64,000 nucleotides of DNA, from positions 1,612,001 to 1,676,000 of the forward strand of contig NZ_CP101323.1 in assembly GCF_024300825.1 (NCBI RefSeq). The letters run 5' to 3'. The DNA is from Natronomonas gomsonensis (GTDB lineage: Archaea > Halobacteriota > Halobacteria > Halobacteriales > Haloarculaceae). The notes under the pieces are model-generated. The model worked only from the letters and a program-made list of their open reading frames with translations, was not told where the DNA came from and searched no databases. The position numbers and the translations under genes are program-made. This document shows positions 1 through 64,000 of the stretch, in pieces; the first letter of the stretch is position 1, and each line of letters starts with the position of its first letter.

Positions 1-511
1 TAGAATCACCGTCATAATATTCACCGAAAATAGCGGTCAAGCTGACTTCGTCTTCGATTTGATTGTTATTAGAAAAGCTTCCGTATGGTCGATTAGTTGC
101 CTGCGGGTCAATATAGTCGTTAGTCTGGATGGTACCGTTAATTCCGCTCAAGACTTGTGTTCCGCCGATAGTGACACTAGTCGGAGGAACGTACACAATA
201 GCTCCTTCAGTGCCCTGGTTTTTGACCTCGAATAGCTCGTGGACCTTCGTCTTAGCATCCTGATTAATTCCCTGACCACCTTCACCACTATTGTCGAGAG
301 TTACTGAAACTTCACCGGAGTCAGATTTGTCCGCGAACACACTATTTTTTCCAGTTGTGGGATCAAGCGCCAAGTATGCATTATTATCGTCCGCAACGTT
401 CACAGACACAGTACGCTCGGCACTCACACTCGTAAACGCGCCCGAGCCGACGAGCGCACTCGCACCCACTGCTGCACTACCCGCACCGATCAAGAATTTG
501 CGTCGTTCCAT
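1..511 (-). CDS. Tat-exported DUF1102-like protein (3' end outside window)
   Basis: The reading frame starts at ATG 509-511 and runs off the left edge, so only about 170 N-terminal residues are visible. They begin MERRKFLIGAG, a twin-arginine signal, followed by a hydrophobic stretch and GSGAFTSVSAER, the N-terminal signature of haloarchaeal DUF1102-like exported proteins. The mature part is rich in Asn, Thr, Asp and Gly with beta-strand character and looks extracellular. An AGGTG ribosome-binding-like sequence lies about 10 bases upstream of the start. The protein at 1733-2620 has the same signal architecture, so the two are probably paralogues. Function is unknown; the export prediction is firm, the family name less so. 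Confidence 0.75.
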   Translation of the reverse strand, partial: MERRKFLIGAGSAAVGASALVGSGAFTSVSAERTVSVNVADDNNAYLALDPTTGKNSVFADKSDSGEVSVTLDNSGEGGQGINQDAKTKVHELFEVKNQGTEGAIVYVPPTSVTIGGTQVLSGINGTIQTNDYIDPQATNRPYGSFSNNNQIEDEVSLTAIFGEYYDGDS

Positions 512-846
512 GTTGTTTTCACCTTGGTTTCCGCGCGGCCCCACGCCCCCACATTTCGCGTCGACCGACCGGGCGTCAGTGGCTCCGCGCTTACTCACCC
601 CAAAGGGAGGACACCCCTTCTGTATGCACCGGCAGAACCGAACACAGCCCCGACCTGCGAATAGACACGAGAGGGGTGAATCGCTCACAGCCCTATCCTG
701 AACCAACCCTGAGAGACGCTTAATCGGCCATTAATTGCGGTATCACCGAGGAATAGAGCAATATCTAGGCCGTTTCGGCGTGGTTTTACCGGTCGTGCCG
801 TAGCTCGAAGCCGAATCAGCGCCTAACAGACGCCCGTGAAAAGTAG

Positions 847-870
847 AAACCGACCGCACTCGGTCGGTTT
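847..870. terminator. Perfect 10-bp stem-loop in the intergenic region
   Basis: AAACCGACCG and CGGTCGGTTT pair perfectly around a CACT loop and run into a short T tract on the plus strand. It sits alone in the 634-bp gap between the divergently transcribed genes at 511 and 1146. It resembles a terminator but no plus-strand gene ends in front of it. The rest of this gap is AT-richer, with TATA-like stretches near 1009-1019 and 1093-1102, and I see no other gene in it. Confidence 0.4.
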
Positions 871-1145
871 TACCAGAGCGCGCGCGAGAATCAGCGGGAT
901 TATTTCACAGTGACATCTGTAGATTTTCGAATCCAGTCACTTGTTCGAAGCTGCGGTTCGAAAGGCACAAACAGGCCCTTATAAACGACCTCTCCCTAAT
1001 CGCCGTCCAATTATATACCAACTATACAAAACCGCCATACTACAGCCGGATTTACACCATAATTTCAGCTCAAACCGCAAAACCATCGCCGGGCTTAATT
1101 AGTGCGACCCGCGTCAGACAACATGTAGTCCTCTGGTGGGGGAAC

Positions 1146-1736
1146 ATGAGTCTGAAAGGAACCACAATCTCCGATTCGGTGTCGCCCTCTGAGAACGGTT
1201 CGTCGCTACCGCGCGACGAGGTCTTCGAGGTACTCAGTAACGCCCGGCGCCGCTGTGCGCTGCAGTATCTGAAACAACAGGACGACCGACGGGTCGAGCT
1301 ACGCGAGCTCGTCGACCACGTCACCGCGTGGGAAAACGACACCACGACGGCCGAAATCGACAGCGCCGAGCGTAAACGCGTCTACACCGCGCTGCGGCAG
1401 AATCACCTGCCGAAGCTCGACGACGCCGGTATCATCGAGTACGAACACATGCGCGGGGAAGTGGAGTTGACCGAGGATGCACGCGAAGTCCAGATGTATC
1501 TGGAGTTCGTCCCGCACAACGACATCCCGTGGAGCGAGTACTATCTCGGCCTGTCGGCGGTGGGGGCGGCGCTCGTCGCCGCCGTGTGGGTGGGGGTGTA
1601 CCCCTTCGGTGAACTGTCCGGTCTTGGACTCTCTGTGATTCTCATCGCGCTGTTCGCCGTTTCTGCTGCGGTTCACACCTACGACGCCGCACGGAACCGT
1701 ATCGGCTCCGAGAAATACGAGGTGTGTGACGAATGA
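1146..1736 (+). CDS. Membrane-anchored winged-helix regulator (DUF7344-like)
   Basis: A 196-residue protein. Residues about 20-120 form a haloarchaeal winged-helix domain, with SNARRRCALQYL in the first helix and EYEHMRGEVELTEDA as the wing and end. Two closely spaced membrane segments follow, at about 133-172. This layout of a cytoplasmic HTH tethered to the membrane is common in Halobacteria and is read as a signal-responsive transcription factor. A GGTGGGGG sequence about 5 bases upstream supports the ATG. The gene overlaps the next one by ATGA, so the regulator and the Tat-exported protein are translationally coupled. Ligand and targets are unknown; autoregulation of this small operon is my inference. 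Confidence 0.8.
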   Translation: MSLKGTTISDSVSPSENGSSLPRDEVFEVLSNARRRCALQYLKQQDDRRVELRELVDHVTAWENDTTTAEIDSAERKRVYTALRQNHLPKLDDAGIIEYEHMRGEVELTEDAREVQMYLEFVPHNDIPWSEYYLGLSAVGAALVAAVWVGVYPFGELSGLGLSVILIALFAVSAAVHTYDAARNRIGSEKYEVCDE

Positions 1737-2620
1737 AGCGCCGCAGCGTTCTCGCCTCGATGGGCGCGTTCACGGCGAGTGGAAGTCTGGTGATGGGGTC
1801 GGGGGCGTTCACGTCGGCGGAGGTCGAACGAGACGTGAATATCGACGTAGTTGGGGACCCGTATGCGTTTCTTGGGTTGCGATACCCAAACGAGGACGGG
1901 ACGTATCCGCCTGAAGACGAACCGAATGGGACGCCGCCGGAGACCCTGTCGGTCAACGGCGAAACGAATCTATTCCGAGCGACACATAATTTTGCTACTA
2001 ACGATCCGATAGAGACGTTTTCAGTAAAACCGTCCGACGATTCCAGTATTGATGAAGAAAATCTCGACTGGGAATTTTGGGACGACGAAGAGGAATCAGA
2101 TACGTTCTGCTCTGGTTGCCACGCAAACGTGATGATCGATATTTCAGACTGTACTAAAGGCGCGAAAATGAATATCGAGGTGGAAATCTCAGCTGAAGGC
2201 ACAGGATTTAGTGTCTCGGCGGAGCGTGAATTCACCATCGAGTGTCAGAATCCCTCTAATGGGAATTCTGGAGCTACCACAGCAGAATTCAAAGGGAAGA
2301 GCGGACAATTCAGGTACGAGGAAGGGTCGGTCAACGAGACATCATTGCGTGCGTGGTATCTCGATGAAAACGATGAAATCGCCTCAATTGAGCCCAATAA
2401 GGACCCCGTCAAATCGCCCGGAAAAATCAATTTAAACAACTTCGGTGTTCAGTCACCATCCATATTCGCGATCGAATTCATCTCTGAGGGTACGTTTTTC
2501 ATTCGAGAAACGTGGGAATCGTGTAGCTTCAGTGGCGGGACGACAGAGGCAGTAGAACTGACTCAACAAGATTTCTGTGATAAGATTGAGGATTGCGATA
2601 GCACATCATCTCCCTGTTGA
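1733..2620 (+). CDS. Tat-exported DUF1102-like protein
   Basis: A 295-residue exported protein. It starts MKRRSVLASMGAF, a twin-arginine signal, then GSGAFTSAEVERDV, the same signature as the partial gene at the left edge. The remainder is acidic and Asn/Ser-rich, with six or more cysteines in two clusters (FCSGCHANVMIDISDC near residues 125-140 and CDKIEDCDSTSSPC at the C-terminus). That suggests disulfides or metal binding outside the cell, which is unusual for a haloarchaeal surface protein. Its start overlaps the stop of the HTH membrane protein. Base composition is AT-richer than the core genes downstream, hinting at accessory DNA. Function is unknown. Confidence 0.75.
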   Translation: MKRRSVLASMGAFTASGSLVMGSGAFTSAEVERDVNIDVVGDPYAFLGLRYPNEDGTYPPEDEPNGTPPETLSVNGETNLFRATHNFATNDPIETFSVKPSDDSSIDEENLDWEFWDDEEESDTFCSGCHANVMIDISDCTKGAKMNIEVEISAEGTGFSVSAEREFTIECQNPSNGNSGATTAEFKGKSGQFRYEEGSVNETSLRAWYLDENDEIASIEPNKDPVKSPGKINLNNFGVQSPSIFAIEFISEGTFFIRETWESCSFSGGTTEAVELTQQDFCDKIEDCDSTSSPC

Positions 2621-2847
2621 GTGGTTCAACCTGTTGTTCTCGTTTCCGTTTGAAGACGGAAGCCCCTCTCCAATTTTTCATAACCGGTCCAAACATCCGA
2701 AAGGTAGCTGTAATTCCCGGTTGATTATGAACTAGGAATGGAGTAGATCCCCGATTAAGATATAACCAGATTACGGACATGCAAGCAAAAGGCAGCCATT
2801 ATCAGCACATTCACGGTTGAGATATCTAAGCCAGGAGGAGTGGTTCA

Positions 2848-2970
2848 ATGGCTCTGAGCAAAAACCGCAATACAGCAGCCGATTATGAAACTTCACTGCT
2901 TGAAAACCAGCGAGCAATTGGCGGTGTCGAGTGCCCATTCTACATCAAGTATAGTGTCGTATCCATCTAA
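2848..2970 (+). CDS. Possible 40-residue small protein
   Basis: A short frame starting MALSKNRNTAADYETSLLEN and ending at TAA 2968-2970. It is preceded at 2833-2840 by AGGAGGAG, a strong Shine-Dalgarno match with about 7 bases of spacing. There is no recognisable domain and a single cysteine. It lies in the 664-bp gap between the Tat protein and the mutase, where no longer gene is convincing. The ribosome-binding site is the main support, so this remains a candidate only. Confidence 0.3.
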   Translation: MALSKNRNTAADYETSLLENQRAIGGVECPFYIKYSVVSI

Positions 2971-3106
2971 GAGCGTCTCTATTCGGGGGTTATCTACTCA
3001 AGGTGTTCATTTCCTAGTCGCCATTCGAAAGGTGGAACAGCAGTGTCTACCGGACAGTCATCAGAGCATGAATGAGCCTCTGTCCACTCACAAGCCGCGT
3101 ATTCGG

Positions 3107-3243
3107 TGATTAGAGCCATCTGACCGGTTATGAAAACTCAAGCGAATTCTCTCGAAGGGGTTCAGATACGCCCTGTTATTGGAGTCGGTCAAAAACTGCG
3201 TATCGTATTGTTTACAGCGATATCTCTGCTTTTTTGAGGAGAC
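3107..3243 (-). pseudogene. Possible transposase N-terminal fragment
   Basis: On the minus strand this stretch reads [20 protein letters not shown] followed by about 25 further residues to a stop. The pattern QRYxCKxCDxxF is typical of the zinc-ribbon near the N-terminus of several haloarchaeal transposases, here with the second cysteine changed to tyrosine. Both ends run into unrelated sequence (a stop on one side, the mutase promoter region on the other), so if genuine it is a decayed relic. The local AT-richness agrees with mobile DNA. Support is motif-level only. Confidence 0.22.
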
Positions 3244-3283
3244 TCGCCAACCCTTAAGCCCCGTCCGACCCCTTTCTCTAATA

Positions 3284-4960
3284 ATGTTCGACCCCGACGA
3301 CCTCGAAGCCATCCGCGAGGGCCACGAGGACTGGACCGAGGACACCTTTGGCCCCACCGTCGAGCGCTTCGGGGAGCGCAAAGAGCAGTTCACGACCGAC
3401 ACCGGCGGCCAGGAGGTCGACCCCCTCTACACCCCCGCCGACATCGCCGACATCGACTACGATGAGGACATCGGCTTCCCCGGCGAGTCGCCGTACACCC
3501 GCGGCGTCTACTCGACGATGCACCGCGGCCGACTGTGGACGATGCGGCAGTACGCCGGCATGGGCACCGCCAGCGAGACCAACGAGCGATTCAACTACCT
3601 GATGGACGAGGGCCAAACCGGCCTCTCTATGGCCTTCGATTTGCCGACCCAGATGGGCTACGACTCCGACAGCGAGATGGCCGAAGGCGAGGTCGGCAAA
3701 AGCGGCGTCGCCATCGACTCTCTCGACGACATGGAGACCGTCTTCGAGGGCATCCCGCTGGACGAAGTCTCGACCTCGATGACCATCAACGCCCCCGCGT
3801 CAGTGCTGTTGGCGATGTACATCGCCGTCGGCGACCGACAGGGCGTCGACCGCGAGGAGCTGCGGGGGACCATCCAAAACGACATCCTCAAGGAGTACAT
3901 CGCCCGCAACACCTACATCTTCCCGCCGGAACCGTCGATGCGCATCATCACGGACATCTTCGAGTTCTGCGCCGAGGAGGTCCCGAGCTTCAACACCATC
4001 TCCATCTCGGGGTATCACATCCGCGAAGCGGGCGCGACCGCCGCACAGGAAATCGCCTTCACGCTCGCCGACGGCGTCGAATACGTCGAAGCCGCCATCG
4101 ACGCCGGCCTCGACGTCGACGAGTTCGCCCCCCAGCTCTCATTCTTCTTCAACGCCCACAACAACGTCTTAGAGGAGGTCGCGAAGTTCCGGGCCGCACG
4201 CCGGATGTGGTACCGAATCATGGAGGAACGCTTCGACGCCGAGAAACCCGCCTCCAAGCAGTTGAAGTTCCACACCCAGACCGCCGGGTCGACGCTGACC
4301 GCCCAGCAGGTCGAGAACAACGTCGTCCGCGTGGCCTATCAGGCACTCGCCGCCGTGTTGGGTGGCACCCAGAGCCTCCACACCAACGGCAAAGACGAAG
4401 CGCTCAGCCTGCCGACCGAGAAATCCGTCCGCACCGCCCTGCGAACCCAGCAAATCCTCGCCCACGAGTCCGGCGCCGCCGACACCATCGACCCGCTTGC
4501 GGGCAGTTATTACGTCGAATCGCTGACCGACGAACTCGAAAGCGAGGCCTTCGACATCCTCGACGACATCGACGACCGCGGCGGGATGCGGCAGGCCGTC
4601 GAGAGCGGCTGGGTCCAAGGGGAGATTCAGGACGTGGCCTTCGAGCGCCAACGGGAAATCGAGACGGGCGAGCGAATCATCGTCGGCGTCAACGAGTATC
4701 AGGTCGACGAGGACCCCAAAGAGGACATCGAGGAGGTCTCCGAGGAGGAACAACAGCAACAGAAAGAACGCGTCCAGGCGATTCGCGACGACCGCGACCA
4801 GGCGGCCGTCGACGATGCTCTCGCCGACCTCAAAGCGGCCGCCGAAGGTGACGAAAACGTCATGCCCTACATCGTCGACGCGGTGAAGGCCTACGCGACG
4901 ACCGGCGAAATCTGTAACGCGATGCGCGACGTCTTCGGCGAGTACCGCGCCGGCGTCTGA
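3284..4960 (+). CDS. mcmA: Methylmalonyl-CoA mutase, large (catalytic) subunit
   Basis: A 558-residue protein that isomerises (R)-methylmalonyl-CoA to succinyl-CoA, linking propionate and odd-chain or amino-acid catabolism to the central cycle. The substrate-binding barrel is complete: [20 protein letters not shown] near residues 70-90, [12 protein letters not shown], and [20 protein letters not shown] near 245-265. The C-terminal cobalamin-binding domain is absent and the protein ends after FGEYRAGV, as in archaea where the B12 subunit is a separate gene; that subunit is not in this window. ATG 3284 is chosen because an upstream in-frame start adds an unrelated Cys-rich extension, and CTTAAG at 3253-3258 is well placed for a leaderless transcript. 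The epimerase follows 40 bp later. Confidence 0.96.
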
Positions 4961-5000
4961 GTCGGGAGGTTATTTCTCCCTCGGCGACCGACGGAAACGC

Positions 5001-5384
5001 ATGCGCTTCGACCACGCCGGCGTCGCCACCGAGAACGCCGAGAGCCTCGCCTTCCGCTACGAGGACATCTTCGGCTGTGACATCGCCCACGAGGAACGGT
5101 TCGGGGACCTCCGAGTCATCTTTCTGGAACTCGAAAACGGCTACTTCGAGCTGCTTGAACCCCAAGAGGAGGGAACCATCTCGAAGTATCTGGAGAACAA
5201 CGGCCCCGGGCTCCACCACATCGCCATAGAGACCGACGACATCGACGCCGCCCTCGAACGGGCTGAATCGGCCGGCGTCGAGTTGATAGACGAGGAACCC
5301 CGTCCCGGCGCGTGGGGTCACGACGTTGCGTTCCTCCACCCGAAATCGACCGGCGGAACCCTCATCGAGTTCGTCGAACACTGA
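5001..5384 (+). CDS. mce: Methylmalonyl-CoA epimerase
   Basis: A 127-residue vicinal-oxygen-chelate (glyoxalase-fold) protein that interconverts (S)- and (R)-methylmalonyl-CoA, supplying the isomer used by the mutase just upstream. The metal-ligand positions of the family are visible: His5 in MRFDHAGVA, Glu50 in YFELLEP, His72/His73 in GLHHIAIE, and Glu123 in TLIEFVEH. Length matches the single-domain family. It lies 40 bp after the mutase in the same direction, so co-transcription is likely. The combination mcm-mce makes the assignment strong. Confidence 0.93.
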   Translation: MRFDHAGVATENAESLAFRYEDIFGCDIAHEERFGDLRVIFLELENGYFELLEPQEEGTISKYLENNGPGLHHIAIETDDIDAALERAESAGVELIDEEPRPGAWGHDVAFLHPKSTGGTLIEFVEH

Positions 5385-5429
5385 CACGACGCCGGCACGC
5401 TTTTTCTCTCGGCCATCAACCACCCCGAC

Positions 5430-6443
5430 GTGACCCTCTCGACCCCGCTGTGTGGGGCTCTCGGAATCGAGTACCCCATCGTCCAAGCGCCCATCGGCAG
5501 CGCGACCCGCCCCGAGTTGGCGGCAGCAGTATCGAACGCCGGCGGCCTCGGAACGCTGGCGGTGACGTGGCGGCCGCCCGACCGAGCCGCCGAATTCGTC
5601 GAGCGAACCCGCGAGCGTACCGACCGCCCCTTCGCCGTCAACGTCGTCCTCGACTCCGAAGCCAAGGAGGTCGCCACCGAGGACCACCTCGATGCGGTCC
5701 TCGATGCCGGCGTTCCAGCCGTCTCGTTTTCCTTCGGCGATGCGACACCGTACATCGAACGCGTCCACGACGGAGGCGCGTCGGCGCTCGTCACCGTCGG
5801 CAGCGCCGAGGAAGCCGAGGTAGCCGCCAAGGCTGGTGCGGACGTAATCGTCGCACAGGGCTGGGAGTCGGGCGGCCACGTCCAAAGCGAGGTCGCAACC
5901 CTGCCGCTCGTCCCGCGCGTCGCCGACGCCGTCGACGTTCCGGTCGTCGCCGCCGGCGGTATCGCCGACGGCCGCGGCGTCGCCGCAGTCCTCGCCGACG
6001 GCGCCGACGGTGCATGGCTCGGAACCCGATTCGTCGCTACCGAAGAGGCCGCCGTCGAGAATCACTACCGGGAGCGCATCGTCGACGCCGAGGAGACCGA
6101 GACGCTGTACTCCGAACTGTTCGATATCGGGTGGAAAGGGATGCCCCACCGCGTTCTCCACAACAGCACCACGGAAAACTGGGAACAAGCGGGCCGGCCC
6201 GCCCCCGGCGACCGACCGGGCGAGGGCGAGACAATCGCCGAGTACCCCGGCGGCCACCCAATCGTGCGCTACGGCGACGACCTCCCGATGGAGGGCGTCG
6301 AGGGTGACCTCGAAGCGTTGGCGCTGTACGCAGGACAGAGCAGCGGTCTCACCGAGGAGGTACAGCCAGCTGCAGACGTGGTCGAAGAGTTGGTCGCCGA
6401 AACCGAAGCGAGAATCGACCAGCTATCGCAGTTGGTCCAGTAG
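5430..6443 (+). CDS. NAD(P)H-dependent flavin oxidoreductase / nitronate monooxygenase family
   Basis: A 337-residue FMN-binding TIM-barrel protein starting at GTG 5430. The N-terminal GIEYPIVQAPIG, the barrel motif GWESGGH near residues 148-154 (the His is the usual catalytic residue) and the phosphate-binding AAGGIADGRGVAA near 173-185 define the 2-nitropropane dioxygenase-like family. Members oxidise nitronates or reduce enoyl groups; the physiological substrate here is not evident. The C-terminus is highly acidic. It lies 45 bp after mce and may share its transcript, but no functional link to methylmalonyl-CoA is established. Confidence 0.85.
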   Translation: MTLSTPLCGALGIEYPIVQAPIGSATRPELAAAVSNAGGLGTLAVTWRPPDRAAEFVERTRERTDRPFAVNVVLDSEAKEVATEDHLDAVLDAGVPAVSFSFGDATPYIERVHDGGASALVTVGSAEEAEVAAKAGADVIVAQGWESGGHVQSEVATLPLVPRVADAVDVPVVAAGGIADGRGVAAVLADGADGAWLGTRFVATEEAAVENHYRERIVDAEETETLYSELFDIGWKGMPHRVLHNSTTENWEQAGRPAPGDRPGEGETIAEYPGGHPIVRYGDDLPMEGVEGDLEALALYAGQSSGLTEEVQPAADVVEELVAETEARIDQLSQLVQ

Positions 6444-6580
6444 AAGCAAGCATCCGCGAGCGCCGAAGGCGCGAGCGGTTCGCGGCGACGAGGTCGAAGG
6501 CCGAGTCGCCGGTAGTTTTTCCCCAAGTTTTTGCGAGGAGAGGTTCGCGCGCTGCGCGAACCCGACGAAGTAAAAAGTGG
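6444..6580. repeat. GC-rich intergenic repeat element, copy 1
   Basis: Between two convergent genes. Positions 6450-6478 match 10182-10210 in inverted orientation at 28 of 29 bases and form an imperfect hairpin (CCGC..GCGCC, loop GAA, GGCGC..GCGG). A second hairpin with arms GGTTCGCGC and GCGCGAACC follows near 6543-6564, flanked by TTTTT and AAAAA tracts. The second copy has the same order of parts. It probably also serves as a bidirectional terminator. Confidence 0.65.
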
Positions 6581-6582
6581 GT

Positions 6583-7452
6583 TTAGTAGAACTCGCGAAC
6601 CAGGTCCATCGCGTCGTCGGGCGCGCCGTCGGGGATGTCGTTCATCGGCGCTTCGATGCCCTCGCGCTTCTCGAAGCCGACGGAACTGTCGTCCTGATAG
6701 ATGACGCCCTGATACTCCTTGTCGCGGTCCATGATGAGGTCCTTCGCGGCGTCGTAGTCGGAGGAATCGTGGTCGAAGTCGTCGTCAGCCACGTCGACGA
6801 TGGCGTCGCGGAAGTAGTCGTAGGTGTCGACGTCGTTGAACGTCACACACGGCGAATAAACGTTCACGAAGCCGAAGCCGTCGTGTTCGATGGCCTTCTG
6901 GACGATTTCGGCGTGTCGCTGGGAGTCCGAAGAGAACGATTGTGCGATGAACGTCCCGCCCGCGGCGAGCGCCAGCGCCAGTGGGTTGACCGGCTGTTGG
7001 TTCGTCCCGTCCGGCGAGGTGGAGGTCTCGAAGTCCTCACGGGAGGTCGGCGAGAACTGCCCTTTCGTCAGGCCGTAGATGCGGTTGTCCATGACGACGT
7101 ACGTCATATCGACGTTCCGGCGGACCGCGTGGACGAAGTGGCCGGCCCCGATGGAGTAGCCGTCGCCGTCGCCGCCGGCGACCATCACTTCGAGTTCGGG
7201 GTTGGCCATCTTCACGCCCGTCCCGACGGGGAGGGCGCGGCCGTGGACACCGTGCAGCGCATACGAGTGCATGTACGTCCCGATTTTACCGGAACAACCG
7301 ATGCCGGCGACGACGAACGTGTTGTCGGGGTCGTTGCCGGTTTCGGCCAGCGCTTTCATCATGCCGTTCATCGTCCCGAAGTCACCGCAGCCGGGACACC
7401 ACGTGGGCTGTTTGTCGGATTTGAAATCCGTGAATCGAATGTCGGAACTCAT
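6583..7452 (-). CDS. korB: 2-oxoacid:ferredoxin oxidoreductase, beta subunit
   Basis: A 289-residue thiamine-diphosphate subunit that decarboxylates a 2-oxoacid to its CoA thioester and reduces ferredoxin. WCPGCGDFG (residues 18-26) and GIGCSGKIG (about 50-58) supply cysteines for the Fe-S cluster, with another in YSPCVTF. GDGDGYSIGAGHF (about 94-106) with VVMDNRIYGLTKGQ is the ThDP/Mg site. Its ATG overlaps the stop of the alpha subunit by 4 bp, so translation is coupled. Haloarchaea have pyruvate and 2-oxoglutarate versions; sequence alone does not let me fix the substrate, though the long alpha-gamma partner fits both. Confidence 0.93.
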   Translation of the reverse strand: MSSDIRFTDFKSDKQPTWCPGCGDFGTMNGMMKALAETGNDPDNTFVVAGIGCSGKIGTYMHSYALHGVHGRALPVGTGVKMANPELEVMVAGGDGDGYSIGAGHFVHAVRRNVDMTYVVMDNRIYGLTKGQFSPTSREDFETSTSPDGTNQQPVNPLALALAAGGTFIAQSFSSDSQRHAEIVQKAIEHDGFGFVNVYSPCVTFNDVDTYDYFRDAIVDVADDDFDHDSSDYDAAKDLIMDRDKEYQGVIYQDDSSVGFEKREGIEAPMNDIPDGAPDDAMDLVREFY

Positions 7453-9212
7453 GCTTCCACCTCCGTCGCCTCGCCGAGGGCCGCTTTGACCTCGTCGGCG
7501 AGTTCGTCCGCCTTGAAGCGGACGCCGTTGTACTTGTTGATGCGCTCGACGCGCGAGAGCGTGTCGTGTTCGACGAGGTCGGCGAACTGACCCGTCGCGT
7601 TACACTCGACGACGATGACTTCCTCGGCGGCCTCGAACTCCTCGGAGAGGTTCGGCCGCGGGAAGATGTACGGTACCGAGATGAACCGCACGTCGATACC
7701 GTCGTCTTCGAGGATATCCATCGCTTCGAGCATCGCGCCCTCGTTGGACCCCCACGAGACGATGAGGGTGTCAGCGTCCTCGTCGCCGAACTCGCGGTAG
7801 TCGAAGTTCTCCCGCTCGATTGCGGTTTCGACCTTGCGGTCGCGTTTGTCGACCTGCTCGACGCGCATGTCGGTGTCCTCCGTCCGTCGGCCCAACTCGT
7901 CGTGTTCGAGGCCGGTCGACATGTGGGCGCCACCCTCGACGCCGGGGAACGACCGCGGACTGATGCCGTCGTCGGTGAGCGCGTGAGGCTTGAACTGCCC
8001 TTTCTCGTTTTGCCACTCGTCGATGTTGTCCTCGTCGACGACCTTCCCGCGGTCGATTTCGACCTCGTCCATGTCGAACTCCTCGGGTTCGAAGGTCTGT
8101 TCGGTGACCGCAAGCGAGAGGTCGGCTGTGAGATAGACGGGGAGTTGGTACTTCTCGGCGAGGTTGAACGCCTCGACGGTCTTGTGGAAACACTCGGAGA
8201 TGGTCGTCGGCGCCAGCACGAACCGCGGCACCTCGCCGTGACCGCCGTACACCATCTGGTTGAGGTCGCCCTGCTCCTGTTTGGTCGGCATCCCCGTCGA
8301 GGGGCCCGACCGCATCACGTTACAGATGACGAGCGGCGTCTCGGAAGTGGCAACCAGCCCGAACGTCTCCGTCATCAGGTCGATGCCGGGGCCGGAGGTG
8401 GCGGTCATGGCACGAGCGCCCGCGCGGGCACCGCCGAGCGCCATGTTGACCGCCGACAGCTCGTCTTCGGCCTGGACGACCACGCCGCCGTAGTCCTCGA
8501 TGCGGCCCTTCAGATACTCCATCACGTCCGTCGCGGGCGTGATGGGGTAGCCGGCGTAGAACCGACAGCCGCCGGCGAGGGCGCCCATCCCGATGGCTTC
8601 GTCGCCGTTCAGGAGGACGTAGTCGTTGTCCGTCGTCTCGAGGTCCTCGTCCGACGAGAGGCCGGTCTCCTCGCGGACGAACTCCGCGCCGAGGCGGGCC
8701 GCCTTCTTGTTGTTCTCGACGATTGCTTCGCCTTTCCCGCCGAATCGCTTCTCCAGCGACTCGTCGAGATACTCGATGTTGAATCCAGTAACTTCACACG
8801 CGGCACCGAGTGCAACGATGTTGCGCATGATGGCGCCACCGGCGTCCTCGGCGAGACGCTTCAGCGGCACGTCGAGCCCCGTCATCTCGCCGGGGGCCTC
8901 GAAGTCCTTCATCATCGTCCGCTCGCCGTCGTAGATGATGACGGAGTCCTCGTGGAGTTCGTCGAGGTTTTCGTTGACGGTTCGCTCTGTCAGCGCAATC
9001 AGGATATCGAGTCTGTCGACGACACTCTCGACGCGGTCGACCGACGTCCGTACCTTATACGCCGTGTATCCGCCACGGATTCGTGAGGCGAAGTCCTTCG
9101 AGGTAAAGACGTGGCGCCCCGCACGTGAGAGCGCCTGGGCAAAGATCTTCCCGGTCGAGTCGATCCCGTCGCCGGCTTCACCGCCGACGGCCCAGTTGAG
9201 GTCCTCTGGCAT
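7449..9212 (-). CDS. korA: 2-oxoacid:ferredoxin oxidoreductase, fused gamma-alpha subunit
   Basis: A 587-residue subunit. Residues about 1-190 are the gamma domain (WAVGGEAGDGIDSTGKIF), and about 200-560 the alpha pyrimidine-binding and transketolase-like domains (GGCRFYAGYPITPATDVMEYL, then EDELSAVNMALGGARAGARA). This gamma-alpha fusion is the two-subunit type used by haloarchaea. ATG 9212 is chosen over an upstream in-frame ATG because MPEDLNWAVGGEAGDG is the expected domain start and a TTAA-containing TATA-like box lies about 30 bp upstream (near 9241-9246). It is first in the operon with the beta subunit and diverges from the flavin reductase gene at 9401. Confidence 0.92.
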   Translation of the reverse strand: MPEDLNWAVGGEAGDGIDSTGKIFAQALSRAGRHVFTSKDFASRIRGGYTAYKVRTSVDRVESVVDRLDILIALTERTVNENLDELHEDSVIIYDGERTMMKDFEAPGEMTGLDVPLKRLAEDAGGAIMRNIVALGAACEVTGFNIEYLDESLEKRFGGKGEAIVENNKKAARLGAEFVREETGLSSDEDLETTDNDYVLLNGDEAIGMGALAGGCRFYAGYPITPATDVMEYLKGRIEDYGGVVVQAEDELSAVNMALGGARAGARAMTATSGPGIDLMTETFGLVATSETPLVICNVMRSGPSTGMPTKQEQGDLNQMVYGGHGEVPRFVLAPTTISECFHKTVEAFNLAEKYQLPVYLTADLSLAVTEQTFEPEEFDMDEVEIDRGKVVDEDNIDEWQNEKGQFKPHALTDDGISPRSFPGVEGGAHMSTGLEHDELGRRTEDTDMRVEQVDKRDRKVETAIERENFDYREFGDEDADTLIVSWGSNEGAMLEAMDILEDDGIDVRFISVPYIFPRPNLSEEFEAAEEVIVVECNATGQFADLVEHDTLSRVERINKYNGVRFKADELADEVKAALGEATEVEA

Positions 9213-9400
9213 ACTACATCGGGGTTCTGCGCGGCGGACGTTAAGCCTTCTGAATATTGCCGCAGTTGAGCGGTTTTCCGGACTACAGCCCTCGAAAGCG
9301 ACTTTCAACGACTACCGAGGGAAAACTTCACACGCGTTTATATCGGATTTCCGGAGGCGGCTTCGAAAGCGCCTTGCCGGCGGGGAAGCCCATACCGTAC

Positions 9401-10048
9401 ATGGACCCCATCGAGACGACCGTCGCTGCCGTCCGCGACGTCGGCCCCGACGCAGTCGCCATCGACCTCGACACCCCGCCGGCGTTCGACGCCGAACCGG
9501 GACAGTTCGTCAAACTCACCGCCACCGTCGACGGCGAAGACGAATCGCGGTTCTACACCGTCTCCTCGCCGGACACCGACGACACCTTCGAGTTCACTAT
9601 CAGCTACGACCCCGAGGAGGGCGGCGCGTTCAGCGAGTGCCTCCTGAACCTCGAGGCCGGCGACACCGTGACGATTACCGGCCCCTTCGGCGACGACTAT
9701 TACGAAGGCGAGCATCGAGCAATCGTCCTCGCCGGCGGCCCCGGTATCGGTCCCGCCGTCGCCATCGCCGAGCGCGCACTCGCCGAGGGCAACGAGGCCG
9801 CAATCGTCTACCGCGACGACACTCCGCTTCACGAGGAGCGCCTCTCGAACATCGCCAACGCCGGAGCGTCGGTGTTCGTCCTCTCCGAAGACGAATCGCT
9901 CACCGACGCCGTCGCGGACGTGCTGACGAACGCCGACGGCGAACAGGTGTTCGTCTACGGCTTCGCCGACTTCCTCGAGGATGCCACCGCCGCAATCGAG
10001 GCCGGCGGCGGCGATGCCGACGCGGCGAAGGCAGAGAACTTCGGTTGA
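9401..10048 (+). CDS. FAD-dependent ferredoxin-NADP reductase-like oxidoreductase
   Basis: A 215-residue protein of the ferredoxin reductase superfamily. Residues about 1-100 form the FAD-binding barrel (EPGQFVKLTA and SRFYTVSSP, which contains the RxYS flavin motif, then GAFSECLLNLEAGD), and 105-215 the NAD(P)-binding domain (HRAIVLAGGPGIGPAVAIAERAL). It ends AENFG, a C-terminus typical of these small archaeal reductases. No 2Fe-2S domain is attached. It likely moves electrons between NAD(P)H and an iron-sulfur or flavin partner; the korAB genes diverging next to it make ferredoxin a plausible partner, which is inference. ATG 9401 is taken because the upstream extension has no family resemblance. 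Confidence 0.85.
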   Translation: MDPIETTVAAVRDVGPDAVAIDLDTPPAFDAEPGQFVKLTATVDGEDESRFYTVSSPDTDDTFEFTISYDPEEGGAFSECLLNLEAGDTVTITGPFGDDYYEGEHRAIVLAGGPGIGPAVAIAERALAEGNEAAIVYRDDTPLHEERLSNIANAGASVFVLSEDESLTDAVADVLTNADGEQVFVYGFADFLEDATAAIEAGGGDADAAKAENFG

Positions 10049-10066
10049 ACCTCTACGCCGACCTTT

Positions 10067-10216
10067 TTGCACGCCCGCTCGCGCCGCGAGCGGGCGGCAA
10101 AGACGTCGATGAAAAAGACACTGCGGGCCTCCCGCTGGTCGGCCCTTGGTCCCGCGCCTCCCTCCGGTCGGCGCGGCGGAACCGCTCGCGCCTGCGGCGC
10201 TCGCGGATGCTCTACT
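10067..10216. repeat. GC-rich intergenic repeat element, copy 2 (inverted)
   Basis: Reverse-oriented relative of the 6444-6580 element. The block 10182-10210 is 28/29 identical, and the further hairpin with arms CCCGCTCGCG and CGCGAGCGGG (around 10075-10094) again sits beside a T/A tract. Read on the minus strand it has the same part order: hairpin, T-tract, hairpin, A-tract. It follows the flavin reductase stop by about 20 bp and may also terminate that gene. The remaining 10217-10463 stretch holds no convincing gene apart from a possible C-terminal relic on the minus strand. Confidence 0.6.
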
Positions 10217-10463
10217 GGCCGAAGTTCGAACCACCAGCTCGTCCGAGCATTCATATATCAAAACGAGACCATCCGCCGTATGCGCTGCCCAGCGACCGAC
10301 GGCCGTTCGGCTACCGTGCGGCTGGCCGTCGAATTCGGGATGGTGCTCCCACTGAACGCCGCCTGTTCGCTACCTACTCGCCACTGCTGGCACGTTCGGT
10401 GTCGTCGAGGAACGCCGCGACTCGTCGGTGTGCGTCCATGGCCTCGGGACCGTCCCGGCGGAG

Positions 10464-10469
10464 TATAAA
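10464..10469 (+). promoter_or_regulatory. TATA box for the AMP-binding-like gene
   Basis: TATAAA lies 29 bp upstream of ATG 10493, the spacing expected when a haloarchaeal transcript begins at the start codon (leaderless). Confidence 0.6.
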
Positions 10470-10492
10470 CGCCCGGCGTTCGTAGTCGGGGT

Positions 10493-11194
10493 ATGGACGT
10501 ACTCGGGGACGCAATCGACCGACAGCGCCGCACATCCGACACCGCGCTTCGAGCGCCGGCAGTCGGCCGAGCCTACGACTACCGACGGTTCTGTACGAGC
10601 GCGTGGAAAGTCGGGAACTTCCTCCGGCACCTCGGCGTCCGGAGCGGGGCGGGCGTCGCCGTCGCCGACGACCCGATTCCGGAACCGGTGTTGACCTTCT
10701 ACGGCGCCGCGTTGCTCGGAGGCGTCGTTCGGTTCGACCCGGCGGAATCGGTCGGCGACGACACGCGCGCGCTCGTCGTCCCTGTAGCGGACCTCGGCGA
10801 GTACGACGCCGGACCCTCCACGAAACAAGTCGCCTACGGCGGTCAACCCGACGACCCCACGGTCTCGTACTTCGAGCGCGACGTGTGGAGCGAGAACCCG
10901 ACGGAACCGCCGGACCACATCACGCCGTCGGACCCGTTGCTGGCGACCTCCGAGGCGACGTACAGCCACGGCGACGTTCTCGGTGCCGCAACCGAAGTGA
11001 TCGACGACCACGGAGTCGCCTCCGACACAACGGTCGCGGTTCGGGGGTCGTTCACCGCCCCGGGCGTCGTCACCGCGGGGTTGGTCGCACCCATCGTGGC
11101 TGGCGGAACCGTCGTCGTCGGCCCGGGAGCAGAGGGAGACCTCGTCGTCGGCGGACCGAACAGCGACATCGCCGTCGGGACGCTGTTGGGCTGA
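10493..11194 (+). CDS. Truncated AMP-binding / acyl-CoA synthetase-like protein
   Basis: A 233-residue protein. The first 90 residues (RAYDYRRFCTSAWKVGNFLRHLGV, then VLTFYGAALLGGVVRFDP) resemble the N-terminal part of acyl-CoA/acetyl-CoA synthetases. The middle SDPLLATSEATYSHGDVLGAA imitates the segment where the synthetase P-loop would be, but the TSGTTGxPK-type adenylation motif and the whole C-terminal lid domain are missing. Such short AMP-ligase-like proteins recur in haloarchaea and seem stable rather than recently broken, since the frame is clean and has a good TATA box. Enzymatic activity is doubtful; a binding or regulatory role is possible. Confidence 0.7.
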   Translation: MDVLGDAIDRQRRTSDTALRAPAVGRAYDYRRFCTSAWKVGNFLRHLGVRSGAGVAVADDPIPEPVLTFYGAALLGGVVRFDPAESVGDDTRALVVPVADLGEYDAGPSTKQVAYGGQPDDPTVSYFERDVWSENPTEPPDHITPSDPLLATSEATYSHGDVLGAATEVIDDHGVASDTTVAVRGSFTAPGVVTAGLVAPIVAGGTVVVGPGAEGDLVVGGPNSDIAVGTLLG

Positions 11195-11259
11195 CTGCTG
11201 GCAGTCGTGGAAATCCAGCGTTAGGCGACGTATCGTCGATATTTAAGCCATCGTTCGTC

Positions 11260-11754
11260 TCAATCGATGTCGCGAACGTCATCAAGAAACTCGTCGACAC
11301 CTGGCCGGTCACCCGGCGTCTTCCCTTCGTACGTTTTTGCTACAGTGGGTTCGCCGTCCGTCGTATCGAAGACGACCGCAAGCGGCATCCGTCCCACGAG
11401 GTCGTGAAGCGACCCGAGTGCACCGAATCGGGTCGGTTGGTCGTATTCGTCGCTAACGGCCTTCGAAGGGTCCGCCAAGAGCGGAAACGGCAGGTCGTAT
11501 TGGCGGTGCCACTCCGCAGCGCGGTCGACGGGTTCTGGCAGTACCGCGACGACTGCAGCGTTCGCCTCCCGGAACGCTTCGTACCGAGCGGCGACGTCCT
11601 GGACCTGCTGTCGACACTTCGTGCAGTGGTAGTCCCGCTGGAACAGGAGGACGATACTGTCGGTGTCCGAATCGGTGGCGGCCTCCGAGAACTGGAATCG
11701 GTCGGGGCCAGCGGCAGCGTTCTCCAGTTCGAAATCGTGTGCTGACGTGTTCAT
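11260..11754 (-). CDS. Peroxiredoxin / redoxin-domain protein (AhpC/TSA-like)
   Basis: A 164-residue thioredoxin-fold protein. The N-terminal HDFELENAAAGPDRF is the usual AhpC/TSA opening, and LLFQRDYHCTKCRQQVQDVA places a CxxC pair (CTKC, about residues 44-47) at the peroxidatic position, so it looks more like a thiol redoxin than a classical one-Cys peroxidase. FPLLADPSKAVSDEYD follows the family pattern. It probably reduces peroxides or protein thiols in the cytoplasm. It is convergent with the preceding gene (66-bp gap) and divergent from the Rieske gene. Confidence 0.82.
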   Translation of the reverse strand: MNTSAHDFELENAAAGPDRFQFSEAATDSDTDSIVLLFQRDYHCTKCRQQVQDVAARYEAFREANAAVVAVLPEPVDRAAEWHRQYDLPFPLLADPSKAVSDEYDQPTRFGALGSLHDLVGRMPLAVVFDTTDGEPTVAKTYEGKTPGDRPGVDEFLDDVRDID

Positions 11755-11876
11755 CCATTGAAACCATCCGAACAGGGTGGACTTGTCGTTCGCGCGCTCG
11801 TGTGAGCGTCGCGGAAAACCGGAGTGCGGTCGCCGGCAGTCGGAAGGCTTGAACCGGCCCGGGTCGTGGCCCGGAT

Positions 11877-12287
11877 ATGGCCGAGGAGCGCATCGCCGAC
11901 ATCGAGGAGGTTCCCGAGGACTCGACGCTTCTGTTTACGGTTCGGGAGGGCTTCGACGAGAAGGAGGTCGTTCTCGTTCGACTGAACGGCGACATCGCCG
12001 CGTGGCGGAACTTCTGTCCCCACTGGACCGACGTGCGACTCGACAAGGGAAGCGGCGCGGAGTTCCGCGACGGCGAAGTCGTCTGTACGCGTCACGGCGC
12101 GACGTTCGAACCCGATTCCGGACACTGCACGTACGGCCCCTGCGAGGGGTCGTATCTCGAAGAAGTCGACGTCGAAGTTCGTGACGGTGGCGTGTATCTC
12201 GCCGAAGACGACTACGAGTTCGACCACGTCGGGCCCAAGAGCGACCGCGACCTCTCCTCCGGACGTATCGGCTTCAGCGGGAATTAG
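11877..12287 (+). CDS. Rieske [2Fe-2S] ferredoxin-like protein
   Basis: A 136-residue soluble Rieske protein. The cluster ligands are Cys47-x-His49 in FCPHW and Cys70-xx-His73 in VCTRHG, in the CxH...CxxH arrangement of Rieske ferredoxins of oxygenase systems rather than respiratory Rieske proteins, since there is no membrane anchor or disulfide pair around the loop. It probably acts as an electron carrier. The C-terminus extends past the fold with DHVGPKSDRDLSSGRIGF, a haloarchaeal addition. It overlaps the 3' end of the convergent aminotransferase gene by 14 bp. Confidence 0.9.
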   Translation: MAEERIADIEEVPEDSTLLFTVREGFDEKEVVLVRLNGDIAAWRNFCPHWTDVRLDKGSGAEFRDGEVVCTRHGATFEPDSGHCTYGPCEGSYLEEVDVEVRDGGVYLAEDDYEFDHVGPKSDRDLSSGRIGFSGN

Positions 12288-13155
12288 CGTAACAGCGCGT
12301 TTCGACCCGCTCGTCGTAGAGCCGTTGAAGCAGCGTCGTCAGCGGTCCACCGCCGATTTCGATGCCGTCGAGCGTCGCAATCGGCCGGAGTTCCCACGTC
12401 GAGTTCGTCAGGAACGCCTCGTCGGCGTTCCGCACGTCGTCCGGCGTGTATCGCCCCGTCCGAACCGGGAAGTCCTCGGATTCGGCGAGTTCGATGACCA
12501 CCTCTCGAGTGATGCCGGGGAGAATCGACCCCGTTTCGGGCGTCTTCAGCACGCCGTCGTCGACGAAAAACAGGTTGCTCGTCGCCCCCTCCGCGACGTG
12601 GCCGTTCGTGTCCCGCATCAGCGCCTCGTCCGGTCGGTACCCCTCGTTGGATGCCCGCCGGAGTTCAAGGCGAGCGAGAATGCCGTTGAGGTAGTTGTGG
12701 GTCTTGGCGTTGGACGGCACCGCACTGTCGGGGATTCGCCGCGTCTGCACCGACTGAACGACGGCGGGGTCGTCCCAGACGCGCTGGCCGTCGACGCCCC
12801 CGCGCGGGAGCGGTTTCACGTACACGACGACCGTGGGGTCGACGTCTTCGTCCGGCGTCAGTTTCCCGGGTTGGACTCCCCTGCTCACCGAGACGCGAAC
12901 GTAGGCGTCCTCGAAATCGTTGGCGTCCAGCGTCTCGGCGACGCGAACCGCGAGGTCGTCGGGGACGGCATCGGCCATCCCGAGCGTCTCGCAGGTTCGA
13001 TGGAGCCGTTCGACGTGGCGGTCCCACGCGAACACCTCGCCGCCGTAGGCCCGACACGTCTCGAAGGCAGCGTCTCCGTATCGAAATCCGCGGTCGTCGA
13101 CGCTGACGGTCGCCTCGTCTCGGTCGCGTAGTGTTCCGTTTACGTGGTACTGCAT
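12274..13155 (-). CDS. pabC: Class IV aminotransferase, probable aminodeoxychorismate lyase
   Basis: A 293-residue PLP enzyme of the class IV fold. RGFRYGDAAFETCRAYGG opens the domain, Lys151 in PSNAKTHNYLNG is the Schiff-base lysine, and EGATSNLFFV with GITREVVIELA are the cofactor phosphate motifs. The fold covers branched-chain aminotransferase, D-amino-acid transaminase and 4-amino-4-deoxychorismate lyase. Position decides: it is the third gene of pabB-pabA-pabC, overlapping pabA by 16 bp, so conversion of aminodeoxychorismate to p-aminobenzoate and pyruvate is the best reading. Confidence 0.85.
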   Translation of the reverse strand: MQYHVNGTLRDRDEATVSVDDRGFRYGDAAFETCRAYGGEVFAWDRHVERLHRTCETLGMADAVPDDLAVRVAETLDANDFEDAYVRVSVSRGVQPGKLTPDEDVDPTVVVYVKPLPRGGVDGQRVWDDPAVVQSVQTRRIPDSAVPSNAKTHNYLNGILARLELRRASNEGYRPDEALMRDTNGHVAEGATSNLFFVDDGVLKTPETGSILPGITREVVIELAESEDFPVRTGRYTPDDVRNADEAFLTNSTWELRPIATLDGIEIGGGPLTTLLQRLYDERVETRCYANSR

Positions 13156-13724
13156 CGTGTACAGAACGTCGCAATCATGCGCTCACCGACCTCGGTGAGG
13201 ATGCTCTCGGGGTGAAACTGCACGCCGACGTGGGGCTTGTCGCGATGGCGGACACCCATCACGACGCTCCGTTCGTCGTCGGTATGGGCCGTCTCTTCGA
13301 GAACCGACGGGATGTCACCACGCTCGACGGCGAGGGAGTGATACCGGCCGACCTCGAATCGCTCGGGGAGCGCTTCGAAGAGTCCCCGACCGTCGTGGGT
13401 CACCGAGGAGGGTTTCCCGTGGACGACGTCGGGCGCGTGGCCGACCGCGGCGCCGTTGGCGGCACACAGCGCCTGATGGCCCAGACAGACGCCGAGTGTC
13501 GGATAAGAGAGTTCCGCGAATATCGGCACAGACACGCCCGCTTCCGACGGCGTACCGGGGCCCGGCGAGACGACGATTCCGTCGGGCTCTAAGCTTCGGA
13601 TGTCCTCGACCGTTATCGCATCGTTGCGTTCGACCACAACGTCCGCATGTGTGCCCACGTACTGGACGAGGTTGTAGACGAACGAGTCGTAGTTGTCGAC
13701 GACGAGAATCGTGGGCGCCGTCAT
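13140..13724 (-). CDS. pabA: Aminodeoxychorismate/anthranilate synthase glutamine amidotransferase
   Basis: A 194-residue class I glutamine amidotransferase that delivers ammonia to the chorismate-using partner encoded just upstream. [16 protein letters not shown] opens the domain, Cys80 in [10 protein letters not shown] is the nucleophile, and His171/Glu173 in VQFHPESI complete the triad. ATG 13724 overlaps the 3' end of pabB by 4 bp, and its own 3' end overlaps the next gene by 16 bp, giving tight coupling of all three. TrpG and PabA cannot be told apart by motif; the pabC-like neighbour favours PabA. Confidence 0.9.
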
Positions 13725-15208
13725 CGCTCCGTCGCCCCCACGGTGAGCGTGGTTCGTTCGTCCAGCGCCGCATCGAGGGCCTTGACGAGGGCACGACCCT
13801 TGTCGAGGGTTTCGTCGTACTCGCTGTCGGGGTCGGAGTCGTGGACGATACCGGCGCCCACGCGGAGGTAATACCGGTCGGCGTGGCGGACGAGTGTACG
13901 GATGACGATGTTGAGCGTCGCGCGGTCGTCGAAGCCGAAGACGCCGATGGCACCGGTGTAGGGGCCGCGCGAACTCCGTTCGACCGAATCGATTATCTCC
14001 ATCGTCCGCGGTTTCGGCGCGCCGGTAATCGTTCCGCCGGGGAAGACGGCCGCGACGGCGTCGGCCAGCGAGCAGTCCGCCCGGCGGCGCCCCTCGACGA
14101 GACTGACGAGGTGCATGACCTCCGAGTAGCGGTCGACGCGGCGGTACTCCCGAACGTCGACGCTGCCGTACTCGCTGACCTTTCCGAGGTCGTTGCGTTC
14201 GAGGTCGACGAGCATGGCGTGTTCGGCCCGCTCCTTCTCGTCGCCGAGGAGGTCGGCTTCGAGTTCGGCGTCGGCCTCGGGGGTCTCCCCGCGCGGTCTG
14301 GTGCCGGCGATGGGTTCGGTCAAGAGTCGGTCGCCCTCGACATCGAGGAGGAGTTCGGGACTCGCGCTGACGAGGTCCACGCCCGGAAACTCGACGAGCG
14401 CCGAGTACGGCGCCGGGTTCACTCGCCGGAGCGCGGCGTAGGCGTCGACCGGGTGTACGGCCGCCGGCGCCGAGAGCCGCTGAGAGACGTTGGCCTGAAA
14501 CGTGTCTCCCTCGTGGATGTGCTCCTTGACGCGACGGACGCGCTCGGCGAAGGCCTCGCGCGTACACTCGGAGTCGAACGTCGCACGGGAGCGCTCGGAT
14601 GGCGGCCGGCCGACCGAGCGGTCGCCGGCGATGGCTCGGGCGACGAGGTCACGGGCGCGGCCGAGCCCCCACTCGTAGGCGGCATCGACGCCGTCGTGTT
14701 CGTCGAGTCGCGGACACGCGGTTACTCGAAGCGTAGCCTCGCTCGTCCACGGCTCTTCCCACGCGGCCACGCGGTCGTACGTCGCCACCTGAAGCCGCGG
14801 TAAGCCGCGGTCCTCCTCGGCGTCGGAGAGTGTCTCGAGTTCGCGTGCGATGTCGTAGGAGAGCCACCCGAAGGCGCCACAGGGGTACGGCACGGTACAG
14901 CCACCGCGTGTGAGTGACTCTCCGGAAAGAAGCCCGTCGAGGGCGGCGAGTGACGGTGACGCAGACTCGGGGGAGACCGCGTCGGCTGAGACGGTGAGCC
15001 GCTCGATTGGGTCCGTCGCAAAGTACCCCCACCCGGACTGTCCGCCGGTAGTTTCGAGGAGTACGTCGCCGCCGTCGCCGTTGCGCGCCCGACGGTACGC
15101 CTCGAAAGGGTCGGCGACGCGAACACGGAGTTCGACCGGAACCCGCGCGTCCGGAGGGGCGTCGGCTGCCGTCGAACGGAAATCGGCCCGGTCGGTGACG
15201 ACTCGCAT
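13721..15208 (-). CDS. pabB: Aminodeoxychorismate synthase component I (chorismate-utilising)
   Basis: A 495-residue chorismate-binding enzyme. Conserved blocks run in order: [14 protein letters not shown] (about 110-124), [70 protein letters not shown] and [20 protein letters not shown]. The family residue after PI is Ala, as in anthranilate synthase, not the Lys of E. coli-type PabB. Even so, it heads a pabB-pabA-pabC cluster with no trp genes in sight, so folate or methanopterin-type p-aminobenzoate synthesis is my preferred role, with TrpE activity as the alternative. Confidence 0.85.
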
Positions 15209-15258
15209 CGATGAGAGAAAAGCGCCCGTTGGGTAACCGTTTTGCGGTCGCTCCTGCC

Positions 15259-15873
15259 TCAGAGGTCGGCGGCGTTGTCCTGCCAGCCGCTGATGCGCTT
15301 CGGCGAGAGGTCCGTTTCCTCTGCGAGTTCCTCGGGGTCGGCATCGAGGAGGTCGGTGACGCTGTCGATGCCGGCGTCGTTGAGCCGGTTCGCGTAGGCG
15401 GGGCCGATACCGCTGACGTTCTCGACCGGGACGCTACCGCCCTCTGGTTCGTCGGGGACCGGGCCGGCCGCCTCGGCCGGTTCGGCGGCCGAAGTGTCCG
15501 TACCGCTGTGGTTGGTCACATCGGTTCCGGTTTCGGCTGGTTCCGCCGAAACGTCCTCGTCGGTCGGCGGTTCCTCGGTCATCGAGCCCGTAGACGCGCT
15601 GGCGTCCGTGCCCGCCGCAACGGCGTCGTCGCTACCTTGGTCGACCGATTCGTCCGCGTCGTCGGTCTCCGCTTCGGCCGGTTCCTCGTCGGCTTCGGCT
15701 GCTTGCTCGTCGGTTCCTTTCACCGCTGCTTCGTTGTCGGCGTCCGGCTCCGGTTCCGGTTCCTCCTCCGGTTCGTGTTCGACGGTCACGTTCGTCGTCT
15801 CGGTGGACTCCTCCTCGGTGGAGTCGCTGGAGCCGAGGCCCAGCATGGTCCGAATGAGTTTGGTGATTGGCAT
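15259..15873 (-). CDS. Acidic-linker helix-hairpin-helix protein
   Basis: A 204-residue protein with three parts: a short hydrophobic N-terminus [14 protein letters not shown], a roughly 120-residue low-complexity tract of Glu, Asp, Thr, Ala and Pro, and a C-terminal helix-hairpin-helix domain ([20 protein letters not shown] then [20 protein letters not shown]). Such HhH domains bind DNA non-specifically or mediate protein contacts. The tract has the appearance of a flexible tether. A TTTAAGT box (15898-15904) stands 25-31 bp upstream of the ATG. It lies 51 bp from pabB, on the same strand and upstream of it. Its role is unknown. Confidence 0.8.
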
Positions 15874-15897
15874 GTACGAAAATACGTGTTGGACAGT

Positions 15898-15904
15898 ACT
15901 TAAA
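15898..15904 (-). promoter_or_regulatory. TATA box for the HhH protein gene
   Basis: On the minus strand this reads TTTAAGT and ends 25 bp before the ATG at 15873, consistent with a leaderless transcript. Confidence 0.5.
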
Positions 15905-15946
15905 CCCCGCCGACTCCCGCAAACACCGCGATGTCGCCGTTTCGGT

Positions 15947-16741
15947 TCAGAGCGACGCTCTCAGCGCTTCGTTCATGACATCGACCGGTGCATCCCGGTC
16001 GGTCCACAACTCGAACGCCTCGACGCCCTGAAACAGCAGCATCCAGGCCCCGTCGATAGTCCTCGCGCCAACCGCGGACGCCTCCCGAAGCAGTCGCGTC
16101 TCGATGGGGTCGTAGACGGCATCCAGCACCGCGAGGTCGGCGTGGAGCGCCGCCTTCGGAACCGGCGTCTCGTCGGATTCCATCCCGACGCTCGTCGCGT
16201 TGACCAGTACGTCCGCATCGGCCAGCAGCGAATCGAGCGCGTCGAGGCCGTGGGCGCTCGCGTTCGGCACCGCGTCGGCGAGCGTCTCCGCGCGCGAGAC
16301 GGTTCGATTGGCGATGTGAACGTCCACCCCCTCGTCGGCGAGGGCGAAGGCGGCCGCCCGCCCCGCACCGCCGGCACCGACGACAACCGCGGTTCCCGAA
16401 AGCGACACGTCGTGGTGCTCGAAGGCCCGGATGACACCGGCGGCATCGGTGTTGTGCCCCGTCGGCTCCCCCGAGAAGTCGACGGTGTTCACTGCGCCGA
16501 TGCGCTCGGCCAGCGGGTCCGGGTCGACGAGCGCCAGCACGTCCTCTTTGAACGGGATGGTGACGTTGAGTCCGCGAACGCCGAGCGCGCTGGCGCCGTC
16601 GAGGGCGAGACCCAGCGAATCGCGTGATGGCTCGAACGTCACGTAGCGAGCGTCCATCTCCAGGGCGTCGTAGGCCGCCTCGTGCATCGGCGGCGACAGC
16701 GAGTGACCGACGGGGTTTCCGATGAGACCGAACACGTCCAT
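15947..16741 (-). CDS. aroE: Shikimate dehydrogenase
   Basis: A 264-residue enzyme that reduces 3-dehydroshikimate with NADPH in the shikimate pathway, feeding chorismate to the pab genes nearby. Substrate-side motifs are [17 protein letters not shown] at the N-terminus, [10 protein letters not shown] with the catalytic Lys (about 65) and GHNTDAAGV with the catalytic Asp (about 100). The nucleotide site is [16 protein letters not shown] followed by ANRTVSRAE, whose Arg suggests NADP preference. ATG 16741 is used because the in-frame upstream extension is not family-like. The 46-bp gap to the arginine decarboxylase gene upstream suggests a shared transcript. Confidence 0.95.
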
Positions 16742-16787
16742 ACCGCCGCCTCGCGGCGGACCCATACAAGCGTGTCCGTTCGACACC

Positions 16788-17264
16788 TCACTCGTCGTGA
16801 ATCCACGGCACGCGGAAGCCGGGGTAGACGGCCGCGACGACGACCGAACCGGTGTCCTCGACGGTGTGTCCCCGGACACACAGCGTCTCCTCGCGCCAGT
16901 CCCACTCCCGGAGTTCTTTCGCCCCCGCCAACGACGCCCTGAGTTCCGCTCGGACCTCGGTTTCGGAGTCGCCGGTAGCTTCCATGAACACGCCGCCGCT
17001 GGGCGAAGTGGCCCACCCGAGACCGGCCGCCAACGTCTCGCCGTCGGTCGAACTCGACCGCTCGGCGAGGACGACCGAGACGGGCGTTCCAGTCGGTGCG
17101 GACTGTTCGTGACGCCCGGCCTCGACGACCGTCGCGTCAGCGGGAACGACCGACGACAACTGCAGGAGGTTGTAGTTGTGGACGCCGGCCTCGGCCAGCG
17201 CAGCGTCGAAGGCGCTCAACTCCGTCGGGGCTTCGGCGGCCCCCCAGACGACATCGATTTCCAT
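16788..17264 (-). CDS. pdaD: Pyruvoyl-dependent arginine decarboxylase
   Basis: A 158-residue proenzyme that makes agmatine from arginine, the first step of archaeal agmatine/polyamine and agmatidine metabolism. [14 protein letters not shown] (residues 31-44) contains the self-cleavage Ser37-Ser38 pair; Ser38 becomes the pyruvoyl group. [15 protein letters not shown] and the C-terminal [14 protein letters not shown] complete the fold. ATG 17264 gives the family length; an upstream in-frame start would run over the promoter of the divergent deacylase gene. It probably precedes aroE in one transcription unit. Confidence 0.9.
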
Positions 17265-17349
17265 TGTGAATCCGTCGTCGGCGAACGGTCTTAGGCCCTC
17301 CCATCGAGTACACCGACGGCCTTTATCCGGGTCGTCACCAAGCCCGCCC

Positions 17350-18675
17350 ATGCTCGCAGTCGTCGTCTCCCGGGCCGACAGCGCTTCCGAACACATCGGT
17401 GAACGATTGCTGGACCGCGAGGAGTGGACCGAACACGAAGACGAAAGCCGTTCCGAGGGGAAAGGTGGCGGGACCTACTACCGCACCGACGGCGCCGAAC
17501 TCCGCACGTTCGAGGACCTCCATCTGTACCTCGACGGCGCTGCGGCGGCGTTCGACGACCCCGACATGCTCGTCTTCGCCTCGCGACACTCCGGGGACAC
17601 CGGGCCGCTGCTGACCGCACACGCGACCGGTAACTTCGGCCCCGCCGAGTACGGCGGGGGAGAAGGCTCGCTCGCCCGAGCCGCGCCGAACGCGCTCAAA
17701 CACGTCCGTGAGTCGTTCGCGGAGTACGCCCCCGAGGGCTACGATGTGGGTATCGAGTGCACCCACCACGGCCCGAGTCTCGTCGGCTGTCCGTCACTGT
17801 TCGTGGAGTTGGGTAGCGGTGAAGACGAGTGGGCCGACCCGGCCGGCGCCGAGGCCGTCGCCGAAGCCATCCTCGACCTCCGGGGCGTCGACCCCGCAAC
17901 CGAACGAACCGTCGTCGGGTTCGGCGGCGGCCACTACGCACCCCGGTTCGACCGGATACTGACCGAAACCGACTGGGCGGTCGGTCACATCGCCGCCGAC
18001 TGGTCGCTCGACGACATGGGTGACCCCGGCGAAGCGAAGGCGGTCATCGCGAAGGCGTTCCGGGCCAGCGGCACCGAGTTCGCGCTCCTCGACGGTGACC
18101 ACCCCGAGTTGGAAGCTGTCATCGACGACCTCGGATTCCTTTCGGTGTCAGAGACGTGGCTCCGGGAGACGACAGGCGTTCCCCTCGAACTCGTCGAAGA
18201 ACTGGAGCGTGACCTCACCGCCATCGACGATGGCCTCCGGTTCGGTTCCCCCGCCATCGATTACGACGGCGAGTACGTCCTCGAGGAACTCCCCGAAGAA
18301 CTGCTCGAGGAGGCCAACGGCGTCGACCGCGAGGCCGTTCTGGAGGCCGTCTCCGAGCGCGCACTCGCCTACGAGACGCTGGAGGGGGCCTCACTCGTCG
18401 GCGGCCCGGTGGCGTTGCCCGAAACCGGCAGTTACCGAAACATCGTCGAGTCCCTCGCGGCCGTCCTCGAATCGAAGTACGACACCGTCGAGGTACGCGA
18501 CGGCGAGGTGTTCGCCGCGCGGGCGGTGTTCGACCCCAAACTCGCCCGGGACGCCGGTATCGAGGAAGGGCCGGCGTTCGGACGGCTCTCGTCGGGCGAA
18601 AGCGTCGAAGCCGACGGCGAGACGGTCGAACCGGCCGACGTTCGGCGCGCGCGAGAGCAGCGCTTCGAGTTCTGA
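17350..18675 (+). CDS. dtdA: D-aminoacyl-tRNA deacylase (archaeal DTD2 type)
   Basis: A 441-residue protein that hydrolyses D-aminoacyl-tRNAs and so proofreads chirality in translation. The N-terminal MLAVVVSRADSASEHIGERL, the motif ECTHHGPSL near residues 136-144 and GFGGGHYAPRF near 192-202 match the archaeal/plant DTD2 family, whose zinc-type active site uses these His residues. After about residue 275 there is a haloarchaeal C-terminal extension that makes the protein longer than the roughly 270-residue family core. ATG 17350 is the domain start. The neighbouring ftsZ follows in the same direction after 138 bp. Confidence 0.88.
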   Translation: MLAVVVSRADSASEHIGERLLDREEWTEHEDESRSEGKGGGTYYRTDGAELRTFEDLHLYLDGAAAAFDDPDMLVFASRHSGDTGPLLTAHATGNFGPAEYGGGEGSLARAAPNALKHVRESFAEYAPEGYDVGIECTHHGPSLVGCPSLFVELGSGEDEWADPAGAEAVAEAILDLRGVDPATERTVVGFGGGHYAPRFDRILTETDWAVGHIAADWSLDDMGDPGEAKAVIAKAFRASGTEFALLDGDHPELEAVIDDLGFLSVSETWLRETTGVPLELVEELERDLTAIDDGLRFGSPAIDYDGEYVLEELPEELLEEANGVDREAVLEAVSERALAYETLEGASLVGGPVALPETGSYRNIVESLAAVLESKYDTVEVRDGEVFAARAVFDPKLARDAGIEEGPAFGRLSSGESVEADGETVEPADVRRAREQRFEF

Positions 18676-18781
18676 CCCGACCGGTTTTATATCGTCGCTA
18701 CTGGTTTATCGGCTGAACCGAGTCATGAGGCCGAACATCGGTCGATTTCGTGCGACGGGCGTCAGACATCGGGGAAAGATA

Positions 18782-18789
18782 CTTTATCC
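18782..18789 (+). promoter_or_regulatory. TATA-like box for ftsZ
   Basis: CTTTATCC lies 25-32 bp upstream of ATG 18814, suitable for an almost leaderless ftsZ-secE-spt5 transcript. Confidence 0.45.
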
Positions 18790-18813
18790 GCGTGCGCAAC
18801 AGCGGCAGGCATA

Positions 18814-19986
18814 ATGGACTCGATTATCGAGGACGCTATCGGCGAAGCCGAAGAGGATGGGGAGGCGCCGGCTGGGGAGCCGGCGTCGGCCGGTTCCAAC
18901 GGGACCGGAGCCGAGACCGACGCCGACGTGAAAGGGTCGGGAACGATGACCGACGAGGAACTGGCGAGCGTCGTCAAGGACCTCGAAACGAAGATTACCG
19001 TCGTCGGCTGCGGCGGCGCCGGCGGCAACACCGTCACCCGGATGTCCGAGGCCGGCATCCACGGCGCAAAACTGGTCGCCGCCAACACCGACGCCCAACA
19101 CCTCGCGACCGAGGTCGAAGCCGACGAGAAAATCCTCATCGGCCGCCAGCGAACAGGCGGTCGCGGCGCCGGTAGCGTCCCGAAAATCGGCGAAGAGGCC
19201 GCCCAAGAGGACATCGAGGACATCACGAAGTCCATCGACGGTTCGGATATGGTGTTCATCACCGCCGGCCTCGGCGGTGGCACCGGCACCGGTTCCGCAC
19301 CGGTCGTCGCACAGGCCGCCCAAGAGAAGGGCGCGCTCACCATCGCCATCGTGACGATTCCGTTCACCGCCGAGGGCGAACGGCGGCGAGCCAACGCCGA
19401 TGCCGGTCTCGAACGGCTCCGTGCCGTCGCGGACACCGTCATCGTCATCCCGAACGACCGACTGCTCGATTACGCGCCGAACATGCCGTTGCAGGACGCC
19501 TTCAAAATCTGTGACCGCGTCCTGATGCGCAGCGTCAAGGGCATGACCGAGCTCATCACCAAGCCCGGACTCGTCAACGTCGACTTCGCCGACGTGAAGA
19601 CCATCATGGAGAACGGCGGCGTCGCCATGATTGGACTGGGCGAGAGCGATTCGGAGAACAAAGCCCAAGACTCCATCCGGTCGGCGCTCCGGTCGCCGCT
19701 GCTCGACGTGGAGTTCGACGGCGCCAACAGCGCACTCGTCAACGTCGTCGGTGGTCCCGACATGTCCATCGAGGAGGCCGAGGGCGTCGTCGAGGAGATT
19801 TACGACCGCATCGACCCCGACGCACGCATCATCTGGGGCGCCTCCGTCAATCCCGAGTTCGACGGCAAGATGGAGACGATGATCGTCGTGACGGGTGTCG
19901 AAAGCCCCCAGATTTACGGCAAGAGCGAGGCCGAAGCCGAGCGCGCGATGGCGGAGGGCGGCGACGACATCGACTACGTCGAGTAG
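18814..19986 (+). CDS. ftsZ1: Cell division GTPase FtsZ (FtsZ1 type)
   Basis: A 390-residue tubulin-superfamily GTPase that assembles at midcell. Residues 1-58 are an acidic leader; the GTPase begins at [17 protein letters not shown] (61-77), the tubulin signature GGGTGTG spans 154-160, and the T7 synergy loop is [11 protein letters not shown]. The C-terminus is short and acidic and lacks a bacterial-style anchor peptide. The linkage to secE and spt5 is the one typically seen for haloarchaeal ftsZ1, whose product helps organise the division machinery, while FtsZ2 drives constriction; the paralogue choice therefore rests on context. Confidence 0.95.
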
Positions 19987-20030
19987 CGACAACCAACAGG
20001 TAGAAAACCCCTGAGCAGGAACGGGAGGAC

Positions 20031-20204
20031 ATGAACACGCCGAAAGACCTCTCGTCGTACGTTCGGGTGCTCAAACTCGCGAGCACGCCGTCGTGGGACG
20101 AGTTCTCGAAGGTGTCCACCATCGCCGGCATCGGCATCCTGCTCGTGGGCTTCATCGGCTTCGCCATCTTCGCGATTATGACGTTCGTCCCCGGAGGGCC
20201 CTGA
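20031..20204 (+). CDS. secE: Protein translocase subunit SecE
   Basis: A 57-residue single-pass membrane protein, the small clamp of the SecYEG channel. It starts [20 protein letters not shown], the amphipathic helix that lies along the membrane, then has one hydrophobic helix (about 33-53). The start is supported by GGGAGG at 20023-20028. Its TGA overlaps the ATG of spt5 by one base. The secE-spt5 pairing is conserved across archaea. Confidence 0.92.
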
Positions 20205-20644
20205 TGTCGTCGGTTTACGCAGTCAAGACCACCGCGAGCCAGGAGCGGACGGTCGCTGACATGATTATCAGCCGCGAGGAGCCCGATATCCACGCCGCCC
20301 TCGCGCCGGACTCGCTGACCAGCTACGTGATGGTCGAAGCCGACGGACCGGCCGCCATCGAGCGAGCACTCGAAGACATTCCTCACGCCCGCAATCTGGT
20401 CCCCGGCGAATCCTCGATTACCGAGGTCGAACACTTCCTGAGCCCGAAGCCGGATGTCGAAGGCATCGCGGAAGGCGACATCGTCGAACTCATCGCCGGC
20501 CCGTTCAAAGGCGAGAAAGCTCAGGTCCAACGCATCGACGAGGGGAAAGACCAGGTCACCGTCGAACTGTACGAGGCGACGGTTCCGATTCCGGTCACGG
20601 TCCGCGGCGACCAGATTCGCGTTCTCGACAGCGAAGAGCGGTAA
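20204..20644 (+). CDS. spt5: Transcription elongation factor Spt5 (NusG homologue)
   Basis: A 146-residue elongation factor that binds the RNA polymerase clamp with Spt4 and raises processivity. Residues 1-85 are the NGN domain ([18 protein letters not shown], then [16 protein letters not shown]), and about 88-146 the KOW domain ([20 protein letters not shown]). ATG 20204 shares its A with the secE stop codon, so the pair is coupled. The transposon stem-loop begins only five bases after its stop and could act as its terminator. Confidence 0.94.
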
Positions 20645-20647
20645 ACT

Positions 20648-20698
20648 ACCCCACCCTACTCCCTCGGCGCTCCGCGCCTCGGTCCTTGAGGGTGGGGT
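20648..20698. repeat. Stem-loop at the right (tnpB 3') end of element 1
   Basis: Arms 20649-20657 and 20689-20697 pair perfectly over 9 bp, extended by an A-T pair, and are followed by TTTT. The stem-loop is related in sequence to 22055-22097. It may terminate spt5 on the plus strand and form the structured 3' end of a TnpB guide RNA on the minus strand. Confidence 0.6.
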
Positions 20699-20719
20699 TT
20701 TGATGTGGACTCCCAGCAA

Positions 20720-21967
20720 TCAATCGCCAGCAATCGGCTGGTGATTCTCGCCGTTCAACGTCCCACCATTTATACGCAGGTCTACTTCTGCGTCTCCGCT
20801 CCCCGGCTTGGGCGAGGAACGGAGTCTGTGTGTCTGCTTTCGAGCGTACCGTAGCCCGATATTTTTCGCACCGTTGTAGTCCGCGTTCACCTCATACCCA
20901 CACTTCTGGCACTCAAAGTGTTCTCCGTGGCGGTTATTCTCGTGTGTGAACCCACAGTCCGTTCGAGAACAGCGTTGGGATGTGTGGTTCGGCTCGACCT
21001 GTTCCACGGAGACCTCCTGTTCAGGGGCTTTGTAGGAGACGTACTCAAGCAGGCGTCGGAACGCCCAGACGTGGTGCCACTTTGCGTGTGGAAGCCGCTC
21101 TCGAATGTCGGTTAAATCCTCGAACGCAATCACGTCGCAGTCGTGAGTGAGGGCTTCCTCGACGAGTTCGTTGGCGACCGTGTGGATGTATTGTTTGCGC
21201 CAGGCTTCTTCACGCTTCCCGAGGCGAAGCAGGGCCTTGTGTGCGGCCTGCGTGCCGCGCCGTTGCATCTCGCCACGTCGCTTCTCGAACTCACGACACC
21301 AGTGGTCGTAGTCGTCCCCCTGCCAAAACGTGCCGGTTGAGGACACAGCGAGGCTATTGACGCCGAGGTCGATACCGAGGACCGTTTGGTCGGGGTGCCC
21401 GGTGTCTTCCGAAACCTCATCGTCACCGTCTGTTCGCCGCGTCGAAAGATTGAGGTAGAACTCGTCAGTGGCCACGTCGTACCGAAGCGTACTCTCGCGG
21501 AACTCGTAGTTCTCGGAGAGTACGTACCGCTCGTAGGGCGTCGGACTGTCTGCCGGGAGAACGAACGACGGTTCGACTCGGCCCTCAACAGTTGCCAGCG
21601 ACACCTTGTTCCGGTAGAAGGTCGCGCTCCGCGTGTCGTAGTCCATCGTTTCGGCGGTGAACGTCGGTTGAGAGACGCGCTGTCCCTTTTTCCACCGTTC
21701 GACACACGCTTTGACAGCTTCGACAGCGCGTTTGATAGCGGCTTGGACAAGTTGGGCCTGTAGGTCTGTCTCCTCTCGAAGTTCGGAGTAGAGCGCGTCA
21801 CGGACCTCTCGTTTGTTGGTCTTACACTCGGTATAGGAGGTGTCGGACCAACAGTAGTCGGCGGTTCGGTTCGCGCAGTACAGGTATTGCTCGGCGGTTC
21901 GGTGGAGTGCGTCGCGTTGCTCGTCGGAAACGGCGATTTTCACGACGGCGGTTCGACGCACACCCAT
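20720..21967 (-). CDS. tnpB: RNA-guided endonuclease TnpB (OrfB), copy 1
   Basis: A 415-residue TnpB of the IS200/IS605 family: an RNA-guided DNA nuclease that favours retention of its element. From M of MGVRRTAVV, the N-terminal WED/REC-like part spans about 1-190. The RuvC residues are intact: Asp200 in LGIDLGVNS, Glu283 in [11 protein letters not shown] and Asp363 in NADYNGAKNIG. A zinc ribbon lies between the last two (CSRTDCGFTH...ECQKCG, about 333-356). An in-frame ATG five codons earlier exists, but MGVRRT is shared with copy 2 and is preferred. All catalytic residues are present, so it is probably active; no tnpA accompanies it. Confidence 0.93.
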   Translation of the reverse strand: MGVRRTAVVKIAVSDEQRDALHRTAEQYLYCANRTADYCWSDTSYTECKTNKREVRDALYSELREETDLQAQLVQAAIKRAVEAVKACVERWKKGQRVSQPTFTAETMDYDTRSATFYRNKVSLATVEGRVEPSFVLPADSPTPYERYVLSENYEFRESTLRYDVATDEFYLNLSTRRTDGDDEVSEDTGHPDQTVLGIDLGVNSLAVSSTGTFWQGDDYDHWCREFEKRRGEMQRRGTQAAHKALLRLGKREEAWRKQYIHTVANELVEEALTHDCDVIAFEDLTDIRERLPHAKWHHVWAFRRLLEYVSYKAPEQEVSVEQVEPNHTSQRCSRTDCGFTHENNRHGEHFECQKCGYEVNADYNGAKNIGLRYARKQTHRLRSSPKPGSGDAEVDLRINGGTLNGENHQPIAGD

Positions 21968-22054
21968 GTTTTCAGAGAACACCCGACGGTACTTATAGAC
22001 TTGGGGGTCGAACGGTCATAGTGTGGCGGTTGTGTCGTACCATGTCGGTTTCCT

Positions 22055-22097
22055 CCCCGACCTACTCGCTCACTCCGTTCGCTCCTTGAGGTTGGGG
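22055..22097. repeat. Stem-loop at the left (tnpB 5') end of element 1
   Basis: Arms 22055-22063 and 22089-22097 pair over 9 bp with one G-U. It has the same family and orientation as the stem-loop at 20648-20698, and lies 88 bp upstream of the tnpB start. The 22101-22263 remainder of the gap shows only a CCTAAAAG TATA-like stretch near 22205. Confidence 0.55.
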
Positions 22098-22263
22098 GCT
22101 CCACCTCGAAAGTGCTGATGGACGAGCAACTCCTCTACGGCCTCGTCTTCGAACCCACAGCCAGCGATGTCACTCTCCCACATAGGCTGGGACTCGGCAC
22201 GGTGGCCTAAAAGCGTTCGCGCCGAATCGGAACCGCTAACGGCACCGCGTCGATAGCCGGCGT

Positions 22264-23019
22264 ATGGACGAGTTCCGCGTCGACGCCCACGTGAAGGTGC
22301 TCGACGAGCAGGTCGCCGAGCGCGCGAAACGACGGGGTCTCGACGCCATCGTGTACGCGCCACACTTCAAGCGACTCCCCGACATCGAGGCACGCGCCGA
22401 GCGGTTCACCGACGACGAACTGCTCGTCGTTCCCGCACGCGAGGTGTTTACCGGCGACTGGCGGAATCGAAAGCACGTCCTCGCGGTCGGACTCTCCGAG
22501 CCGGTTCCGGATTTCATCAGTCTCGAAGGCGCGCTGGCCGAGTTCGACCGACAGGACGCGGCCGTCCTCGCCCCCCACCCCGAGTTCGCGACGGTGAGTA
22601 TGGAGGCCCACGACCTTCGCGCCCACGCCGACCGACTCCACGGTATCGAACTGTACAACCCGAAACACTGGCAGCACCACAACGAACGCGCACGGGAGTT
22701 ACAGCGGGAGTTCGACTTGCCACCGTTCGGGTCGTCGTACGCCCATCTCCCGGGGACCATCGGCGAGGTGTGGACGGCCTTCGAGGAACGATTCGACACC
22801 GTCGCGGAACTCACCGAAGCGTTTCGGGAGGATGCGCCGCGGAAGGTGTTCCACCGAGACGGCATCGAGCACCGACTCCGGTGTGGTGCCGAGTTCCTCC
22901 ATCTGTTCTACGAGAACACCTGGGAGAAAATCGACCGACTGTTCCTCTCCGGGACGGAACCGACCCACCCGGACCATATCGCCTACGAAGGCCGCTTCGA
23001 CGACGTCAGCGTCTATTAG
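22264..23019 (+). CDS. PHP-domain phosphoesterase-like protein
   Basis: A 251-residue protein of the polymerase-and-histidinol-phosphatase fold. Metal-binding positions visible are FRVDAHVKVL at the N-terminus (the family HxH is reduced to DxH here), APHFKRLPD, VPAREVFTGDW and VLAPHPEF, with GIELYN in the later strand. The C-terminal 70 residues are outside the core. Such stand-alone haloarchaeal PHP proteins are presumed metal-dependent phosphoesterases; the substrate is unknown. The 3' end overlaps the convergent DUF457 gene by 4 bp. Confidence 0.8.
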   Translation: MDEFRVDAHVKVLDEQVAERAKRRGLDAIVYAPHFKRLPDIEARAERFTDDELLVVPAREVFTGDWRNRKHVLAVGLSEPVPDFISLEGALAEFDRQDAAVLAPHPEFATVSMEAHDLRAHADRLHGIELYNPKHWQHHNERARELQREFDLPPFGSSYAHLPGTIGEVWTAFEERFDTVAELTEAFREDAPRKVFHRDGIEHRLRCGAEFLHLFYENTWEKIDRLFLSGTEPTHPDHIAYEGRFDDVSVY

Positions 23020-23510
23020 AGTACCGCGTTCGTGATTTCGGCGGCCGTCGGCAGGTCGATGTACTGCGGAAGGACGTGGATGACGGCGGCAGCCACGACG
23101 AGTTCCAGCCCCGTAATCACGAGCGTGACGATGTTGGCGAACTTACTGGAGGTGGTGACGCCGGTTGGGAAGCCGTACTCGTCGCTCAAAAGCGGGTAGA
23201 ACAGCGCGATACCGCGCTTGCTGCCGACGATATCGAGGACATAGTGGGTGAGAACCCCGACCCAGACGTACTGTAGGTTGTCGAACACCACCGGGAACGC
23301 GAGAAACAGGAACAACACCGGGAGGTTGTGGAGCGTCTTGCGATGCTTGCCGAACGCCGTGTCAACGTCGGGAAACAGCGCTCCGAGCGACAGCGGGATG
23401 GTGACGGCGACGACCGCCCGTAGGGTCTCCAGCGTTCCGGACGGTTCGAGGATGAAGCCGAGACCGATGCCGAGTGCAATCGCGTTCAGGACGTGTCCTT
23501 CTTTGTCCAT
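23016..23510 (-). CDS. DUF457 membrane-bound metal-dependent hydrolase-like protein
   Basis: A 164-residue integral membrane protein with about four helices. It carries the family histidine/aspartate pattern: EGHVLNAIALG at the N-terminus, LGALFPDVDTAFGKHRKTLHN (about 42-62) and THYVLDIVG (about 88-96). These residues line a putative metal site shared with YdjM/LexA-regulated hydrolases. The reaction is unknown. It diverges from nothing obvious and is followed on the same strand side by the CinA gene located upstream. Confidence 0.85.
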   Translation of the reverse strand: MDKEGHVLNAIALGIGLGFILEPSGTLETLRAVVAVTIPLSLGALFPDVDTAFGKHRKTLHNLPVLFLFLAFPVVFDNLQYVWVGVLTHYVLDIVGSKRGIALFYPLLSDEYGFPTGVTTSSKFANIVTLVITGLELVVAAAVIHVLPQYIDLPTAAEITNAVL

Positions 23511-23542
23511 CGACGGAGAGGTCTCTCTCGGCTACCAAAAAC

Positions 23543-24037
23543 CTACTCGCCGACAGCGGCGTCGGCCAAATCCTCCAGCGCCCGTTCCGCGATTTGTCGC
23601 TTGATTTCCGTCCGCGTACCGTCGAAGACGTATCGCTCGACGGAGCACCACGACTCGCCACTGCCCCACTCGCCAGCGTGGGCGACGCCGATGTACACCG
23701 TCCCGACGGGCTTTTCGTCGGTGCCGCCGCTCGGCCCGGCGATGCCGGTGGTTGCGACGCCCCACGTCACGCCCGCCCCGTCGCGGACGCCGCGGGCCAT
23801 CTGTTCGGCGACCGGTTCGCTGACCGCACCCTCGCTGTCGAGTATCTCCCGGGGGACGCCCAACTCCTCCAGTTTCGCGTCGTAGGTGTAGGTGACGACC
23901 GAGCGGTCGAAGTAGTCGCTCGAACCCGGGACATCGGTCAGCAGCGACCCGATAAGGCCGCCGGTGCAGGATTCGGCGGCAGCGACGTACTCGCCGCGCT
24001 CCCGGAGAACCTCGCCGATGCGTTCCTCGATTGCCAT
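23543..24037 (-). CDS. pncC: CinA C-terminal domain nicotinamide-nucleotide amidase
   Basis: A 164-residue stand-alone CinA C-terminal domain that deamidates nicotinamide mononucleotide to nicotinate mononucleotide, recycling the pyridine ring for NAD. AAAESCTGGLIGSLLTDVPGSS (about 19-40) carries the catalytic Ser/Thr region, with VVTYTYDAKLEELG and TGIAGPSGGTDEKPVG completing the active site. The N-terminal molybdopterin-like domain of full-length CinA is absent, as usual in archaea. ATG 24037 gives the domain start. It diverges from the aminotransferase gene at 24119. Confidence 0.92.
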   Translation of the reverse strand: MAIEERIGEVLRERGEYVAAAESCTGGLIGSLLTDVPGSSDYFDRSVVTYTYDAKLEELGVPREILDSEGAVSEPVAEQMARGVRDGAGVTWGVATTGIAGPSGGTDEKPVGTVYIGVAHAGEWGSGESWCSVERYVFDGTRTEIKRQIAERALEDLADAAVGE

Positions 24038-24118
24038 ACCCGACTCCTCGCGGCGAGCGGACTTGAAACGGCCGGTGGAAAGCGACAAACCGACGTAGCC
24101 GCCGTCCACAGCAGGGGT

Positions 24119-25222
24119 ATGGACGACTACGAGCGGCCGCTGTTCTTCCATCTCATGGAGTACGCGGCCGAAGCGGACCGCGACGTCGTCGACATGGTGT
24201 CCGGCAACCCCGACTGGGAGGCCCCCGAGGCGCTTCGGGAGGGCCTCCGGGAGTACGCCGACGCGCCGGTCGACGACTTCCAGTACCCGCCAAGCGAGGG
24301 TCTCACCGAACTGCGCGAGGAAATCGCGGCGCGGCGTGGTGTCGATGTCGAGCGCGTCGTCATCACGAACGGCGCCGGCGAAGCGAACTACCTCGCGATG
24401 GCGACCGCACTGGAGGCACTGGACGGCGACGAGGTACTGTTGGCCGACCCCGTCTACCCCTACTACCACAAGCGAACCGAGATGCTCGACGGGATGCCGC
24501 GGTACGTCGCCGCCGACTCCGACGGGACGCTCGACCCCGAGGCGGTTCGGACGGTGGCGAGCGACGACACCGCCGCCATCGTCGTCAACTCACCGAACAA
24601 CCCCACCGGCGGCGTGTACGGCCGGGAGACGAAACGCGAACTGGTCGACATCGCCGAGGAGTGCGACGCCCTGCTCGTCTCCGACGAGGTGTACGACCAC
24701 TTCGTCTACGACGAGGGGCGTTTCGCCTCCGTCTTGGAGTTCGATTCGGAGAACAGCGTCGTCACCAACGCCTTCTCGAAGTCGATGGCGATTACGGGCT
24801 TCCGCGTCGGCTACGCCGTCTTCCCCGAGTGGCTGATGGACGCGGTTCGGACTCGACACATGCTCGTCAACGTCGCTGGCTCTCGGCCCGCCCAGTACGC
24901 GGTGTTGAAGGCGCTCCGGGAGACGCCGGCGGAGTACTACGAGCGGAACAGACGAATGCTCGAAGAGCGCATCGACGCCTTCTGTGCCGCCTTAGAGGAA
25001 GCCGGTGCCGAGTACACCCGCCCGCGTGGGAGTTTCTACGTGATGGCGCGCTTCGACGGCTATCCGGGCACGCTGTCGAACGTCGAGCGACTCATCGACG
25101 AGGCGGGCGTCGCGGGGATGCCGGGCGACGCCTTCGGCGAGTCACGCGCGGAGTGGCTCCGCTTTGCGCTCGTGACGCCTCGGGCGGAAGAGGCGGCCCG
25201 ACGGCTGGCGGAGTACTTCTAA
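24119..25222 (+). CDS. PLP-dependent class I/II aminotransferase
   Basis: A 367-residue fold-type I aminotransferase. VDMVSGNPDWEAPEAL, FQYPPSEGLTELREEIA and the cofactor region GAGEANYLAM lead to SPNNPTGGVY (about 163-172), SDEVYDHFVY (about 188-197) and the Schiff-base lysine in TNAFSKSMAITGFRVGY (about 220-236). Arg near the C-terminus in LRFALVTP binds the substrate carboxylate. It resembles aspartate/aromatic aminotransferases; exact substrate cannot be assigned. ATG 24119 avoids an in-frame extension that crosses the antisense CinA gene. Confidence 0.9.
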   Translation: MDDYERPLFFHLMEYAAEADRDVVDMVSGNPDWEAPEALREGLREYADAPVDDFQYPPSEGLTELREEIAARRGVDVERVVITNGAGEANYLAMATALEALDGDEVLLADPVYPYYHKRTEMLDGMPRYVAADSDGTLDPEAVRTVASDDTAAIVVNSPNNPTGGVYGRETKRELVDIAEECDALLVSDEVYDHFVYDEGRFASVLEFDSENSVVTNAFSKSMAITGFRVGYAVFPEWLMDAVRTRHMLVNVAGSRPAQYAVLKALRETPAEYYERNRRMLEERIDAFCAALEEAGAEYTRPRGSFYVMARFDGYPGTLSNVERLIDEAGVAGMPGDAFGESRAEWLRFALVTPRAEEAARRLAEYF

Positions 25223-25315
25223 CGCGGCCCTCGCGGGCTACTCGGACTCACGGACCGCCGGAATCCGCGGTCGCTCGGCGCGACGGCGTCCACGCCGTCT
25301 GGTCCCGTCCCGGCA

Positions 25316-25321
25316 TATAAA
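25316..25321 (+). promoter_or_regulatory. TATA box upstream of the rhomboid gene
   Basis: TATAAA sits 30 bp before an in-frame ATG at 25346 and 78 bp before the ATG at 25394. For a leaderless transcript this supports the earlier start. Confidence 0.5.
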
Positions 25322-25393
25322 CCCTCACAGGGGCGGCCGTGTCGAATGGGCAACATCCAAACGACTTTGCCCGCCGACCGGCTAACCCGGGTA

Positions 25394-26317
25394 ATGGCGA
25401 ACTGTGACGTGTGCGGCAAACACGTAAACATGCCGTACAACTGCCGGCACTGTGGCGGGACCTACTGTAGCGAACACAGGCTCCCGGAGAACCACAACTG
25501 CCCCAGTTTGGAGAGTTGGAACGACCCGCAGGGCGTCTTCGACAGCGGGTTCGACGACTCGGTGAACGACAGCGGCGGGACGGCCTCGAGCGCGCTCGAA
25601 AAAATCGGCCTCGACACCGGTGCTGGCGGGCCGTTGGGCTACTTCCGGAACAACGTCTCGTATCTGTTCCTCGCGCTCACCGTCGTCGTCTTCGCGGTGC
25701 AGTACCTCCTCGCACCGCTGTTCGGGGTCGAACTGCCGCCACCGGGAGTCCGGCCCGGCGATACGACGTGGGGACAGATATTCACCCTCACCACCGAACA
25801 CCCCGAGTACGTCTGGACGTGGGTCATCTCGGTGTTCTCCCACGGCGGACCGACGCACCTGCTGTTCAACGGCATCGTGCTGTACTTCTTCGGCCCCATC
25901 GTCGAGCGACAAATCGGCTCGAAGAAGTTCACCGTCCTGTTTCTCGTCAGCGGGATGGCCGCCGGACTCGGACAGGTCGGCGTCGGGCTGCTCACCAGCG
26001 AGCAGGTCGCCGTCCTCGGTGCCTCCGGCGCGCTGATGGCGCTTCTGGGCGTCCTTGCGATGACCTCGCCGGACCTGAAGGTGCTGCTGTTCTTCTTCAT
26101 CCCTGTCTCGATGCGGACGCTCGCGTTCCTGTACGCCATCGGGTCGGTCGTCTTCTTCGTCGCCGACGGCGGCCCGCTCAGCGGCGTCGCCCACTTCGCA
26201 CACCTCACCGGACTCGTCATCGGCCTGTGGTACGGCAACCGCATCAAACACAAGGTCGGACGCGGTCCGGGACAGTTGAACATCGGCCCCGGTCGCGGTG
26301 GCGGCGGCCTCCGATGA
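25394..26317 (+). CDS. AN1-type zinc-finger rhomboid intramembrane protease
   Basis: A 307-residue membrane protease. Residues 4-37 are an AN1-like zinc finger (CDVCGKHV...CRHCGGTYCSEHRLPENHNC), followed by a linker and six or so membrane helices from about 90. The rhomboid dyad is Ser212 in LGASGALMALLG and His270 in VAHFAHLTGLV. The cytoplasmic zinc finger is a standard haloarchaeal fusion and may bind ubiquitin-like (SAMP) or other partners, which is inference. ATG 25394 is where homologous proteins usually begin, but the TATA spacing favours ATG 25346, which would add 16 residues (MGNIQTTLPADRLTRV). The stop overlaps endonuclease V by ATGA. Confidence 0.92.
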   Translation: MANCDVCGKHVNMPYNCRHCGGTYCSEHRLPENHNCPSLESWNDPQGVFDSGFDDSVNDSGGTASSALEKIGLDTGAGGPLGYFRNNVSYLFLALTVVVFAVQYLLAPLFGVELPPPGVRPGDTTWGQIFTLTTEHPEYVWTWVISVFSHGGPTHLLFNGIVLYFFGPIVERQIGSKKFTVLFLVSGMAAGLGQVGVGLLTSEQVAVLGASGALMALLGVLAMTSPDLKVLLFFFIPVSMRTLAFLYAIGSVVFFVADGGPLSGVAHFAHLTGLVIGLWYGNRIKHKVGRGPGQLNIGPGRGGGGLR

Positions 26318-27054
26318 ACGTCGTCGAAGAGCGGTACCTCCCCGACCCCTCGCTGTCCCGCGAGGCGATGGAAACCCTCCAGCGAGACATCGCCGAGGCG
26401 GCCGTCTTCGAGGACGACATCGACTTCGACCCCGATGATATCGCCTCCGGTGAGGCTCTCGTCGCCGGCGTCGACCAGGCGTTCCTCGACGACCGCGCCG
26501 TCTCGGCGGTGGTCGTCCTGCGCGGCGACGAAGTGGTGGAACGGGCCAGCGCCGTCACGCCGCTGTCGATTCCCTACATTCCGGGCCTGCTCGCGTTTCG
26601 GGAGGGCGACCCCATCGTCGCGGCGCTGGAGACCCTCGATGCCGACCCGGACCTGTTGGTCCTCGACGGAAGCGGTCGCATCCACTTCCGAGAGGCCGGC
26701 ATCGCCACCCACGTCGGCGTGCTGTTCGACACGCCAGCAGTCGGCGTCGCGAAGAACCTCCTGTGTGGCGAACCGCGACAGGCCGTCGACTCGCTGCCCG
26801 AGGGCGCCCGCGTCGCAATCGAAGCCGACGACTCGATGCCGGACACGCCGGCCGGCGAGACGGTCGGCTACGCCTACCAGAGCCGGCAGTACCCCGACTC
26901 CACGAACATCAATCCGCTGTACGTCTCCTCGGGGCATCGGCTGTCGGCGAAGACAGCCGTCGACTGCGTGGCCGCCTGCGGCGGCGCGTACAAACTCCCG
27001 AAACCGACGCGACTGGCCGACGCCTACGCCGACGAACTGAAGGAGACGGTCTGA
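26314..27054 (+). CDS. nfi: Endonuclease V
   Basis: A 246-residue repair nuclease that cuts near deoxyinosine left by adenine deamination. AGVDQAFLDDRAVSAVVVL (about 48-66) supplies the first catalytic Asp, VTPLSIPYIPGLLAFREGDP (about 82-101) has the PYIPG wedge that separates strands and the catalytic Glu, and LLVLDGSGRIHFREAGIATHVG carries the next Asp. The start overlaps the rhomboid stop by 4 bp, giving an odd but clear coupling of a membrane protease with a DNA repair enzyme. Length is in the family range with a short N-terminal acidic extension. Confidence 0.92.
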   Translation: MNVVEERYLPDPSLSREAMETLQRDIAEAAVFEDDIDFDPDDIASGEALVAGVDQAFLDDRAVSAVVVLRGDEVVERASAVTPLSIPYIPGLLAFREGDPIVAALETLDADPDLLVLDGSGRIHFREAGIATHVGVLFDTPAVGVAKNLLCGEPRQAVDSLPEGARVAIEADDSMPDTPAGETVGYAYQSRQYPDSTNINPLYVSSGHRLSAKTAVDCVAACGGAYKLPKPTRLADAYADELKETV

Positions 27055-27057
27055 GGG

Positions 27058-27720
27058 CTACTCGTCGAGCAACGCCGCGAGGCCGTGCAGCGTTTCGAGT
27101 TCGTACGTCGGGTCCACCGAGAGGTCGACGCTCCGACAGTGTTGACGCCGCAGAAACACCGAATCGAGACCGGCGCGGTGGGCCGCGAGCACGTCGTTTT
27201 CGCTGTCGCCGACGTACAGCGCCGACCCACCACCCAAGTCATCGAGAGCGCGCTCCACGTAGTGGGTGTTCGGCTTCTTCAGACCGAGACTCTCGACGGT
27301 TTTCTCGCGGCCGTAGTAGGTGTCGAAGTCGTCGTCGAATTCGAAGAACTCCAGTACGAACTCGATGGTGCTGTGGTGGTTGTTGCTCACGACGCCACGC
27401 GGGAGGGGAATATCGGAGACTGCGGCGGTGTCGTCGTAGCGGTCGCGGTCGCCGGCTCTGAACGCCTCGAACTGCGACTGCTCGTCGTGGTGTTCGCGGG
27501 CTTCCCAGAGGGCGACCGGGTCGATTTCGTAGGTCGCACCGATGTCGTCAAGAGTCTCGCTGGTGACGCCGCTCGTGAGGGCTTGGACGTGTCCCTGGTC
27601 GGGGTCGTCGACGCCGACCGACTGGAAGGCTCGCCGGATAGCCGCCGTCTGGGTTTCGGCGCCCGGCGGTTCGACCAACACGCCGTCGCTGTCGAAGAGG
27701 ACCGCATCGTAGTCGGGCAC
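27058..27720 (-). CDS. HAD-superfamily hydrolase
   Basis: A 220-residue haloacid-dehalogenase-fold phosphatase. YDAVLFDSDGVLVEPPGA at the N-terminus has the DxD nucleophile (the second position follows Ser as FDSDG), GVVSNNHHSTIEFVLEFF is motif II, KKPNTHYVERAL has the motif III Lys and LYVGDSENDVLAAHRAGLDS is motif IV. The helical cap lies between motif I and II. GTG 27720 is preferred since residues before it are basic and unlike the family. The substrate, a phosphomonoester, is unknown. It diverges from the SDR gene. Confidence 0.85.
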   Translation of the reverse strand: MPDYDAVLFDSDGVLVEPPGAETQTAAIRRAFQSVGVDDPDQGHVQALTSGVTSETLDDIGATYEIDPVALWEAREHHDEQSQFEAFRAGDRDRYDDTAAVSDIPLPRGVVSNNHHSTIEFVLEFFEFDDDFDTYYGREKTVESLGLKKPNTHYVERALDDLGGGSALYVGDSENDVLAAHRAGLDSVFLRRQHCRSVDLSVDPTYELETLHGLAALLDE

Positions 27721-27829
27721 TATCTCGTGATTCCGCGAGCGAGCGGTTGGGCGTTTCGGTCCCCGAGCGGCCTGTGACACCCTTCGCCAGTATATCAACG
27801 ACTAACTACCGCCCCGCCGAGCGGACCGT

Positions 27830-28657
27830 ATGAGCAATCGGACGGTTCTCATCACCGGCTGTTCGTCCGGCATCGGTCGAGCGACGGCCTACGCGTTCTT
27901 AGACGAGGAGTGGCAGGTGTACGCGACCGCACGGAATCCCGCCGACATCCAGAAGTTGGGCGAGGCGGGTTGTGACATCGGCACCATCGACGTGACCGAC
28001 CCCGAGGACTGCGAGCGCGTCGTCGACCGCATCATCGAGGAGGAGGGTCGCATCGACTCGCTGGTCAACAACGCGGGCTACGGCCAACACGGCCCAATCG
28101 AAGACATCGACGACGACCTCTTTGCGAAACAGTTCAAAGTGAACGTCTTCGGGCCGCACCGACTCGTCCGCGAAGTGCTGCCGCACATGCGCGAGCGGGA
28201 GGAGGGCACCATCGTCAACGTCTCCTCGGTCGCCGGCCGACTGGCGACGCCGGGGATGGGCCCGTACTCGGCGTCGAAACACGCCATGGAGGGGTACAGC
28301 GACTCCCTCCGACTCGAAGTCGAGCCGTTCGGCATCGACGTGAGCGTCGTCCAGCCCGGTCCCGTGAAGACGGGTTTCCGCGAGCGCGTCGACGATGAAC
28401 TCGGTCGTCTCGACCGCACGGAAGCCTACGCCGACCTCTATGAGTTCCAAGAGGACGCCTCGCTGTTCGGCGCCGACAGCCCCATCGCCGTCCACCCCGC
28501 CGAAGTCGCCGAAGCCATCGTCGAGGCGTCGGTGACCCCGGACCCCGAACCGCGTTACGTGGTCGGCCGCGTCGCCCAACTGCTGATTTACGCCAGCTAC
28601 CTCCCAGACCGCATCAGCGACCGCGTCTTCGAGGCGATTCGAAAGTACACGTCGTGA
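27830..28657 (+). CDS. Short-chain dehydrogenase/reductase
   Basis: A 275-residue classical SDR. The Rossmann motif is T9GCSSGIG16, NNAG is at 80-83, and the catalytic Ser132/133, Tyr146 and Lys150 are present (NVSSVAGRL and YSASKHAME). The C-terminal extension with membrane-interacting look (QLLIYASYLPDRISDRVF) resembles haloarchaeal SDRs of lipid or retinoid-like type. Substrate is not evident. TATATC at 27791-27796 lies 34-39 bp upstream. The TGA overlaps the GTG of the glycerate kinase gene, so the two are coupled. Confidence 0.88.
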   Translation: MSNRTVLITGCSSGIGRATAYAFLDEEWQVYATARNPADIQKLGEAGCDIGTIDVTDPEDCERVVDRIIEEEGRIDSLVNNAGYGQHGPIEDIDDDLFAKQFKVNVFGPHRLVREVLPHMREREEGTIVNVSSVAGRLATPGMGPYSASKHAMEGYSDSLRLEVEPFGIDVSVVQPGPVKTGFRERVDDELGRLDRTEAYADLYEFQEDASLFGADSPIAVHPAEVAEAIVEASVTPDPEPRYVVGRVAQLLIYASYLPDRISDRVFEAIRKYTS

Positions 28658-29973
28658 CGTTCGCCGACCCGCCGACCGACTCGCCGGCCCACGAACTCGC
28701 TGTCGACTGCCTGACGGCCGGCATCGAGGCGTCGCTTCCGGCCCGCGCCGTCGAGCGACACTGCCGACTGGACGGCGAGACGCTCACCATCCGCGATGCC
28801 ACGTACGACCTCTCGGCGTACGACGAGGTTCTCGTTCTCGGTGGAGGGAAAGGAAGCGACCACCTCGCGGCCTCACTGGAGGCGCTCTTGGGCGAGAAAC
28901 TGACCGACGGCGTCGTCGTCACGAACGAGCGGGCCGCCGACCCCGACCGCGTGACCGTCCTGGAGGGCGAACACCCGACGCCGGGTGAGGGAAGCATCGC
29001 GGGTGCCTCTGCCGTCTTGGAACGTGCGGCAGACGCCACCGAGCGGACACTCGTGCTCGCGGCGATAGCCGGCGGCGGAAGCGCGTTGCTGTGTGCCCCC
29101 GCCGAGGGACTCACCGTCGAGAACCTGCGGACAGTCACGGACGGATTACTCGACGCCGGCGCATCCATCGACGAAATAAACACGGTCCGGCGCGCCTGTT
29201 CGCAAATCAAGGGCGGCGGTCTCGCGGCCGCTGCCACCCCGGCCACCGTCGTCGGCGTACTGGTCAGCGACGTAGTGGGTGACGACCCGGCGGTCATCGC
29301 CAGCGGCCCGACAGTCACAACCAAAACCGACCCCGAGGCCGCCCTCGGGGTGCTGGAGCGATACGGCGTCGGGGGCGACGTTCGCTCGTGGCTCGCGGAT
29401 GCAACGCCGACGAAAGCGACCGATTTCGATGTGAACAACCACATCGTCGTCTCGGGGCGAGACGCCATCGACGCCGCGCGAGACGTTGCTCGCGAGGCCG
29501 ACTACGAGACCTGTGTCCTCTCGACGCGAATCGAGGGAGAGGCCAGCGAAGCGGGGCGGTTCCACGCCGCCGTCGCCGCCGAAGTCGTCGACTCGGGGGA
29601 CCCACTCGAGGCGCCCGCCGTGCTGCTGTCGGGTGGCGAGACGACGGTCACCGTCAGCGGTGACGGTGACGGCGGCCCGAACTGTGAGTTCGCACTCGCT
29701 GGGGCCGTCGACCTCCCGCCGGACGCCGTACTTGCAGCAATCGACACCGACGGCGGCGACGGCAGCACCGACGCCGCAGGCGCGGTGGTCGACGCTTCGA
29801 CAGTCACCGACCAAAGGGCCGTACACGATGTGCTCGTGAACAACGACAGTTACGGCTACCTCGACAACGGCGGGGCGCTACTCCGATGCGGTGCGACCGG
29901 GACGAACGTAAACGACCTTCGAGTTGTGGTAATTCCTGCTGGCCGACATAGTTTTGCCGGTGGCCGGAGTTGA
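28654..29973 (+). CDS. gckA: Glycerate 2-kinase (GckA/MOFRL family)
   Basis: A 439-residue kinase that phosphorylates D-glycerate to 2-phosphoglycerate. The N-terminal DUF4147 domain has LVLGGGKGSDHLAASLEALL and VLEGEHPTPGEGSI, then LAAIAGGGSALLCAP and INTVRRACSQIKGGGLA (about 170-186). The C-terminal MOFRL domain carries LLSGGETTVTVSGDGDGGPN and IDTDGGDGSTDAAGAVVD. It starts at GTG 28654, overlapping the SDR stop by 4 bp. An SDR-kinase pair would fit oxidoreduction followed by phosphorylation of a hydroxy-acid, for example hydroxypyruvate to glycerate, which is inference. Confidence 0.92.
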   Translation: MTFADPPTDSPAHELAVDCLTAGIEASLPARAVERHCRLDGETLTIRDATYDLSAYDEVLVLGGGKGSDHLAASLEALLGEKLTDGVVVTNERAADPDRVTVLEGEHPTPGEGSIAGASAVLERAADATERTLVLAAIAGGGSALLCAPAEGLTVENLRTVTDGLLDAGASIDEINTVRRACSQIKGGGLAAAATPATVVGVLVSDVVGDDPAVIASGPTVTTKTDPEAALGVLERYGVGGDVRSWLADATPTKATDFDVNNHIVVSGRDAIDAARDVAREADYETCVLSTRIEGEASEAGRFHAAVAAEVVDSGDPLEAPAVLLSGGETTVTVSGDGDGGPNCEFALAGAVDLPPDAVLAAIDTDGGDGSTDAAGAVVDASTVTDQRAVHDVLVNNDSYGYLDNGGALLRCGATGTNVNDLRVVVIPAGRHSFAGGRS

Positions 29974-29980
29974 GATACGC

Positions 29981-30151
29981 GTGGAACCCCGCTACGTCGC
30001 CGTCATCGGAATGCACGTCGTCGTCGCCCTCGCGTTCGTCGCCCTCGCGGTGCGGAACGCCCTCCACGGTGACATCGTCAACGCCACGCTACAGGGCGTC
30101 ATCGGGGCGTTGGTGCTGTTTCTCGGCGTCGGTATCACTCGAATCGCGTAG
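29981..30151 (+). CDS. Small two-helix membrane protein
   Basis: A 56-residue protein from GTG 29981 (in-frame TTG 29954 and GTG 29960 would overlap the kinase gene). It starts VEPRYVAVIGMHVVVALAFV; two hydrophobic helices lie at about 3-20 and 32-52, joined by the polar loop RNALHGDIV. It belongs to the many short haloarchaeal membrane proteins without assigned function. The 7-bp gap from the glycerate kinase suggests the same transcript. Confidence 0.6.
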   Translation: MEPRYVAVIGMHVVVALAFVALAVRNALHGDIVNATLQGVIGALVLFLGVGITRIA

Positions 30152-30187
30152 CGACGCTGCTTTGTCCGTCCGCTTCGAGCCCCGACT

Positions 30188-30346
30188 ATGGACCGAGGAA
30201 CGCTCCTGACAGTCGGCGGCCTCGTGGTCGGTTTCTTCCTGATCGGACAGGCGGTGCGGGCCGTCGCCGACGGACAACTCGTTCTCGCCGGCCTCGGCGC
30301 CGTCATCGGCATCGCCGTCCTCCTGACGGCGTTTCGCCTCGATTAA
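30188..30346 (+). CDS. Small two-helix membrane protein
   Basis: A 52-residue protein starting MDRGTLLTVGGLVVGFFLIG and ending TAFRLD, with two hydrophobic helices of the same size and spacing as in the preceding 56-residue protein. The resemblance suggests distant duplication, though identity is low. It lies 36 bp after its neighbour and overlaps the end of the convergent Get3 gene by 4 bp. Confidence 0.6.
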   Translation: MDRGTLLTVGGLVVGFFLIGQAVRAVADGQLVLAGLGAVIGIAVLLTAFRLD

Positions 30347-31434
30347 TCGAGACACGACCCGACGACGCCCAGCATCGCCTCGCCCTGCACCGCCTCGGCG
30401 AACAGTGGCACCCGTTTTACGTCCCGTCCGCGGAACAGTTCCTGTGCCCGCTTTAGTGCCGACCGTTGGACCTCCCAGCGCCGCCGACAGAACTCACAGC
30501 CTTCCGTGTCCGGTGCGACGAACCACTCCTCGTCGAAGCCCGCAACGTCGGTCAAATCCTCGCTCACGCGGTTGACGACGACGGTGCCGACGGGAATCCC
30601 GAACCCCTCTAGACGGTCGATGAGCCGTTCGCTTTCGACGACGCTCATCTCCTCGGGCACCATCACGACCCGGAAATCGGTTCGAGAGGGGTCTCGAAGC
30701 GCAGTCCGGAGCCGCTCGATTTTCGACGACAACTCCCGCAAATCGTCGACGCCCTCTTCCATGTCCTCGTCGCTCCCGCCGCCGAACAGTCCGCCGAGGC
30801 TGCCCGCCATCCCCGACAGTTTCTCCCGGAAGGAGAGCAGTCGGCCGACCATCGAGTCCATCACGTCGGGGAGTTCGAGCAGCCGCAGGGTGTGTCCCGT
30901 CGGCGCCGTGTCGACGACGACCCGGTCGAATCGCGGGTCATCGAGATATTCGAGGAGTAGTTGCATCGCCGCCGCCTCGTCGGCCCCCGGCATCGCACCG
31001 CCGGCAAGTGGGTGGTCGCCACCGCCGAGCATCCCTTCGAGACCACCGAGGCCGCCCATCGCGCCGTCCGTGCCGCCGGCACCGCCAGCGTCGAACGCCG
31101 CCTCCGCTTGGTCCTCCTCGTCGGTGACGAACGGTCCCTCAGAAGCCGCTTCGGGGTCGATTTCGACCGCGTACAGCGGTATGTCGTCTTTGATTCGTGT
31201 CGGCTCCGAGCCAATCTCGGTGTTCAGCGTGTCCGAAAGCGAGTGGGCGGGGTCCGTCGATACCACCAGCGTCGACGTCCCGTCGCGGGCACTCGCCAGC
31301 CCCGTCGCCGCCGCACACGTCGTCTTGCCGACGCCGCCTTTCCCGCCGTAGAGGACGTACTCCGGGGCGTCGACACCAACCGGCAGTTCGGCTTCGTCGA
31401 CCGACTCGACCGGTTCGACGCTGAGTTCGCTCAT
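30343..31434 (-). CDS. Get3/ArsA-family ATPase
   Basis: A 363-residue deviant-Walker ATPase. LYGGKGGVGKTTCAA (about 29-43) is the P-loop, STDPAHSLSD switch I and VVVDTAPTGHTLRLLELP switch II. A glycine/methionine-rich insertion (about 119-153, GGLGGLEGMLGGGDHPLAGG within it) lies where eukaryotic Get3 carries its hydrophobic client-binding helices. A CxxC pair in EGCEFCRRRW resembles the zinc-binding dimer clasp of Get3. Single-copy length and these features favour tail-anchored-protein targeting over arsenite efflux, and no ars genes are near. ATG 31434 matches the family start. Confidence 0.85.
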   Translation of the reverse strand: MSELSVEPVESVDEAELPVGVDAPEYVLYGGKGGVGKTTCAAATGLASARDGTSTLVVSTDPAHSLSDTLNTEIGSEPTRIKDDIPLYAVEIDPEAASEGPFVTDEEDQAEAAFDAGGAGGTDGAMGGLGGLEGMLGGGDHPLAGGAMPGADEAAAMQLLLEYLDDPRFDRVVVDTAPTGHTLRLLELPDVMDSMVGRLLSFREKLSGMAGSLGGLFGGGSDEDMEEGVDDLRELSSKIERLRTALRDPSRTDFRVVMVPEEMSVVESERLIDRLEGFGIPVGTVVVNRVSEDLTDVAGFDEEWFVAPDTEGCEFCRRRWEVQRSALKRAQELFRGRDVKRVPLFAEAVQGEAMLGVVGSCLD

Positions 31435-31561
31435 ACCGCCGGTCGGCACTCGTCGCTTGTGTACCCGTCGATACTTTGGAGAGTCCGAGCTCGTGTCGTG
31501 TGAGCCGAGCACGTTCGGCGTCAGCGATTGTTATTTGCCCCTCCAACCCCCACGTCGAGAC

Positions 31562-31996
31562 GTGCAGGAGTACGAGCGGAAACAGCTCCTCGAACGCATC
31601 GGCCGCGAGAGCGCGACGCTCGGGGTCGACATCCCCGAGCACATCGACGTGCAGGGCGAGGAGGTCGAACTGCAGTCGTTCGTCTTCGAAATCAAGCGCC
31701 TCGATTCGGTGCCGCCCGGCGAGCGCGACCGCGTCGAGCAGGCAAAGCGGAACCTCCGACGGGAACGCCTCGAACGGAAGGAGCGAATCGAGGAGGGCGA
31801 AATCAGTTTCGAGGCGGGCGAGGAGTTGGCCGACGCCATCATCGGCATCGACCGGGCACTGGAGGCCCTAGAGAACCTCAACGCGGGAAGCGTCGAAGCC
31901 GAGGCGAAACGGCAGGAAGCCGCCGACACGAAACGCTGGATGGACTTCCTGAAGCAGGCGCTGGGGCGCGACGACGACGGACCGGCGGTGCGATAA
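31562..31996 (+). CDS. DUF5788 family protein
   Basis: A 144-residue cytoplasmic protein starting at GTG 31562 (VQEYERKQLLERIGRES). It is almost wholly helical and highly charged, with a likely coiled coil at about 55-85 (RDRVEQAKRNLRRERLERKE) and a C-terminal amphipathic helix RWMDFLKQALG. I recognise it as the haloarchaeal DUF5788 family, without known function. It precedes polX by 8 bp, so a role beside DNA repair is possible. It diverges from the Get3 gene. Confidence 0.75.
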   Translation: MQEYERKQLLERIGRESATLGVDIPEHIDVQGEEVELQSFVFEIKRLDSVPPGERDRVEQAKRNLRRERLERKERIEEGEISFEAGEELADAIIGIDRALEALENLNAGSVEAEAKRQEAADTKRWMDFLKQALGRDDDGPAVR

Positions 31997-32004
31997 CCAC
32001 AGCC

Positions 32005-33750
32005 ATGAGCAGGAACGCCGAAATCGCGGCGCTGTTAGAGGAGTTCGCCGACCACCTCGAAGCCCGCGACGTCGACTACAAGCCGAACAGCTACCGCCGG
32101 GCCGCCGACAGCGTCCGTGGCCACACCGTCGCCGTCGAGACGCTCCGCGAGGAAGGCGGCGAGGAAGCCATCAAGGAAATCGAAGACGTAGGCGACGCCA
32201 TCGCCTCGAAAATCGTCGAGTACCTCGATACCGGCGAAATCGAGGAGTTAGAGGAACTCCGAGAAGGGCTCCCCGTGGAGATGGACGCACTCACCGCCGT
32301 CGAGGGCGTCGGCCCCAAGACCGTCAAGGCGCTGTACGACGCCCTCGACGTGGAGACCCTAGAGGACCTCGAAGCCGCCGCCGAAGCCGGCGAGATACGC
32401 GAAGTGAAAGGGTTCGGCGCCAAGACCGAGGAGAACATCCTCGAGGCGATTCCCTTCGCTCGGGAGTCCAGAGCGCGGAGTCTGCTGGGAGAGGCCCGTC
32501 CCGTCGCCGACCGGGTGTTGGCGTTCTTCGAGAGCCTCGATGCCGTCGACCGCGTCGACGTGGCGGGGTCGCTGCGGCGCTGGCGGCCCACCATTGGCGA
32601 CATCGACGTGCTCGTCGGGTCGGACGACGCCGACGCGGTCATCGAGGCGTTCGAATCCTGGGAGGAAGCCGGCACGGTCATCGAGGCCGGCACGAGCAAG
32701 GCCTCGGTCCGAAAGAACGGCATGCGAGTCGATTTGCGCGTCGTCGTCGACGAGGAGTTCGGCGCCGCACTCCAGTATTTCACCGGCAGCAAGGACCACA
32801 ACGTCGCCGTCCGGAACCGCGCCATCGAGATGGGGCTGAAAGTCAACGAGTACGGCGTCTTCGACATCAGCGAGGTCGACGACCCCGATGCCGGACAACG
32901 CGTCGGCGAACGCGTCGCCAGCGAAACCGAAGAGGGTGTCTACGACGCTCTCGACATGGCGTGGATGGCTCCCGAGTTGCGAGAGAACCGCGGCGAGGTC
33001 GACGCCGCTGCGTCGGGTGGGTTGCCCGACCTCCTCACGACTGACGACGTTCGTGGCGACCTCCACCTCCACACGGAGCACTCCGACGGCGAGACGACCA
33101 TCGAGGCGATGGCCGACGCCGCCGCCGACTTCGGTCACGACTACATCTCCGTCGCCGACCACGCCACCGGGCCGGGGATGGTCGGCGGTGTCGGCCTGAC
33201 CGACGAGGAACTGCGGGACCAAATCGAGGAGATTCGAGCCGTCGACGACACAGTCGACATCGACGTCTTCGCCGGCGTCGAGGCCAATATCGACGCCGAC
33301 GGCGGCGTCTCCGTCGGCGAAGGCGTACTCGCCGAGTTGGACTGTGTCGTCGCTTCCCCCCACAGCGGCCTCGACGGCGACGGCACCGACCGTATCGTCA
33401 CCGCCATCGAACACCCCGAGGTCGACATCATCGGACACCCCACGGGTCGGTTGTTGAACCAGCGGCCGGGACTCGACCTCGATATCGAGCGGGTGGCGGA
33501 GGCCGCCGCCGACAGCGGGACCGCCCTCGAACTCAACGCCGACCCACACCGTCTCGACCTCCGCTCCAGTAACGTGAAAGTCGCAATCGAGGCCGGCGCG
33601 ACCATCGCTATCGACACCGACGCCCACCGTCCCGGCGCCTACGATTCGATTCGTTACGGCGTACACACGGCCCGGCGCGGGTGGGCCGAAGCCGACGACG
33701 TACTCAACACCCGAGACGTCGACGGCGTTCGGGAGTTCCTGGGGCTGTGA
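32005..33750 (+). CDS. polX: DNA polymerase X with PHP domain
   Basis: A 581-residue gap-filling polymerase for base-excision repair. Residues 1-150 contain the 8-kDa-like and two helix-hairpin-helix regions (AVEGVGPKTVKAL, VKGFGAKTEENIL). The nucleotidyltransferase site has Asp199/Asp201 in GDIDVLVG and a third Asp in RVDLRVVVD (near 248). The PHP domain starts at about 345 with DLHLHTEHSDGE and runs to the end (ADHATGPG, ASPHSGLDG, DTDAHRPGAY), with histidines intact for 3'-5' exonuclease or phosphatase activity. Its stop overlaps the next GTG by 4 bp. Confidence 0.95.
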   Translation: MSRNAEIAALLEEFADHLEARDVDYKPNSYRRAADSVRGHTVAVETLREEGGEEAIKEIEDVGDAIASKIVEYLDTGEIEELEELREGLPVEMDALTAVEGVGPKTVKALYDALDVETLEDLEAAAEAGEIREVKGFGAKTEENILEAIPFARESRARSLLGEARPVADRVLAFFESLDAVDRVDVAGSLRRWRPTIGDIDVLVGSDDADAVIEAFESWEEAGTVIEAGTSKASVRKNGMRVDLRVVVDEEFGAALQYFTGSKDHNVAVRNRAIEMGLKVNEYGVFDISEVDDPDAGQRVGERVASETEEGVYDALDMAWMAPELRENRGEVDAAASGGLPDLLTTDDVRGDLHLHTEHSDGETTIEAMADAAADFGHDYISVADHATGPGMVGGVGLTDEELRDQIEEIRAVDDTVDIDVFAGVEANIDADGGVSVGEGVLAELDCVVASPHSGLDGDGTDRIVTAIEHPEVDIIGHPTGRLLNQRPGLDLDIERVAEAAADSGTALELNADPHRLDLRSSNVKVAIEAGATIAIDTDAHRPGAYDSIRYGVHTARRGWAEADDVLNTRDVDGVREFLGL

Positions 33751-34220
33751 CCGGACAGGAGTCGGCGTTTCGACCCGAAACGGACCGGCTGTTGCTCGAC
33801 GTGATGCTCGGAAAGCTCGCCGTCTACCTGCGGTTGTGTGGCTACGACGCCGCCTACGCCGGCGACCGCGGCGTCGAGGCCGACGACCGCATCCTCGATA
33901 TCGCGGCCGAGGAAAACAGGACGCTTCTCACCCGCGACGTGTCACTGGCCGGGCAGGCCGAGTCCTCGATACTCCTCACGAAACGCGACGTGGAGGACCA
34001 ACTGGCCGAGTTACGCGAGGCGGGCGTCGAGTTGGCCGTCGCCGAGACGCCGACACGGTGCGGACGATGTAACGGCCCGCTCCTCGCGGTCGAAGACGAC
34101 GAGACGACACCGGAGTACGCCCCTGACCCCGAAGAAACCGACTGCTGGCGATGTCGGGACTGTGGGCAACTGTTCTGGAAGGGGAGCCACTGGAAACGGA
34201 TGAACGAGACGCTGGATTAG
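33747..34220 (+). CDS. Mut7-C RNase domain protein with zinc ribbon
   Basis: A 157-residue protein starting at GTG 33747. LLLDVMLGKLAVYLRLCGYDA (about 17-37) is the typical opening of Mut7-C (PIN-like) nucleases, with acidic residues in ADDRILDIAAEENRTLLTRD. A C-terminal zinc ribbon follows (CGRCNG about 105-110, then CWRCRDCGQLFW). It is predicted to cleave RNA; the target is unknown. It is coupled to polX by a GTGA overlap, so the DUF5788-polX-Mut7-C genes form one transcript. Confidence 0.88.
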   Translation: MTGQESAFRPETDRLLLDVMLGKLAVYLRLCGYDAAYAGDRGVEADDRILDIAAEENRTLLTRDVSLAGQAESSILLTKRDVEDQLAELREAGVELAVAETPTRCGRCNGPLLAVEDDETTPEYAPDPEETDCWRCRDCGQLFWKGSHWKRMNETLD

Positions 34221-35164
34221 CTGTTCGTGTTCGGCGTCCACTGCTCGCAGGCGTCCATGTCGTCCATCTGCTCGCTGTGGAGGCCGCAGTACGGTACCAT
34301 GCCGTCGTCGGTGCGGACGTACCGGAAGTGCTTGCAGTTGCCGCAGTAGGTGTCGCCGACGGGTGCCGAGGATTCGTCGTCGAGGAACTCGGCGTCGTCG
34401 GTCGACGGGGGTGTCCCGACGGAGTCGGTCGTCGTTGACCCGCCGTCGGTCACGCCGGCACTCGCCCCACCGAAGCCGTCGTTTCGCGACTGTGAGGTGG
34501 TTTTGTTCGCGTGATTCACCGTCGCGCCGTCGTCGTGGGCCGTGCTGCCGCCGGACTCCGAGGCGTGGTTCGTCTGGGTTTCGACGTTGCCGTCGGGCGT
34601 GCCACCGAGCAGGCCGATGCCGCCGAGCGTCCCTTTCAAGCGGTCGTTGGACACCTCGACGACTTTCGTCTCGCCCTCTTTCGTGATTTCGAGTTTGACG
34701 GTGCCGCCGGGGTCGTTGCGCGCCTTGAAGTTCGCGACGGCGGCGAACAGACACCACGAGGTGACGAGCGTCCCGAAGAAGTACACCGCGGCGACGACGA
34801 GCGTCATCGACGTGTCCCCGGAGCCGCCGACCCAATCGACGGGGTAGGCGCCGTTGAACAGGACGACGCCGGCGGCGCTGACGGCCGCCCCGGCGAAGGC
34901 CGCGACGCGAACCTTCCGCGAGGACCGCGGCAGGACGGTCATCGTTCCGAGCAGCACCGCCGGCAGCCCGAGGCCGCCGAGGATGCCGGCGACCCGCCGA
35001 GCTTCGAACATATCGAACCCGAAACGGCTGCCGACGCCGGTGGCTGCGATGACGATACCAGCAACGAGTAGGACCGCGCCGACCCCGAACAGCGCGACAC
35101 CGGCGTACAGCCGCCGGAGGCCGGCCCCGTTGCCTCCCTCGTAGACCTCCGTGAGGCTAGCCAT
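34217..35164 (-). CDS. Haloarchaeal membrane protein with C-terminal Cys-rich ribbon
   Basis: A 315-residue protein. The N-terminal half has four membrane helices (about 18-42, 57-75, 84-103, 118-142). A cytoplasmic or extracellular beta-rich segment follows (VKLEITKEGETKVVEVSNDR), then a roughly 90-residue Ser/Thr/Asp/Gly linker, and a small C-terminal metal-binding motif: YCGNCKHFRYV...YCGLHSEQMDDMDACEQW, with four Cys and two His. The ribbon pattern resembles that in several haloarchaeal DUFs. Function is unknown. It overlaps the convergent Mut7-C gene by 4 bp. Confidence 0.72.
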   Translation of the reverse strand: MASLTEVYEGGNGAGLRRLYAGVALFGVGAVLLVAGIVIAATGVGSRFGFDMFEARRVAGILGGLGLPAVLLGTMTVLPRSSRKVRVAAFAGAAVSAAGVVLFNGAYPVDWVGGSGDTSMTLVVAAVYFFGTLVTSWCLFAAVANFKARNDPGGTVKLEITKEGETKVVEVSNDRLKGTLGGIGLLGGTPDGNVETQTNHASESGGSTAHDDGATVNHANKTTSQSRNDGFGGASAGVTDGGSTTTDSVGTPPSTDDAEFLDDESSAPVGDTYCGNCKHFRYVRTDDGMVPYCGLHSEQMDDMDACEQWTPNTNS

Positions 35165-35281
35165 AGAAACGTCTAGAGTCTCCTGACACAAAACACTACG
35201 TCAGACGCACGCACGACACGTGTCGATTTGCTGGGTAGAACGTCTCTCGTTCGGCTTCGGACGCACGGTGACGGTCGTCGG

Positions 35282-36028
35282 CTACTCCTCGGCCGCTCGA
35301 ATCCGTCGTTCCGCCGCTTCGAGTGCCGCCTCGCTGTCGAAGTCTTCGATGATAGCGTCAAGTTCGCCCTCGCTCGCATCCGCGAGGTCACGAGCGTGGG
35401 CGGTGATGTTCGGCACGGCGCGGATGAGATTGTCGATGATGGGAACCGTCGCCGACTGGGCCGACCGCGACATCGGGTTGAGGTCGACGACGAGTTCGGT
35501 CTTGCCCATCTCCGCGAGCGCCTCGGCGCGGTCGCCGTCTTCCAGTGGAACGAGGACCACGTCGGCGCTGCCGATGCCGTCGGCGTCGACTTTCGCTCGT
35601 TCGTGGTCTAACCCCGGAATCCGGCCGTCGGCCGTCAGTCCGAGTACTTCCTCGGCGCCGTGTTCCCGAAGGTGCTCGGCAATGCGCTCCATTCGCTCTT
35701 CGGTGCGGTTGAACAGGTTCACTTCCAGAGCCGCACCCGTCGCTTCGGCGAGTTCGACCATCTCGCCGGGCGCCAACGCCGCGACGTTGCCGTTGATAGA
35801 GAGGACGGCGTTCTCGGCACGGAGGAGGTACGCGGCCGCGACGCGTTCAGCCTCGTCGGCACTGGGAATCGTCTCCTCGCCGAGGAGATAGTCGAAGGCC
35901 TCGCCGCGACCCTGTGCGATGAGTCCCTGTCTGGACGTGATGCCGAGGTCGACCCCCTCCTCGATACGGTGTCGCGTCAAAAGCGACTCGTATCGGGGGT
36001 GTGACTCCGGTATCTCCGGACCGGTCAT
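35282..36028 (-). CDS. 4-phosphopantoate--beta-alanine ligase (archaeal phosphopantothenate synthetase)
   Basis: A 248-residue enzyme joining 4-phosphopantoate and beta-alanine with ATP in archaeal CoA biosynthesis. Family segments: HPRYESLLTRHRIEEGVDLGITSRQGL at the N-terminus (first part shown), QGRGEAFDYLLGEETI, LSINGNVAALAPGEMV, EVNLFNRTEERMERIAEHL, GIGSADVVLVPLEDGDRAEAL and VVDLNPMSRSAQSATVPIID. It replaces the bacterial PanC route. Its functional partner, pantoate kinase, is encoded 2.1 kb away on the same strand. Length and motifs leave little doubt. Confidence 0.93.
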   Translation of the reverse strand: MTGPEIPESHPRYESLLTRHRIEEGVDLGITSRQGLIAQGRGEAFDYLLGEETIPSADEAERVAAAYLLRAENAVLSINGNVAALAPGEMVELAEATGAALEVNLFNRTEERMERIAEHLREHGAEEVLGLTADGRIPGLDHERAKVDADGIGSADVVLVPLEDGDRAEALAEMGKTELVVDLNPMSRSAQSATVPIIDNLIRAVPNITAHARDLADASEGELDAIIEDFDSEAALEAAERRIRAAEE

Positions 36029-36082
36029 GGGAATGGGTGGGCGACGGGCCGATAAAAGGCTCCCGCTCGGCGTCGCTCGGAA

Positions 36083-36661
36083 CTACACGCCGCCGAACAC
36101 CCAGAGCGCGACGGACGGCGACAGCGCGAGGAGGACACCGAGGAATACCGTCGTTGCGACCGTTCGCCACTCGAAGGCACCTTCGCCATCGTAGCGCCAC
36201 AGTTGCAGTCCGACGAAGACGCTCGCGACGACGACTCCGCCGACGATTAGCAGCGACGGCATGAGAGACGGCGAGGAATCGCTCGACACCGCGAAGTCGG
36301 CGCCGAGACCGACGGCACCGACGGCGGCCGCCGCGAGGACGTAGGCGATGCCCGCGACGACGTGTCGGATGGCCGCTGCCATCGAAGGCGAGTCGTCTTC
36401 GGCCGGGAGCGTCGCCGGCGAGGCGAAGGTCCCGAAACCCAGATACAACAACGGCAGCGTCCCGACGGCGACGACGACGGCGTAGGGAGACACCGACGAA
36501 GCGGCGAGGATGAACACGGCCGTCGTCAGCGCATACGTTCTGAACGTTACCTCACCCAACACCAGCGGCGGGACGAACAGCAGCGTTGCCACGACGAGGG
36601 CGAACAGCGAAACGGGAACCGAAAACGGTCGAAACCGTTCGGCGGAAGCCTGAAGCGACAT
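36083..36661 (-). CDS. Polytopic membrane protein of unknown function
   Basis: A 192-residue protein with about six hydrophobic helices (roughly 14-35, 40-58, 60-78, 95-115, 130-152, 165-188) and almost no polar loops. No catalytic motif is visible. It is 22 bp downstream of the acyltransferase-like gene and 55 bp upstream of the phosphopantothenate synthetase gene on the same strand, so it belongs to that transcription unit. A transporter or membrane-integrity role is conceivable but unsupported. Confidence 0.7.
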   Translation of the reverse strand: MSLQASAERFRPFSVPVSLFALVVATLLFVPPLVLGEVTFRTYALTTAVFILAASSVSPYAVVVAVGTLPLLYLGFGTFASPATLPAEDDSPSMAAAIRHVVAGIAYVLAAAAVGAVGLGADFAVSSDSSPSLMPSLLIVGGVVVASVFVGLQLWRYDGEGAFEWRTVATTVFLGVLLALSPSVALWVFGGV

Positions 36662-36682
36662 CCGCGTTCGTTTCGGACCCGA

Positions 36683-38017
36683 TTACAAATGTCTTCTGTC
36701 GTCACGGGTGGTGTCTCGCACCGTCGCGGCCAATCGCTCACAGAAGCGGTCCGCGAACGACTCGGCGGCCGCGGCGTCGAACCCCGAGCGGATATACCGG
36801 AACCCGAGGTGGAGTCGGTCCCCGACGGTTGCGGCGCCGATACTGACCGGCGTCGGCGGCCAACACGGTGGCGTAAACCACAACTGCTCGAACGTTCCGT
36901 CGGGCAGCGTCGGCAGGGCCGGAATCCGCCCGAGGTTCGACAGCACCGCCGTGTCCAGCAGGCGTTCGCCGGGACCGTCGAGTAGTCTCGGGAGTCGCTT
37001 TCGGACCGAAAGCGGCAGCGACGCCGAGGCGAGATGCCACCATTCGAGGTACCCCAGCGGTCGGTCACTCCGTTTGGTGTGACGCGTCTGTTCGGTCACT
37101 CGCGAGACGGCCCTCGCCACGTTCCGGCGATGCGAGGCGTCGGTGGTGACGCTGTCGAAGAGGGTGTACAGTCCGACGCCGTCGTAGAATCGCTCTTGGG
37201 GGCGGATGTTCACCGGCATCATGAGACCGATTTTGTCCGGTCCGTCGGGGGCGGAGGCGTTCCATCGGTCGATGGTGAGATGCAGGGCCGCAAGGAGCAG
37301 GTCGTTGACCGTGGCTTCCCCCGGTCCCCCGTCGATAAGCCGACCGGTCAAGCCGGCATCGACGTGTCGGTGGGCGAATCGCCACTCGACGGGACCCGAA
37401 TCCCCCGACGAGAGTCTCTCGGGTGGGTCGATGAGATAGCTGAGTCGTCGTGCGGCCGCACCCATCGACCGAAGGCGGCGCCTCGGTTCGGTGGGCCGAA
37501 TCGTTCGTATCATCTCTCGGGGGGACTCCTCTACGGGGTGCGGTGTCGGGTCGTCACCGCGATACGCGACGAGCAGCGCGTACAGCACCCGGAGTGCGCC
37601 GACACCGTCCATCGAGACGTGGCTGGCACAGACACAGAGTCGGTCGCCGCCGTCGATGCCACCGCCACGAACCACGAGCAGTCGGAGGGGAAGTTCCGTT
37701 TCGAGGTCGAACCGCTGGCCGTAGAATCGCCGCCGGAGTTCACCGAGGTCGGCGTCGTCCGCTGGGACGATTTCGACGGGAACGTCGGCTGAATCGTCGG
37801 GAATCACCCAAGTGTAGTCCGTCGGACCGCTGTCGTCCCGGCGGCGGCAACCCTTTACTACCGGGTAAGCTTCGCAGGCCCGTCTGGCGGCCGTCGCGAG
37901 CCGTTCGCCGTCGATTCTCGCCGTCGTCGTGGCTTCGGCCTGTATGTTCAACGGCGTGTAGGCTCGCTCGATGTGGAAGACGGCTTCCTGTAGTCGAGTG
38001 AACGGAACCCGTTTCAC
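36683..38017 (-). CDS. Condensation-domain / WS-DGAT-like acyltransferase
   Basis: A 444-residue protein of the CoA-dependent acyltransferase superfamily (chloramphenicol acetyltransferase/condensation fold). The N-terminal half has CVCASHVSMDGVGALRVLYA (about 130-149); the HxxxDG motif is kept as HVSMDG but the first His of the HHxxxDG form is Ser. The second half contains EATVNDLLLAALHLTIDRW, GLMMPVNIRPQERF and the latch-like TAVLSNLGRIPALP. It may esterify or amidate a lipid or alcohol using acyl-CoA. Lying between pantoate kinase and phosphopantothenate synthetase is notable. Substrate is unknown. Confidence 0.78.
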   Translation of the reverse strand: MKRVPFTRLQEAVFHIERAYTPLNIQAEATTTARIDGERLATAARRACEAYPVVKGCRRRDDSGPTDYTWVIPDDSADVPVEIVPADDADLGELRRRFYGQRFDLETELPLRLLVVRGGGIDGGDRLCVCASHVSMDGVGALRVLYALLVAYRGDDPTPHPVEESPREMIRTIRPTEPRRRLRSMGAAARRLSYLIDPPERLSSGDSGPVEWRFAHRHVDAGLTGRLIDGGPGEATVNDLLLAALHLTIDRWNASAPDGPDKIGLMMPVNIRPQERFYDGVGLYTLFDSVTTDASHRRNVARAVSRVTEQTRHTKRSDRPLGYLEWWHLASASLPLSVRKRLPRLLDGPGERLLDTAVLSNLGRIPALPTLPDGTFEQLWFTPPCWPPTPVSIGAATVGDRLHLGFRYIRSGFDAAAAESFADRFCERLAATVRDTTRDDRRHL

Positions 38018-38129
38018 GAGTCGCCCTCTCGCATGAGAGTACCGACGGGCGGTAGCATCAAAAGCGTCGGGCCGTCCGCCACCCTCGGACGGCTGTCAGG
38101 GGGCGAAACGCGGCCGCCGACGCCCCGTT

Positions 38130-38945
38130 TTACCGAACGTGCGCACCGGGGAGACACACCTCACACCGCTCGGCGTCGTAGCCCGCATCCGAAAGACCAG
38201 TATCGAGTGCGAACACCGTCTCGCCGAGCATCGCCATCGAGGCGTCGCCGCCGGCCTCCGAAACGTCGCGAATCGCCTCCTCGAGTCGAGGGGTCAGGAG
38301 GTCCGCCTCGCGTGCGAAGCGCCGCGAGGCGGCCATCATCGTCTCCAGCGTCGGTTCGGCGACGAGTTGCGACAGCGCCTGCTTGCCCGCCGCGGACAGT
38401 TCTTCGGTGTCACCGCCGAGAACGTCCTCGGTCGACAGTTCACCGAAGGTGACGTACTCGATTTGCCGGCGGTCGGGGATGCCGTCCATCGCGCCGTGGG
38501 CCGGCGCGCCCGGTTCCAGTCGAACCGGGAACCCGCCGCGGGCCTGTCCAACCACGTCGCCGAGTCCCGTCCCGGCCTGTACCTCCGCACCGTGGGCGAT
38601 GGTGACGAGTTCGTTCTCCGACAGTTGGCGGTCGAACACACGGTTGGCGACGAGCGCGGTGCCGAGTGCGAGCGCGCCGGAGACCCCGAATCCCGAACCG
38701 AGCGGGAGGTCGGTTTCGGCGACGACGCGGGCGTTGGCCCGGAGGGCACCCAACACCCGGTCGACGGCTTCGATTTCGAGTTCCTCGCCGTTGAGTTCGA
38801 GCCCATCACCGGCTTCGAGTCGGACGGTTACGCCGTCGGCGAGGGTGACGCCCGCCCCGCGGGAGCCGGCTTTCGTCGGGTCGTCGTCCGGGTGGGCACT
38901 GAAAAAGGCGGTCACGTGGCCCGGAACGAACGCCGCGTCTGTCAT
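38130..38945 (-). CDS. Pantoate kinase (archaeal GHMP kinase)
   Basis: A 271-residue GHMP-family kinase that phosphorylates pantoate to 4-phosphopantoate, the step before the synthetase encoded nearby. MTDAAFVPGHVTAFFSAHPD opens the family, LPLGSGFGVSGALALG (about 80-95) is the ATP-binding GHMP loop, and VQAGTGLGDVVGQARGGF (about 121-138) is the pantoate-kinase hallmark. It ends with a CxxC-like ERCEVCLPGAH. TTAAAA at 38969-38974 on the minus strand is a TATA box 24-29 bp upstream, so it probably heads the operon. Confidence 0.92.
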   Translation of the reverse strand: MTDAAFVPGHVTAFFSAHPDDDPTKAGSRGAGVTLADGVTVRLEAGDGLELNGEELEIEAVDRVLGALRANARVVAETDLPLGSGFGVSGALALGTALVANRVFDRQLSENELVTIAHGAEVQAGTGLGDVVGQARGGFPVRLEPGAPAHGAMDGIPDRRQIEYVTFGELSTEDVLGGDTEELSAAGKQALSQLVAEPTLETMMAASRRFAREADLLTPRLEEAIRDVSEAGGDASMAMLGETVFALDTGLSDAGYDAERCEVCLPGAHVR

Positions 38946-38968
38946 GGAATGGCTTCCGTGACGCGCCG

Positions 38969-38974
38969 TTTTAA
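38969..38974 (-). promoter_or_regulatory. TATA box for the pantoate kinase operon
   Basis: TTAAAA on the minus strand, 24-29 bp from the ATG at 38945. It would drive pantoate kinase and perhaps the four downstream genes as a leaderless transcript. Confidence 0.5.
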
Positions 38975-39077
38975 GGCTTGCTTGACTGATTCCGACCGCC
39001 AGGGAGGTCCGAACCCGCCGACCGGAAGAACAACCGTTTTGGTGTGGCTACCAGAACACCCAACATAGTGACTAGCC

Positions 39078-40154
39078 GTGCCTGAGGAGCCACCAGACCA
39101 ACCCGCCGACGAGGCGATTCTCGTTCCGGTCGGCGAATCCGTCACGCTGCGGAACACCGTCGCCTACGCGGTCCGCGAAGCGCTCGCGGCCTCGGGCGAG
39201 ATACACTTCGTCGCACCGCTGGCATCCAGCGCCATCGGCGACGTGAGTGCCGACGGAAAAGCCGAACTCGAGGAACTGCTCGAACGGGCGACCGTCTGGG
39301 CGGAGGAAGACGCCGGCGACGAAGCGGCCGAGCTCCGAATCGAGACGGCCGTCGTCGGCGCCGACGAGTATCTCTTCGGTCCCGACGATTACGCCCGCGT
39401 TCTCACAGATTACGCCCGAAGCCACGGCGTCGAGCGCGTCGTCATCGACCCGGAGTACAGCCCCGGCGGCAACGTCCCGCTGTTGCGCCCGATGGAGGTC
39501 GCACTCGTCGAGGCGGGACTGACAGTCGAGGAGGCACCGGTCGACCGACCCACCCGCCGCGGCCAACTCGTCCGGCGTGGCGGTCTGCTTCAGTTCGCCA
39601 CACTGTTCGGCGTCTCGTTTCTGTTCTATCAACTCCTCAGCGGATTCACGCTCTCGGGGTTCGACCTCGTTACCGGCGTCATTTCGGCGACGGTCGTCGC
39701 CGCCCTGTTGCACCGCATCGCCTTCAGCGACCGGATGCGCCTCGGCGTCATCGCCAAACGGCTCGTTCGGCTCGCCATCTTCGTCCCGTATCTCGTCTAC
39801 GAAATCGTCGTCTCGAACCTCCTCGTGGCGTACGTCGTCTTACACCCGTCGATGCCAATCGAACCGCGGACGGTCGAGGTTCGCTCGGCCGTCTGGGGCG
39901 GGATGCCGGTGACGACGCTGGCAAACAGCATCACGCTCACGCCGGGAACGCTCACCGTCCGAGTGCGCGGACAGGACTTCATGGTCCACTCGCTCATCCC
40001 GGCCGCCCGAGAGGGACTGTTCGACGGGTCGCTCGAACGAGCGGTCCGGTTCGTCTTCTACGGCCGGGCCGCCGCCGGCATCTCGACGCCGCGGGAGCGC
40101 GGCGACTGCCAAATACTCGACACCGTCACCGAGGACGGAGGTGAGGAGGACTGA
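39078..40154 (+). CDS. mnhE: Mrp antiporter subunit MnhE with N-terminal USP-like domain
   Basis: A 358-residue protein starting at GTG 39078. Residues about 10-165 resemble a universal stress protein nucleotide-binding fold (AILVPVGESVTLRNTVAYAV, then VERVVIDPEYSPGG). Residues 170-340 are the MnhE subunit: LLQFATLFGVSFLFYQLLSG, a second helix, then FVPYLVYEIVVSNLLVAYVVL and ANSITLTPGTLTVRVRGQDFMVHSL. It helps assemble the Na+/H+ antiporter complex. The USP-like domain is absent from bacterial MrpE (about 160 residues) and may be regulatory. First gene of a coupled operon. Confidence 0.9.
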   Translation: MPEEPPDQPADEAILVPVGESVTLRNTVAYAVREALAASGEIHFVAPLASSAIGDVSADGKAELEELLERATVWAEEDAGDEAAELRIETAVVGADEYLFGPDDYARVLTDYARSHGVERVVIDPEYSPGGNVPLLRPMEVALVEAGLTVEEAPVDRPTRRGQLVRRGGLLQFATLFGVSFLFYQLLSGFTLSGFDLVTGVISATVVAALLHRIAFSDRMRLGVIAKRLVRLAIFVPYLVYEIVVSNLLVAYVVLHPSMPIEPRTVEVRSAVWGGMPVTTLANSITLTPGTLTVRVRGQDFMVHSLIPAAREGLFDGSLERAVRFVFYGRAAAGISTPRERGDCQILDTVTEDGGEED

Positions 40155-40423
40155 TGGTCAACGACATCCTTCTCGGCGCCGCCGCGGTGTTCGTCGTCCT
40201 CGTCATCGTGGTGCTGTATCGAGCGGTTCGGGGACCGACGATGCAGGACCGCGTGCTGGCGGTGAACGTCATCGGGACGAACACCGTCGTCATCCTCGCG
40301 CTATTGTCGGCCGCGTTGGACGTGCCGTACTTCCTCGACATCGCTCTGGTGTACGCGCTGTTGAACTTCCTGATGGCCGTCGCCATCTCGAAGTTCACCG
40401 TCGACCGCGGGGGGGTGATGTGA
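40154..40423 (+). CDS. mnhF: Mrp antiporter subunit MnhF
   Basis: An 89-residue membrane protein with three helices. YRAVRGPTMQDRVLAVNVIGTNTV and DIALVYALLNFLMAVAISKF are the signature of MrpF, one of the small subunits packed around the antiporter core. Its ATG shares a base with the MnhE stop. The C-terminal VDRGGVM is short and charged. Confidence 0.9.
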   Translation: MVNDILLGAAAVFVVLVIVVLYRAVRGPTMQDRVLAVNVIGTNTVVILALLSAALDVPYFLDIALVYALLNFLMAVAISKFTVDRGGVM

Positions 40424-40424
40424 C

Positions 40425-40730
40425 GTGACGCCGACCGAAATCGCCGTCATCATCTTCCTCGGCGGCGGTCTGTTCTTCACGCTCGTCGCCGCTGTGGGCG
40501 TCATCCGCCTGCCGGACATCTACACCCGCGCCCACACCGCGAGTCAGGCCGACACCCTCGGTGCGGGCCTGACGCTCGTCGCCGTCGCACTCACGCTCGG
40601 ACTGGAAATATCGACACTCAAGACCGTGCTTCTGTTGGTGTTCATCTTCATCACGAACCCGACGGCCGCCCACGCGGTCGCCCGCGCCGCACACGAGCAG
40701 GGCATCGAACCCTGGAGGGAAGACCGATGA
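40425..40730 (+). CDS. mnhG: Mrp antiporter subunit MnhG
   Basis: A 101-residue three-helix subunit starting at GTG 40425, one base after MnhF. AAVGVIRLPDIYTRAHTASQ (about 23-42) and DTLGAGLTLVAVAL are the MrpG motifs, and FIFITNPTAAHAVARAAHEQG ends the domain (first 20 residues of that segment are diagnostic). It completes the E-F-G small-subunit block. The stop overlaps the next ATG by 4 bp. Confidence 0.92.
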   Translation: MTPTEIAVIIFLGGGLFFTLVAAVGVIRLPDIYTRAHTASQADTLGAGLTLVAVALTLGLEISTLKTVLLLVFIFITNPTAAHAVARAAHEQGIEPWREDR

Positions 40731-41266
40731 TGGAGTACGTCGCCTACGCGTTGGTCGTCTTCGTCGTCCTGACGGGCATCGCGACGGCGCTACTCCGGGA
40801 CGTACTCGCGGCCATCATCGTCTTCGCCGCCTACAGCCTCGGGATGGCGCTTCTGTACACGCTGTTGTTGGCGCCGGACGTTGGACTCACCGAGGCGGTC
40901 ATCGGCGCCGGCGTGACGACCATCCTGTTGCTTTTGACCATCGTGAAGACGGTTCGACCGGGTGGCGAACGGACCATCGAACGCTTCGATCCCCGGGCAG
41001 CGGTGGCTTGCGGCGCTCTCGCCGTCGTCTTCGGATTGACGCTGCCCGACCTGCCGGCGGTCGGCGACCCGAACTCGCCGATTCTCAGCTACGACGCGGT
41101 TACCGGCCACTACCTCACACAGTCGTACGCCGAAACCGGCGTCGAAAACACCGTCACGGCCGTGCTGGCGGCCTACCGTGGGTTCGACACCTTCGGCGAG
41201 GCGACCGTCGTCTTCGCCGCCGGGGTGGCGGTTCTCGTCGTCCTGCAGCGGGAGGTGTTCACATGA
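40727..41266 (+). CDS. DUF4040 / MnhB N-part subunit
   Basis: A 179-residue membrane protein with about six helices. The N-terminal two-thirds (LLRDVLAAIIVFAAYSLGMA and LLLAPDVGLTEAVIGAGVTT) match DUF4040, equivalent to a C-terminal segment of the long bacterial MrpA or an N-part of MnhB. Glu in DVGLTEAVIGAG is the conserved charged residue of this channel. The C-terminal portion holds GVENTVTAVLAAYRGFDTFGEA, a further MnhA/MbhE-like module. Either ATG 40727 or 40730 could be used. Confidence 0.88.
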   Translation: MMEYVAYALVVFVVLTGIATALLRDVLAAIIVFAAYSLGMALLYTLLLAPDVGLTEAVIGAGVTTILLLLTIVKTVRPGGERTIERFDPRAAVACGALAVVFGLTLPDLPAVGDPNSPILSYDAVTGHYLTQSYAETGVENTVTAVLAAYRGFDTFGEATVVFAAGVAVLVVLQREVFT

Positions 41267-41787
41267 GCGACACGGACGAAGACAGCGAGATTCCGGAGGA
41301 GTCTCGGGAAAGCGAGCCAGCCGAAGCCGAAGAGGAGACGTTCCCGTCCCCGCGCCGGGCCTACACCGAAAGCGAAGTCATCATGAGCACCGTCCGCGTC
41401 GTGACGCCGTTCGTGCTCACGTTCGGGCTGTACATCACCTTCCACGGCGCCGACTCGCCGGGTGGCGGCTTCCAGGGCGGCGCCTTGGTCGGCGTCGTCG
41501 TGTTGATGCTCGCCTTCGCCTTCGGCATCGACCCGACCCGGCGGTGGCTCGGCACGAAGGCGGTGACGCTCGTCGCGAGTCTCGGATTGCTCGTCTTCGC
41601 CACCATCGGTCTCGGAAGCGTCGTCTTGGGCGGAGCGTTCCTCGAATACGGGCTGTATCCGCTGGAGGACGCTGCCAAATACGGCATCGAAGCCGTCGAA
41701 ATCGGCGGCATCGCACTCATCGTCGCCGGCGTCATCATGGGGCTGTTCTTCCTGACGGCCGCCGGACCCGGAGGTGACGTGGAATGA
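41263..41787 (+). CDS. mnhB: Mrp antiporter subunit MnhB
   Basis: A 174-residue protein with an acidic cytoplasmic tail of about 30 residues, then the MnhB domain: VRVVTPFVLTFGLYITFHGA, DSPGGGFQGGALVGVVVLML (the diagnostic PGGGFQGG loop, about 65-72), and two more helices ending LIVAGVIMGLFFL. The ATG lies inside the stop of the preceding gene (ATGA). It belongs to the ion-translocating core of the Mrp complex. Confidence 0.92.
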   Translation: MSDTDEDSEIPEESRESEPAEAEEETFPSPRRAYTESEVIMSTVRVVTPFVLTFGLYITFHGADSPGGGFQGGALVGVVVLMLAFAFGIDPTRRWLGTKAVTLVASLGLLVFATIGLGSVVLGGAFLEYGLYPLEDAAKYGIEAVEIGGIALIVAGVIMGLFFLTAAGPGGDVE

Positions 41788-42146
41788 TAGAGTTACTCGC
41801 CACCCGGTGGGCCTACGCGGCGTTCATCCTGCTGATGGTCACCGGGATTTACATGATGATAGCCAACGCCAACCTCGTCAAGAAGGTCATCGGGTTGAAC
41901 CTGTTCCAGAGCGCCGTCTTCCTGTTTTTCATCGCCTCGGCGTACGTCGCCGATGGCTCGGTTCCCATCGTCCACTCCGAAGGGGGTGGTGGCCCTTACG
42001 TCAGCCCGTTGCCGCACGTCATCGTCCTGACCGCCATCGTCGTCGGCGTCAGCCTCACCGCCGTCGCGTTGGCGCTCATCGTCCGCATCTACGGGGAGTA
42101 CGGCACCCTCGACGAGGCCGTCCTCCGGGAGGTGTCCGATGACTGA
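41784..42146 (+). CDS. mnhC: Mrp antiporter subunit MnhC (NuoK-like)
   Basis: A 120-residue three-helix protein homologous to complex I NuoK. GIYMMIANANLVKKVIGLNLFQ (first helix to second) and the segment PLPHVIVLTAIVVGVSLTAV (about 75-94) are typical, with conserved Lys in NLVKKVIG. It overlaps MnhB by 4 bp upstream and MnhD by 8 bp downstream, so all these subunits are made together. Confidence 0.92.
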   Translation: MIELLATRWAYAAFILLMVTGIYMMIANANLVKKVIGLNLFQSAVFLFFIASAYVADGSVPIVHSEGGGGPYVSPLPHVIVLTAIVVGVSLTAVALALIVRIYGEYGTLDEAVLREVSDD

Positions 42147-43683
42147 TATCGTCCTCCCGCTGCTCATCGCAGTGCCAATCGTCGCGGCCGTCGCGCCGCT
42201 ACTCCTGAGCCTCTGGAGTACCGAAACCGGCTGGCCCGTCGCGACCGTCGCCGCCCTCATCGAGGCCGGACTCGCCGCCGTGTTGCTTCGGTCGGTGTAC
42301 TTCGACGGGCGTCTCGTCCACGAGGTCGGCGGCTACCCCGCGCCGTACGGCATCGAGTTGGTCGGTGACGGCCTCTCGGCACCCATCGTCGCGTTGGTCG
42401 CCGTCGTCGCCGTCGGTGTTCTGGCCTTCGCCCGCAGCGCCGGCCCGCGGCGCAACAGTTTCTACAGCGCCTACCTGCTGTGTGTCGGCGGCCTGATGGG
42501 CATCTCCGTCACCGGCGACCTGTTCAACATGTTCGTCTTCCTCGAAATCACGGGGCTTTCGACGTACGCACTCGTCGCTTCGGACCGCTCAGGGGAGTCG
42601 GCCATCGCGGCGCTGAAATACCTGCTGTTGGGAACGACCGGTGCCTCGCTGTTCCTCATCGGCGTCGGCTACGCGCTCATCGCGACAGGGACGCTCAACA
42701 TGGTCGACCTCTCGGTGCGACTCGCGGAGATTTACACCGCCCCCGGCGGCTCCCGCGTTGTCCTCGCCTCGTTCGGCTTCATTGCCGTCGGACTGGGGCT
42801 GAAAGCCGCCATCTTCCCGCTGCACACCTGGCAGCCGGACGCCTACACCTACGCACCGGATACGGTGACCGTGTTCATCGCCGCGCTGGCGTCGACGGTG
42901 TACGCCTACGCGCTCGGTCGGGTCGTGCTGACGGTGTTCACAGTCGACTTCTTCGATTCAGTCCCCATCGCACAGGACGGCTTGCTCGCGTTGGCGGCGG
43001 TCAGCATCGTCGCTGGTAGCGCGCTCGCGGCCGTCCAATCGGAGGTCAAACGGATGTTCGCCTACTCCTCTGTCGCACAGTTCGGCCTCGTCGTCGCCGC
43101 CTTCGCGCTGGCGACGCCCGACTCCATCCTCGGCGGCGTTATCCACCTCGTTGGCCACGCGCTGATGAAGGGCGGTCTCTTCGCCGCGGCCGCCATCCTC
43201 GCGGCCCGACACGGCGCACGAACCGTCGACGATTACGCCCGCCTCGGCTACCGCTCGCCGGTCGTCGCGGCCGCGATGGCCGTCCTCGGACTCGCGCTCG
43301 TCGGCGTCCCACCATCCATCGGCTTCCTCGGGAAGTGGTACGTCGCCTTAGGCGCCGTCCGGTCGGAAGCGTGGCCCGTCGCGGTCGTCGTCTTCCTCAG
43401 CACGCTGTTCACGCTGGTGTACGTCGCCCGCCTGCTCGAACGGTTGTACTTCGCCGACCCCGGTAGCGCACCGACTCCGGCGCCGGGGAACGCCGAGGCG
43501 GTCGCCGACGGCGGCGACGAATCCGAAGAGGACCGAATCGACAGCCGTGCCCCCGATTCCGTCTCGGTCGGCATGGTCGCGGTCGTCGTCCTCACCGCCC
43601 TCGTCGTCGTCGGCCTCGGCTTCGCGACGAGTGGCTTCGAAACGCTTCTCGAACCCGTTCTCTCGGAGGTGTTCTCCCAATGA
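42139..43683 (+). CDS. mnhD1: Mrp antiporter subunit MnhD (NuoN/NuoL-like), copy 1
   Basis: A 514-residue proton/sodium-channel subunit with about 14 helices. The family region includes FNMFVFLEITGLSTYALVAS (about 130-149, with the conserved Glu of helix 5), AIFPLHTWQPDAYTYAPDTV with the helix-7/8 Lys and His residues, and KRMFAYSSVAQFGLVVAAFA. It ends with an acidic loop (DGGDESEEDRIDSRAPDSV) before the last helix. Its stop overlaps the next gene by 4 bp. One of three such subunits here. Confidence 0.93.
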   Translation: MTDIVLPLLIAVPIVAAVAPLLLSLWSTETGWPVATVAALIEAGLAAVLLRSVYFDGRLVHEVGGYPAPYGIELVGDGLSAPIVALVAVVAVGVLAFARSAGPRRNSFYSAYLLCVGGLMGISVTGDLFNMFVFLEITGLSTYALVASDRSGESAIAALKYLLLGTTGASLFLIGVGYALIATGTLNMVDLSVRLAEIYTAPGGSRVVLASFGFIAVGLGLKAAIFPLHTWQPDAYTYAPDTVTVFIAALASTVYAYALGRVVLTVFTVDFFDSVPIAQDGLLALAAVSIVAGSALAAVQSEVKRMFAYSSVAQFGLVVAAFALATPDSILGGVIHLVGHALMKGGLFAAAAILAARHGARTVDDYARLGYRSPVVAAAMAVLGLALVGVPPSIGFLGKWYVALGAVRSEAWPVAVVVFLSTLFTLVYVARLLERLYFADPGSAPTPAPGNAEAVADGGDESEEDRIDSRAPDSVSVGMVAVVVLTALVVVGLGFATSGFETLLEPVLSEVFSQ

Positions 43684-45545
43684 CTGAAGTCGTAGACCCA
43701 CGGCCCATCGCGGCCGTCCTGATATCCGTCGTCGGAACGTTCGCCATCCTCGCTGCGCATCGTCGCCCCAACGTCCGGGAAGGCGTGACGCTGACCGTCG
43801 CGTTGGGGAAGTTCGGCATCATCGCAAGCATGGTTCCCGGCGTCCTCGCCGGCGATATCTACGTCTGGTCGCTGGGGTCGTTCGTCATCGACATCCCCTT
43901 CGAGTTGCGTGCGGACGCGCTGGGACTGCTGTTCGGGACCCTCGCGAGTCTGCTGTGGATAATCACGTCGCTGTACAGTATCGGCTACATGCGCGGGCTG
44001 GACGAACACAGCCAGACGCGGTACTTCGCGTCGTTCGCGATGAGCCTCAGCGCCGCCGTCGGCATCGCCTTCGCCTCGAACCTGCTCGTGTTGTTCGTCT
44101 TCTACGAGGTGCTGACCGCGGCGACGTATCCGCTGGTCGCCCACGACGAGACCGAGGAGGCCCGCAAAGCCGGCCGGAAGTACCTCGCCTACACCTTCGG
44201 CGGCGGCGTCGCGGTGCTGGCCGGGACGGCAGTCGTCTACTGGCTGGCCGGCACCGTCGCGTTCACGCCGGGCGGCATCGAGGCGCTGGCGACCGCCGAC
44301 CCGACGCTCGCTCGCGGCGCGTTCGCCCTGCTGGCGGCCGGCTTCGGCGTCAAGGCCGGTCTCATGCCGCTGCATTCGTGGCTCCCCGACGCGATGGTCG
44401 CGCCGACGCCCGTCTCCGGGCTGTTGCACGCCGTCGCCGTCGTCAAATCCGGCGTCTTCGGCATTTCACGCGTCGTCTTGGACGTGTACGGCCCCGAGGC
44501 CGTCGCGGACCTCGGCGTCGGCCTCGCGCTTGGTTCGGTCGCCGCCATCACGCTCGTCGCCGCCAGCGTCATCGCCCTCCGGAAGGACAACCTCAAGCGC
44601 CGACTGGCGTACTCGACGGTGAGTCAACTCTCCTACATCGTCCTCGGGTTGTCGATACTCCACCCCGACGCCATCACCGGCGGCCTGCTGCACATCCCCG
44701 CCCACGCGTTCATGAAACTCACCCTGTTCTTCTGTGCGGGCATCATCCACGTCGAAACCCACACCGACGACATCAGCGACATGGCCGGCATCGGCAAGCG
44801 GATGCCGCTGACGATGGCGGCCTTCGCCGTCGCCGCCGCGGGGATGGCCGGCATTCCGCTGGTCGCCGGCTTCGTCAGCAAGTTCTACCTGCTCGTCGGC
44901 ACCGTCTCCGTCGGCAACTACGTCTTCGCCGGCGCGCTGTTGCTCTCGGGTATTCTCAACATCGCGTACTTCTGGCCGGTCGTCTATCAGGCGTTCTTCG
45001 AGAGCGAAGACGCCCACGACGCCAAGCCGCTCGTCGAGAACCCCCTCGGCGGCATGGAACGCTCCTCGCTGGCCCGGCCGGACGGTGGCCGCCCCGAAGA
45101 CGGAGACGACTCGGCTGACGAAGACGACGACCTCGACGTCGACCCCGAGGAACTCGGTCGCCCGGACTTCAGCGGCGGTTCGGAAAAGCGCGATTACAGC
45201 GAACCCGCACCGCTGGTCGACGGCGAGTACGCCGTCGACCAGAACCCGAGCGACCACAGGGTCGAGGAGGGTGATGAGACCGAAGGCGACGACGCTGACG
45301 ACCACACCTCAGAGGACCACCACAGCACCGAGGACCACCACGACGAACACCACCACGGCGGCCCGCCGCCGAGCGGATGGACTCGGAGCGGTTGGTTCGG
45401 CGGCGAGAGCACGTGGTTCATGCTCGGCCCCATCCTCGCGGCGATGACGGGGTCGGTCGTCCTCGGTCTCGTTCCGCACACCGCAGTGTTCCTGCGACTC
45501 ATCGACGGCATCGTCTCGGCGGTGCTGGCGGGGGTGACGTTCTGA
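43680..45545 (+). CDS. mnhD2: MnhD-type antiporter subunit with His/Asp-rich loop, copy 2
   Basis: A 621-residue NuoL/NuoM-like channel subunit. LLVLFVFYEVLTAATYPLVAH has the helix-5 Glu, GLMPLHSWLPDAMVAPTPVS the next ion-path motif, and KRRLAYSTVSQLSYIVLGLS the broken helix. Unlike copy 1 it has an insertion of about 110 residues before the last helix (about 455-565), very acidic and then histidine-rich (TSEDHHSTEDHHDEHHHGGP), which could bind metal or act as a halophilic spacer. A C-terminal helix follows. TGA and the next ATG share a base. Confidence 0.92.
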   Translation: MTEVVDPRPIAAVLISVVGTFAILAAHRRPNVREGVTLTVALGKFGIIASMVPGVLAGDIYVWSLGSFVIDIPFELRADALGLLFGTLASLLWIITSLYSIGYMRGLDEHSQTRYFASFAMSLSAAVGIAFASNLLVLFVFYEVLTAATYPLVAHDETEEARKAGRKYLAYTFGGGVAVLAGTAVVYWLAGTVAFTPGGIEALATADPTLARGAFALLAAGFGVKAGLMPLHSWLPDAMVAPTPVSGLLHAVAVVKSGVFGISRVVLDVYGPEAVADLGVGLALGSVAAITLVAASVIALRKDNLKRRLAYSTVSQLSYIVLGLSILHPDAITGGLLHIPAHAFMKLTLFFCAGIIHVETHTDDISDMAGIGKRMPLTMAAFAVAAAGMAGIPLVAGFVSKFYLLVGTVSVGNYVFAGALLLSGILNIAYFWPVVYQAFFESEDAHDAKPLVENPLGGMERSSLARPDGGRPEDGDDSADEDDDLDVDPEELGRPDFSGGSEKRDYSEPAPLVDGEYAVDQNPSDHRVEEGDETEGDDADDHTSEDHHSTEDHHDEHHHGGPPPSGWTRSGWFGGESTWFMLGPILAAMTGSVVLGLVPHTAVFLRLIDGIVSAVLAGVTF

Positions 45546-47344
45546 TGATAGAGAGCGTTCCGCCGTTCGTTCCCGTCCTCATCGCGGCCGCCATCGCCGC
45601 CGTCGCACCACGAAAGGTCGGCCACGCGGTCGGCTTCCTCGCCACCGCCGGCGTCGCCGTCGGCGCCCTGCTGGTCCCCGACGGCACGCTCATCGCCGGG
45701 CAGTTGTTCGGTTTCGAGACGGTGCTGTATCAGGTCGACGACTTCTCGCGGTTGATGGGACTCATCTTCGGTCTCATCGGCGCGGCGGCGGTGCTGTATT
45801 CGTATTCGAGCGAGGCCGACGGCAAGCAGACCGCCGCCGCACTCGGCTACGTCGGCACCAGTCTCGGCGCCGTCTTCGCCGGCGACTGGCTGACGCTCGT
45901 GTTCTTCTGGGAGTTGATGGCCGTCACCAGCACGCTCTTGGTCTGGTACTACGGCGGCCGCGCCGTCCGAACCGGCTTCCGCTATGCCCTGGCTCACGGC
46001 ATCGGCGGGACGATAGTGCTCGGTGCCGTCGTCTGGCAGTACGTCGAGGTCGGGTCGTTCCTCTTCAGCGAGGCGACTGGCATCGTCGGCCCCGTCGCAC
46101 CCGTCCTGATGGCCGTCGGCATCGGCGTCAACGTCGGCTTCATCGGCCTGCACACGTGGCTCCCGGACACCTATCCCAGCCCCCACATCGCCGCCAGCGT
46201 CTTCCTCTGTGTGTACACGACGAAGACCGGCGTCTACGCGATGTTCCGGGCGTTCCCCGAGGGCCACCTCTGGATTGCCTACATGGGCGGAGCGATGGCC
46301 GTCTTCGGCGCGTCGATGGCGCTGCTACAGGAGGACATGCGCCGCCTCCTGTCGTATCACATCATCTCACAGGTCGGCTACATGGTCGCCGGCGTCGGCA
46401 TCACGACGGAGTTGGCGACCGCCGGCGCCTTCGGCCACGTGTTCAACCACATCCTGTACAAGGCACTGCTGTTCATGTCCATCGGCGTCGTCATCTACCG
46501 GACCGGCATCGAGGACATCACCGAGGTCGGCGGCCTCTGGAAGGTGATGCCGCTGACGTTCATCTCGTATCTGTTCGGCGCGGCGGCCATCTCGGGGGTC
46601 CCCGGCTTCAACGGCTTCGTCAGCAAGGGCATCGTCATCGCCGAAGCCCACCACATGCACAACATCAACGTCGTCCCCGAGAGCATCCCGTTCGTCGGGA
46701 CTGATCTGCTGTGGTGGCTGCTCATCATCGGTGGCATCGGGACGTTCATGTCGTTCATCAAGTTGGGCTACTACGTCTTCTTCCACGGCCCGGCGAGTAT
46801 CGACCCCGACGACGCGAAACTCGGACAGGCCGGACCGATGCTGGCGGTCGGGAGCCTCTGTCTCGCCTTTGGACTCTTGCCGAACGTCCTCTTCGAACTC
46901 CTGCCGTACACCGAGGTGGTGACGGCGGAGTACACCACCTACACCGTCCCACACGTCGCGGAAGGCATCGCCTTGGGCGTCGCCGGCTTCGTCGGGTTCT
47001 TCTCGCTGAAGAACGTCCTCTCGCGGCTGACGTGGATTCCCGATGTGGACCGCGTGCTCAACCCCGCCGTCTTCTACGGCGGCCGGGCGCTCGTCGTCGC
47101 CGTCACCGAGACGTGGGCGGCGGTCGACCGCGTCGCCGTCGCCGTTGCAAGCGGGGCACTCCGCGTCGGCAGCGACCCACAGCACTACGCCTACGCGACC
47201 GCAAAGCGACTGCCGGGCATCGAAGCGGAGGCCCGTCCGAACGGCGGCCGCCCGGGAACCATCGACCTTCAGGTGTCGATGGGGACCAGCGTCTTCCTCA
47301 TCGTGATGACGCTGCTCGGCGCACTCGCGGTGCTGTTGTTGTAG
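45545..47344 (+). CDS. mnhD3: MnhD-type antiporter subunit, copy 3
   Basis: A 599-residue NuoL/NuoM-like subunit, the last gene of the operon. WLTLVFFWELMAVTSTLLVW carries the helix-5 Glu, GLHTWLPDTYPSPHIAASVF the next channel motif, and MRRLLSYHIISQVGYMVAGV the broken helix. ALLFMSIGVVIYRTGIEDIT and ISGVPGFNGFVSKGIVIAEA continue the fold. The C-terminal 130 residues have extra helices with DVDRVLNPAVFYGGRALVVA, resembling the C-terminal arm of NuoL/MrpA. Together with copies 1 and 2 it replaces the single MrpA plus MrpD of bacteria. Confidence 0.92.
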   Translation: MIESVPPFVPVLIAAAIAAVAPRKVGHAVGFLATAGVAVGALLVPDGTLIAGQLFGFETVLYQVDDFSRLMGLIFGLIGAAAVLYSYSSEADGKQTAAALGYVGTSLGAVFAGDWLTLVFFWELMAVTSTLLVWYYGGRAVRTGFRYALAHGIGGTIVLGAVVWQYVEVGSFLFSEATGIVGPVAPVLMAVGIGVNVGFIGLHTWLPDTYPSPHIAASVFLCVYTTKTGVYAMFRAFPEGHLWIAYMGGAMAVFGASMALLQEDMRRLLSYHIISQVGYMVAGVGITTELATAGAFGHVFNHILYKALLFMSIGVVIYRTGIEDITEVGGLWKVMPLTFISYLFGAAAISGVPGFNGFVSKGIVIAEAHHMHNINVVPESIPFVGTDLLWWLLIIGGIGTFMSFIKLGYYVFFHGPASIDPDDAKLGQAGPMLAVGSLCLAFGLLPNVLFELLPYTEVVTAEYTTYTVPHVAEGIALGVAGFVGFFSLKNVLSRLTWIPDVDRVLNPAVFYGGRALVVAVTETWAAVDRVAVAVASGALRVGSDPQHYAYATAKRLPGIEAEARPNGGRPGTIDLQVSMGTSVFLIVMTLLGALAVLLL

Positions 47345-47398
47345 GGAGAGTCCCACCGATACCCAGTTATTTACCTATTCGAGCGAACAGTCCGCTGT

Positions 47399-47701
47399 AT
47401 GCCCTCCAAAATCGAAGACGTTCTGTTCAGCGAGCCGTCCGGCCGATGGAGTGCCACGGTCATGTTCGCCGGGTCGCTCCTCTTTCTGAGTAGCTACGTG
47501 TACTTCGGGGTGTTGGGTGATTCGTCGACGGTCCACGAGCTCTTCTTTGCGGTCGGACTGGCACTATCCGGAATCGCCGAATCCCTGCCGACGGAGCGAC
47601 GCCGGACGGCCGGCGGCTTTCGAATCGCGGCGATGCTCGTGTTCGTGACGCTACTCGGCCTTCTCGCCTTCGCTCCGGAGTTCATCATCGGCACGCAGTA
47701 A
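47399..47701 (+). CDS. Small membrane protein
   Basis: A 100-residue protein, mostly three hydrophobic helices (about 21-40, 47-60, 77-93), with a short polar N-terminus MPSKIEDVLFSEPSGRWS and a basic loop ESLPTERRRTAGG. GTTATTTAC at 47366-47374 serves as TATA box about 30 bp upstream, so it is transcribed separately from the Mrp operon. No family function is known to me. The tnpB element begins 10 bp after its stop. Confidence 0.7.
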   Translation: MPSKIEDVLFSEPSGRWSATVMFAGSLLFLSSYVYFGVLGDSSTVHELFFAVGLALSGIAESLPTERRRTAGGFRIAAMLVFVTLLGLLAFAPEFIIGTQ

Positions 47702-47711
47702 GGGCGTTGAG

Positions 47712-48968
<1,257 letters not shown>

Positions 48969-49056
48969 ATTTTATATGTAAAACTGGTGGTTCTTAAACG
49001 CTGGGGGAGTCGGCCTGCTACTGGAGCGTGGTTCGTTCCCCAGTTGTCGGCTTCAT

Positions 49057-49076
49057 CCCACGGCTAAAGCCGTGGG
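49057..49076. repeat. Transposon-end palindrome, left end of element 2
   Basis: Same palindrome as at 47715-47734, inside a 50-bp block that recurs at 56195-56243. The 49089-49195 remainder before aspS holds only hairpins. Confidence 0.75.
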
Positions 49077-49151
49077 TTTTCGCCTCGCACTTTCTAAAAC
49101 AGCGTGGTCCGCAGAGCGCCGTCGTCTACGGCGACAGGCGCTGTCGGTCCG

Positions 49152-49176
49152 GCGAGACTCGCTTCGCTCGTCTCGC
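49152..49176 (-). terminator. Stem-loop downstream of aspS
   Basis: GCGAGAC (49152-49158) pairs with GTCTCGC (49170-49176), 20-44 bp beyond the aspS stop on the minus strand. There is no T tract; terminator-like by position only. Confidence 0.4.
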
Positions 49177-49182
49177 TGGCTC

Positions 49183-49214
49183 CCAACGTCTTCGCCTACG
49201 GGCTCAGACGTTGG
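49183..49214 (-). terminator. Hairpin spanning the aspS stop codon
   Basis: CCAACGTCT (49183-49191) pairs perfectly over 9 bp with AGACGTTGG (49206-49214), with the TAG stop (49196-49198) in the loop. It could act in termination or 3'-end protection of the mRNA. Confidence 0.45.
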
Positions 49215-50497
49215 CGATCTCGCGGGAACAACACGGCCTCCCGAATGTTCGAGAGGTCCAGCATCGTCATGATGAGTCGCTCGGCGCCGAGACCCCAACC
49301 GGCGTGGGGCGGCATGCCGTAGTCGAACATCTTCGTGTAGTACTCGAAGGCCTCGGGGTCGAGCCCCTGCTGTTCGAACCCTTCGATGAGGTGGTCACGG
49401 CGGTGTTCGCGCTGGCCGCCGGAGACGAGTTCCATCCGCGGGTGCATCATGTCGAATCCCGTCGAGAGCTCGCCGTCGTCGTGGTCCATGATGTAGAACG
49501 GCTTGATTTCGGCGGGCCAGTCGGTGATGAAGTAGTGGCCGCCCACGTCGTCGCCGAGTGCCTTCTCGCCCTCGGTGGGGAGGTCGTCGCCCCACACCAA
49601 CTGCTCGTCGAGTTCGCCGGTGGCGTTGATGCGCTCGATTGCCTCCTCGTAGCTCAGGCGAGGGAACGGCGTCTCCGGCGGCTCGAACTCTGCTTCGAGG
49701 TCGAGCGCTTCGAGTTGCCGCTTGCAGTTCTCCGCGACGGCCTCGTAGGCCGAAACGACGACGGACTCACAGACATCCATCGCGTCGTTGTGGTCACAGA
49801 AGGCGCCCTCGAAGTCGATGGAAGTCGCCTCGTTGAGGTGTCGGGGCGTGTTGTGTTCCTCGGCGCGGAAAATCGGGCCGATTTCGAAGACGCGTTCGAG
49901 GTTCGAGCCGGCGACGAGCTGTTTGAACAGCTGTGGGCTCTGGTTCATGAACGCCTCCTGGCCGAAGTAGGTGATGGGGAACAGCTCGGTGCCGCCCTCC
50001 GTGCCCGTCGCGACGATTTTCGGCGTGTTGATTTCGGTGGCGTCGGCCTCCCGGAACGCCCCCCGGACCGCACGCATGACCTCGGCGCGAATCTCGAAGA
50101 TGGCCTGTCCCTCCTCACGGCGGAGGTCCAGCGTCCGGTTGTCGAGTCGGGTCGACAACTCGGCGTCGACTTTCCCGGAGGGGTCCAGCGGCAGTTCCGT
50201 ATCGGCCTCAGAAATTACCTCGACCGATTCGGGCGTGACCTCGACGCCGGTCGGCGCGCGAGGCTCTTCCTCGACGGCGCCGGTCACCGAAACGACCGAT
50301 TCCCGAGAGGCGCCGAGACCCGTCTCGACTAGCTCCTCGTCCATCTCGTCTTTCTCGAACTTCACCTGAATCCGGCCGGAGGTGTCGCGCAGAATGAGGA
50401 ACGCGATGCCACCGAGGTCCCGGATTTCGTGGACCCAGCCGGCGACAGTGACCTCATCGCCGGGCTCGGCGTCCGCCGTGTACGTGCGGTTCTCCAT
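49196..50497 (-). CDS. aspS: Aspartyl-tRNA synthetase (archaeal type)
   Basis: A 433-residue class II synthetase. Residues 1-100 are the OB-fold anticodon-binding domain ([20 protein letters not shown]). Class II motifs follow: [20 protein letters not shown], the motif 2 loop [20 protein letters not shown] and motif 3 [14 protein letters not shown] near 407-420; it ends [17 protein letters not shown]. Archaeal enzymes may be discriminating or also load tRNA-Asn; this needs the OB-loop comparison. ATG 50497 is used because 12 upstream in-frame codons are not family-like and ACTTAAAG lies 24-31 bp upstream. Confidence 0.96.
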
Positions 50498-50520
50498 ACC
50501 CGCGATTCGGGCGGCCGACC

Positions 50521-50528
50521 CTTTAAGT
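50521..50528 (-). promoter_or_regulatory. TATA box for aspS
   Basis: ACTTAAAG on the minus strand, 24-31 bp upstream of the ATG at 50497, as expected for a leaderless transcript. Confidence 0.5.
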
Positions 50529-50540
50529 CCCACTTTTCGT

Positions 50541-50590
50541 CGTTCCCACGGAACGGGCCGCCCGGCGAGTCGGGGACAGTCCGGGCGGCC
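50541..50590 (-). terminator. Double hairpin after the SCP2-like gene
   Basis: GGCCGCCCGG (50556-50565) pairs perfectly with CCGGGCGGCC (50581-50590) over 10 bp with a 15-base loop. Immediately beyond, CGTTCC-CAC-GGAACG (50541-50555) forms a second stem. The first arm begins 7 bp after the SCP2-like stop, just before the aspS promoter. Confidence 0.55.
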
Positions 50591-50596
50591 TCGCGT

Positions 50597-51301
50597 CTAC
50601 AGCAGGTTCAGCGTCCGAGAGACCTGTCGCTCGGCGGTTCGCTGGATGAACGCCGGCTGTCGGACGGCCTCGTCGACGAGCGCCGTCGCCGGCGACGAAC
50701 GTGACCCCTCGAAGAGGTGGGTCGTCTCCACGTCAGCGGCGATTTGGCCAAGCAGTTGGAACATCGCCGAGTACCGCACCTGTCGGACGTGGTTGCCGGT
50801 CACGTCGAGGTCGCCGGTCAGAAGCGCCGACGCGACCGGGCGGCCATCGACGATTTGCCGCCACGTGCTGTAGGATGCGCTGACTTCGAATCCGACATCC
50901 CGCTCCTCGGGACCGCCGACGACTTCGACGCCAGTGCAGTCGCCGCCTTCCAGCCCGATGTAGGCATAAAGCGTGCCGTCGTCGACGTTCTCTTCGAGTT
51001 GATACAGCAGTTCCCGCACCTGTGCGGGCAACGACGGCCGCAGCGCCTCGCCGAACGTCTCCGGAGCGTCCGCGAGCGTCACGTCACCGATTCCTTCGCG
51101 TACGTCCTCGGGAATACCGGCGAGGGCGGGTTCGGGGAGTTCCGCGAGCGTCGTCTCCTCGAGCGGCAACTCGGAGATGACGAGCAGAATGTCACCGTTG
51201 AATCCGCGCCCCCAACCACCGGCGAGGTCGTCGAGGGTGTCGCTCTCGTCGAGCAAGCGCCCGTACTCGTCCAACCACTGTTCCGTGGGATACAGAGTCA
51301 T
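50597..51301 (-). CDS. SCP2-like sterol-carrier-domain protein
   Basis: A 234-residue soluble protein. The C-terminal 140 residues resemble the SCP2 sterol-carrier fold (TLYAYIGLEGGDCTGVEVVG, ASYSTWRQIVDGRPVASALL, then GDLDVTGNHVRQVRYSAMFQ), a hydrophobic-ligand tunnel used for lipid or acyl-CoA binding. The N-terminal 95 residues are acidic and unassigned. ATG 51301 is preferred to an upstream in-frame start because of a TATTTATTAT box at 51333-51342. Ligand is unknown; proximity to the GGGP synthase gene may be chance. Confidence 0.75.
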   Translation of the reverse strand: MTLYPTEQWLDEYGRLLDESDTLDDLAGGWGRGFNGDILLVISELPLEETTLAELPEPALAGIPEDVREGIGDVTLADAPETFGEALRPSLPAQVRELLYQLEENVDDGTLYAYIGLEGGDCTGVEVVGGPEERDVGFEVSASYSTWRQIVDGRPVASALLTGDLDVTGNHVRQVRYSAMFQLLGQIAADVETTHLFEGSRSSPATALVDEAVRQPAFIQRTAERQVSRTLNLL

Positions 51302-51428
51302 GACCAACAGTACCACATACACGTTCACCTACATAATAAATACACGGTTATACCGAGGCGTGAGTTACAAACGCCGACGACCCGCTCGGAGCGCCACTGT
51401 ACGTCGGATGCCGTGCGTCGCTGGCGAT

Positions 51429-52070
51429 TCACTCGATGGTCTCCTTGACGAGTCGGGCATATCCCCGACGGAGTCGTTCGGACACCGCCTGATTGGAGAC
51501 GCCGAGTTCCGCCGCGAGGTCGGTCGTCGTCGCCGACCGTGGAACGTCGAAGAACCCCAGTTCGTGGGCGAGTTCGAGCGTCTCCCGCTGTTCCTCGGTG
51601 AGCGCCCGAGCGCCGTCTTCCCGCTGTGTCGACCCGTAAATCCGTTCGAGTCGGAACTCGACGCCGTTGTCCTCGAGGTACTGCCGGTACGCCGAAAGCG
51701 CCTCGCGGTCGGGAAACCGCGTCCGAGCGTGCCACCATCCGTCGGCGTAGCGGGCTTCCAGCCGCTCGGCGCCCAACTCGACCCACGCCGGATACAGCGC
51801 CACACCGATTCGGTCGGTCGTGGCGATGCGATACAGTCGGTCGCCGTCGACTTCGCTCAACACCTCGAACTCGCCGACCGTCGGATCCGATTCCAGCGCC
51901 GCATCGAACGCCGCAACGTCCGCGACAGTCGCCCAGACGAACAGAATCGGCTTCGTCGGCTCGGTGGCGTACGAGCGCTCGACGTCGAGTTCGACCCCGG
52001 GGGCCGTACCGAGGGCCTCACCCAACGCGAGTTCGTCGGACCGGACCGCGTACTCGGCGATGACGCTCAT
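51429..52070 (-). CDS. HTH-10 family transcriptional regulator (Bat-like)
   Basis: A 213-residue regulator. Residues 1-150 form the sensor-like domain seen in bacterio-opsin-activator relatives (SVIAEYAVRSDELALGEAL, ATEPTKPILFVWATVADVAAF). The C-terminal HTH-10 domain (about 158-213) reads ALTEEQRETLELAHELGFFD then SATTTDLAAELGVSNQAVSERLRRG. No GAF or PAS domain is attached. It is a DNA-binding protein of unknown signal. It lies 80 bp downstream of the GGGP synthase gene on the same strand, so co-transcription is possible. Confidence 0.9.
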   Translation of the reverse strand: MSVIAEYAVRSDELALGEALGTAPGVELDVERSYATEPTKPILFVWATVADVAAFDAALESDPTVGEFEVLSEVDGDRLYRIATTDRIGVALYPAWVELGAERLEARYADGWWHARTRFPDREALSAYRQYLEDNGVEFRLERIYGSTQREDGARALTEEQRETLELAHELGFFDVPRSATTTDLAAELGVSNQAVSERLRRGYARLVKETIE

Positions 52071-52149
52071 CGATACACGTCGTTTTGCCACGCAGAAAAT
52101 ACGTTCGCTCGTAAGCGTTCCAAGACACGTCTACGGCGAGGTCGGTCGG

Positions 52150-52875
52150 TCAAGCGCCGCCGCTCCGTTCGGCGCTTCCGTTTTTGGCCCCACGAACGGT
52201 CTCTCGAACCGCGTCGACGCCCTCGTCGTGGACCAAATCGCCGACGATGACGGTGTCGGCACACTGTCCCATCTCGTAGGCGGCGTCGTAGTCGCCGACG
52301 CCACCGCCGTAGAACACCGTCGCATCCTCGACAGCCTCGGTCGCCGCCCGGACGATATCGGGGTCGCCGAGCGTCCCCGAGTACTCGATGTAGATGATTT
52401 CCTGTCCGAACATCTGCTCGGCTACTTCGGCGTAGGCGGCTACCTCGGAGGCGTCGAGATTGCAGTCCGCTTCGGTGTACTCTGCGACCGAGGAGTCGGG
52501 GTTGAGAACGATGTACGCCTCGGTGAAGGTGCGGTCCCAGTCGATGTCGGCATCGAGGCGAGCCCACTCCTTGTGGGCGCCGGTCGTCCAGAACACGTCA
52601 CCCGCGTTCAACACGATGGGGATGAAGTAGCCGTCGAGCCCCTCGCGGTGGACGACCGACCCGACGTTCGACGGTTCGATGTAGACGGGGATGTCGTAGG
52701 CGGCGGTCGCCTCGACGACACGGGCCATCTTCTCTTCGGTCATCCCTGTCGTCCCGCCGATTTCGATGGCGTCAGTTCCGGTCGCACACACGTCCTCGAA
52801 CGTCTCGCCGTCCACGAGCGTCTTGTCGGGGTCGAGTTTGACGATGTGGTCCCAGTTCGCCCAAGGCGCGCTCAT
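52150..52875 (-). CDS. Geranylgeranylglyceryl phosphate synthase
   Basis: A 241-residue (beta-alpha)8-barrel prenyltransferase that makes the first ether bond of archaeal membrane lipids, from sn-glycerol-1-phosphate and geranylgeranyl diphosphate. [12 protein letters not shown] at the N-terminus, [14 protein letters not shown] (about 33-46), [42 protein letters not shown] and [13 protein letters not shown] are characteristic; the glycines near the C-terminus bind phosphate. Length matches the group I family used by haloarchaea. Confidence 0.94.
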
Positions 52876-52941
52876 ACCCTCTCGAAACCCGCGGGCGGCT
52901 AAAAACGCCTCGCTTTACTCGGCGGACGCGGCCTATGAGAA

Positions 52942-54106
52942 TTACGGCAGTCCGGACGACTCCGGTGCGACTGTCAGGTTCCGCGTGAACCGCATCCGGT
53001 CGGTCTGGTACGTCATCTCGACGGAGGTGTCGTAGACGGCCGTGGTTGTGTAGGGGTCGTCAGGCGACGGTGAGGAGCTGAAGATATTTGGTTCACAGGA
53101 GTCCGGGTCAAGAAGACAGCCTAGACCGCTGAGTAGCGAGCCGATTAGCCCACCGTCCTCGTATTCATCGTTGACTTTGCTTTCGAAAGAACCGCGTTCC
53201 TCGTCAACGATGAACTGGTAGGAACCATCCACCTCGTCGGCGCCGACATAGAAGATATCGTTCCGTTCTTGGCCAAACGCCTGCTTGAGTTCCGGGCAAC
53301 TCACTTCACCGTTGTCACCGACGAGTGTCCCCTCAGTAAGCCGAACGTTCACCGAATCACCCTTCGCACTACACACTGCGCGTAGGTTCTCCTCACCCCC
53401 CTCGATTTCGGTGAGGACTGTGGCAACGGAGTCATTGTCGACGTCGTTGACAAGGTAGATTCGCCACATCTCGTTACTTCCGGTCGTCCGGTTGGTTTGA
53501 ACGAAGAACTCGTCGCTTCCTGTCAGTATCTCGGAGCCTAAATCGCCGATAGCATCAAGCAGACTCTGGCGGGTCTCCTGTAGGGAAGCCCGTTCGACAG
53601 TCATCTCGAAGTTCCGGGTCTTCGAATCAGGAGCGACAATCCAAGTAGTGCGGTCTTCGATACCCAGCGGGTCCAGCGTGAGACCAGTAATTTCTGCTAC
53701 AATATCGTCGTCACCAGGCATGAAATCGGACGTATCCGACTGAATGACCCGCGTCCCGTTCTGCATCGCCGCCACCTCGGAGGAAGCGAGTCGTCCGTTT
53801 CGGACGCTCGACGCCATCTGGTGTTGGTTCCACGTCGAGACGTTCTGTCTAATCGCCGACCGGCGCTCGGTGTAGCTTGCGGTGTCGCTGTTGTAGTTCG
53901 CCTCTCGCATCGACCGGGTGAGTCGTTCGGTCGTCGGGGGGGTCGTCCGCGAGCGCCTGTGAGGACCCCTCGACCTCCCGCGTCGAGAGGTTCTCCGTGT
54001 AGATGGCGCTGTTGACCACGAGGGCGAGGCCGACCAGAAGCACCGCTAACAGCAGCCCTGTGATGAGTATCATCTGCCCACGTTCCCCGCGTATCGAGTT
54101 CCACAT
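52942..54106 (-). pseudogene. Pilin-like exported protein gene with +1 frameshift at a C7 tract
   Basis: Translation from ATG 54106 (MWNSIRGERGQMILITGLLL, then AVLLVGLALVVNSAIYTENL) gives a type IV pilin-like or haloarchaeal DUF7261-like N-terminus with one membrane helix. At seven cytosines on the minus strand (53936-53942) the frame breaks. If one C were missing, ADDPPTTERLTRSMREANYN would join directly to the long second frame, giving 387 residues ending NLTVAPESSGLP. So the gene is either phase-variable, recently inactivated or misassembled by one base. The joined protein would be membrane-anchored with an extracellular domain of about 350 residues (cysteines in AVCSAKG, VSCPELK, GCLLDPDSC). 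Confidence 0.8.
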
Positions 54107-54188
54107 ACCCCGTTCTCCCTCGAACTTGCCATTGGAGCAGTATAAGTCCGTGGACCGTATCGACAATCGTTCCGATGGGTCAACCGAC

Positions 54189-54485
54189 CTACCCACCGCC
54201 GATTTCGATGACGACGGTCAATTCGGTTTTGCCACCCGGACCGACGGCCTCGATATCGAATCCGACGGCCAACAGTACTGCCTCGTCGGCGCGGTTCTGT
54301 ACCACGACACCGCCGTTGGATTCACACGCACCGAACCGCTTGCCGGCCCCACGCTGGCAGTTCTCGTTGGTCCACTCGCGTGCGGCGGTGTCGTTGTAGG
54401 CCACGTCGCGGGCGACGCCTTCCTCCAGTGCGGCGGACTCCAGCGTGTCTATATCACCCCCGATTTCATGGGTATATTGTTTCTG
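54189..54485 (-). pseudogene. 5'-truncated remnant of a pilin-like/exported protein gene
   Basis: An open frame reads THEIGGDIDTLESAALEEGV, then ARDVAYNDTAAREWTNENC and further to AVGFDIEAVGPGGKTELTVV, then the stop at 54189. In-frame TGA at 54486-54488 cuts off the N-terminus, and the transposon end lies about 75 bp further. A start is lacking unless GTG in the middle is used. The layout, 82 bp ahead of the frameshifted pilin-like gene on the same strand, indicates an operon of haloarchaeal exported proteins broken by the insertion. Confidence 0.6.
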
Positions 54486-54561
54486 TCACTACGAAACTGC
54501 GGAGATACCGACCCATTGGAACTTCCCGTTCCTGCCCATCATCACGACGCTCTGACATCCT

Positions 54562-54581
54562 CCCACGGCTAACGCCGTGGG
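54562..54581. repeat. Transposon-end palindrome, right end of the IS605-type element
   Basis: CCCACGGC TAAC GCCGTGGG, the same palindrome as in element 2 with one loop change. It overlaps the tnpB stop codon (54569-54571). Confidence 0.75.
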
Positions 54582-55723
54582 GTTCCCCTACCGGGGGTTG
54601 AACCCACGGAAACGGAGAGGTTCGCAGGTTCGTCGTCGCGTGGGACGATGACCTGCGTTTCGGGCTGTGCCAGTCCAGCCCCCGCCTCGGACAGCGGTTT
54701 CGAGAACTTGCCCAAGGCTCGTTTGCCGATGTTCAGCGCACCGTTCTTGTCGGCGTTGTCGTCCAGCCCACACTCGGGACACTCAAAGCGCCCCTGCGTC
54801 TCTCGGACGCCCTCGCAGGCACAACGGTTGCACGTTTTCGACGTGTCGTATTCTTCGACCAACTGTACGTCGATACCCGCGTCGTGGGCCTTGTACTCGA
54901 TGTAGTTCAGCAGGCGGGCAAACGGCATCTTGTGGGTCTTGTCGTTAACGTACCGCCCTTTGTCGTTGTCCTTGCGAATCCCGCCGAGATCGCCCACGAC
55001 GATAATTGCGTTCCGTTCTTCAGCCGCTTCTACGATTTGGCGAGCAATCTTGTGGAGGCGGTCGTCGACCTTCCGTGCTTCCGCGTCACCGATACGCTCG
55101 ACTACCTGCTGTCCCTGCCGGGGTTTCGCTTTCCCGATGGACTTCCGCAGTTGCTTGTAGTGTTCGCGGATACGACGCACTTCCTCGCCGTAGAACGTGG
55201 TCTTGCGGTCGGAGAGGAACGCGCAGGTAGCGACCCACCGTGCGCCCATGTCGATGGCCAGGACGTCAGCGTACTCGTCTTGGACGGCCACAGACCGCTT
55301 GACGACGAGATGGACGTACCAGTCACCGTCACGCCGCACCAGTTCACTGTCCCGAATATCGCCCTCGCAGACGAGGTGTTCATCCTTCTGGGGGAGGTGT
55401 GCGGGACACCAGATGGAGTTGCCCCGTCCGCGCTTGGGGTCGTAGACAGGGACTTTGACCCACCACGACGAGAGAACGGTGTCCTCGTCGTAGGACACGT
55501 CGAACACGTCGTTGCGGAGAACGACAGGCTGTTCGGTGTCGGGGTTCGGGGCTTTCTGTCGCTGGACTTTCGACGCCTGCTGGTCGGTCGCGGAGTAGAG
55601 GTTGGCGTCTCCGCCGTGAACTTCGGTCTGGAACGCCTCGTACTCACGGGCGAGCAGGTCAGCCTTCCTGTTGGTCAACGAATGGAGTTTGACCCGCACC
55701 GTGGTTGAGACGGTCCGTTGCAT
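54569..55723 (-). CDS. tnpB: TnpB with displaced RuvC-II glutamate, copy 3
   Basis: A 384-residue TnpB, distinct in sequence from copies 1 and 2. Asp158 in LAIDMGARW and Asp325 in DNADKNGALNIG are the first and third RuvC residues, and the zinc ribbon CNRCACEG...CPECG lies between (about 298-318). At the usual place of the catalytic Glu it has IIVVGDLGGIR with Gly244; Glu290/Glu291 in LVEEYDTSKTC are candidates for a relocated glutamate. It lies 2 bp after tnpA. It may be active with a rearranged site, as reported for some TnpB groups, or be a dead nuclease. Confidence 0.9.
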   Translation of the reverse strand: MQRTVSTTVRVKLHSLTNRKADLLAREYEAFQTEVHGGDANLYSATDQQASKVQRQKAPNPDTEQPVVLRNDVFDVSYDEDTVLSSWWVKVPVYDPKRGRGNSIWCPAHLPQKDEHLVCEGDIRDSELVRRDGDWYVHLVVKRSVAVQDEYADVLAIDMGARWVATCAFLSDRKTTFYGEEVRRIREHYKQLRKSIGKAKPRQGQQVVERIGDAEARKVDDRLHKIARQIVEAAEERNAIIVVGDLGGIRKDNDKGRYVNDKTHKMPFARLLNYIEYKAHDAGIDVQLVEEYDTSKTCNRCACEGVRETQGRFECPECGLDDNADKNGALNIGKRALGKFSKPLSEAGAGLAQPETQVIVPRDDEPANLSVSVGSTPGRGTPRR

Positions 55724-55725
55724 CG

Positions 55726-56139
55726 TTATTCACCTGCTTGGGAGTCGATGTACTCCTCAATGACCTCGCTGGATACGTCGCCCGCACTTGAGACGAAGTA
55801 CGAGCGCGTCCACAGCGAGGGCAGACCGAAGTCGAACTGGTCGCGGAGGTGGCGCGAGGAGTAGCCCTTGACCTGTTGCATAATCTTGTTCGGGGCAAGT
55901 GTCGGGTCGCCCGTGATGAACAGGTGTACGTGGTCGGGGCGAATCGCCAACTCCAGTATCTCTAACCCGAGTTCGTCGGCTTTCTCCTCGATGAGTGCTT
56001 CGAGCCGGTCGCGTACCTCGCCCTCAAGCACCGATTTGCGGTACTTCGGGCACCAGATGAAGTGGTACTGGAGTTTGTGGACGTTAGTACGTTCCCTGTC
56101 GAACCCACGAGGCATCGTCAGTATGTAGACGTCGGTCAT
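55726..56139 (-). CDS. tnpA: Y1 (HUH) transposase TnpA
   Basis: A 137-residue single-strand transposase of the IS200/IS605 family. The HUH motif is His70-Val-His72 in IRPDHVHLFI and the nucleophile is Tyr130 in EEYIDSQ. Length and the N-terminal HKLQYHFIWCPKYRK are typical. It nicks and joins single-stranded element ends recognised through hairpins, and the end palindromes here are its probable targets. It could also serve element 2, which has the same left end but no tnpA. Confidence 0.93.
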   Translation of the reverse strand: MTDVYILTMPRGFDRERTNVHKLQYHFIWCPKYRKSVLEGEVRDRLEALIEEKADELGLEILELAIRPDHVHLFITGDPTLAPNKIMQQVKGYSSRHLRDQFDFGLPSLWTRSYFVSSAGDVSSEVIEEYIDSQAGE

Positions 56140-56212
56140 CTAAAGATGTGACGCAAACATCTAACCACAACCGTGGCTATGAGGTGGAGAGATTCCCAGT
56201 TGTCGGCTTCAT

Positions 56213-56231
56213 CCCACGGCTAAAGCCGTGG
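56213..56231. repeat. Transposon-end palindrome, left end of the IS605-type element
   Basis: CCCACGGC TAAA GCCGTGG within the 56195-56243 block that matches 49039-49088. The following 56244-56520 stretch, about 280 bp, shows no gene; a GATTCGAAT core at 56411-56419 recurs at 63983-63991. Confidence 0.7.
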
Positions 56232-56520
56232 TTTTCGCCTCGCTACCGCTGTAATCTACGACTGCAGACGATTCTGAGTTCGTTTCAGAAGCGAGGTCGT
56301 GGTAAGTCTCGGTAGTTATGCCTGGTCGAGGATGGAACGTAATCCTGAGGCGTTGGGTGATTAGGCAAGAGCGTGCCGTAGCGGTGTCGACACGTTGCCT
56401 CGATTGCTATTCTGGGGATTCGAATTCGGATGAGCCAGCCGGTTCTGAGTACGTTCAGTATGAGTTGTCACGCTGACGCAGCGCATATACCCAGGCTGCC
56501 GCCGTATCTCGACCCGTCTG

Positions 56521-56548
56521 CGATTGAACCAAGACGTCGGTTCAATCG
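56521..56548. terminator. 10-bp inverted repeat at the VirB4-like stop codon
   Basis: CGATTGAACC (56521-56530) pairs with GGTTCAATCG (56539-56548) around an 8-base loop and includes the stop codon at 56542-56544. It ends the minus-strand conjugation-like operon. No T tract follows. Confidence 0.45.
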
Positions 56549-58653
56549 TCCCCCGTAGCGGCGTCTTTTCCTTCAGTACGGAACTCATCTGACTGCAGGC
56601 TCTCTTCGACACTCTGGTTCGATTGTGGTTCGTAGTCAATGACAGCCTTTTCAGTCGGTAATGCTCGAACTTCCATTCCCCGCCACTCTCCGTCGATTCC
56701 GAGTAATGCCTGCGAGTAACCTTTCTCATCGCTCCCGGGAATCGCATCTTGGACGAATCGCATTTGGGCGTAGTTCAAACCGAATTCATCAGCCCACTGT
56801 TCATCCATCCCGTCGAGTTTGTGGAACTGCTTGATGGCACATTGGTCAAGAATCATCTCTGCTTGCGGCTGCTGGAAGAACTCATCGACGGTCTGTGTGA
56901 CGAGGCGAATCGAGAGGTCGTGGTGGCGGTGATGGCGGAATATCGTTTCGAGGTATTCGAGTGTTGCCGAATCAGAGAGAATGTATCTCGCCTCGTCGAC
57001 GACGAGAACGACCGATTTGTCTGTGGTCTTGGCACGCTCGTAGACGAGGGTTATGAGTAACTCCATCAGGAGACTCGTATGCCCACCGATCGACCCACCC
57101 TGCTGCTGGAGATCCAGATACACGATATCTTCATCTCTGATATCGAATTCACTGTGCCGACCCAAATTCTCCAGCTGCCCATTCTCCTCGAACGGTCGCA
57201 ACTGATCAAGCAACCAAACTACGTCTGATTGGATCTTCTCACTCTCCGCTTCGACGCGAACGACGTACTCTTCCGGATTCTCGTTCATCGATTCGAGGAT
57301 ATCCAGTACGTCGCGAACCGTGGGACTCTCGCGGTCGTGTGTCGAGACATCTTCGGTTATTCCCTTCCGGTCGTACGCCTCGTCGATCGCCAATTCCAAC
57401 GTGGTCCGTCGATCGCCCAGCTCCACATCTCGGTGACCGAAGAAGTTCGTGAAGAAACTCACCGCACGATTACGACGCTCCTTGAGGAGGCTTGCATCAT
57501 CCCCTCGCGCATTCAACACATGCTCCGGTGTTGGCTTGATTTCTAGGGGGTTCAGTCCAAGCATCCCGCCGACAGTAATCCGTCTGCCACCGAGGGCCTC
57601 TGCGACACCGGCCCAGTTGTTCAGCGGTTCGAGAATAACGCCGATTCGGTCCGGATCTTGTTCGATTGAGCGAATGAAGTTCTGCTTGGCGCCAAAGCTC
57701 TTCCCCGAGCCAGGATCGCCCACAGTGAACATCGCGTAGCCATCCTCACGGCCGAAGGGGTCGATGACGAGGGGACTCCGCGTGTCTTTGTGGATACCGA
57801 ACTCGACGCCACCTTCCTCGAGTATCGTCGCATTGTGCGGTGAGGCGAGCAACGCCCCGACAGCCCCGCCAAGTGCGACAGCGCTTCGATCAAGTTCGCT
57901 CGGACCGATCGGTGCCGCTGACTGGAGTGCAAGGTCCTGTGTACAAATCGCCGTCTTTGGCTCGACTCTCGCAGGCTGTTCGCGGAGTGTCGCCCGGACT
58001 CGCTTGACTGCCTGGCTTAGCTCATCACGAGTGTCCGCTCGCACCGTGATGACGAGTTCTTTATCGAACACTTTCTGGCCGTTCTCGACGGCCTTGTACG
58101 TCGCCTCAGCACGGTTCGCTCGTTCTTGGAGATACGACCCGCGGACGGAGCGTTCCAGTCGTGCGTCGGCCTGGAGGTTGTCAGCAACCCGTTGTAGTTC
58201 GTCACGAGCGCGGGGTTGGTTCTTCGGAACGATTCGGCTCGTCAGGTCGAACTCCACGTCGGTCAACTCGAACAGTCCACTGAGATAGCCGTCTTTCGGC
58301 GCATCGGGATACTCCGCGACGTACAGCGTCGTCGTCCACTGCTCACCGACTCGAGCGGCGCGGGTTTCCCATGTGATTGCCGCTGGCGCCATGAGGTCCT
58401 GTTGGCGTTCGCTGAGATCGTCGAGTACTGCCCACTCTGCTTCGGCTGCTTCAAGCGTTTCGTCCTCGAGAAGCTCGCCGAGTTCGACATCCTCGCGTTG
58501 GCGGTCACGCCACCAATTCACGACGTTGGCGATGAGAATGAGCGCGATTACTCCACTGACGCCGTAGAGCAGGACGCCTTCCGATGAGAGGACTGGTGGT
58601 AGCGCCTCGGACAACTCCGAAACCTGCGGTGGCAATCCCTCGGTGCTGACCAT
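56542..58653 (-). CDS. VirB4/TraC-like conjugation ATPase
   Basis: A 703-residue protein with one N-terminal membrane helix (about 27-45), a long charged region, and a C-terminal RecA-like ATPase. Walker A is GDPGSGKSF (312-320); LNPLEIKPTP follows the family pattern, Walker B is VVLVVDEARYIL (near 550) and QTVDEFFQQPQAEMILDQ contains the sensor region. This is the VirB4/HerA class of motor used in archaeal conjugation and DNA or protein transfer. The N-terminal helix is unusual for bacterial VirB4 but occurs in haloarchaeal versions. It overlaps the next upstream gene by one base. Confidence 0.88.
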   Translation of the reverse strand: MVSTEGLPPQVSELSEALPPVLSSEGVLLYGVSGVIALILIANVVNWWRDRQREDVELGELLEDETLEAAEAEWAVLDDLSERQQDLMAPAAITWETRAARVGEQWTTTLYVAEYPDAPKDGYLSGLFELTDVEFDLTSRIVPKNQPRARDELQRVADNLQADARLERSVRGSYLQERANRAEATYKAVENGQKVFDKELVITVRADTRDELSQAVKRVRATLREQPARVEPKTAICTQDLALQSAAPIGPSELDRSAVALGGAVGALLASPHNATILEEGGVEFGIHKDTRSPLVIDPFGREDGYAMFTVGDPGSGKSFGAKQNFIRSIEQDPDRIGVILEPLNNWAGVAEALGGRRITVGGMLGLNPLEIKPTPEHVLNARGDDASLLKERRNRAVSFFTNFFGHRDVELGDRRTTLELAIDEAYDRKGITEDVSTHDRESPTVRDVLDILESMNENPEEYVVRVEAESEKIQSDVVWLLDQLRPFEENGQLENLGRHSEFDIRDEDIVYLDLQQQGGSIGGHTSLLMELLITLVYERAKTTDKSVVLVVDEARYILSDSATLEYLETIFRHHRHHDLSIRLVTQTVDEFFQQPQAEMILDQCAIKQFHKLDGMDEQWADEFGLNYAQMRFVQDAIPGSDEKGYSQALLGIDGEWRGMEVRALPTEKAVIDYEPQSNQSVEESLQSDEFRTEGKDAATGDD

Positions 58654-59750
58654 TACGCATCGGACCTCCGTTCTGACTGTCCAACGGTGGGTTGACCACG
58701 GAGAATGGGGCCGACGTGGTCCGGGTCGTATTCCTCACCGTTCCAGAACTCCATGCCGAGAACGAACAACTCGACTGTGCTGAGACGACGACCCGTCCAT
58801 CCGGAGACGTTCTCGATGAATTCGGTTTCGACGCTTCGAATTCTGTCATCGAGTTTCTCGAACATGGCTGCTCGGAGTTCGGCATCTTCGAAGCTCTCCC
58901 GACGGGTCACAAACGGCGTGAACAGCCAGCCAACAAGCGGGAAATCGGTGAGTCGCTCGCCCGGTGTTGGTTCCTGTTCGTATCGCTGATACACTTCGAG
59001 TTTCTCTACCTCGACCCCGAGGAAGTAGCGCAACTGCTGTGTGTCGGCGAGTTCGGTCGGTCGTCGGTCGCGGTATTCCGTTAGGAGGTCATGGAAGGCG
59101 GGGTTTGCTTCGACATCCGGGTCATCCAGACGGTCGTCGAGCTTTCGAACGAGTCGCTCGACGGGAAACGACCGTGTCGTCGCATAGAACGTCAGCGGAT
59201 ACTCGAGTTCGTTGTTCGCGAACTCCTCGGCAGCGTCTTGGACCGCCATCCAGTCATCCGACATCGCGAAATCCATGTTCGCCGGCTCGACTTCGAGAAA
59301 CGCCTCCATCGTCCCATCCGTTCGCTGGACGGCACCGGCTCCAGGCCACGCTCGCCGAACGTTGGTCAACTCCTGTGTCGATTCCTCCGGCGTGAACGGC
59401 GTGTATTCGACGAGTCCACCACTCGTCGAGTCGTTTGTCGCCACCGCTCGATGATTGCGAGTTTCACGCGGTCGTCGGAACAGATACCGGAGCATATCGG
59501 TCAGCCAATCCCACGCTGTCTGTTGGGACGGGGCTGCGTAGACGACTGCAACGCCGACTGTCAGACCGACCAACGCGAGTCCGATGGTGACGAGTTCGAT
59601 ACCCAGTGTACTCCCCACCAGCAACCCGCCGAGCGGGAAGCCAAGCAGGATACCTACATCTGCCTCCCTGATGTTCACGACTGGAAGGCGATTGTCTTCT
59701 CCGAGGCGATTCATGATTCGCCGTGCTGCAGCGCCGTTGTTTCCGGACAT
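58653..59750 (-). CDS. VirB4-associated membrane protein (PrgI/VirB3-like region plus soluble domain)
   Basis: A 365-residue protein. Residues about 30-75 form two hydrophobic helices (VGILLGFPLGGLLVGSTLGI, then GLALVGLTVGVAVVY), reminiscent of VirB3/PrgI. The following basic loop DMLRYLFRRPRETRNHRAVA faces the cytoplasm, and the rest is soluble and resembles the N-terminal part of VirB4 proteins (VEYTPFTPEESTQELTNVRR, MEAFLEVEPANMDFAM). In bacteria VirB3-VirB4 fusions are common; here the pieces are divided between this gene and its neighbour. The assignment is by position and architecture. Confidence 0.68.
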   Translation of the reverse strand: MSGNNGAAARRIMNRLGEDNRLPVVNIREADVGILLGFPLGGLLVGSTLGIELVTIGLALVGLTVGVAVVYAAPSQQTAWDWLTDMLRYLFRRPRETRNHRAVATNDSTSGGLVEYTPFTPEESTQELTNVRRAWPGAGAVQRTDGTMEAFLEVEPANMDFAMSDDWMAVQDAAEEFANNELEYPLTFYATTRSFPVERLVRKLDDRLDDPDVEANPAFHDLLTEYRDRRPTELADTQQLRYFLGVEVEKLEVYQRYEQEPTPGERLTDFPLVGWLFTPFVTRRESFEDAELRAAMFEKLDDRIRSVETEFIENVSGWTGRRLSTVELFVLGMEFWNGEEYDPDHVGPILRGQPTVGQSERRSDA

Positions 59751-59751
59751 G

Positions 59752-60846
59752 CTAGTAGTATGCTGGGTCGTTCTCTTTGCGTCGATACGCCGAGTCGTCC
59801 GCCTGCTGTTCTGTGGCGCCTTGATTCGGCGACCCGTCTCCTGAGGAAAGCTGAGACGCCATTACTGATCCGGCACCGGCTTTCGGTCCCCATCGAGCGG
59901 TCGCCGCCGCTGCGCCCGGGCCTGCGGCGTAGCCGGCGCCTGCTGCTGCTCCAATTATCACGGCACCACGCCCGGCTCGACTCAGCGTTCGTGCTGCGAG
60001 CGGCGCAGCGTATCGGAACGTCTTCCACGTGACGTACAGGCCGAGTACCGGCAGCGAAATGACGACGAGATACTCGAGGAAGCTGCCGTCGACGGCCAGC
60101 TGTTGGTCACCAGTAAAGAGGAGTTCATACCCACGGAAGAGAACCGCTGCTGGGAGCGGTAAGACGGCAAGCGGGATGAACTGCGCACAGAGTCGTCGAG
60201 CGATTGTCGAGAGAATTGGGACGTTACCGTAGGCGACCGCGATGCCGATTGGCATCCCGTACAGATAGACGTACAACAGCACTTCTCGGATGAAGAAGAG
60301 CGCTTTCAGTGCGACCATCGATGTCCCGCCGAGCGTCGCCATGATGAGCGTCAAGCCCGGTGTTCCGGCAGCGTGTGGGAGTAGTGCGACGAGAGACTCC
60401 CCAACGCTAGCCATGTCCGGAATCAGTCCAATGGTCAGTGCGTCAACGACGTAGAGTGCGGCAACGCCGAGCCAGTACCACCCGACGATGAGGAATGCGC
60501 CGATCCAGGAGCTCTTCCGAGCGCGTCTGTCTTCGAATGCGCTTCCAACATCGAAGATTCGGATGAAGTGTCGCGTTTGAACGCTGAGGAAGAGAATCAG
60601 CAGCGCGAAGGCCATCGTTTCACCTGCAACTGTCGACTCGTAGATGCTGTGCCACAAGCCGTCGCTCTCTGGTGGTTTCGCGAATATTAATTCCGTCCCC
60701 TGGCCTTCTGGGAGGGGTGTATCCAATAGTCCTTGAACGACATCTTCGTAACCCGAAATCAGTTCTTGGGCGAACCATTCAGTAACCCGCTCGACTATGT
60801 CCTCAAACCACCGAATTCCGTAGTCTGAAAATGGTATACTCGCCAT
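59752..60846 (-). CDS. VirB6/TrbL-like polytopic membrane protein
   Basis: A 364-residue membrane protein with about seven or eight helices between residues 75 and 310 (GETMAFALLILFLSVQTRHF, IGAFLIVGWYWLGVAALYVV, LFFIREVLLYVYLYGMPIGI, LEYLVVISLPVLGLYVTWKT). A Gly/Ala-rich segment ends the membrane part, and a soluble charged tail (SAYRRKENDPAYY) closes it. Such an arrangement is that of VirB6/TrbL channel components. It lies 1 bp upstream of the VirB3-like gene in the same operon. No other motif identifies it. Confidence 0.7.
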   Translation of the reverse strand: MASIPFSDYGIRWFEDIVERVTEWFAQELISGYEDVVQGLLDTPLPEGQGTELIFAKPPESDGLWHSIYESTVAGETMAFALLILFLSVQTRHFIRIFDVGSAFEDRRARKSSWIGAFLIVGWYWLGVAALYVVDALTIGLIPDMASVGESLVALLPHAAGTPGLTLIMATLGGTSMVALKALFFIREVLLYVYLYGMPIGIAVAYGNVPILSTIARRLCAQFIPLAVLPLPAAVLFRGYELLFTGDQQLAVDGSFLEYLVVISLPVLGLYVTWKTFRYAAPLAARTLSRAGRGAVIIGAAAGAGYAAGPGAAAATARWGPKAGAGSVMASQLSSGDGSPNQGATEQQADDSAYRRKENDPAYY

Positions 60847-60848
60847 TG

Positions 60849-61628
60849 CTATTCTCCAGCGAATTCAACTGTACAAGTTCCGTTTCCTTCTGGGGTGTAC
60901 TCTATTCCAAGCTGAGTGGATACGTCCCCCTCGCTAATTTCCGTCTCTAACAATACCTCTGCTTGAGGTGTTTCGTAGTCGTCTCCGCATTCTTCATCAA
61001 CATTGGCGAATGGCAGGTTCGTGCTGAAAATAGTCTCCTCAGTTCCGGGATAAATAGTTACGCGCTCTTGCTCTCCGAACTCATCTGACTCATCGTAGAT
61101 ACCAGATCCTCTCTCAGAACCGTCCGAGGGGTTTGGCACATCACCTTGTATTAGCAAGCCCTCAATTGCTTCAGGTCCGGTTCCTCCGTTCTCTATCCTA
61201 ACGAGTATCTGTCGTTCAGGAAACTGTAACTCCTCAGGCATCCGATTCAGATGATTCGCCCCAACGCCAACCTCAACGATTTCTAAATCTGGCTCAATAA
61301 CGGTCGTCGTTTCAGCGACCGTCTCTTCGCCATCTGTAGCGAGAATTCGATACTCTCCAGGGACGTATTCTGTTCCGATGTCGAACGCCACCCGCGTTAC
61401 ACCGGCACTGAGGTCAGTCTCAGCGAACGCCTCTCCATCCGGATTAACGACTGAGATGGTGTCGGCATCGAGTGACTCGGACATCGAGACGACGAGCTGT
61501 TGGTCCTCGACAGAGGCCTGCTCAAACTGCCCGCTGTCGTTGGGTGATTCCGTATTCTCCGAGCAGCCACTGAGTGCGGCTGCTCCGGCGATGCTACACA
61601 GGAGGGTTCGTCTCGTTGGTTGACTCAT
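60849..61628 (-). CDS. Tat lipoprotein, module-associated
   Basis: A 259-residue exported lipoprotein. MSQPTRRTLLCSIAGAAALSGCSEN has a twin-arginine pair and a lipobox ending at Cys22 (LSGC), so it is probably lipid-anchored on the outer face. The mature part is a set of beta-sandwich repeats (VEDQQLVVSMSESLDADTIS, VTRVAFDIGTEYVPGEYRIL, LEIVEVGVGANHLNR), similar to haloarchaeal Ig-like surface proteins. It is 2 bp upstream of the VirB6-like gene and overlaps the large secreted protein gene by 4 bp. No binding partner can be inferred. Confidence 0.72.
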   Translation of the reverse strand: MSQPTRRTLLCSIAGAAALSGCSENTESPNDSGQFEQASVEDQQLVVSMSESLDADTISVVNPDGEAFAETDLSAGVTRVAFDIGTEYVPGEYRILATDGEETVAETTTVIEPDLEIVEVGVGANHLNRMPEELQFPERQILVRIENGGTGPEAIEGLLIQGDVPNPSDGSERGSGIYDESDEFGEQERVTIYPGTEETIFSTNLPFANVDEECGDDYETPQAEVLLETEISEGDVSTQLGIEYTPEGNGTCTVEFAGE

Positions 61629-63361
61629 GGATTCTCACTCCAGCGAAGGAAACTGCCGAGGCGAAGACCGCCGTACAGGGCAACCAGCAGCGGCGTAAAC
61701 CAGAGGCCGAATCGGATGGCCAGAGACGCCCATGCGGAAACGGTCGTGAGTGGGTGCCAGCGGACGACTGTCGAATCGCCGGCGTAGGCGGGGTAGTGGT
61801 CCAGCCACGACCCCGGTTCGTATTGTGCGGTGTAGGCGCCCGGTTCAGTCAGGTGGACGACTGCTTCGCCTGTCGCGTTCGTCTTGACTTGCTGTCCGTC
61901 GATCTCGATATAGCCGTCCCGCGAGAGGTCGGCAATGGGTGCGACTCGCTCGTCGTCAGCCAGTACGATTGGGTCGCCCGTGTCGGCTTCACGTAGCGTC
62001 AGCCGAACGGTCGCAACTGACTTGTTTTGCTGCAGCACTGCCGCCGAGAGATTCGTTTCACGGAGTGGGCGTTCTCCCTCGGCGGGTGGCAGTCGGGGCT
62101 CGGTTTCGACGCCGTTGACGATGCCGTGGACAGTGACTGCCTCACGGTCGACACGTCGTGTCCGGACGGCGATTCCATACGTCGTCTCGTAACGTCTCTC
62201 GACGATGTCGACGGTGACGTTTTCGTGGAGATCGGCTTTCGGACTACGGCGTGTCTGTCCCCACTGATCCAGAATTGTGGGACCATCGTACTCCGGTTTG
62301 GTCTGTGGTCCAAGGCGTGACGGATATGCATGGACGTACACCGGCAGAGCGGTCGAGTCGACACGCTCGGAATCCGTTGCGGTGGCCCGAACGAGGTCGT
62401 CCCACTCGGTCTCGCGAGCGGTGAAGAACCGCCAGATGCCGCGGACTCGAACGCGATCATCCTCGGTGAGTCGATACCCCTGCCACGGCGCCGTCTGGTA
62501 GACTGAAACGCCCGTCTCACCGTTCGGATATTCGGTGTAGTGGACCGTCGCCTGAAGATCGTACACGTCGACACTGCGGCTATCGGTTACGGTCACCGAG
62601 TCGGTGAGGTGCGTCCACGTGATGGATTCGTGAATGCTCCCGTCGTCAAGCCGAGTCCGCGTGATTTTCGTGCGGTTGATGCTCGCGTTGATGTCGGCTT
62701 CTATCCGTAATTGTTCGACATCGTCGTCAAGTTGATAGCCGATTTCGGGACGGTGTGTTCCGTCTGTGCGAGCGATTTCTTCATCGTCTGCATAGAGACG
62801 GATTTCCGAAATTCTGTGCGTCTCCAGTTCCCACTTCGTCGTCGTGTTTCCAACCGTCTCGTCGGCTGGGAGTGCGACGCGGTAATCGATCGTTCCGAAC
62901 ACCTCTCCCTCGGGTGCGACGTAGAACCAGCTATCGCCAGATGCAAGGTACGTTTTCGTCGCCGGCGAGAGGGCAAACAGCGTCGCGTGTGCGTCCTTGA
63001 TGTACGTCGAGTTGGTGCGATTCGCTGTCGGCGGGAATACCGACGTACTGCTATCGCCTGGCTCGTATTGGCTGTGGGCATACCGCGTCCACTGGCCAGC
63101 CGTATCCGGGGGTCGACGGAACGTCATGTCCGTCCCGTTGGCAATTTGATGGACCGTCGTCCGGTTTTCACCGTAAGCGGCTTCGTACGCCGATTCGTTG
63201 ACGTACGTTTCGGCAGACTGCTTGGCCCACAGCGTCGCTTCCTCACTTTCGTTGAGGCCACTATCTGTGGTCTCTGGCCGTGGTGGATCTGCACTTGCGA
63301 CGGTCGTGAAACCGATGACTAACAGCATGGCAAATCCCAGGCTGAGTCCTTGGGAGGCCAT
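61625..63361 (-). CDS. Large secreted/anchored protein of the conjugation-like module
   Basis: A 578-residue protein. MASQGLSLGFAMLLVIGFTT is a Sec signal peptide with a cleavage site near ASADPPR. The extracellular part (about 28-530) is beta-rich and acidic with several N-glycosylation sequons (NESE, NRTT, NGTD, NSTY, NTTT), and an Ig-like segment lies near 475-525 (EAVVHLTEPGAYTAQYEPGS). A C-terminal helix (about 545-565, FGLWFTPLLVALYGGLRLGS) anchors it. It has the look of a cell-surface or pilus-assembly component. It is likely co-transcribed with the genes on both sides. Confidence 0.7.
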   Translation of the reverse strand: MASQGLSLGFAMLLVIGFTTVASADPPRPETTDSGLNESEEATLWAKQSAETYVNESAYEAAYGENRTTVHQIANGTDMTFRRPPDTAGQWTRYAHSQYEPGDSSTSVFPPTANRTNSTYIKDAHATLFALSPATKTYLASGDSWFYVAPEGEVFGTIDYRVALPADETVGNTTTKWELETHRISEIRLYADDEEIARTDGTHRPEIGYQLDDDVEQLRIEADINASINRTKITRTRLDDGSIHESITWTHLTDSVTVTDSRSVDVYDLQATVHYTEYPNGETGVSVYQTAPWQGYRLTEDDRVRVRGIWRFFTARETEWDDLVRATATDSERVDSTALPVYVHAYPSRLGPQTKPEYDGPTILDQWGQTRRSPKADLHENVTVDIVERRYETTYGIAVRTRRVDREAVTVHGIVNGVETEPRLPPAEGERPLRETNLSAAVLQQNKSVATVRLTLREADTGDPIVLADDERVAPIADLSRDGYIEIDGQQVKTNATGEAVVHLTEPGAYTAQYEPGSWLDHYPAYAGDSTVVRWHPLTTVSAWASLAIRFGLWFTPLLVALYGGLRLGSFLRWSENP

Positions 63362-63364
63362 CGG

Positions 63365-63784
63365 TTAGAACGGCGTCAGATCCACACACTGAGCAACTGG
63401 GAGGTCCATGGTTCTGCCGGCCAAAGCGAACAGCGGGCCGAGAAGCACGAGAATGACGGCGGATTTCAGAGCCGTTATTTTGTGCTGTTTGATTCTCGAT
63501 AGCTGGTCCCGACTCAGCGTAAACATCTCCGCGACGGACTCGCCTTGCCAGACGACGAGCAACCCCATCAGTCCGAGGGCTGTCGTTAATTGGAGGAAGC
63601 CTTCGATCATTGAGGCGAGCGTCCCTGAGTCTTCTTGACAAACTGGGTTCGCTGATTCTTGAGCAGCAGCAGGTTGTGCGGCAACGACGCCGACAACCAG
63701 GAAGGTGATCAAGAGGAACTGGAGAAGTCGCACTACTTTACCGCTCTCTTGCGTCGGGATCCAAAAGCATGGATTTGCGTTCAT
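63365..63784 (-). CDS. Small membrane protein with signal segment (TrbC/VirB2-like position)
   Basis: From ATG 63784 a 139-residue protein (alternative starts are ATG 63844 and GTG 63733, the last giving VRLLQFLLITFLVVGVVAAQ directly as a signal peptide). After AQPAAAQES there are two more hydrophobic helices (about 65-85 and 108-125) separated by a basic loop, with cysteines in NPVCQEDSG and AQCVDLTPF. Size and layout, signal plus two helices, fit a VirB2/TrbC-like pilin-type subunit, but homology is not demonstrated. It is the first gene of the operon, 3 bp before the large secreted protein gene. Confidence 0.55.
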   Translation of the reverse strand: MNANPCFWIPTQESGKVVRLLQFLLITFLVVGVVAAQPAAAQESANPVCQEDSGTLASMIEGFLQLTTALGLMGLLVVWQGESVAEMFTLSRDQLSRIKQHKITALKSAVILVLLGPLFALAGRTMDLPVAQCVDLTPF

Positions 63785-63844
63785 ATTTGGAGGTGGGGCT
63801 TGCTTTCGGCAGCATGCTCGAATCGACATTACCATCGTCGACAA

Positions 63845-64000
63845 CTGCCATCGTATCCAACACTTTAGGGCGTGTAAGAAAGAGGTAAAAACTATGCGAA
63901 TTATCGGGTAAATATTGACCCTGTTAGTTGTTTCTAGTCCTTAAACAGAGTAAATTACTAGAATGGATCGTTGTAATCGAGGATTCGAATCTCCTCCAGT
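63845..64000. other. AT-rich upstream region of the module, edge of window
   Basis: About 150 bp of AT-rich sequence upstream of the operon. It has a TTAAACAGAG box near 63942 and, at the right edge, GGATTCGAATCTCC (63981-63994), which looks like a tRNA T-arm fragment. No tRNA or gene can be completed. It may hold the operon promoter and possibly an attachment site. Confidence 0.3.

Follow-up and report, generated by a model that had tools for sequence, protein, structure and literature searches.

A Compact T4SS-Like Six-Gene Module of Haloarchaea with a Probable Role in Conjugative DNA Export

Introduction

Haloarchaea are notorious for gene exchange, which is usually attributed to cell fusion. 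A 64,000-nucleotide stretch of the Natronomonas gomsonensis chromosome (the window) raises the question of whether a dedicated machine could also move DNA between their cells. Six closely packed ORFs on its minus strand (56542-63784; Table 1) had been read in an earlier note on this DNA as a compact haloarchaeal T4SS-like machine that may transfer DNA, or proteins. The class itself is already known from archaeal VirB4/VirD4 systems and from Ced/Ted. No published description of the six-gene module and its pair of lineage-specific envelope proteins was found in a literature search, and no haloarchaeal system is mentioned in a 2025 T4SS review.

Results and Discussion

The tight spacing of the six genes was borne out, and all of the ORFs are intact. 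Reading from the pilin candidate to virB4, the junctions are a 3-bp gap, a 4-bp overlap, a 2-bp gap, a 1-bp gap and a 1-bp overlap; the first gene starts at ATG 63784 or GTG 63733. The adjoining insertion was identified by Pfam matches to Y1_Tnp (E 2e-38) and Cas12f1-like TNB (E 3e-19), and it lies immediately downstream of virB4, a site occupied in many relatives by a coupling-ATPase or PrimPol gene.

Table 1. The six genes of the module and the insertion next to them (window coordinates).
Feature	Position	Strand	Length (aa)	Properties
VirB4-family ATPase	56542..58653	-	703	One N-terminal TM helix; Walker A GDPGSGKS, Walker B Asp-Glu conserved
Gene 2	58653..59750	-	365	Two N-terminal TM helices and cytoplasmic VirB4-NTD-like domain; VirB3-like candidate
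TrbL/VirB6 polytopic channel protein	59752..60846	-	364	PF19590 (TrbL_3)
Tat lipoprotein	60849..61628	-	259	Probable Ig-like/MG2-like domain
Surface protein	61625..63361	-	578	Signal peptide, tandem beta-sandwich ectodomain, C-terminal membrane anchor helix
VirB2-like pilin candidate	63365..63784	-		Signal peptide, TM, Lys/Arg-rich loop, TM, two conserved Cys
IS200/IS605-type insertion	54569..56139	-		tnpB 54569-55723, tnpA 55726-56139; adjoins virB4 downstream

The ATPase, previously described as a membrane-anchored VirB4, matches NCBIfam conju_CD1110 (E 4e-35) and VirB4_plasma (E 2e-31), both under the equivalog cut-offs, and gives weak Pfam matches to TraG P-loop and CagE_TrbE_VirB. Its profile also matches the VirB4-like PDB entry 4ag5 at 2e-11; families, conserved motifs and this match together identify the signature ATPase of conjugative T4SS, and the N-terminal TM helix agrees with the proposed anchoring. 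The VirB6-like polytopic channel candidate proved equally sound, with a PF19590 match of 401 bits against a cut-off of 23 (E 6e-120) and about six TM segments, so that the inner-membrane VirB6/TrbL channel of conjugative T4SS is present as well. PDB sequence searches with this protein, the gene 2 product, the surface protein and the pilin candidate gave no convincing relative.

The gene 2 product had been called a VirB3-like partner, which stands for its two helices (residues 31-49 and 52-72 of an AF2 model of moderate confidence, pLDDT 64) but is better widened to VirB3-like helices plus a VirB4-NTD-like domain. Among solved structures, the top Foldseek matches of this pLDDT 64 model were R388 TrwK/VirB4 (E 0.03-0.1), and VIA comparison with R388 VirB4 complexes gave Z 10.7 (178 aligned, rmsd 6.8) and, for a second match, Z 9.5 (162 aligned, rmsd 3.8). 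The cytoplasmic domain is predicted from the model to fold like the VirB4 N-terminal domain. No significant sequence match to the VirB3/PrgI/TcpE families was found, the TcpE match being weak and confined to one of 21 family members. Both membrane proteins are thereby linked to T4SS families, TrbL by PF19590 and gene 2 by predicted fold, which is the weaker half. A simple paralogy between gene 2 and the adjoining VirB4 was rejected, as profile comparison was not significant.

Two of the remaining proteins belong to the envelope. The lipoprotein assignment is upheld by a Tat motif and lipobox in which R6, R7 and C22 are invariant across 34 sequences; two more cysteines are invariant in the same set, and weak Ig-like, MG2 and TAT_signal matches occur in some family members. 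The neighboring gene product had been noted for a signal peptide and glycosylation sites, and it has both (13 N-x-S/T sites) together with a C-terminal helix at 541-571. In its AF2 model (pLDDT 73.5), 71 residues of the membrane-proximal domain (435-534) align with an MG domain of alpha-2-macroglobulin at rmsd 1.9 (Z 8.6); no fusexin was among the fold matches listed. As for the small pilin-like protein, an alignment of 24 sequences supports its signal peptide, two TM segments, basic loop and two conserved cysteines. Size, signal peptide, two-TM architecture and basic loop fit a VirB2-type pilin, while the Pfam matches (TrbC/VirB2 in 7 of 24, T4SS_pilin in one) are all sub-threshold; on this architecture and these matches it is a candidate VirB2-type pilin.

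The gene order is conserved. It is kept at 38 retrieved loci and is complete in 69 of 80 further loci across Halobacteriales, and in 56 of these 80 a TrwB/TraG-type coupling ATPase is the next gene, directly downstream of virB4. PF19590 was found in 142 of the 292 genomes sampled, about half of the haloarchaeal species covered. No relatives came from outside Halobacteriales, the only order matched in a phylum-wide draw of 393 genomes. For the chromosomal copy against chromosomal relatives, dN/dS is 0.10-0.27 where computable, these values being estimates with dS near saturation. Because relative loci hold the same genes in the same order, with dN/dS mostly 0.01-0.14 among recent plasmid copies, the six-gene arrangement is far beyond chance. 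Neither outcome that the earlier note had named as refuting its reading, a lack of T4SS links for the two membrane proteins or of a conserved six-gene order, was obtained. A viral origin was rejected, since an IMG/VR scan with the TrbL alignment gave no relative.

A second copy of the module lies on the 107-kb plasmid of the same strain. Over 7.1 kb it matches a Halorubrum plasmid at 100% identity, and its identity to plasmids from Halorarius, Salarchaeum, Haloprofundus, Haloglomus and Halorussus is 91-96%; in contrast, segments from the chromosomes of other genomes in the same genus mostly reach only 73-86%. The hosts of these near-identical modules belong to different families, and the VirB4 tree needs 25 changes of host family against a minimum of five. 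Judged by these identities, the plasmid form of the module has spread between genera. The incongruence with host family shows that the DNA is mobile and is not proof that this machine caused the mobility. Among recent plasmid copies, dN/dS of the six plasmid genes is mostly 0.01-0.14 (three comparisons), a range indicative of purifying selection on the plasmid copy.

The earlier remark that no relaxase is in view holds genome-wide for PF03432, PF08751 and PF01076, none of which gave a match, and plasmid-typing software classes all 76 matching plasmids as 'non-mobilizable'. Relaxase-less proteobacterial T4SS often export protein (PMC3158045), and the large surface protein might act in adhesion, as would suit a T4SS that secretes proteins or antagonizes other cells on contact by delivering effectors to them. 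We consider this very improbable, given that very few relaxases are recognized in archaea at all (PMC3158045) and that the neighbors of the module are a coupling ATPase and DNA-processing genes (PrimPol, SSB-like, ArdC, PolB). Proven archaeal conjugative plasmids likewise have no recognized relaxase (2025 T4SS review).

The VirD4-like coupling ATPase sought beyond the window lies 27 kb outside it in the same island (C1 1702466-1705945; TrwB_AAD_bind E 4e-9, 36 bits against a cut-off of 20.5). Beyond the six genes, the island and the strain's plasmid have in common this coupling ATPase, PrimPol, ArdC, an OB-fold SSB-like protein and a SWIM protein. Of the two cargoes suggested earlier, DNA is favored over protein by the coupling ATPase and the plasmid-type replication genes in the island. 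Other signs of an integrated element did not appear: PF00589 found no tyrosine integrase in C1 1.66-1.72 Mb, the two island edges examined share no 15-mer and no tRNA was seen at the edges. By the PF00589 and 15-mer comparisons, the chromosomal copy thus showed no tyrosine integrase and no attachment sites of the kind by which an ICE is recognized. Synteny with a same-genus genome ends at window position 54164; in that genome topA follows, which in N. gomsonensis is inverted and about 280 kb away, and the right-edge partner region of that genome holds other sequence, so that this comparison could demonstrate no clean empty site.

These features bear on a rival view: an integrated plasmid has left in the chromosome a remnant that is decaying or stranded, and only the plasmid copy is at work. 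Here the coupling ATPase is detached from the operon and inverted relative to it, and the IS beside the operon adjoins an inversion breakpoint at the island's left edge; the copy may therefore no longer be able to move on its own, and the missing tyrosine integrase and att repeats point the same way. Against decay, the six ORFs are intact, their dN/dS is low within the limits given above, and the same six genes are kept by close relatives in the chromosomes of Halorarius and Haloglomus. We regard a remnant as unlikely; it would be compatible with the explanation that we prefer for the family, though not for this copy.

That explanation, which we think probable from the sequence evidence, is a relaxase-less, minimized conjugative haloarchaeal T4SS that exports element DNA and is carried on an integrated plasmid-like element. 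The VirB4 ATPase, the VirB6/TrbL channel and a coupling ATPase in the same region are recognizable by sequence or fold, within a conserved operon order, in keeping with the compact T4SS-like machine first suggested. The six genes would form its envelope-spanning part, and the carrier would lie inside a variable region of about 46 kb. Gene 2 could provide VirB3-like anchoring and, with its VirB4-NTD-like domain, scaffold the ATPase ring, while VirB4 would power assembly or transport and the small protein would serve as the pilin. In place of the absent outer-membrane and cell-wall parts, the lipoprotein and the membrane-anchored Ig-like surface protein may link the membrane to the S-layer and perhaps take hold of the partner cell. 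The coupling ATPase would deliver element DNA to the channel and, as no relaxase is recognized, the DNA might leave as a double strand or after nicking by an unrecognized enzyme. More tentatively, and with a good deal of doubt, the apparatus could be class-wide in haloarchaea, moving dsDNA of elements without a relaxase, with the Ig-like S-layer-spanning protein and Tat lipoprotein replacing the cell-wall/outer-membrane part of bacterial T4SS. If so, class-wide dsDNA conjugation would be a main route of haloarchaeal plasmid spread beside cell fusion.

VirB4, VirB6/TrbL, a VirB3-like protein (in haloarchaea the gene 2 candidate) and a coupling ATPase, with no outer-membrane core complex, are also the parts of minimized Gram-positive/archaeal T4SS (MPF-FATA, for example ICEs with CD1110-family VirB4). 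Unlike these, the haloarchaeal operon has no relaxase of the three families and no recognized VirB1/VirB8; it adds the Tat lipoprotein and the Ig-like surface protein, and gene 2 bears the extra VirB4-NTD-like domain. VirB4 and VirD4-type ATPases without a known relaxase are likewise found in pNOB8/pING (Sulfolobus), pT33-3 (Thermococcus) and thaumarchaeal ICEs, the last of which also have VirB6/TrbL and VirB3 homologues (PMC6563490). Thaumarchaeal modules are mostly not syntenic (PMC6563490), whereas the haloarchaeal module is a fixed six-gene operon found, in the genomes searched, in Halobacteriales only.

The archaeal trio of VirB4, VirB6 and VirB2-like proteins, the last represented here by the pilin candidate, is shared with Ced of Sulfolobales and Ted of Thermoproteales, and the TedC pilin has a cleavable signal peptide, as does the haloarchaeal candidate (PMC9905601). 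With this common core, the module could be a host-domesticated machine that imports partner-cell DNA for repair. Ced and Ted are described as domesticated importers; the haloarchaeal genes instead sit on plasmids and an integrated element that bring replication genes of their own, next to a coupling ATPase, and move between families. Nor was the module found in about half of the sampled species, which is unlike a housekeeping repair system, and import of this kind appears very improbable.

A conjugative reading would make this an unusually complete archaeal module (motor, channel, pilin candidate, coupling ATPase and two envelope proteins), one that could help to explain how DNA is moved in archaea across an S-layer and without a recognized relaxase. 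With a fixed six- or seven-gene module, a signature gene in about half of the species and plasmids typed as 'non-mobilizable', haloarchaeal plasmid mobility has probably been underestimated and becomes directly testable. Transfer by cell fusion or membrane vesicles, with the module serving for cell-cell contact only, strikes us as highly improbable. Haloarchaea are described as swapping DNA through cell fusions (PMC8628078), plasmid vesicles are known (PMC10818511), and haloarchaeal islands bearing the fusexin gene fsx1 also hold VirB4 and TraG/VirD4 ATPases (PMC9259645), a likeness to the present island, although no fusexin was recognized near the module; yet a VirB6 channel, a VirB4 motor and a coupling ATPase in one kept order would be superfluous for mere contact.

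Results and Discussion

The compact minus-strand cluster proposed in the earlier note proved to comprise six intact genes whose junctions range from a 4-bp overlap to a 3-bp gap, transcribed in the order small pilin-like protein, large surface protein, Tat lipoprotein, polytopic protein, two-helix membrane protein (gene 2) and VirB4-type ATPase. The VirB4 assignment holds: the ATPase hits conjugative-element VirB4 families at E 4e-35 and 2e-31, short of their equivalog cut-offs, its profile matches the VirB4-like structure 4ag5 at 2e-11, and 14 diverse sequences keep both Walker A (GDPGSGKS, in some with the P replaced by a T) and the Asp-Glu of Walker B. The polytopic protein is VirB6-like as claimed, scoring 401 bits against the TrbL/VirB6-like family PF19590. 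Gene 2, put forward as VirB3-like, belongs to no significant sequence family found in family searches. For its predicted structure, which is of moderate confidence (pLDDT 64), R388 VirB4/TrwK chains rank top in Foldseek, yet with E-values of only 0.03-0.1; VIA-align against these chains gave Z 10.7 (178 aligned, rmsd 6.8) and Z 9.5 (162 aligned, rmsd 3.8). The fold match is confined to the cytoplasmic part, and most VirB4 rows rank higher than unrelated rows. Gene 2 may combine VirB3-like helices with a VirB4-NTD-like scaffold. Paralogy of gene 2 with the neighbouring VirB4 could not be demonstrated.

In the small protein, a signal peptide is followed by a transmembrane helix, a conserved basic loop and a second transmembrane helix, the architecture of VirB2 pilins. 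It also has two conserved cysteines and, with sub-threshold matches to Pfam TrbC, is a candidate pilin. The other two products may act in the envelope. In the lipoprotein, the Tat arginines and the cysteine of the lipobox are invariant, and relatives of this protein give weak Ig-like/MG2 signals. The surface protein is predicted (pLDDT 73.5) to contain a signal peptide, several beta-sandwiches and a membrane anchor; its last domain resembles an alpha-2-macroglobulin MG domain (Z 8.6, rmsd 1.9, 71 residues), a likeness that informs on fold only.

Of 292 sampled Halobacteria genomes, 142 carry PF19590 above the family cut-off (143 at E 0.001), frequently as several copies; among 393 genomes drawn from across the phylum, it is confined to the order of the source. 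A search for the same gene order in other haloarchaea, as suggested earlier, found it retained throughout 38 further loci, six of which have one component, mostly the lipoprotein, unrecognised as a separate gene. Counted from locus patterns, 69 of 80 named GTDB loci have all six genes in order and none of the 80 has a different order; the remainder miss a recognised component or lie at short contig ends. By the same count, a coupling-ATPase-like gene directly follows VirB4 in 56/80. In several relatives from the window's own clade, a PrimPol gene takes this place. Several relatives also carry a TFIIB-like gene close upstream of the pilin gene (L080:3617-4543, L142:5756-6679 and L059:3736-4668, each a stretch from a related genome). 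TFIIB homologues have been reported from thaumarchaeal ICEs too.

Features of the chromosomal island, in window numbering continued past 64,000 (L003-L005, stretches of the same genome beyond the window)
Feature	Position	Strand	Remarks
DUF7261-like gene	52942-54196		apparently in two frames, 53849-54196 and 52942-53910
Left edge	54164		C1 (chromosome) ~1,666,164
IS200/IS605 copy	54569-56139		between left edge and virB4
Six-gene operon	56542-63784	minus
PolB, small 92-aa protein, RadA-like protein	66024-69059		one operon; L003/L004
HsdM-like 203-aa ORF	71081-71692		L004:3081-3692
Coupling ATPase	90466-93945	plus	TrwB_AAD_bind E 4e-9; TraG-D_C
NrS-1-type PrimPol	96401-97525
gp19 gene	98373-98873		L005:10373-10873; PF06841, 86.7 bits
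Second, similar-looking gene	98916-99566		beside gp19 gene

The variable region extends past the window end, where the VirD4-like coupling ATPase sought beyond 64 kb was located, along with OB-fold protein and ArdC genes. The PolB operon is like replication operons of other archaeal integrated elements: a thaumarchaeal one has a similar set of PolB, a small protein and an inactivated RadA (PMC6563490). The 107-kb plasmid of the strain (C2) also has the six genes, coupling ATPase, PrimPol, ArdC and OB-fold protein, and a SWIM protein; on it the module runs directly into the coupling ATPase and then PrimPol. Because this gene set is common to both, the copy in the chromosome resembles a plasmid-like element that has integrated. 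A T4-type contractile tail-tube gp19 gene, close to the variable region's right edge, forms with its neighbour a possible contractile injection system remnant. The HsdM-like ORF, resembling the N-terminal part of this type I restriction subunit, is apparently shortened and lies beside an IS200/IS605-type pair.

As to the integrase and attachment sites also sought, no tyrosine integrase was found within C1 1.66-1.72 Mb, and neither a tRNA nor an att repeat was found at the island edges. The left edge is an inversion breakpoint, where synteny with a same-genus genome stops; topA, the next gene there, here lies near C1 1,945,000 on the opposite strand, giving an inversion of ~280 kb with its far point at G000:C1 ~1,945,247 (source chromosome). 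Given these absences, the inversion at the edge and the IS copy near virB4, the chromosomal copy may be stranded. A less likely rival reading is a decayed chromosomal remnant; these edges speak for it and the six intact reading frames against it. The DUF7261-like gene at the edge is possibly frameshifted.

For the relaxase missing from view, the relaxase models PF03432, PF08751 and PF01076 had no match in the whole genome, and MOB-suite typed all 76 plasmids with a TrbL relative as non-mobilizable. Protein export is a rival reading of low probability: the missing relaxase match speaks for it, and the small number of relaxases recognised in archaea (PMC3158045) against it. Homologues of VirB4 and of coupling proteins were recognised in haloarchaea by 2011 at the latest, among them those on pNG500 of Haloarcula marismortui (PMC3158045), and haloarchaeal megaplasmids are said to bear conjugation-like genes (PMC8628078). 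Ced and Ted have the VirB2/4/6 trio in common (PMC9905601), the likeness behind a rival reading as a DNA import machine, and fusexin islands bear VirB4 and VirD4 (PMC9259645), the setting for another, an accessory contact function alongside cell fusion. We consider it probable that the module is a minimised conjugative T4SS, in which motor, channel and coupling ATPase would export element DNA. This reading builds on those three components, the constant operon order and the spread of the plasmid form between families; DNA as the cargo, like the pilin, VirB3 and envelope roles, is inferred. In the open-access literature searched, no paper was found to describe the complete six- or seven-gene module or the pair of additional envelope proteins; other papers could contain such a description.

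The plasmid form has spread between families. Over its 7,101 bp, the C2 module shows 100% identity to the module in a plasmid of Halorubrum trapanicum, and plasmids of Halorarius, Salarchaeum, Haloprofundus, Haloglomus, Halorientalis and Halorussus match it at 91-96%. Among the families to which these genera belong are Natronomonadaceae, Halobacteriaceae, Haloferacaceae and Haladaptataceae. In contrast, aspS and pcrB segments of same-genus genomes mostly show 73-86% identity (nearest genome 93%). The VirB4 tree requires 25 host-family changes (minimum 5). The six plasmid genes are under purifying selection, as dN/dS is 0.01-0.14 in three comparisons; in a fourth, with an apparently recombinant locus, the lipoprotein reaches 0.20.
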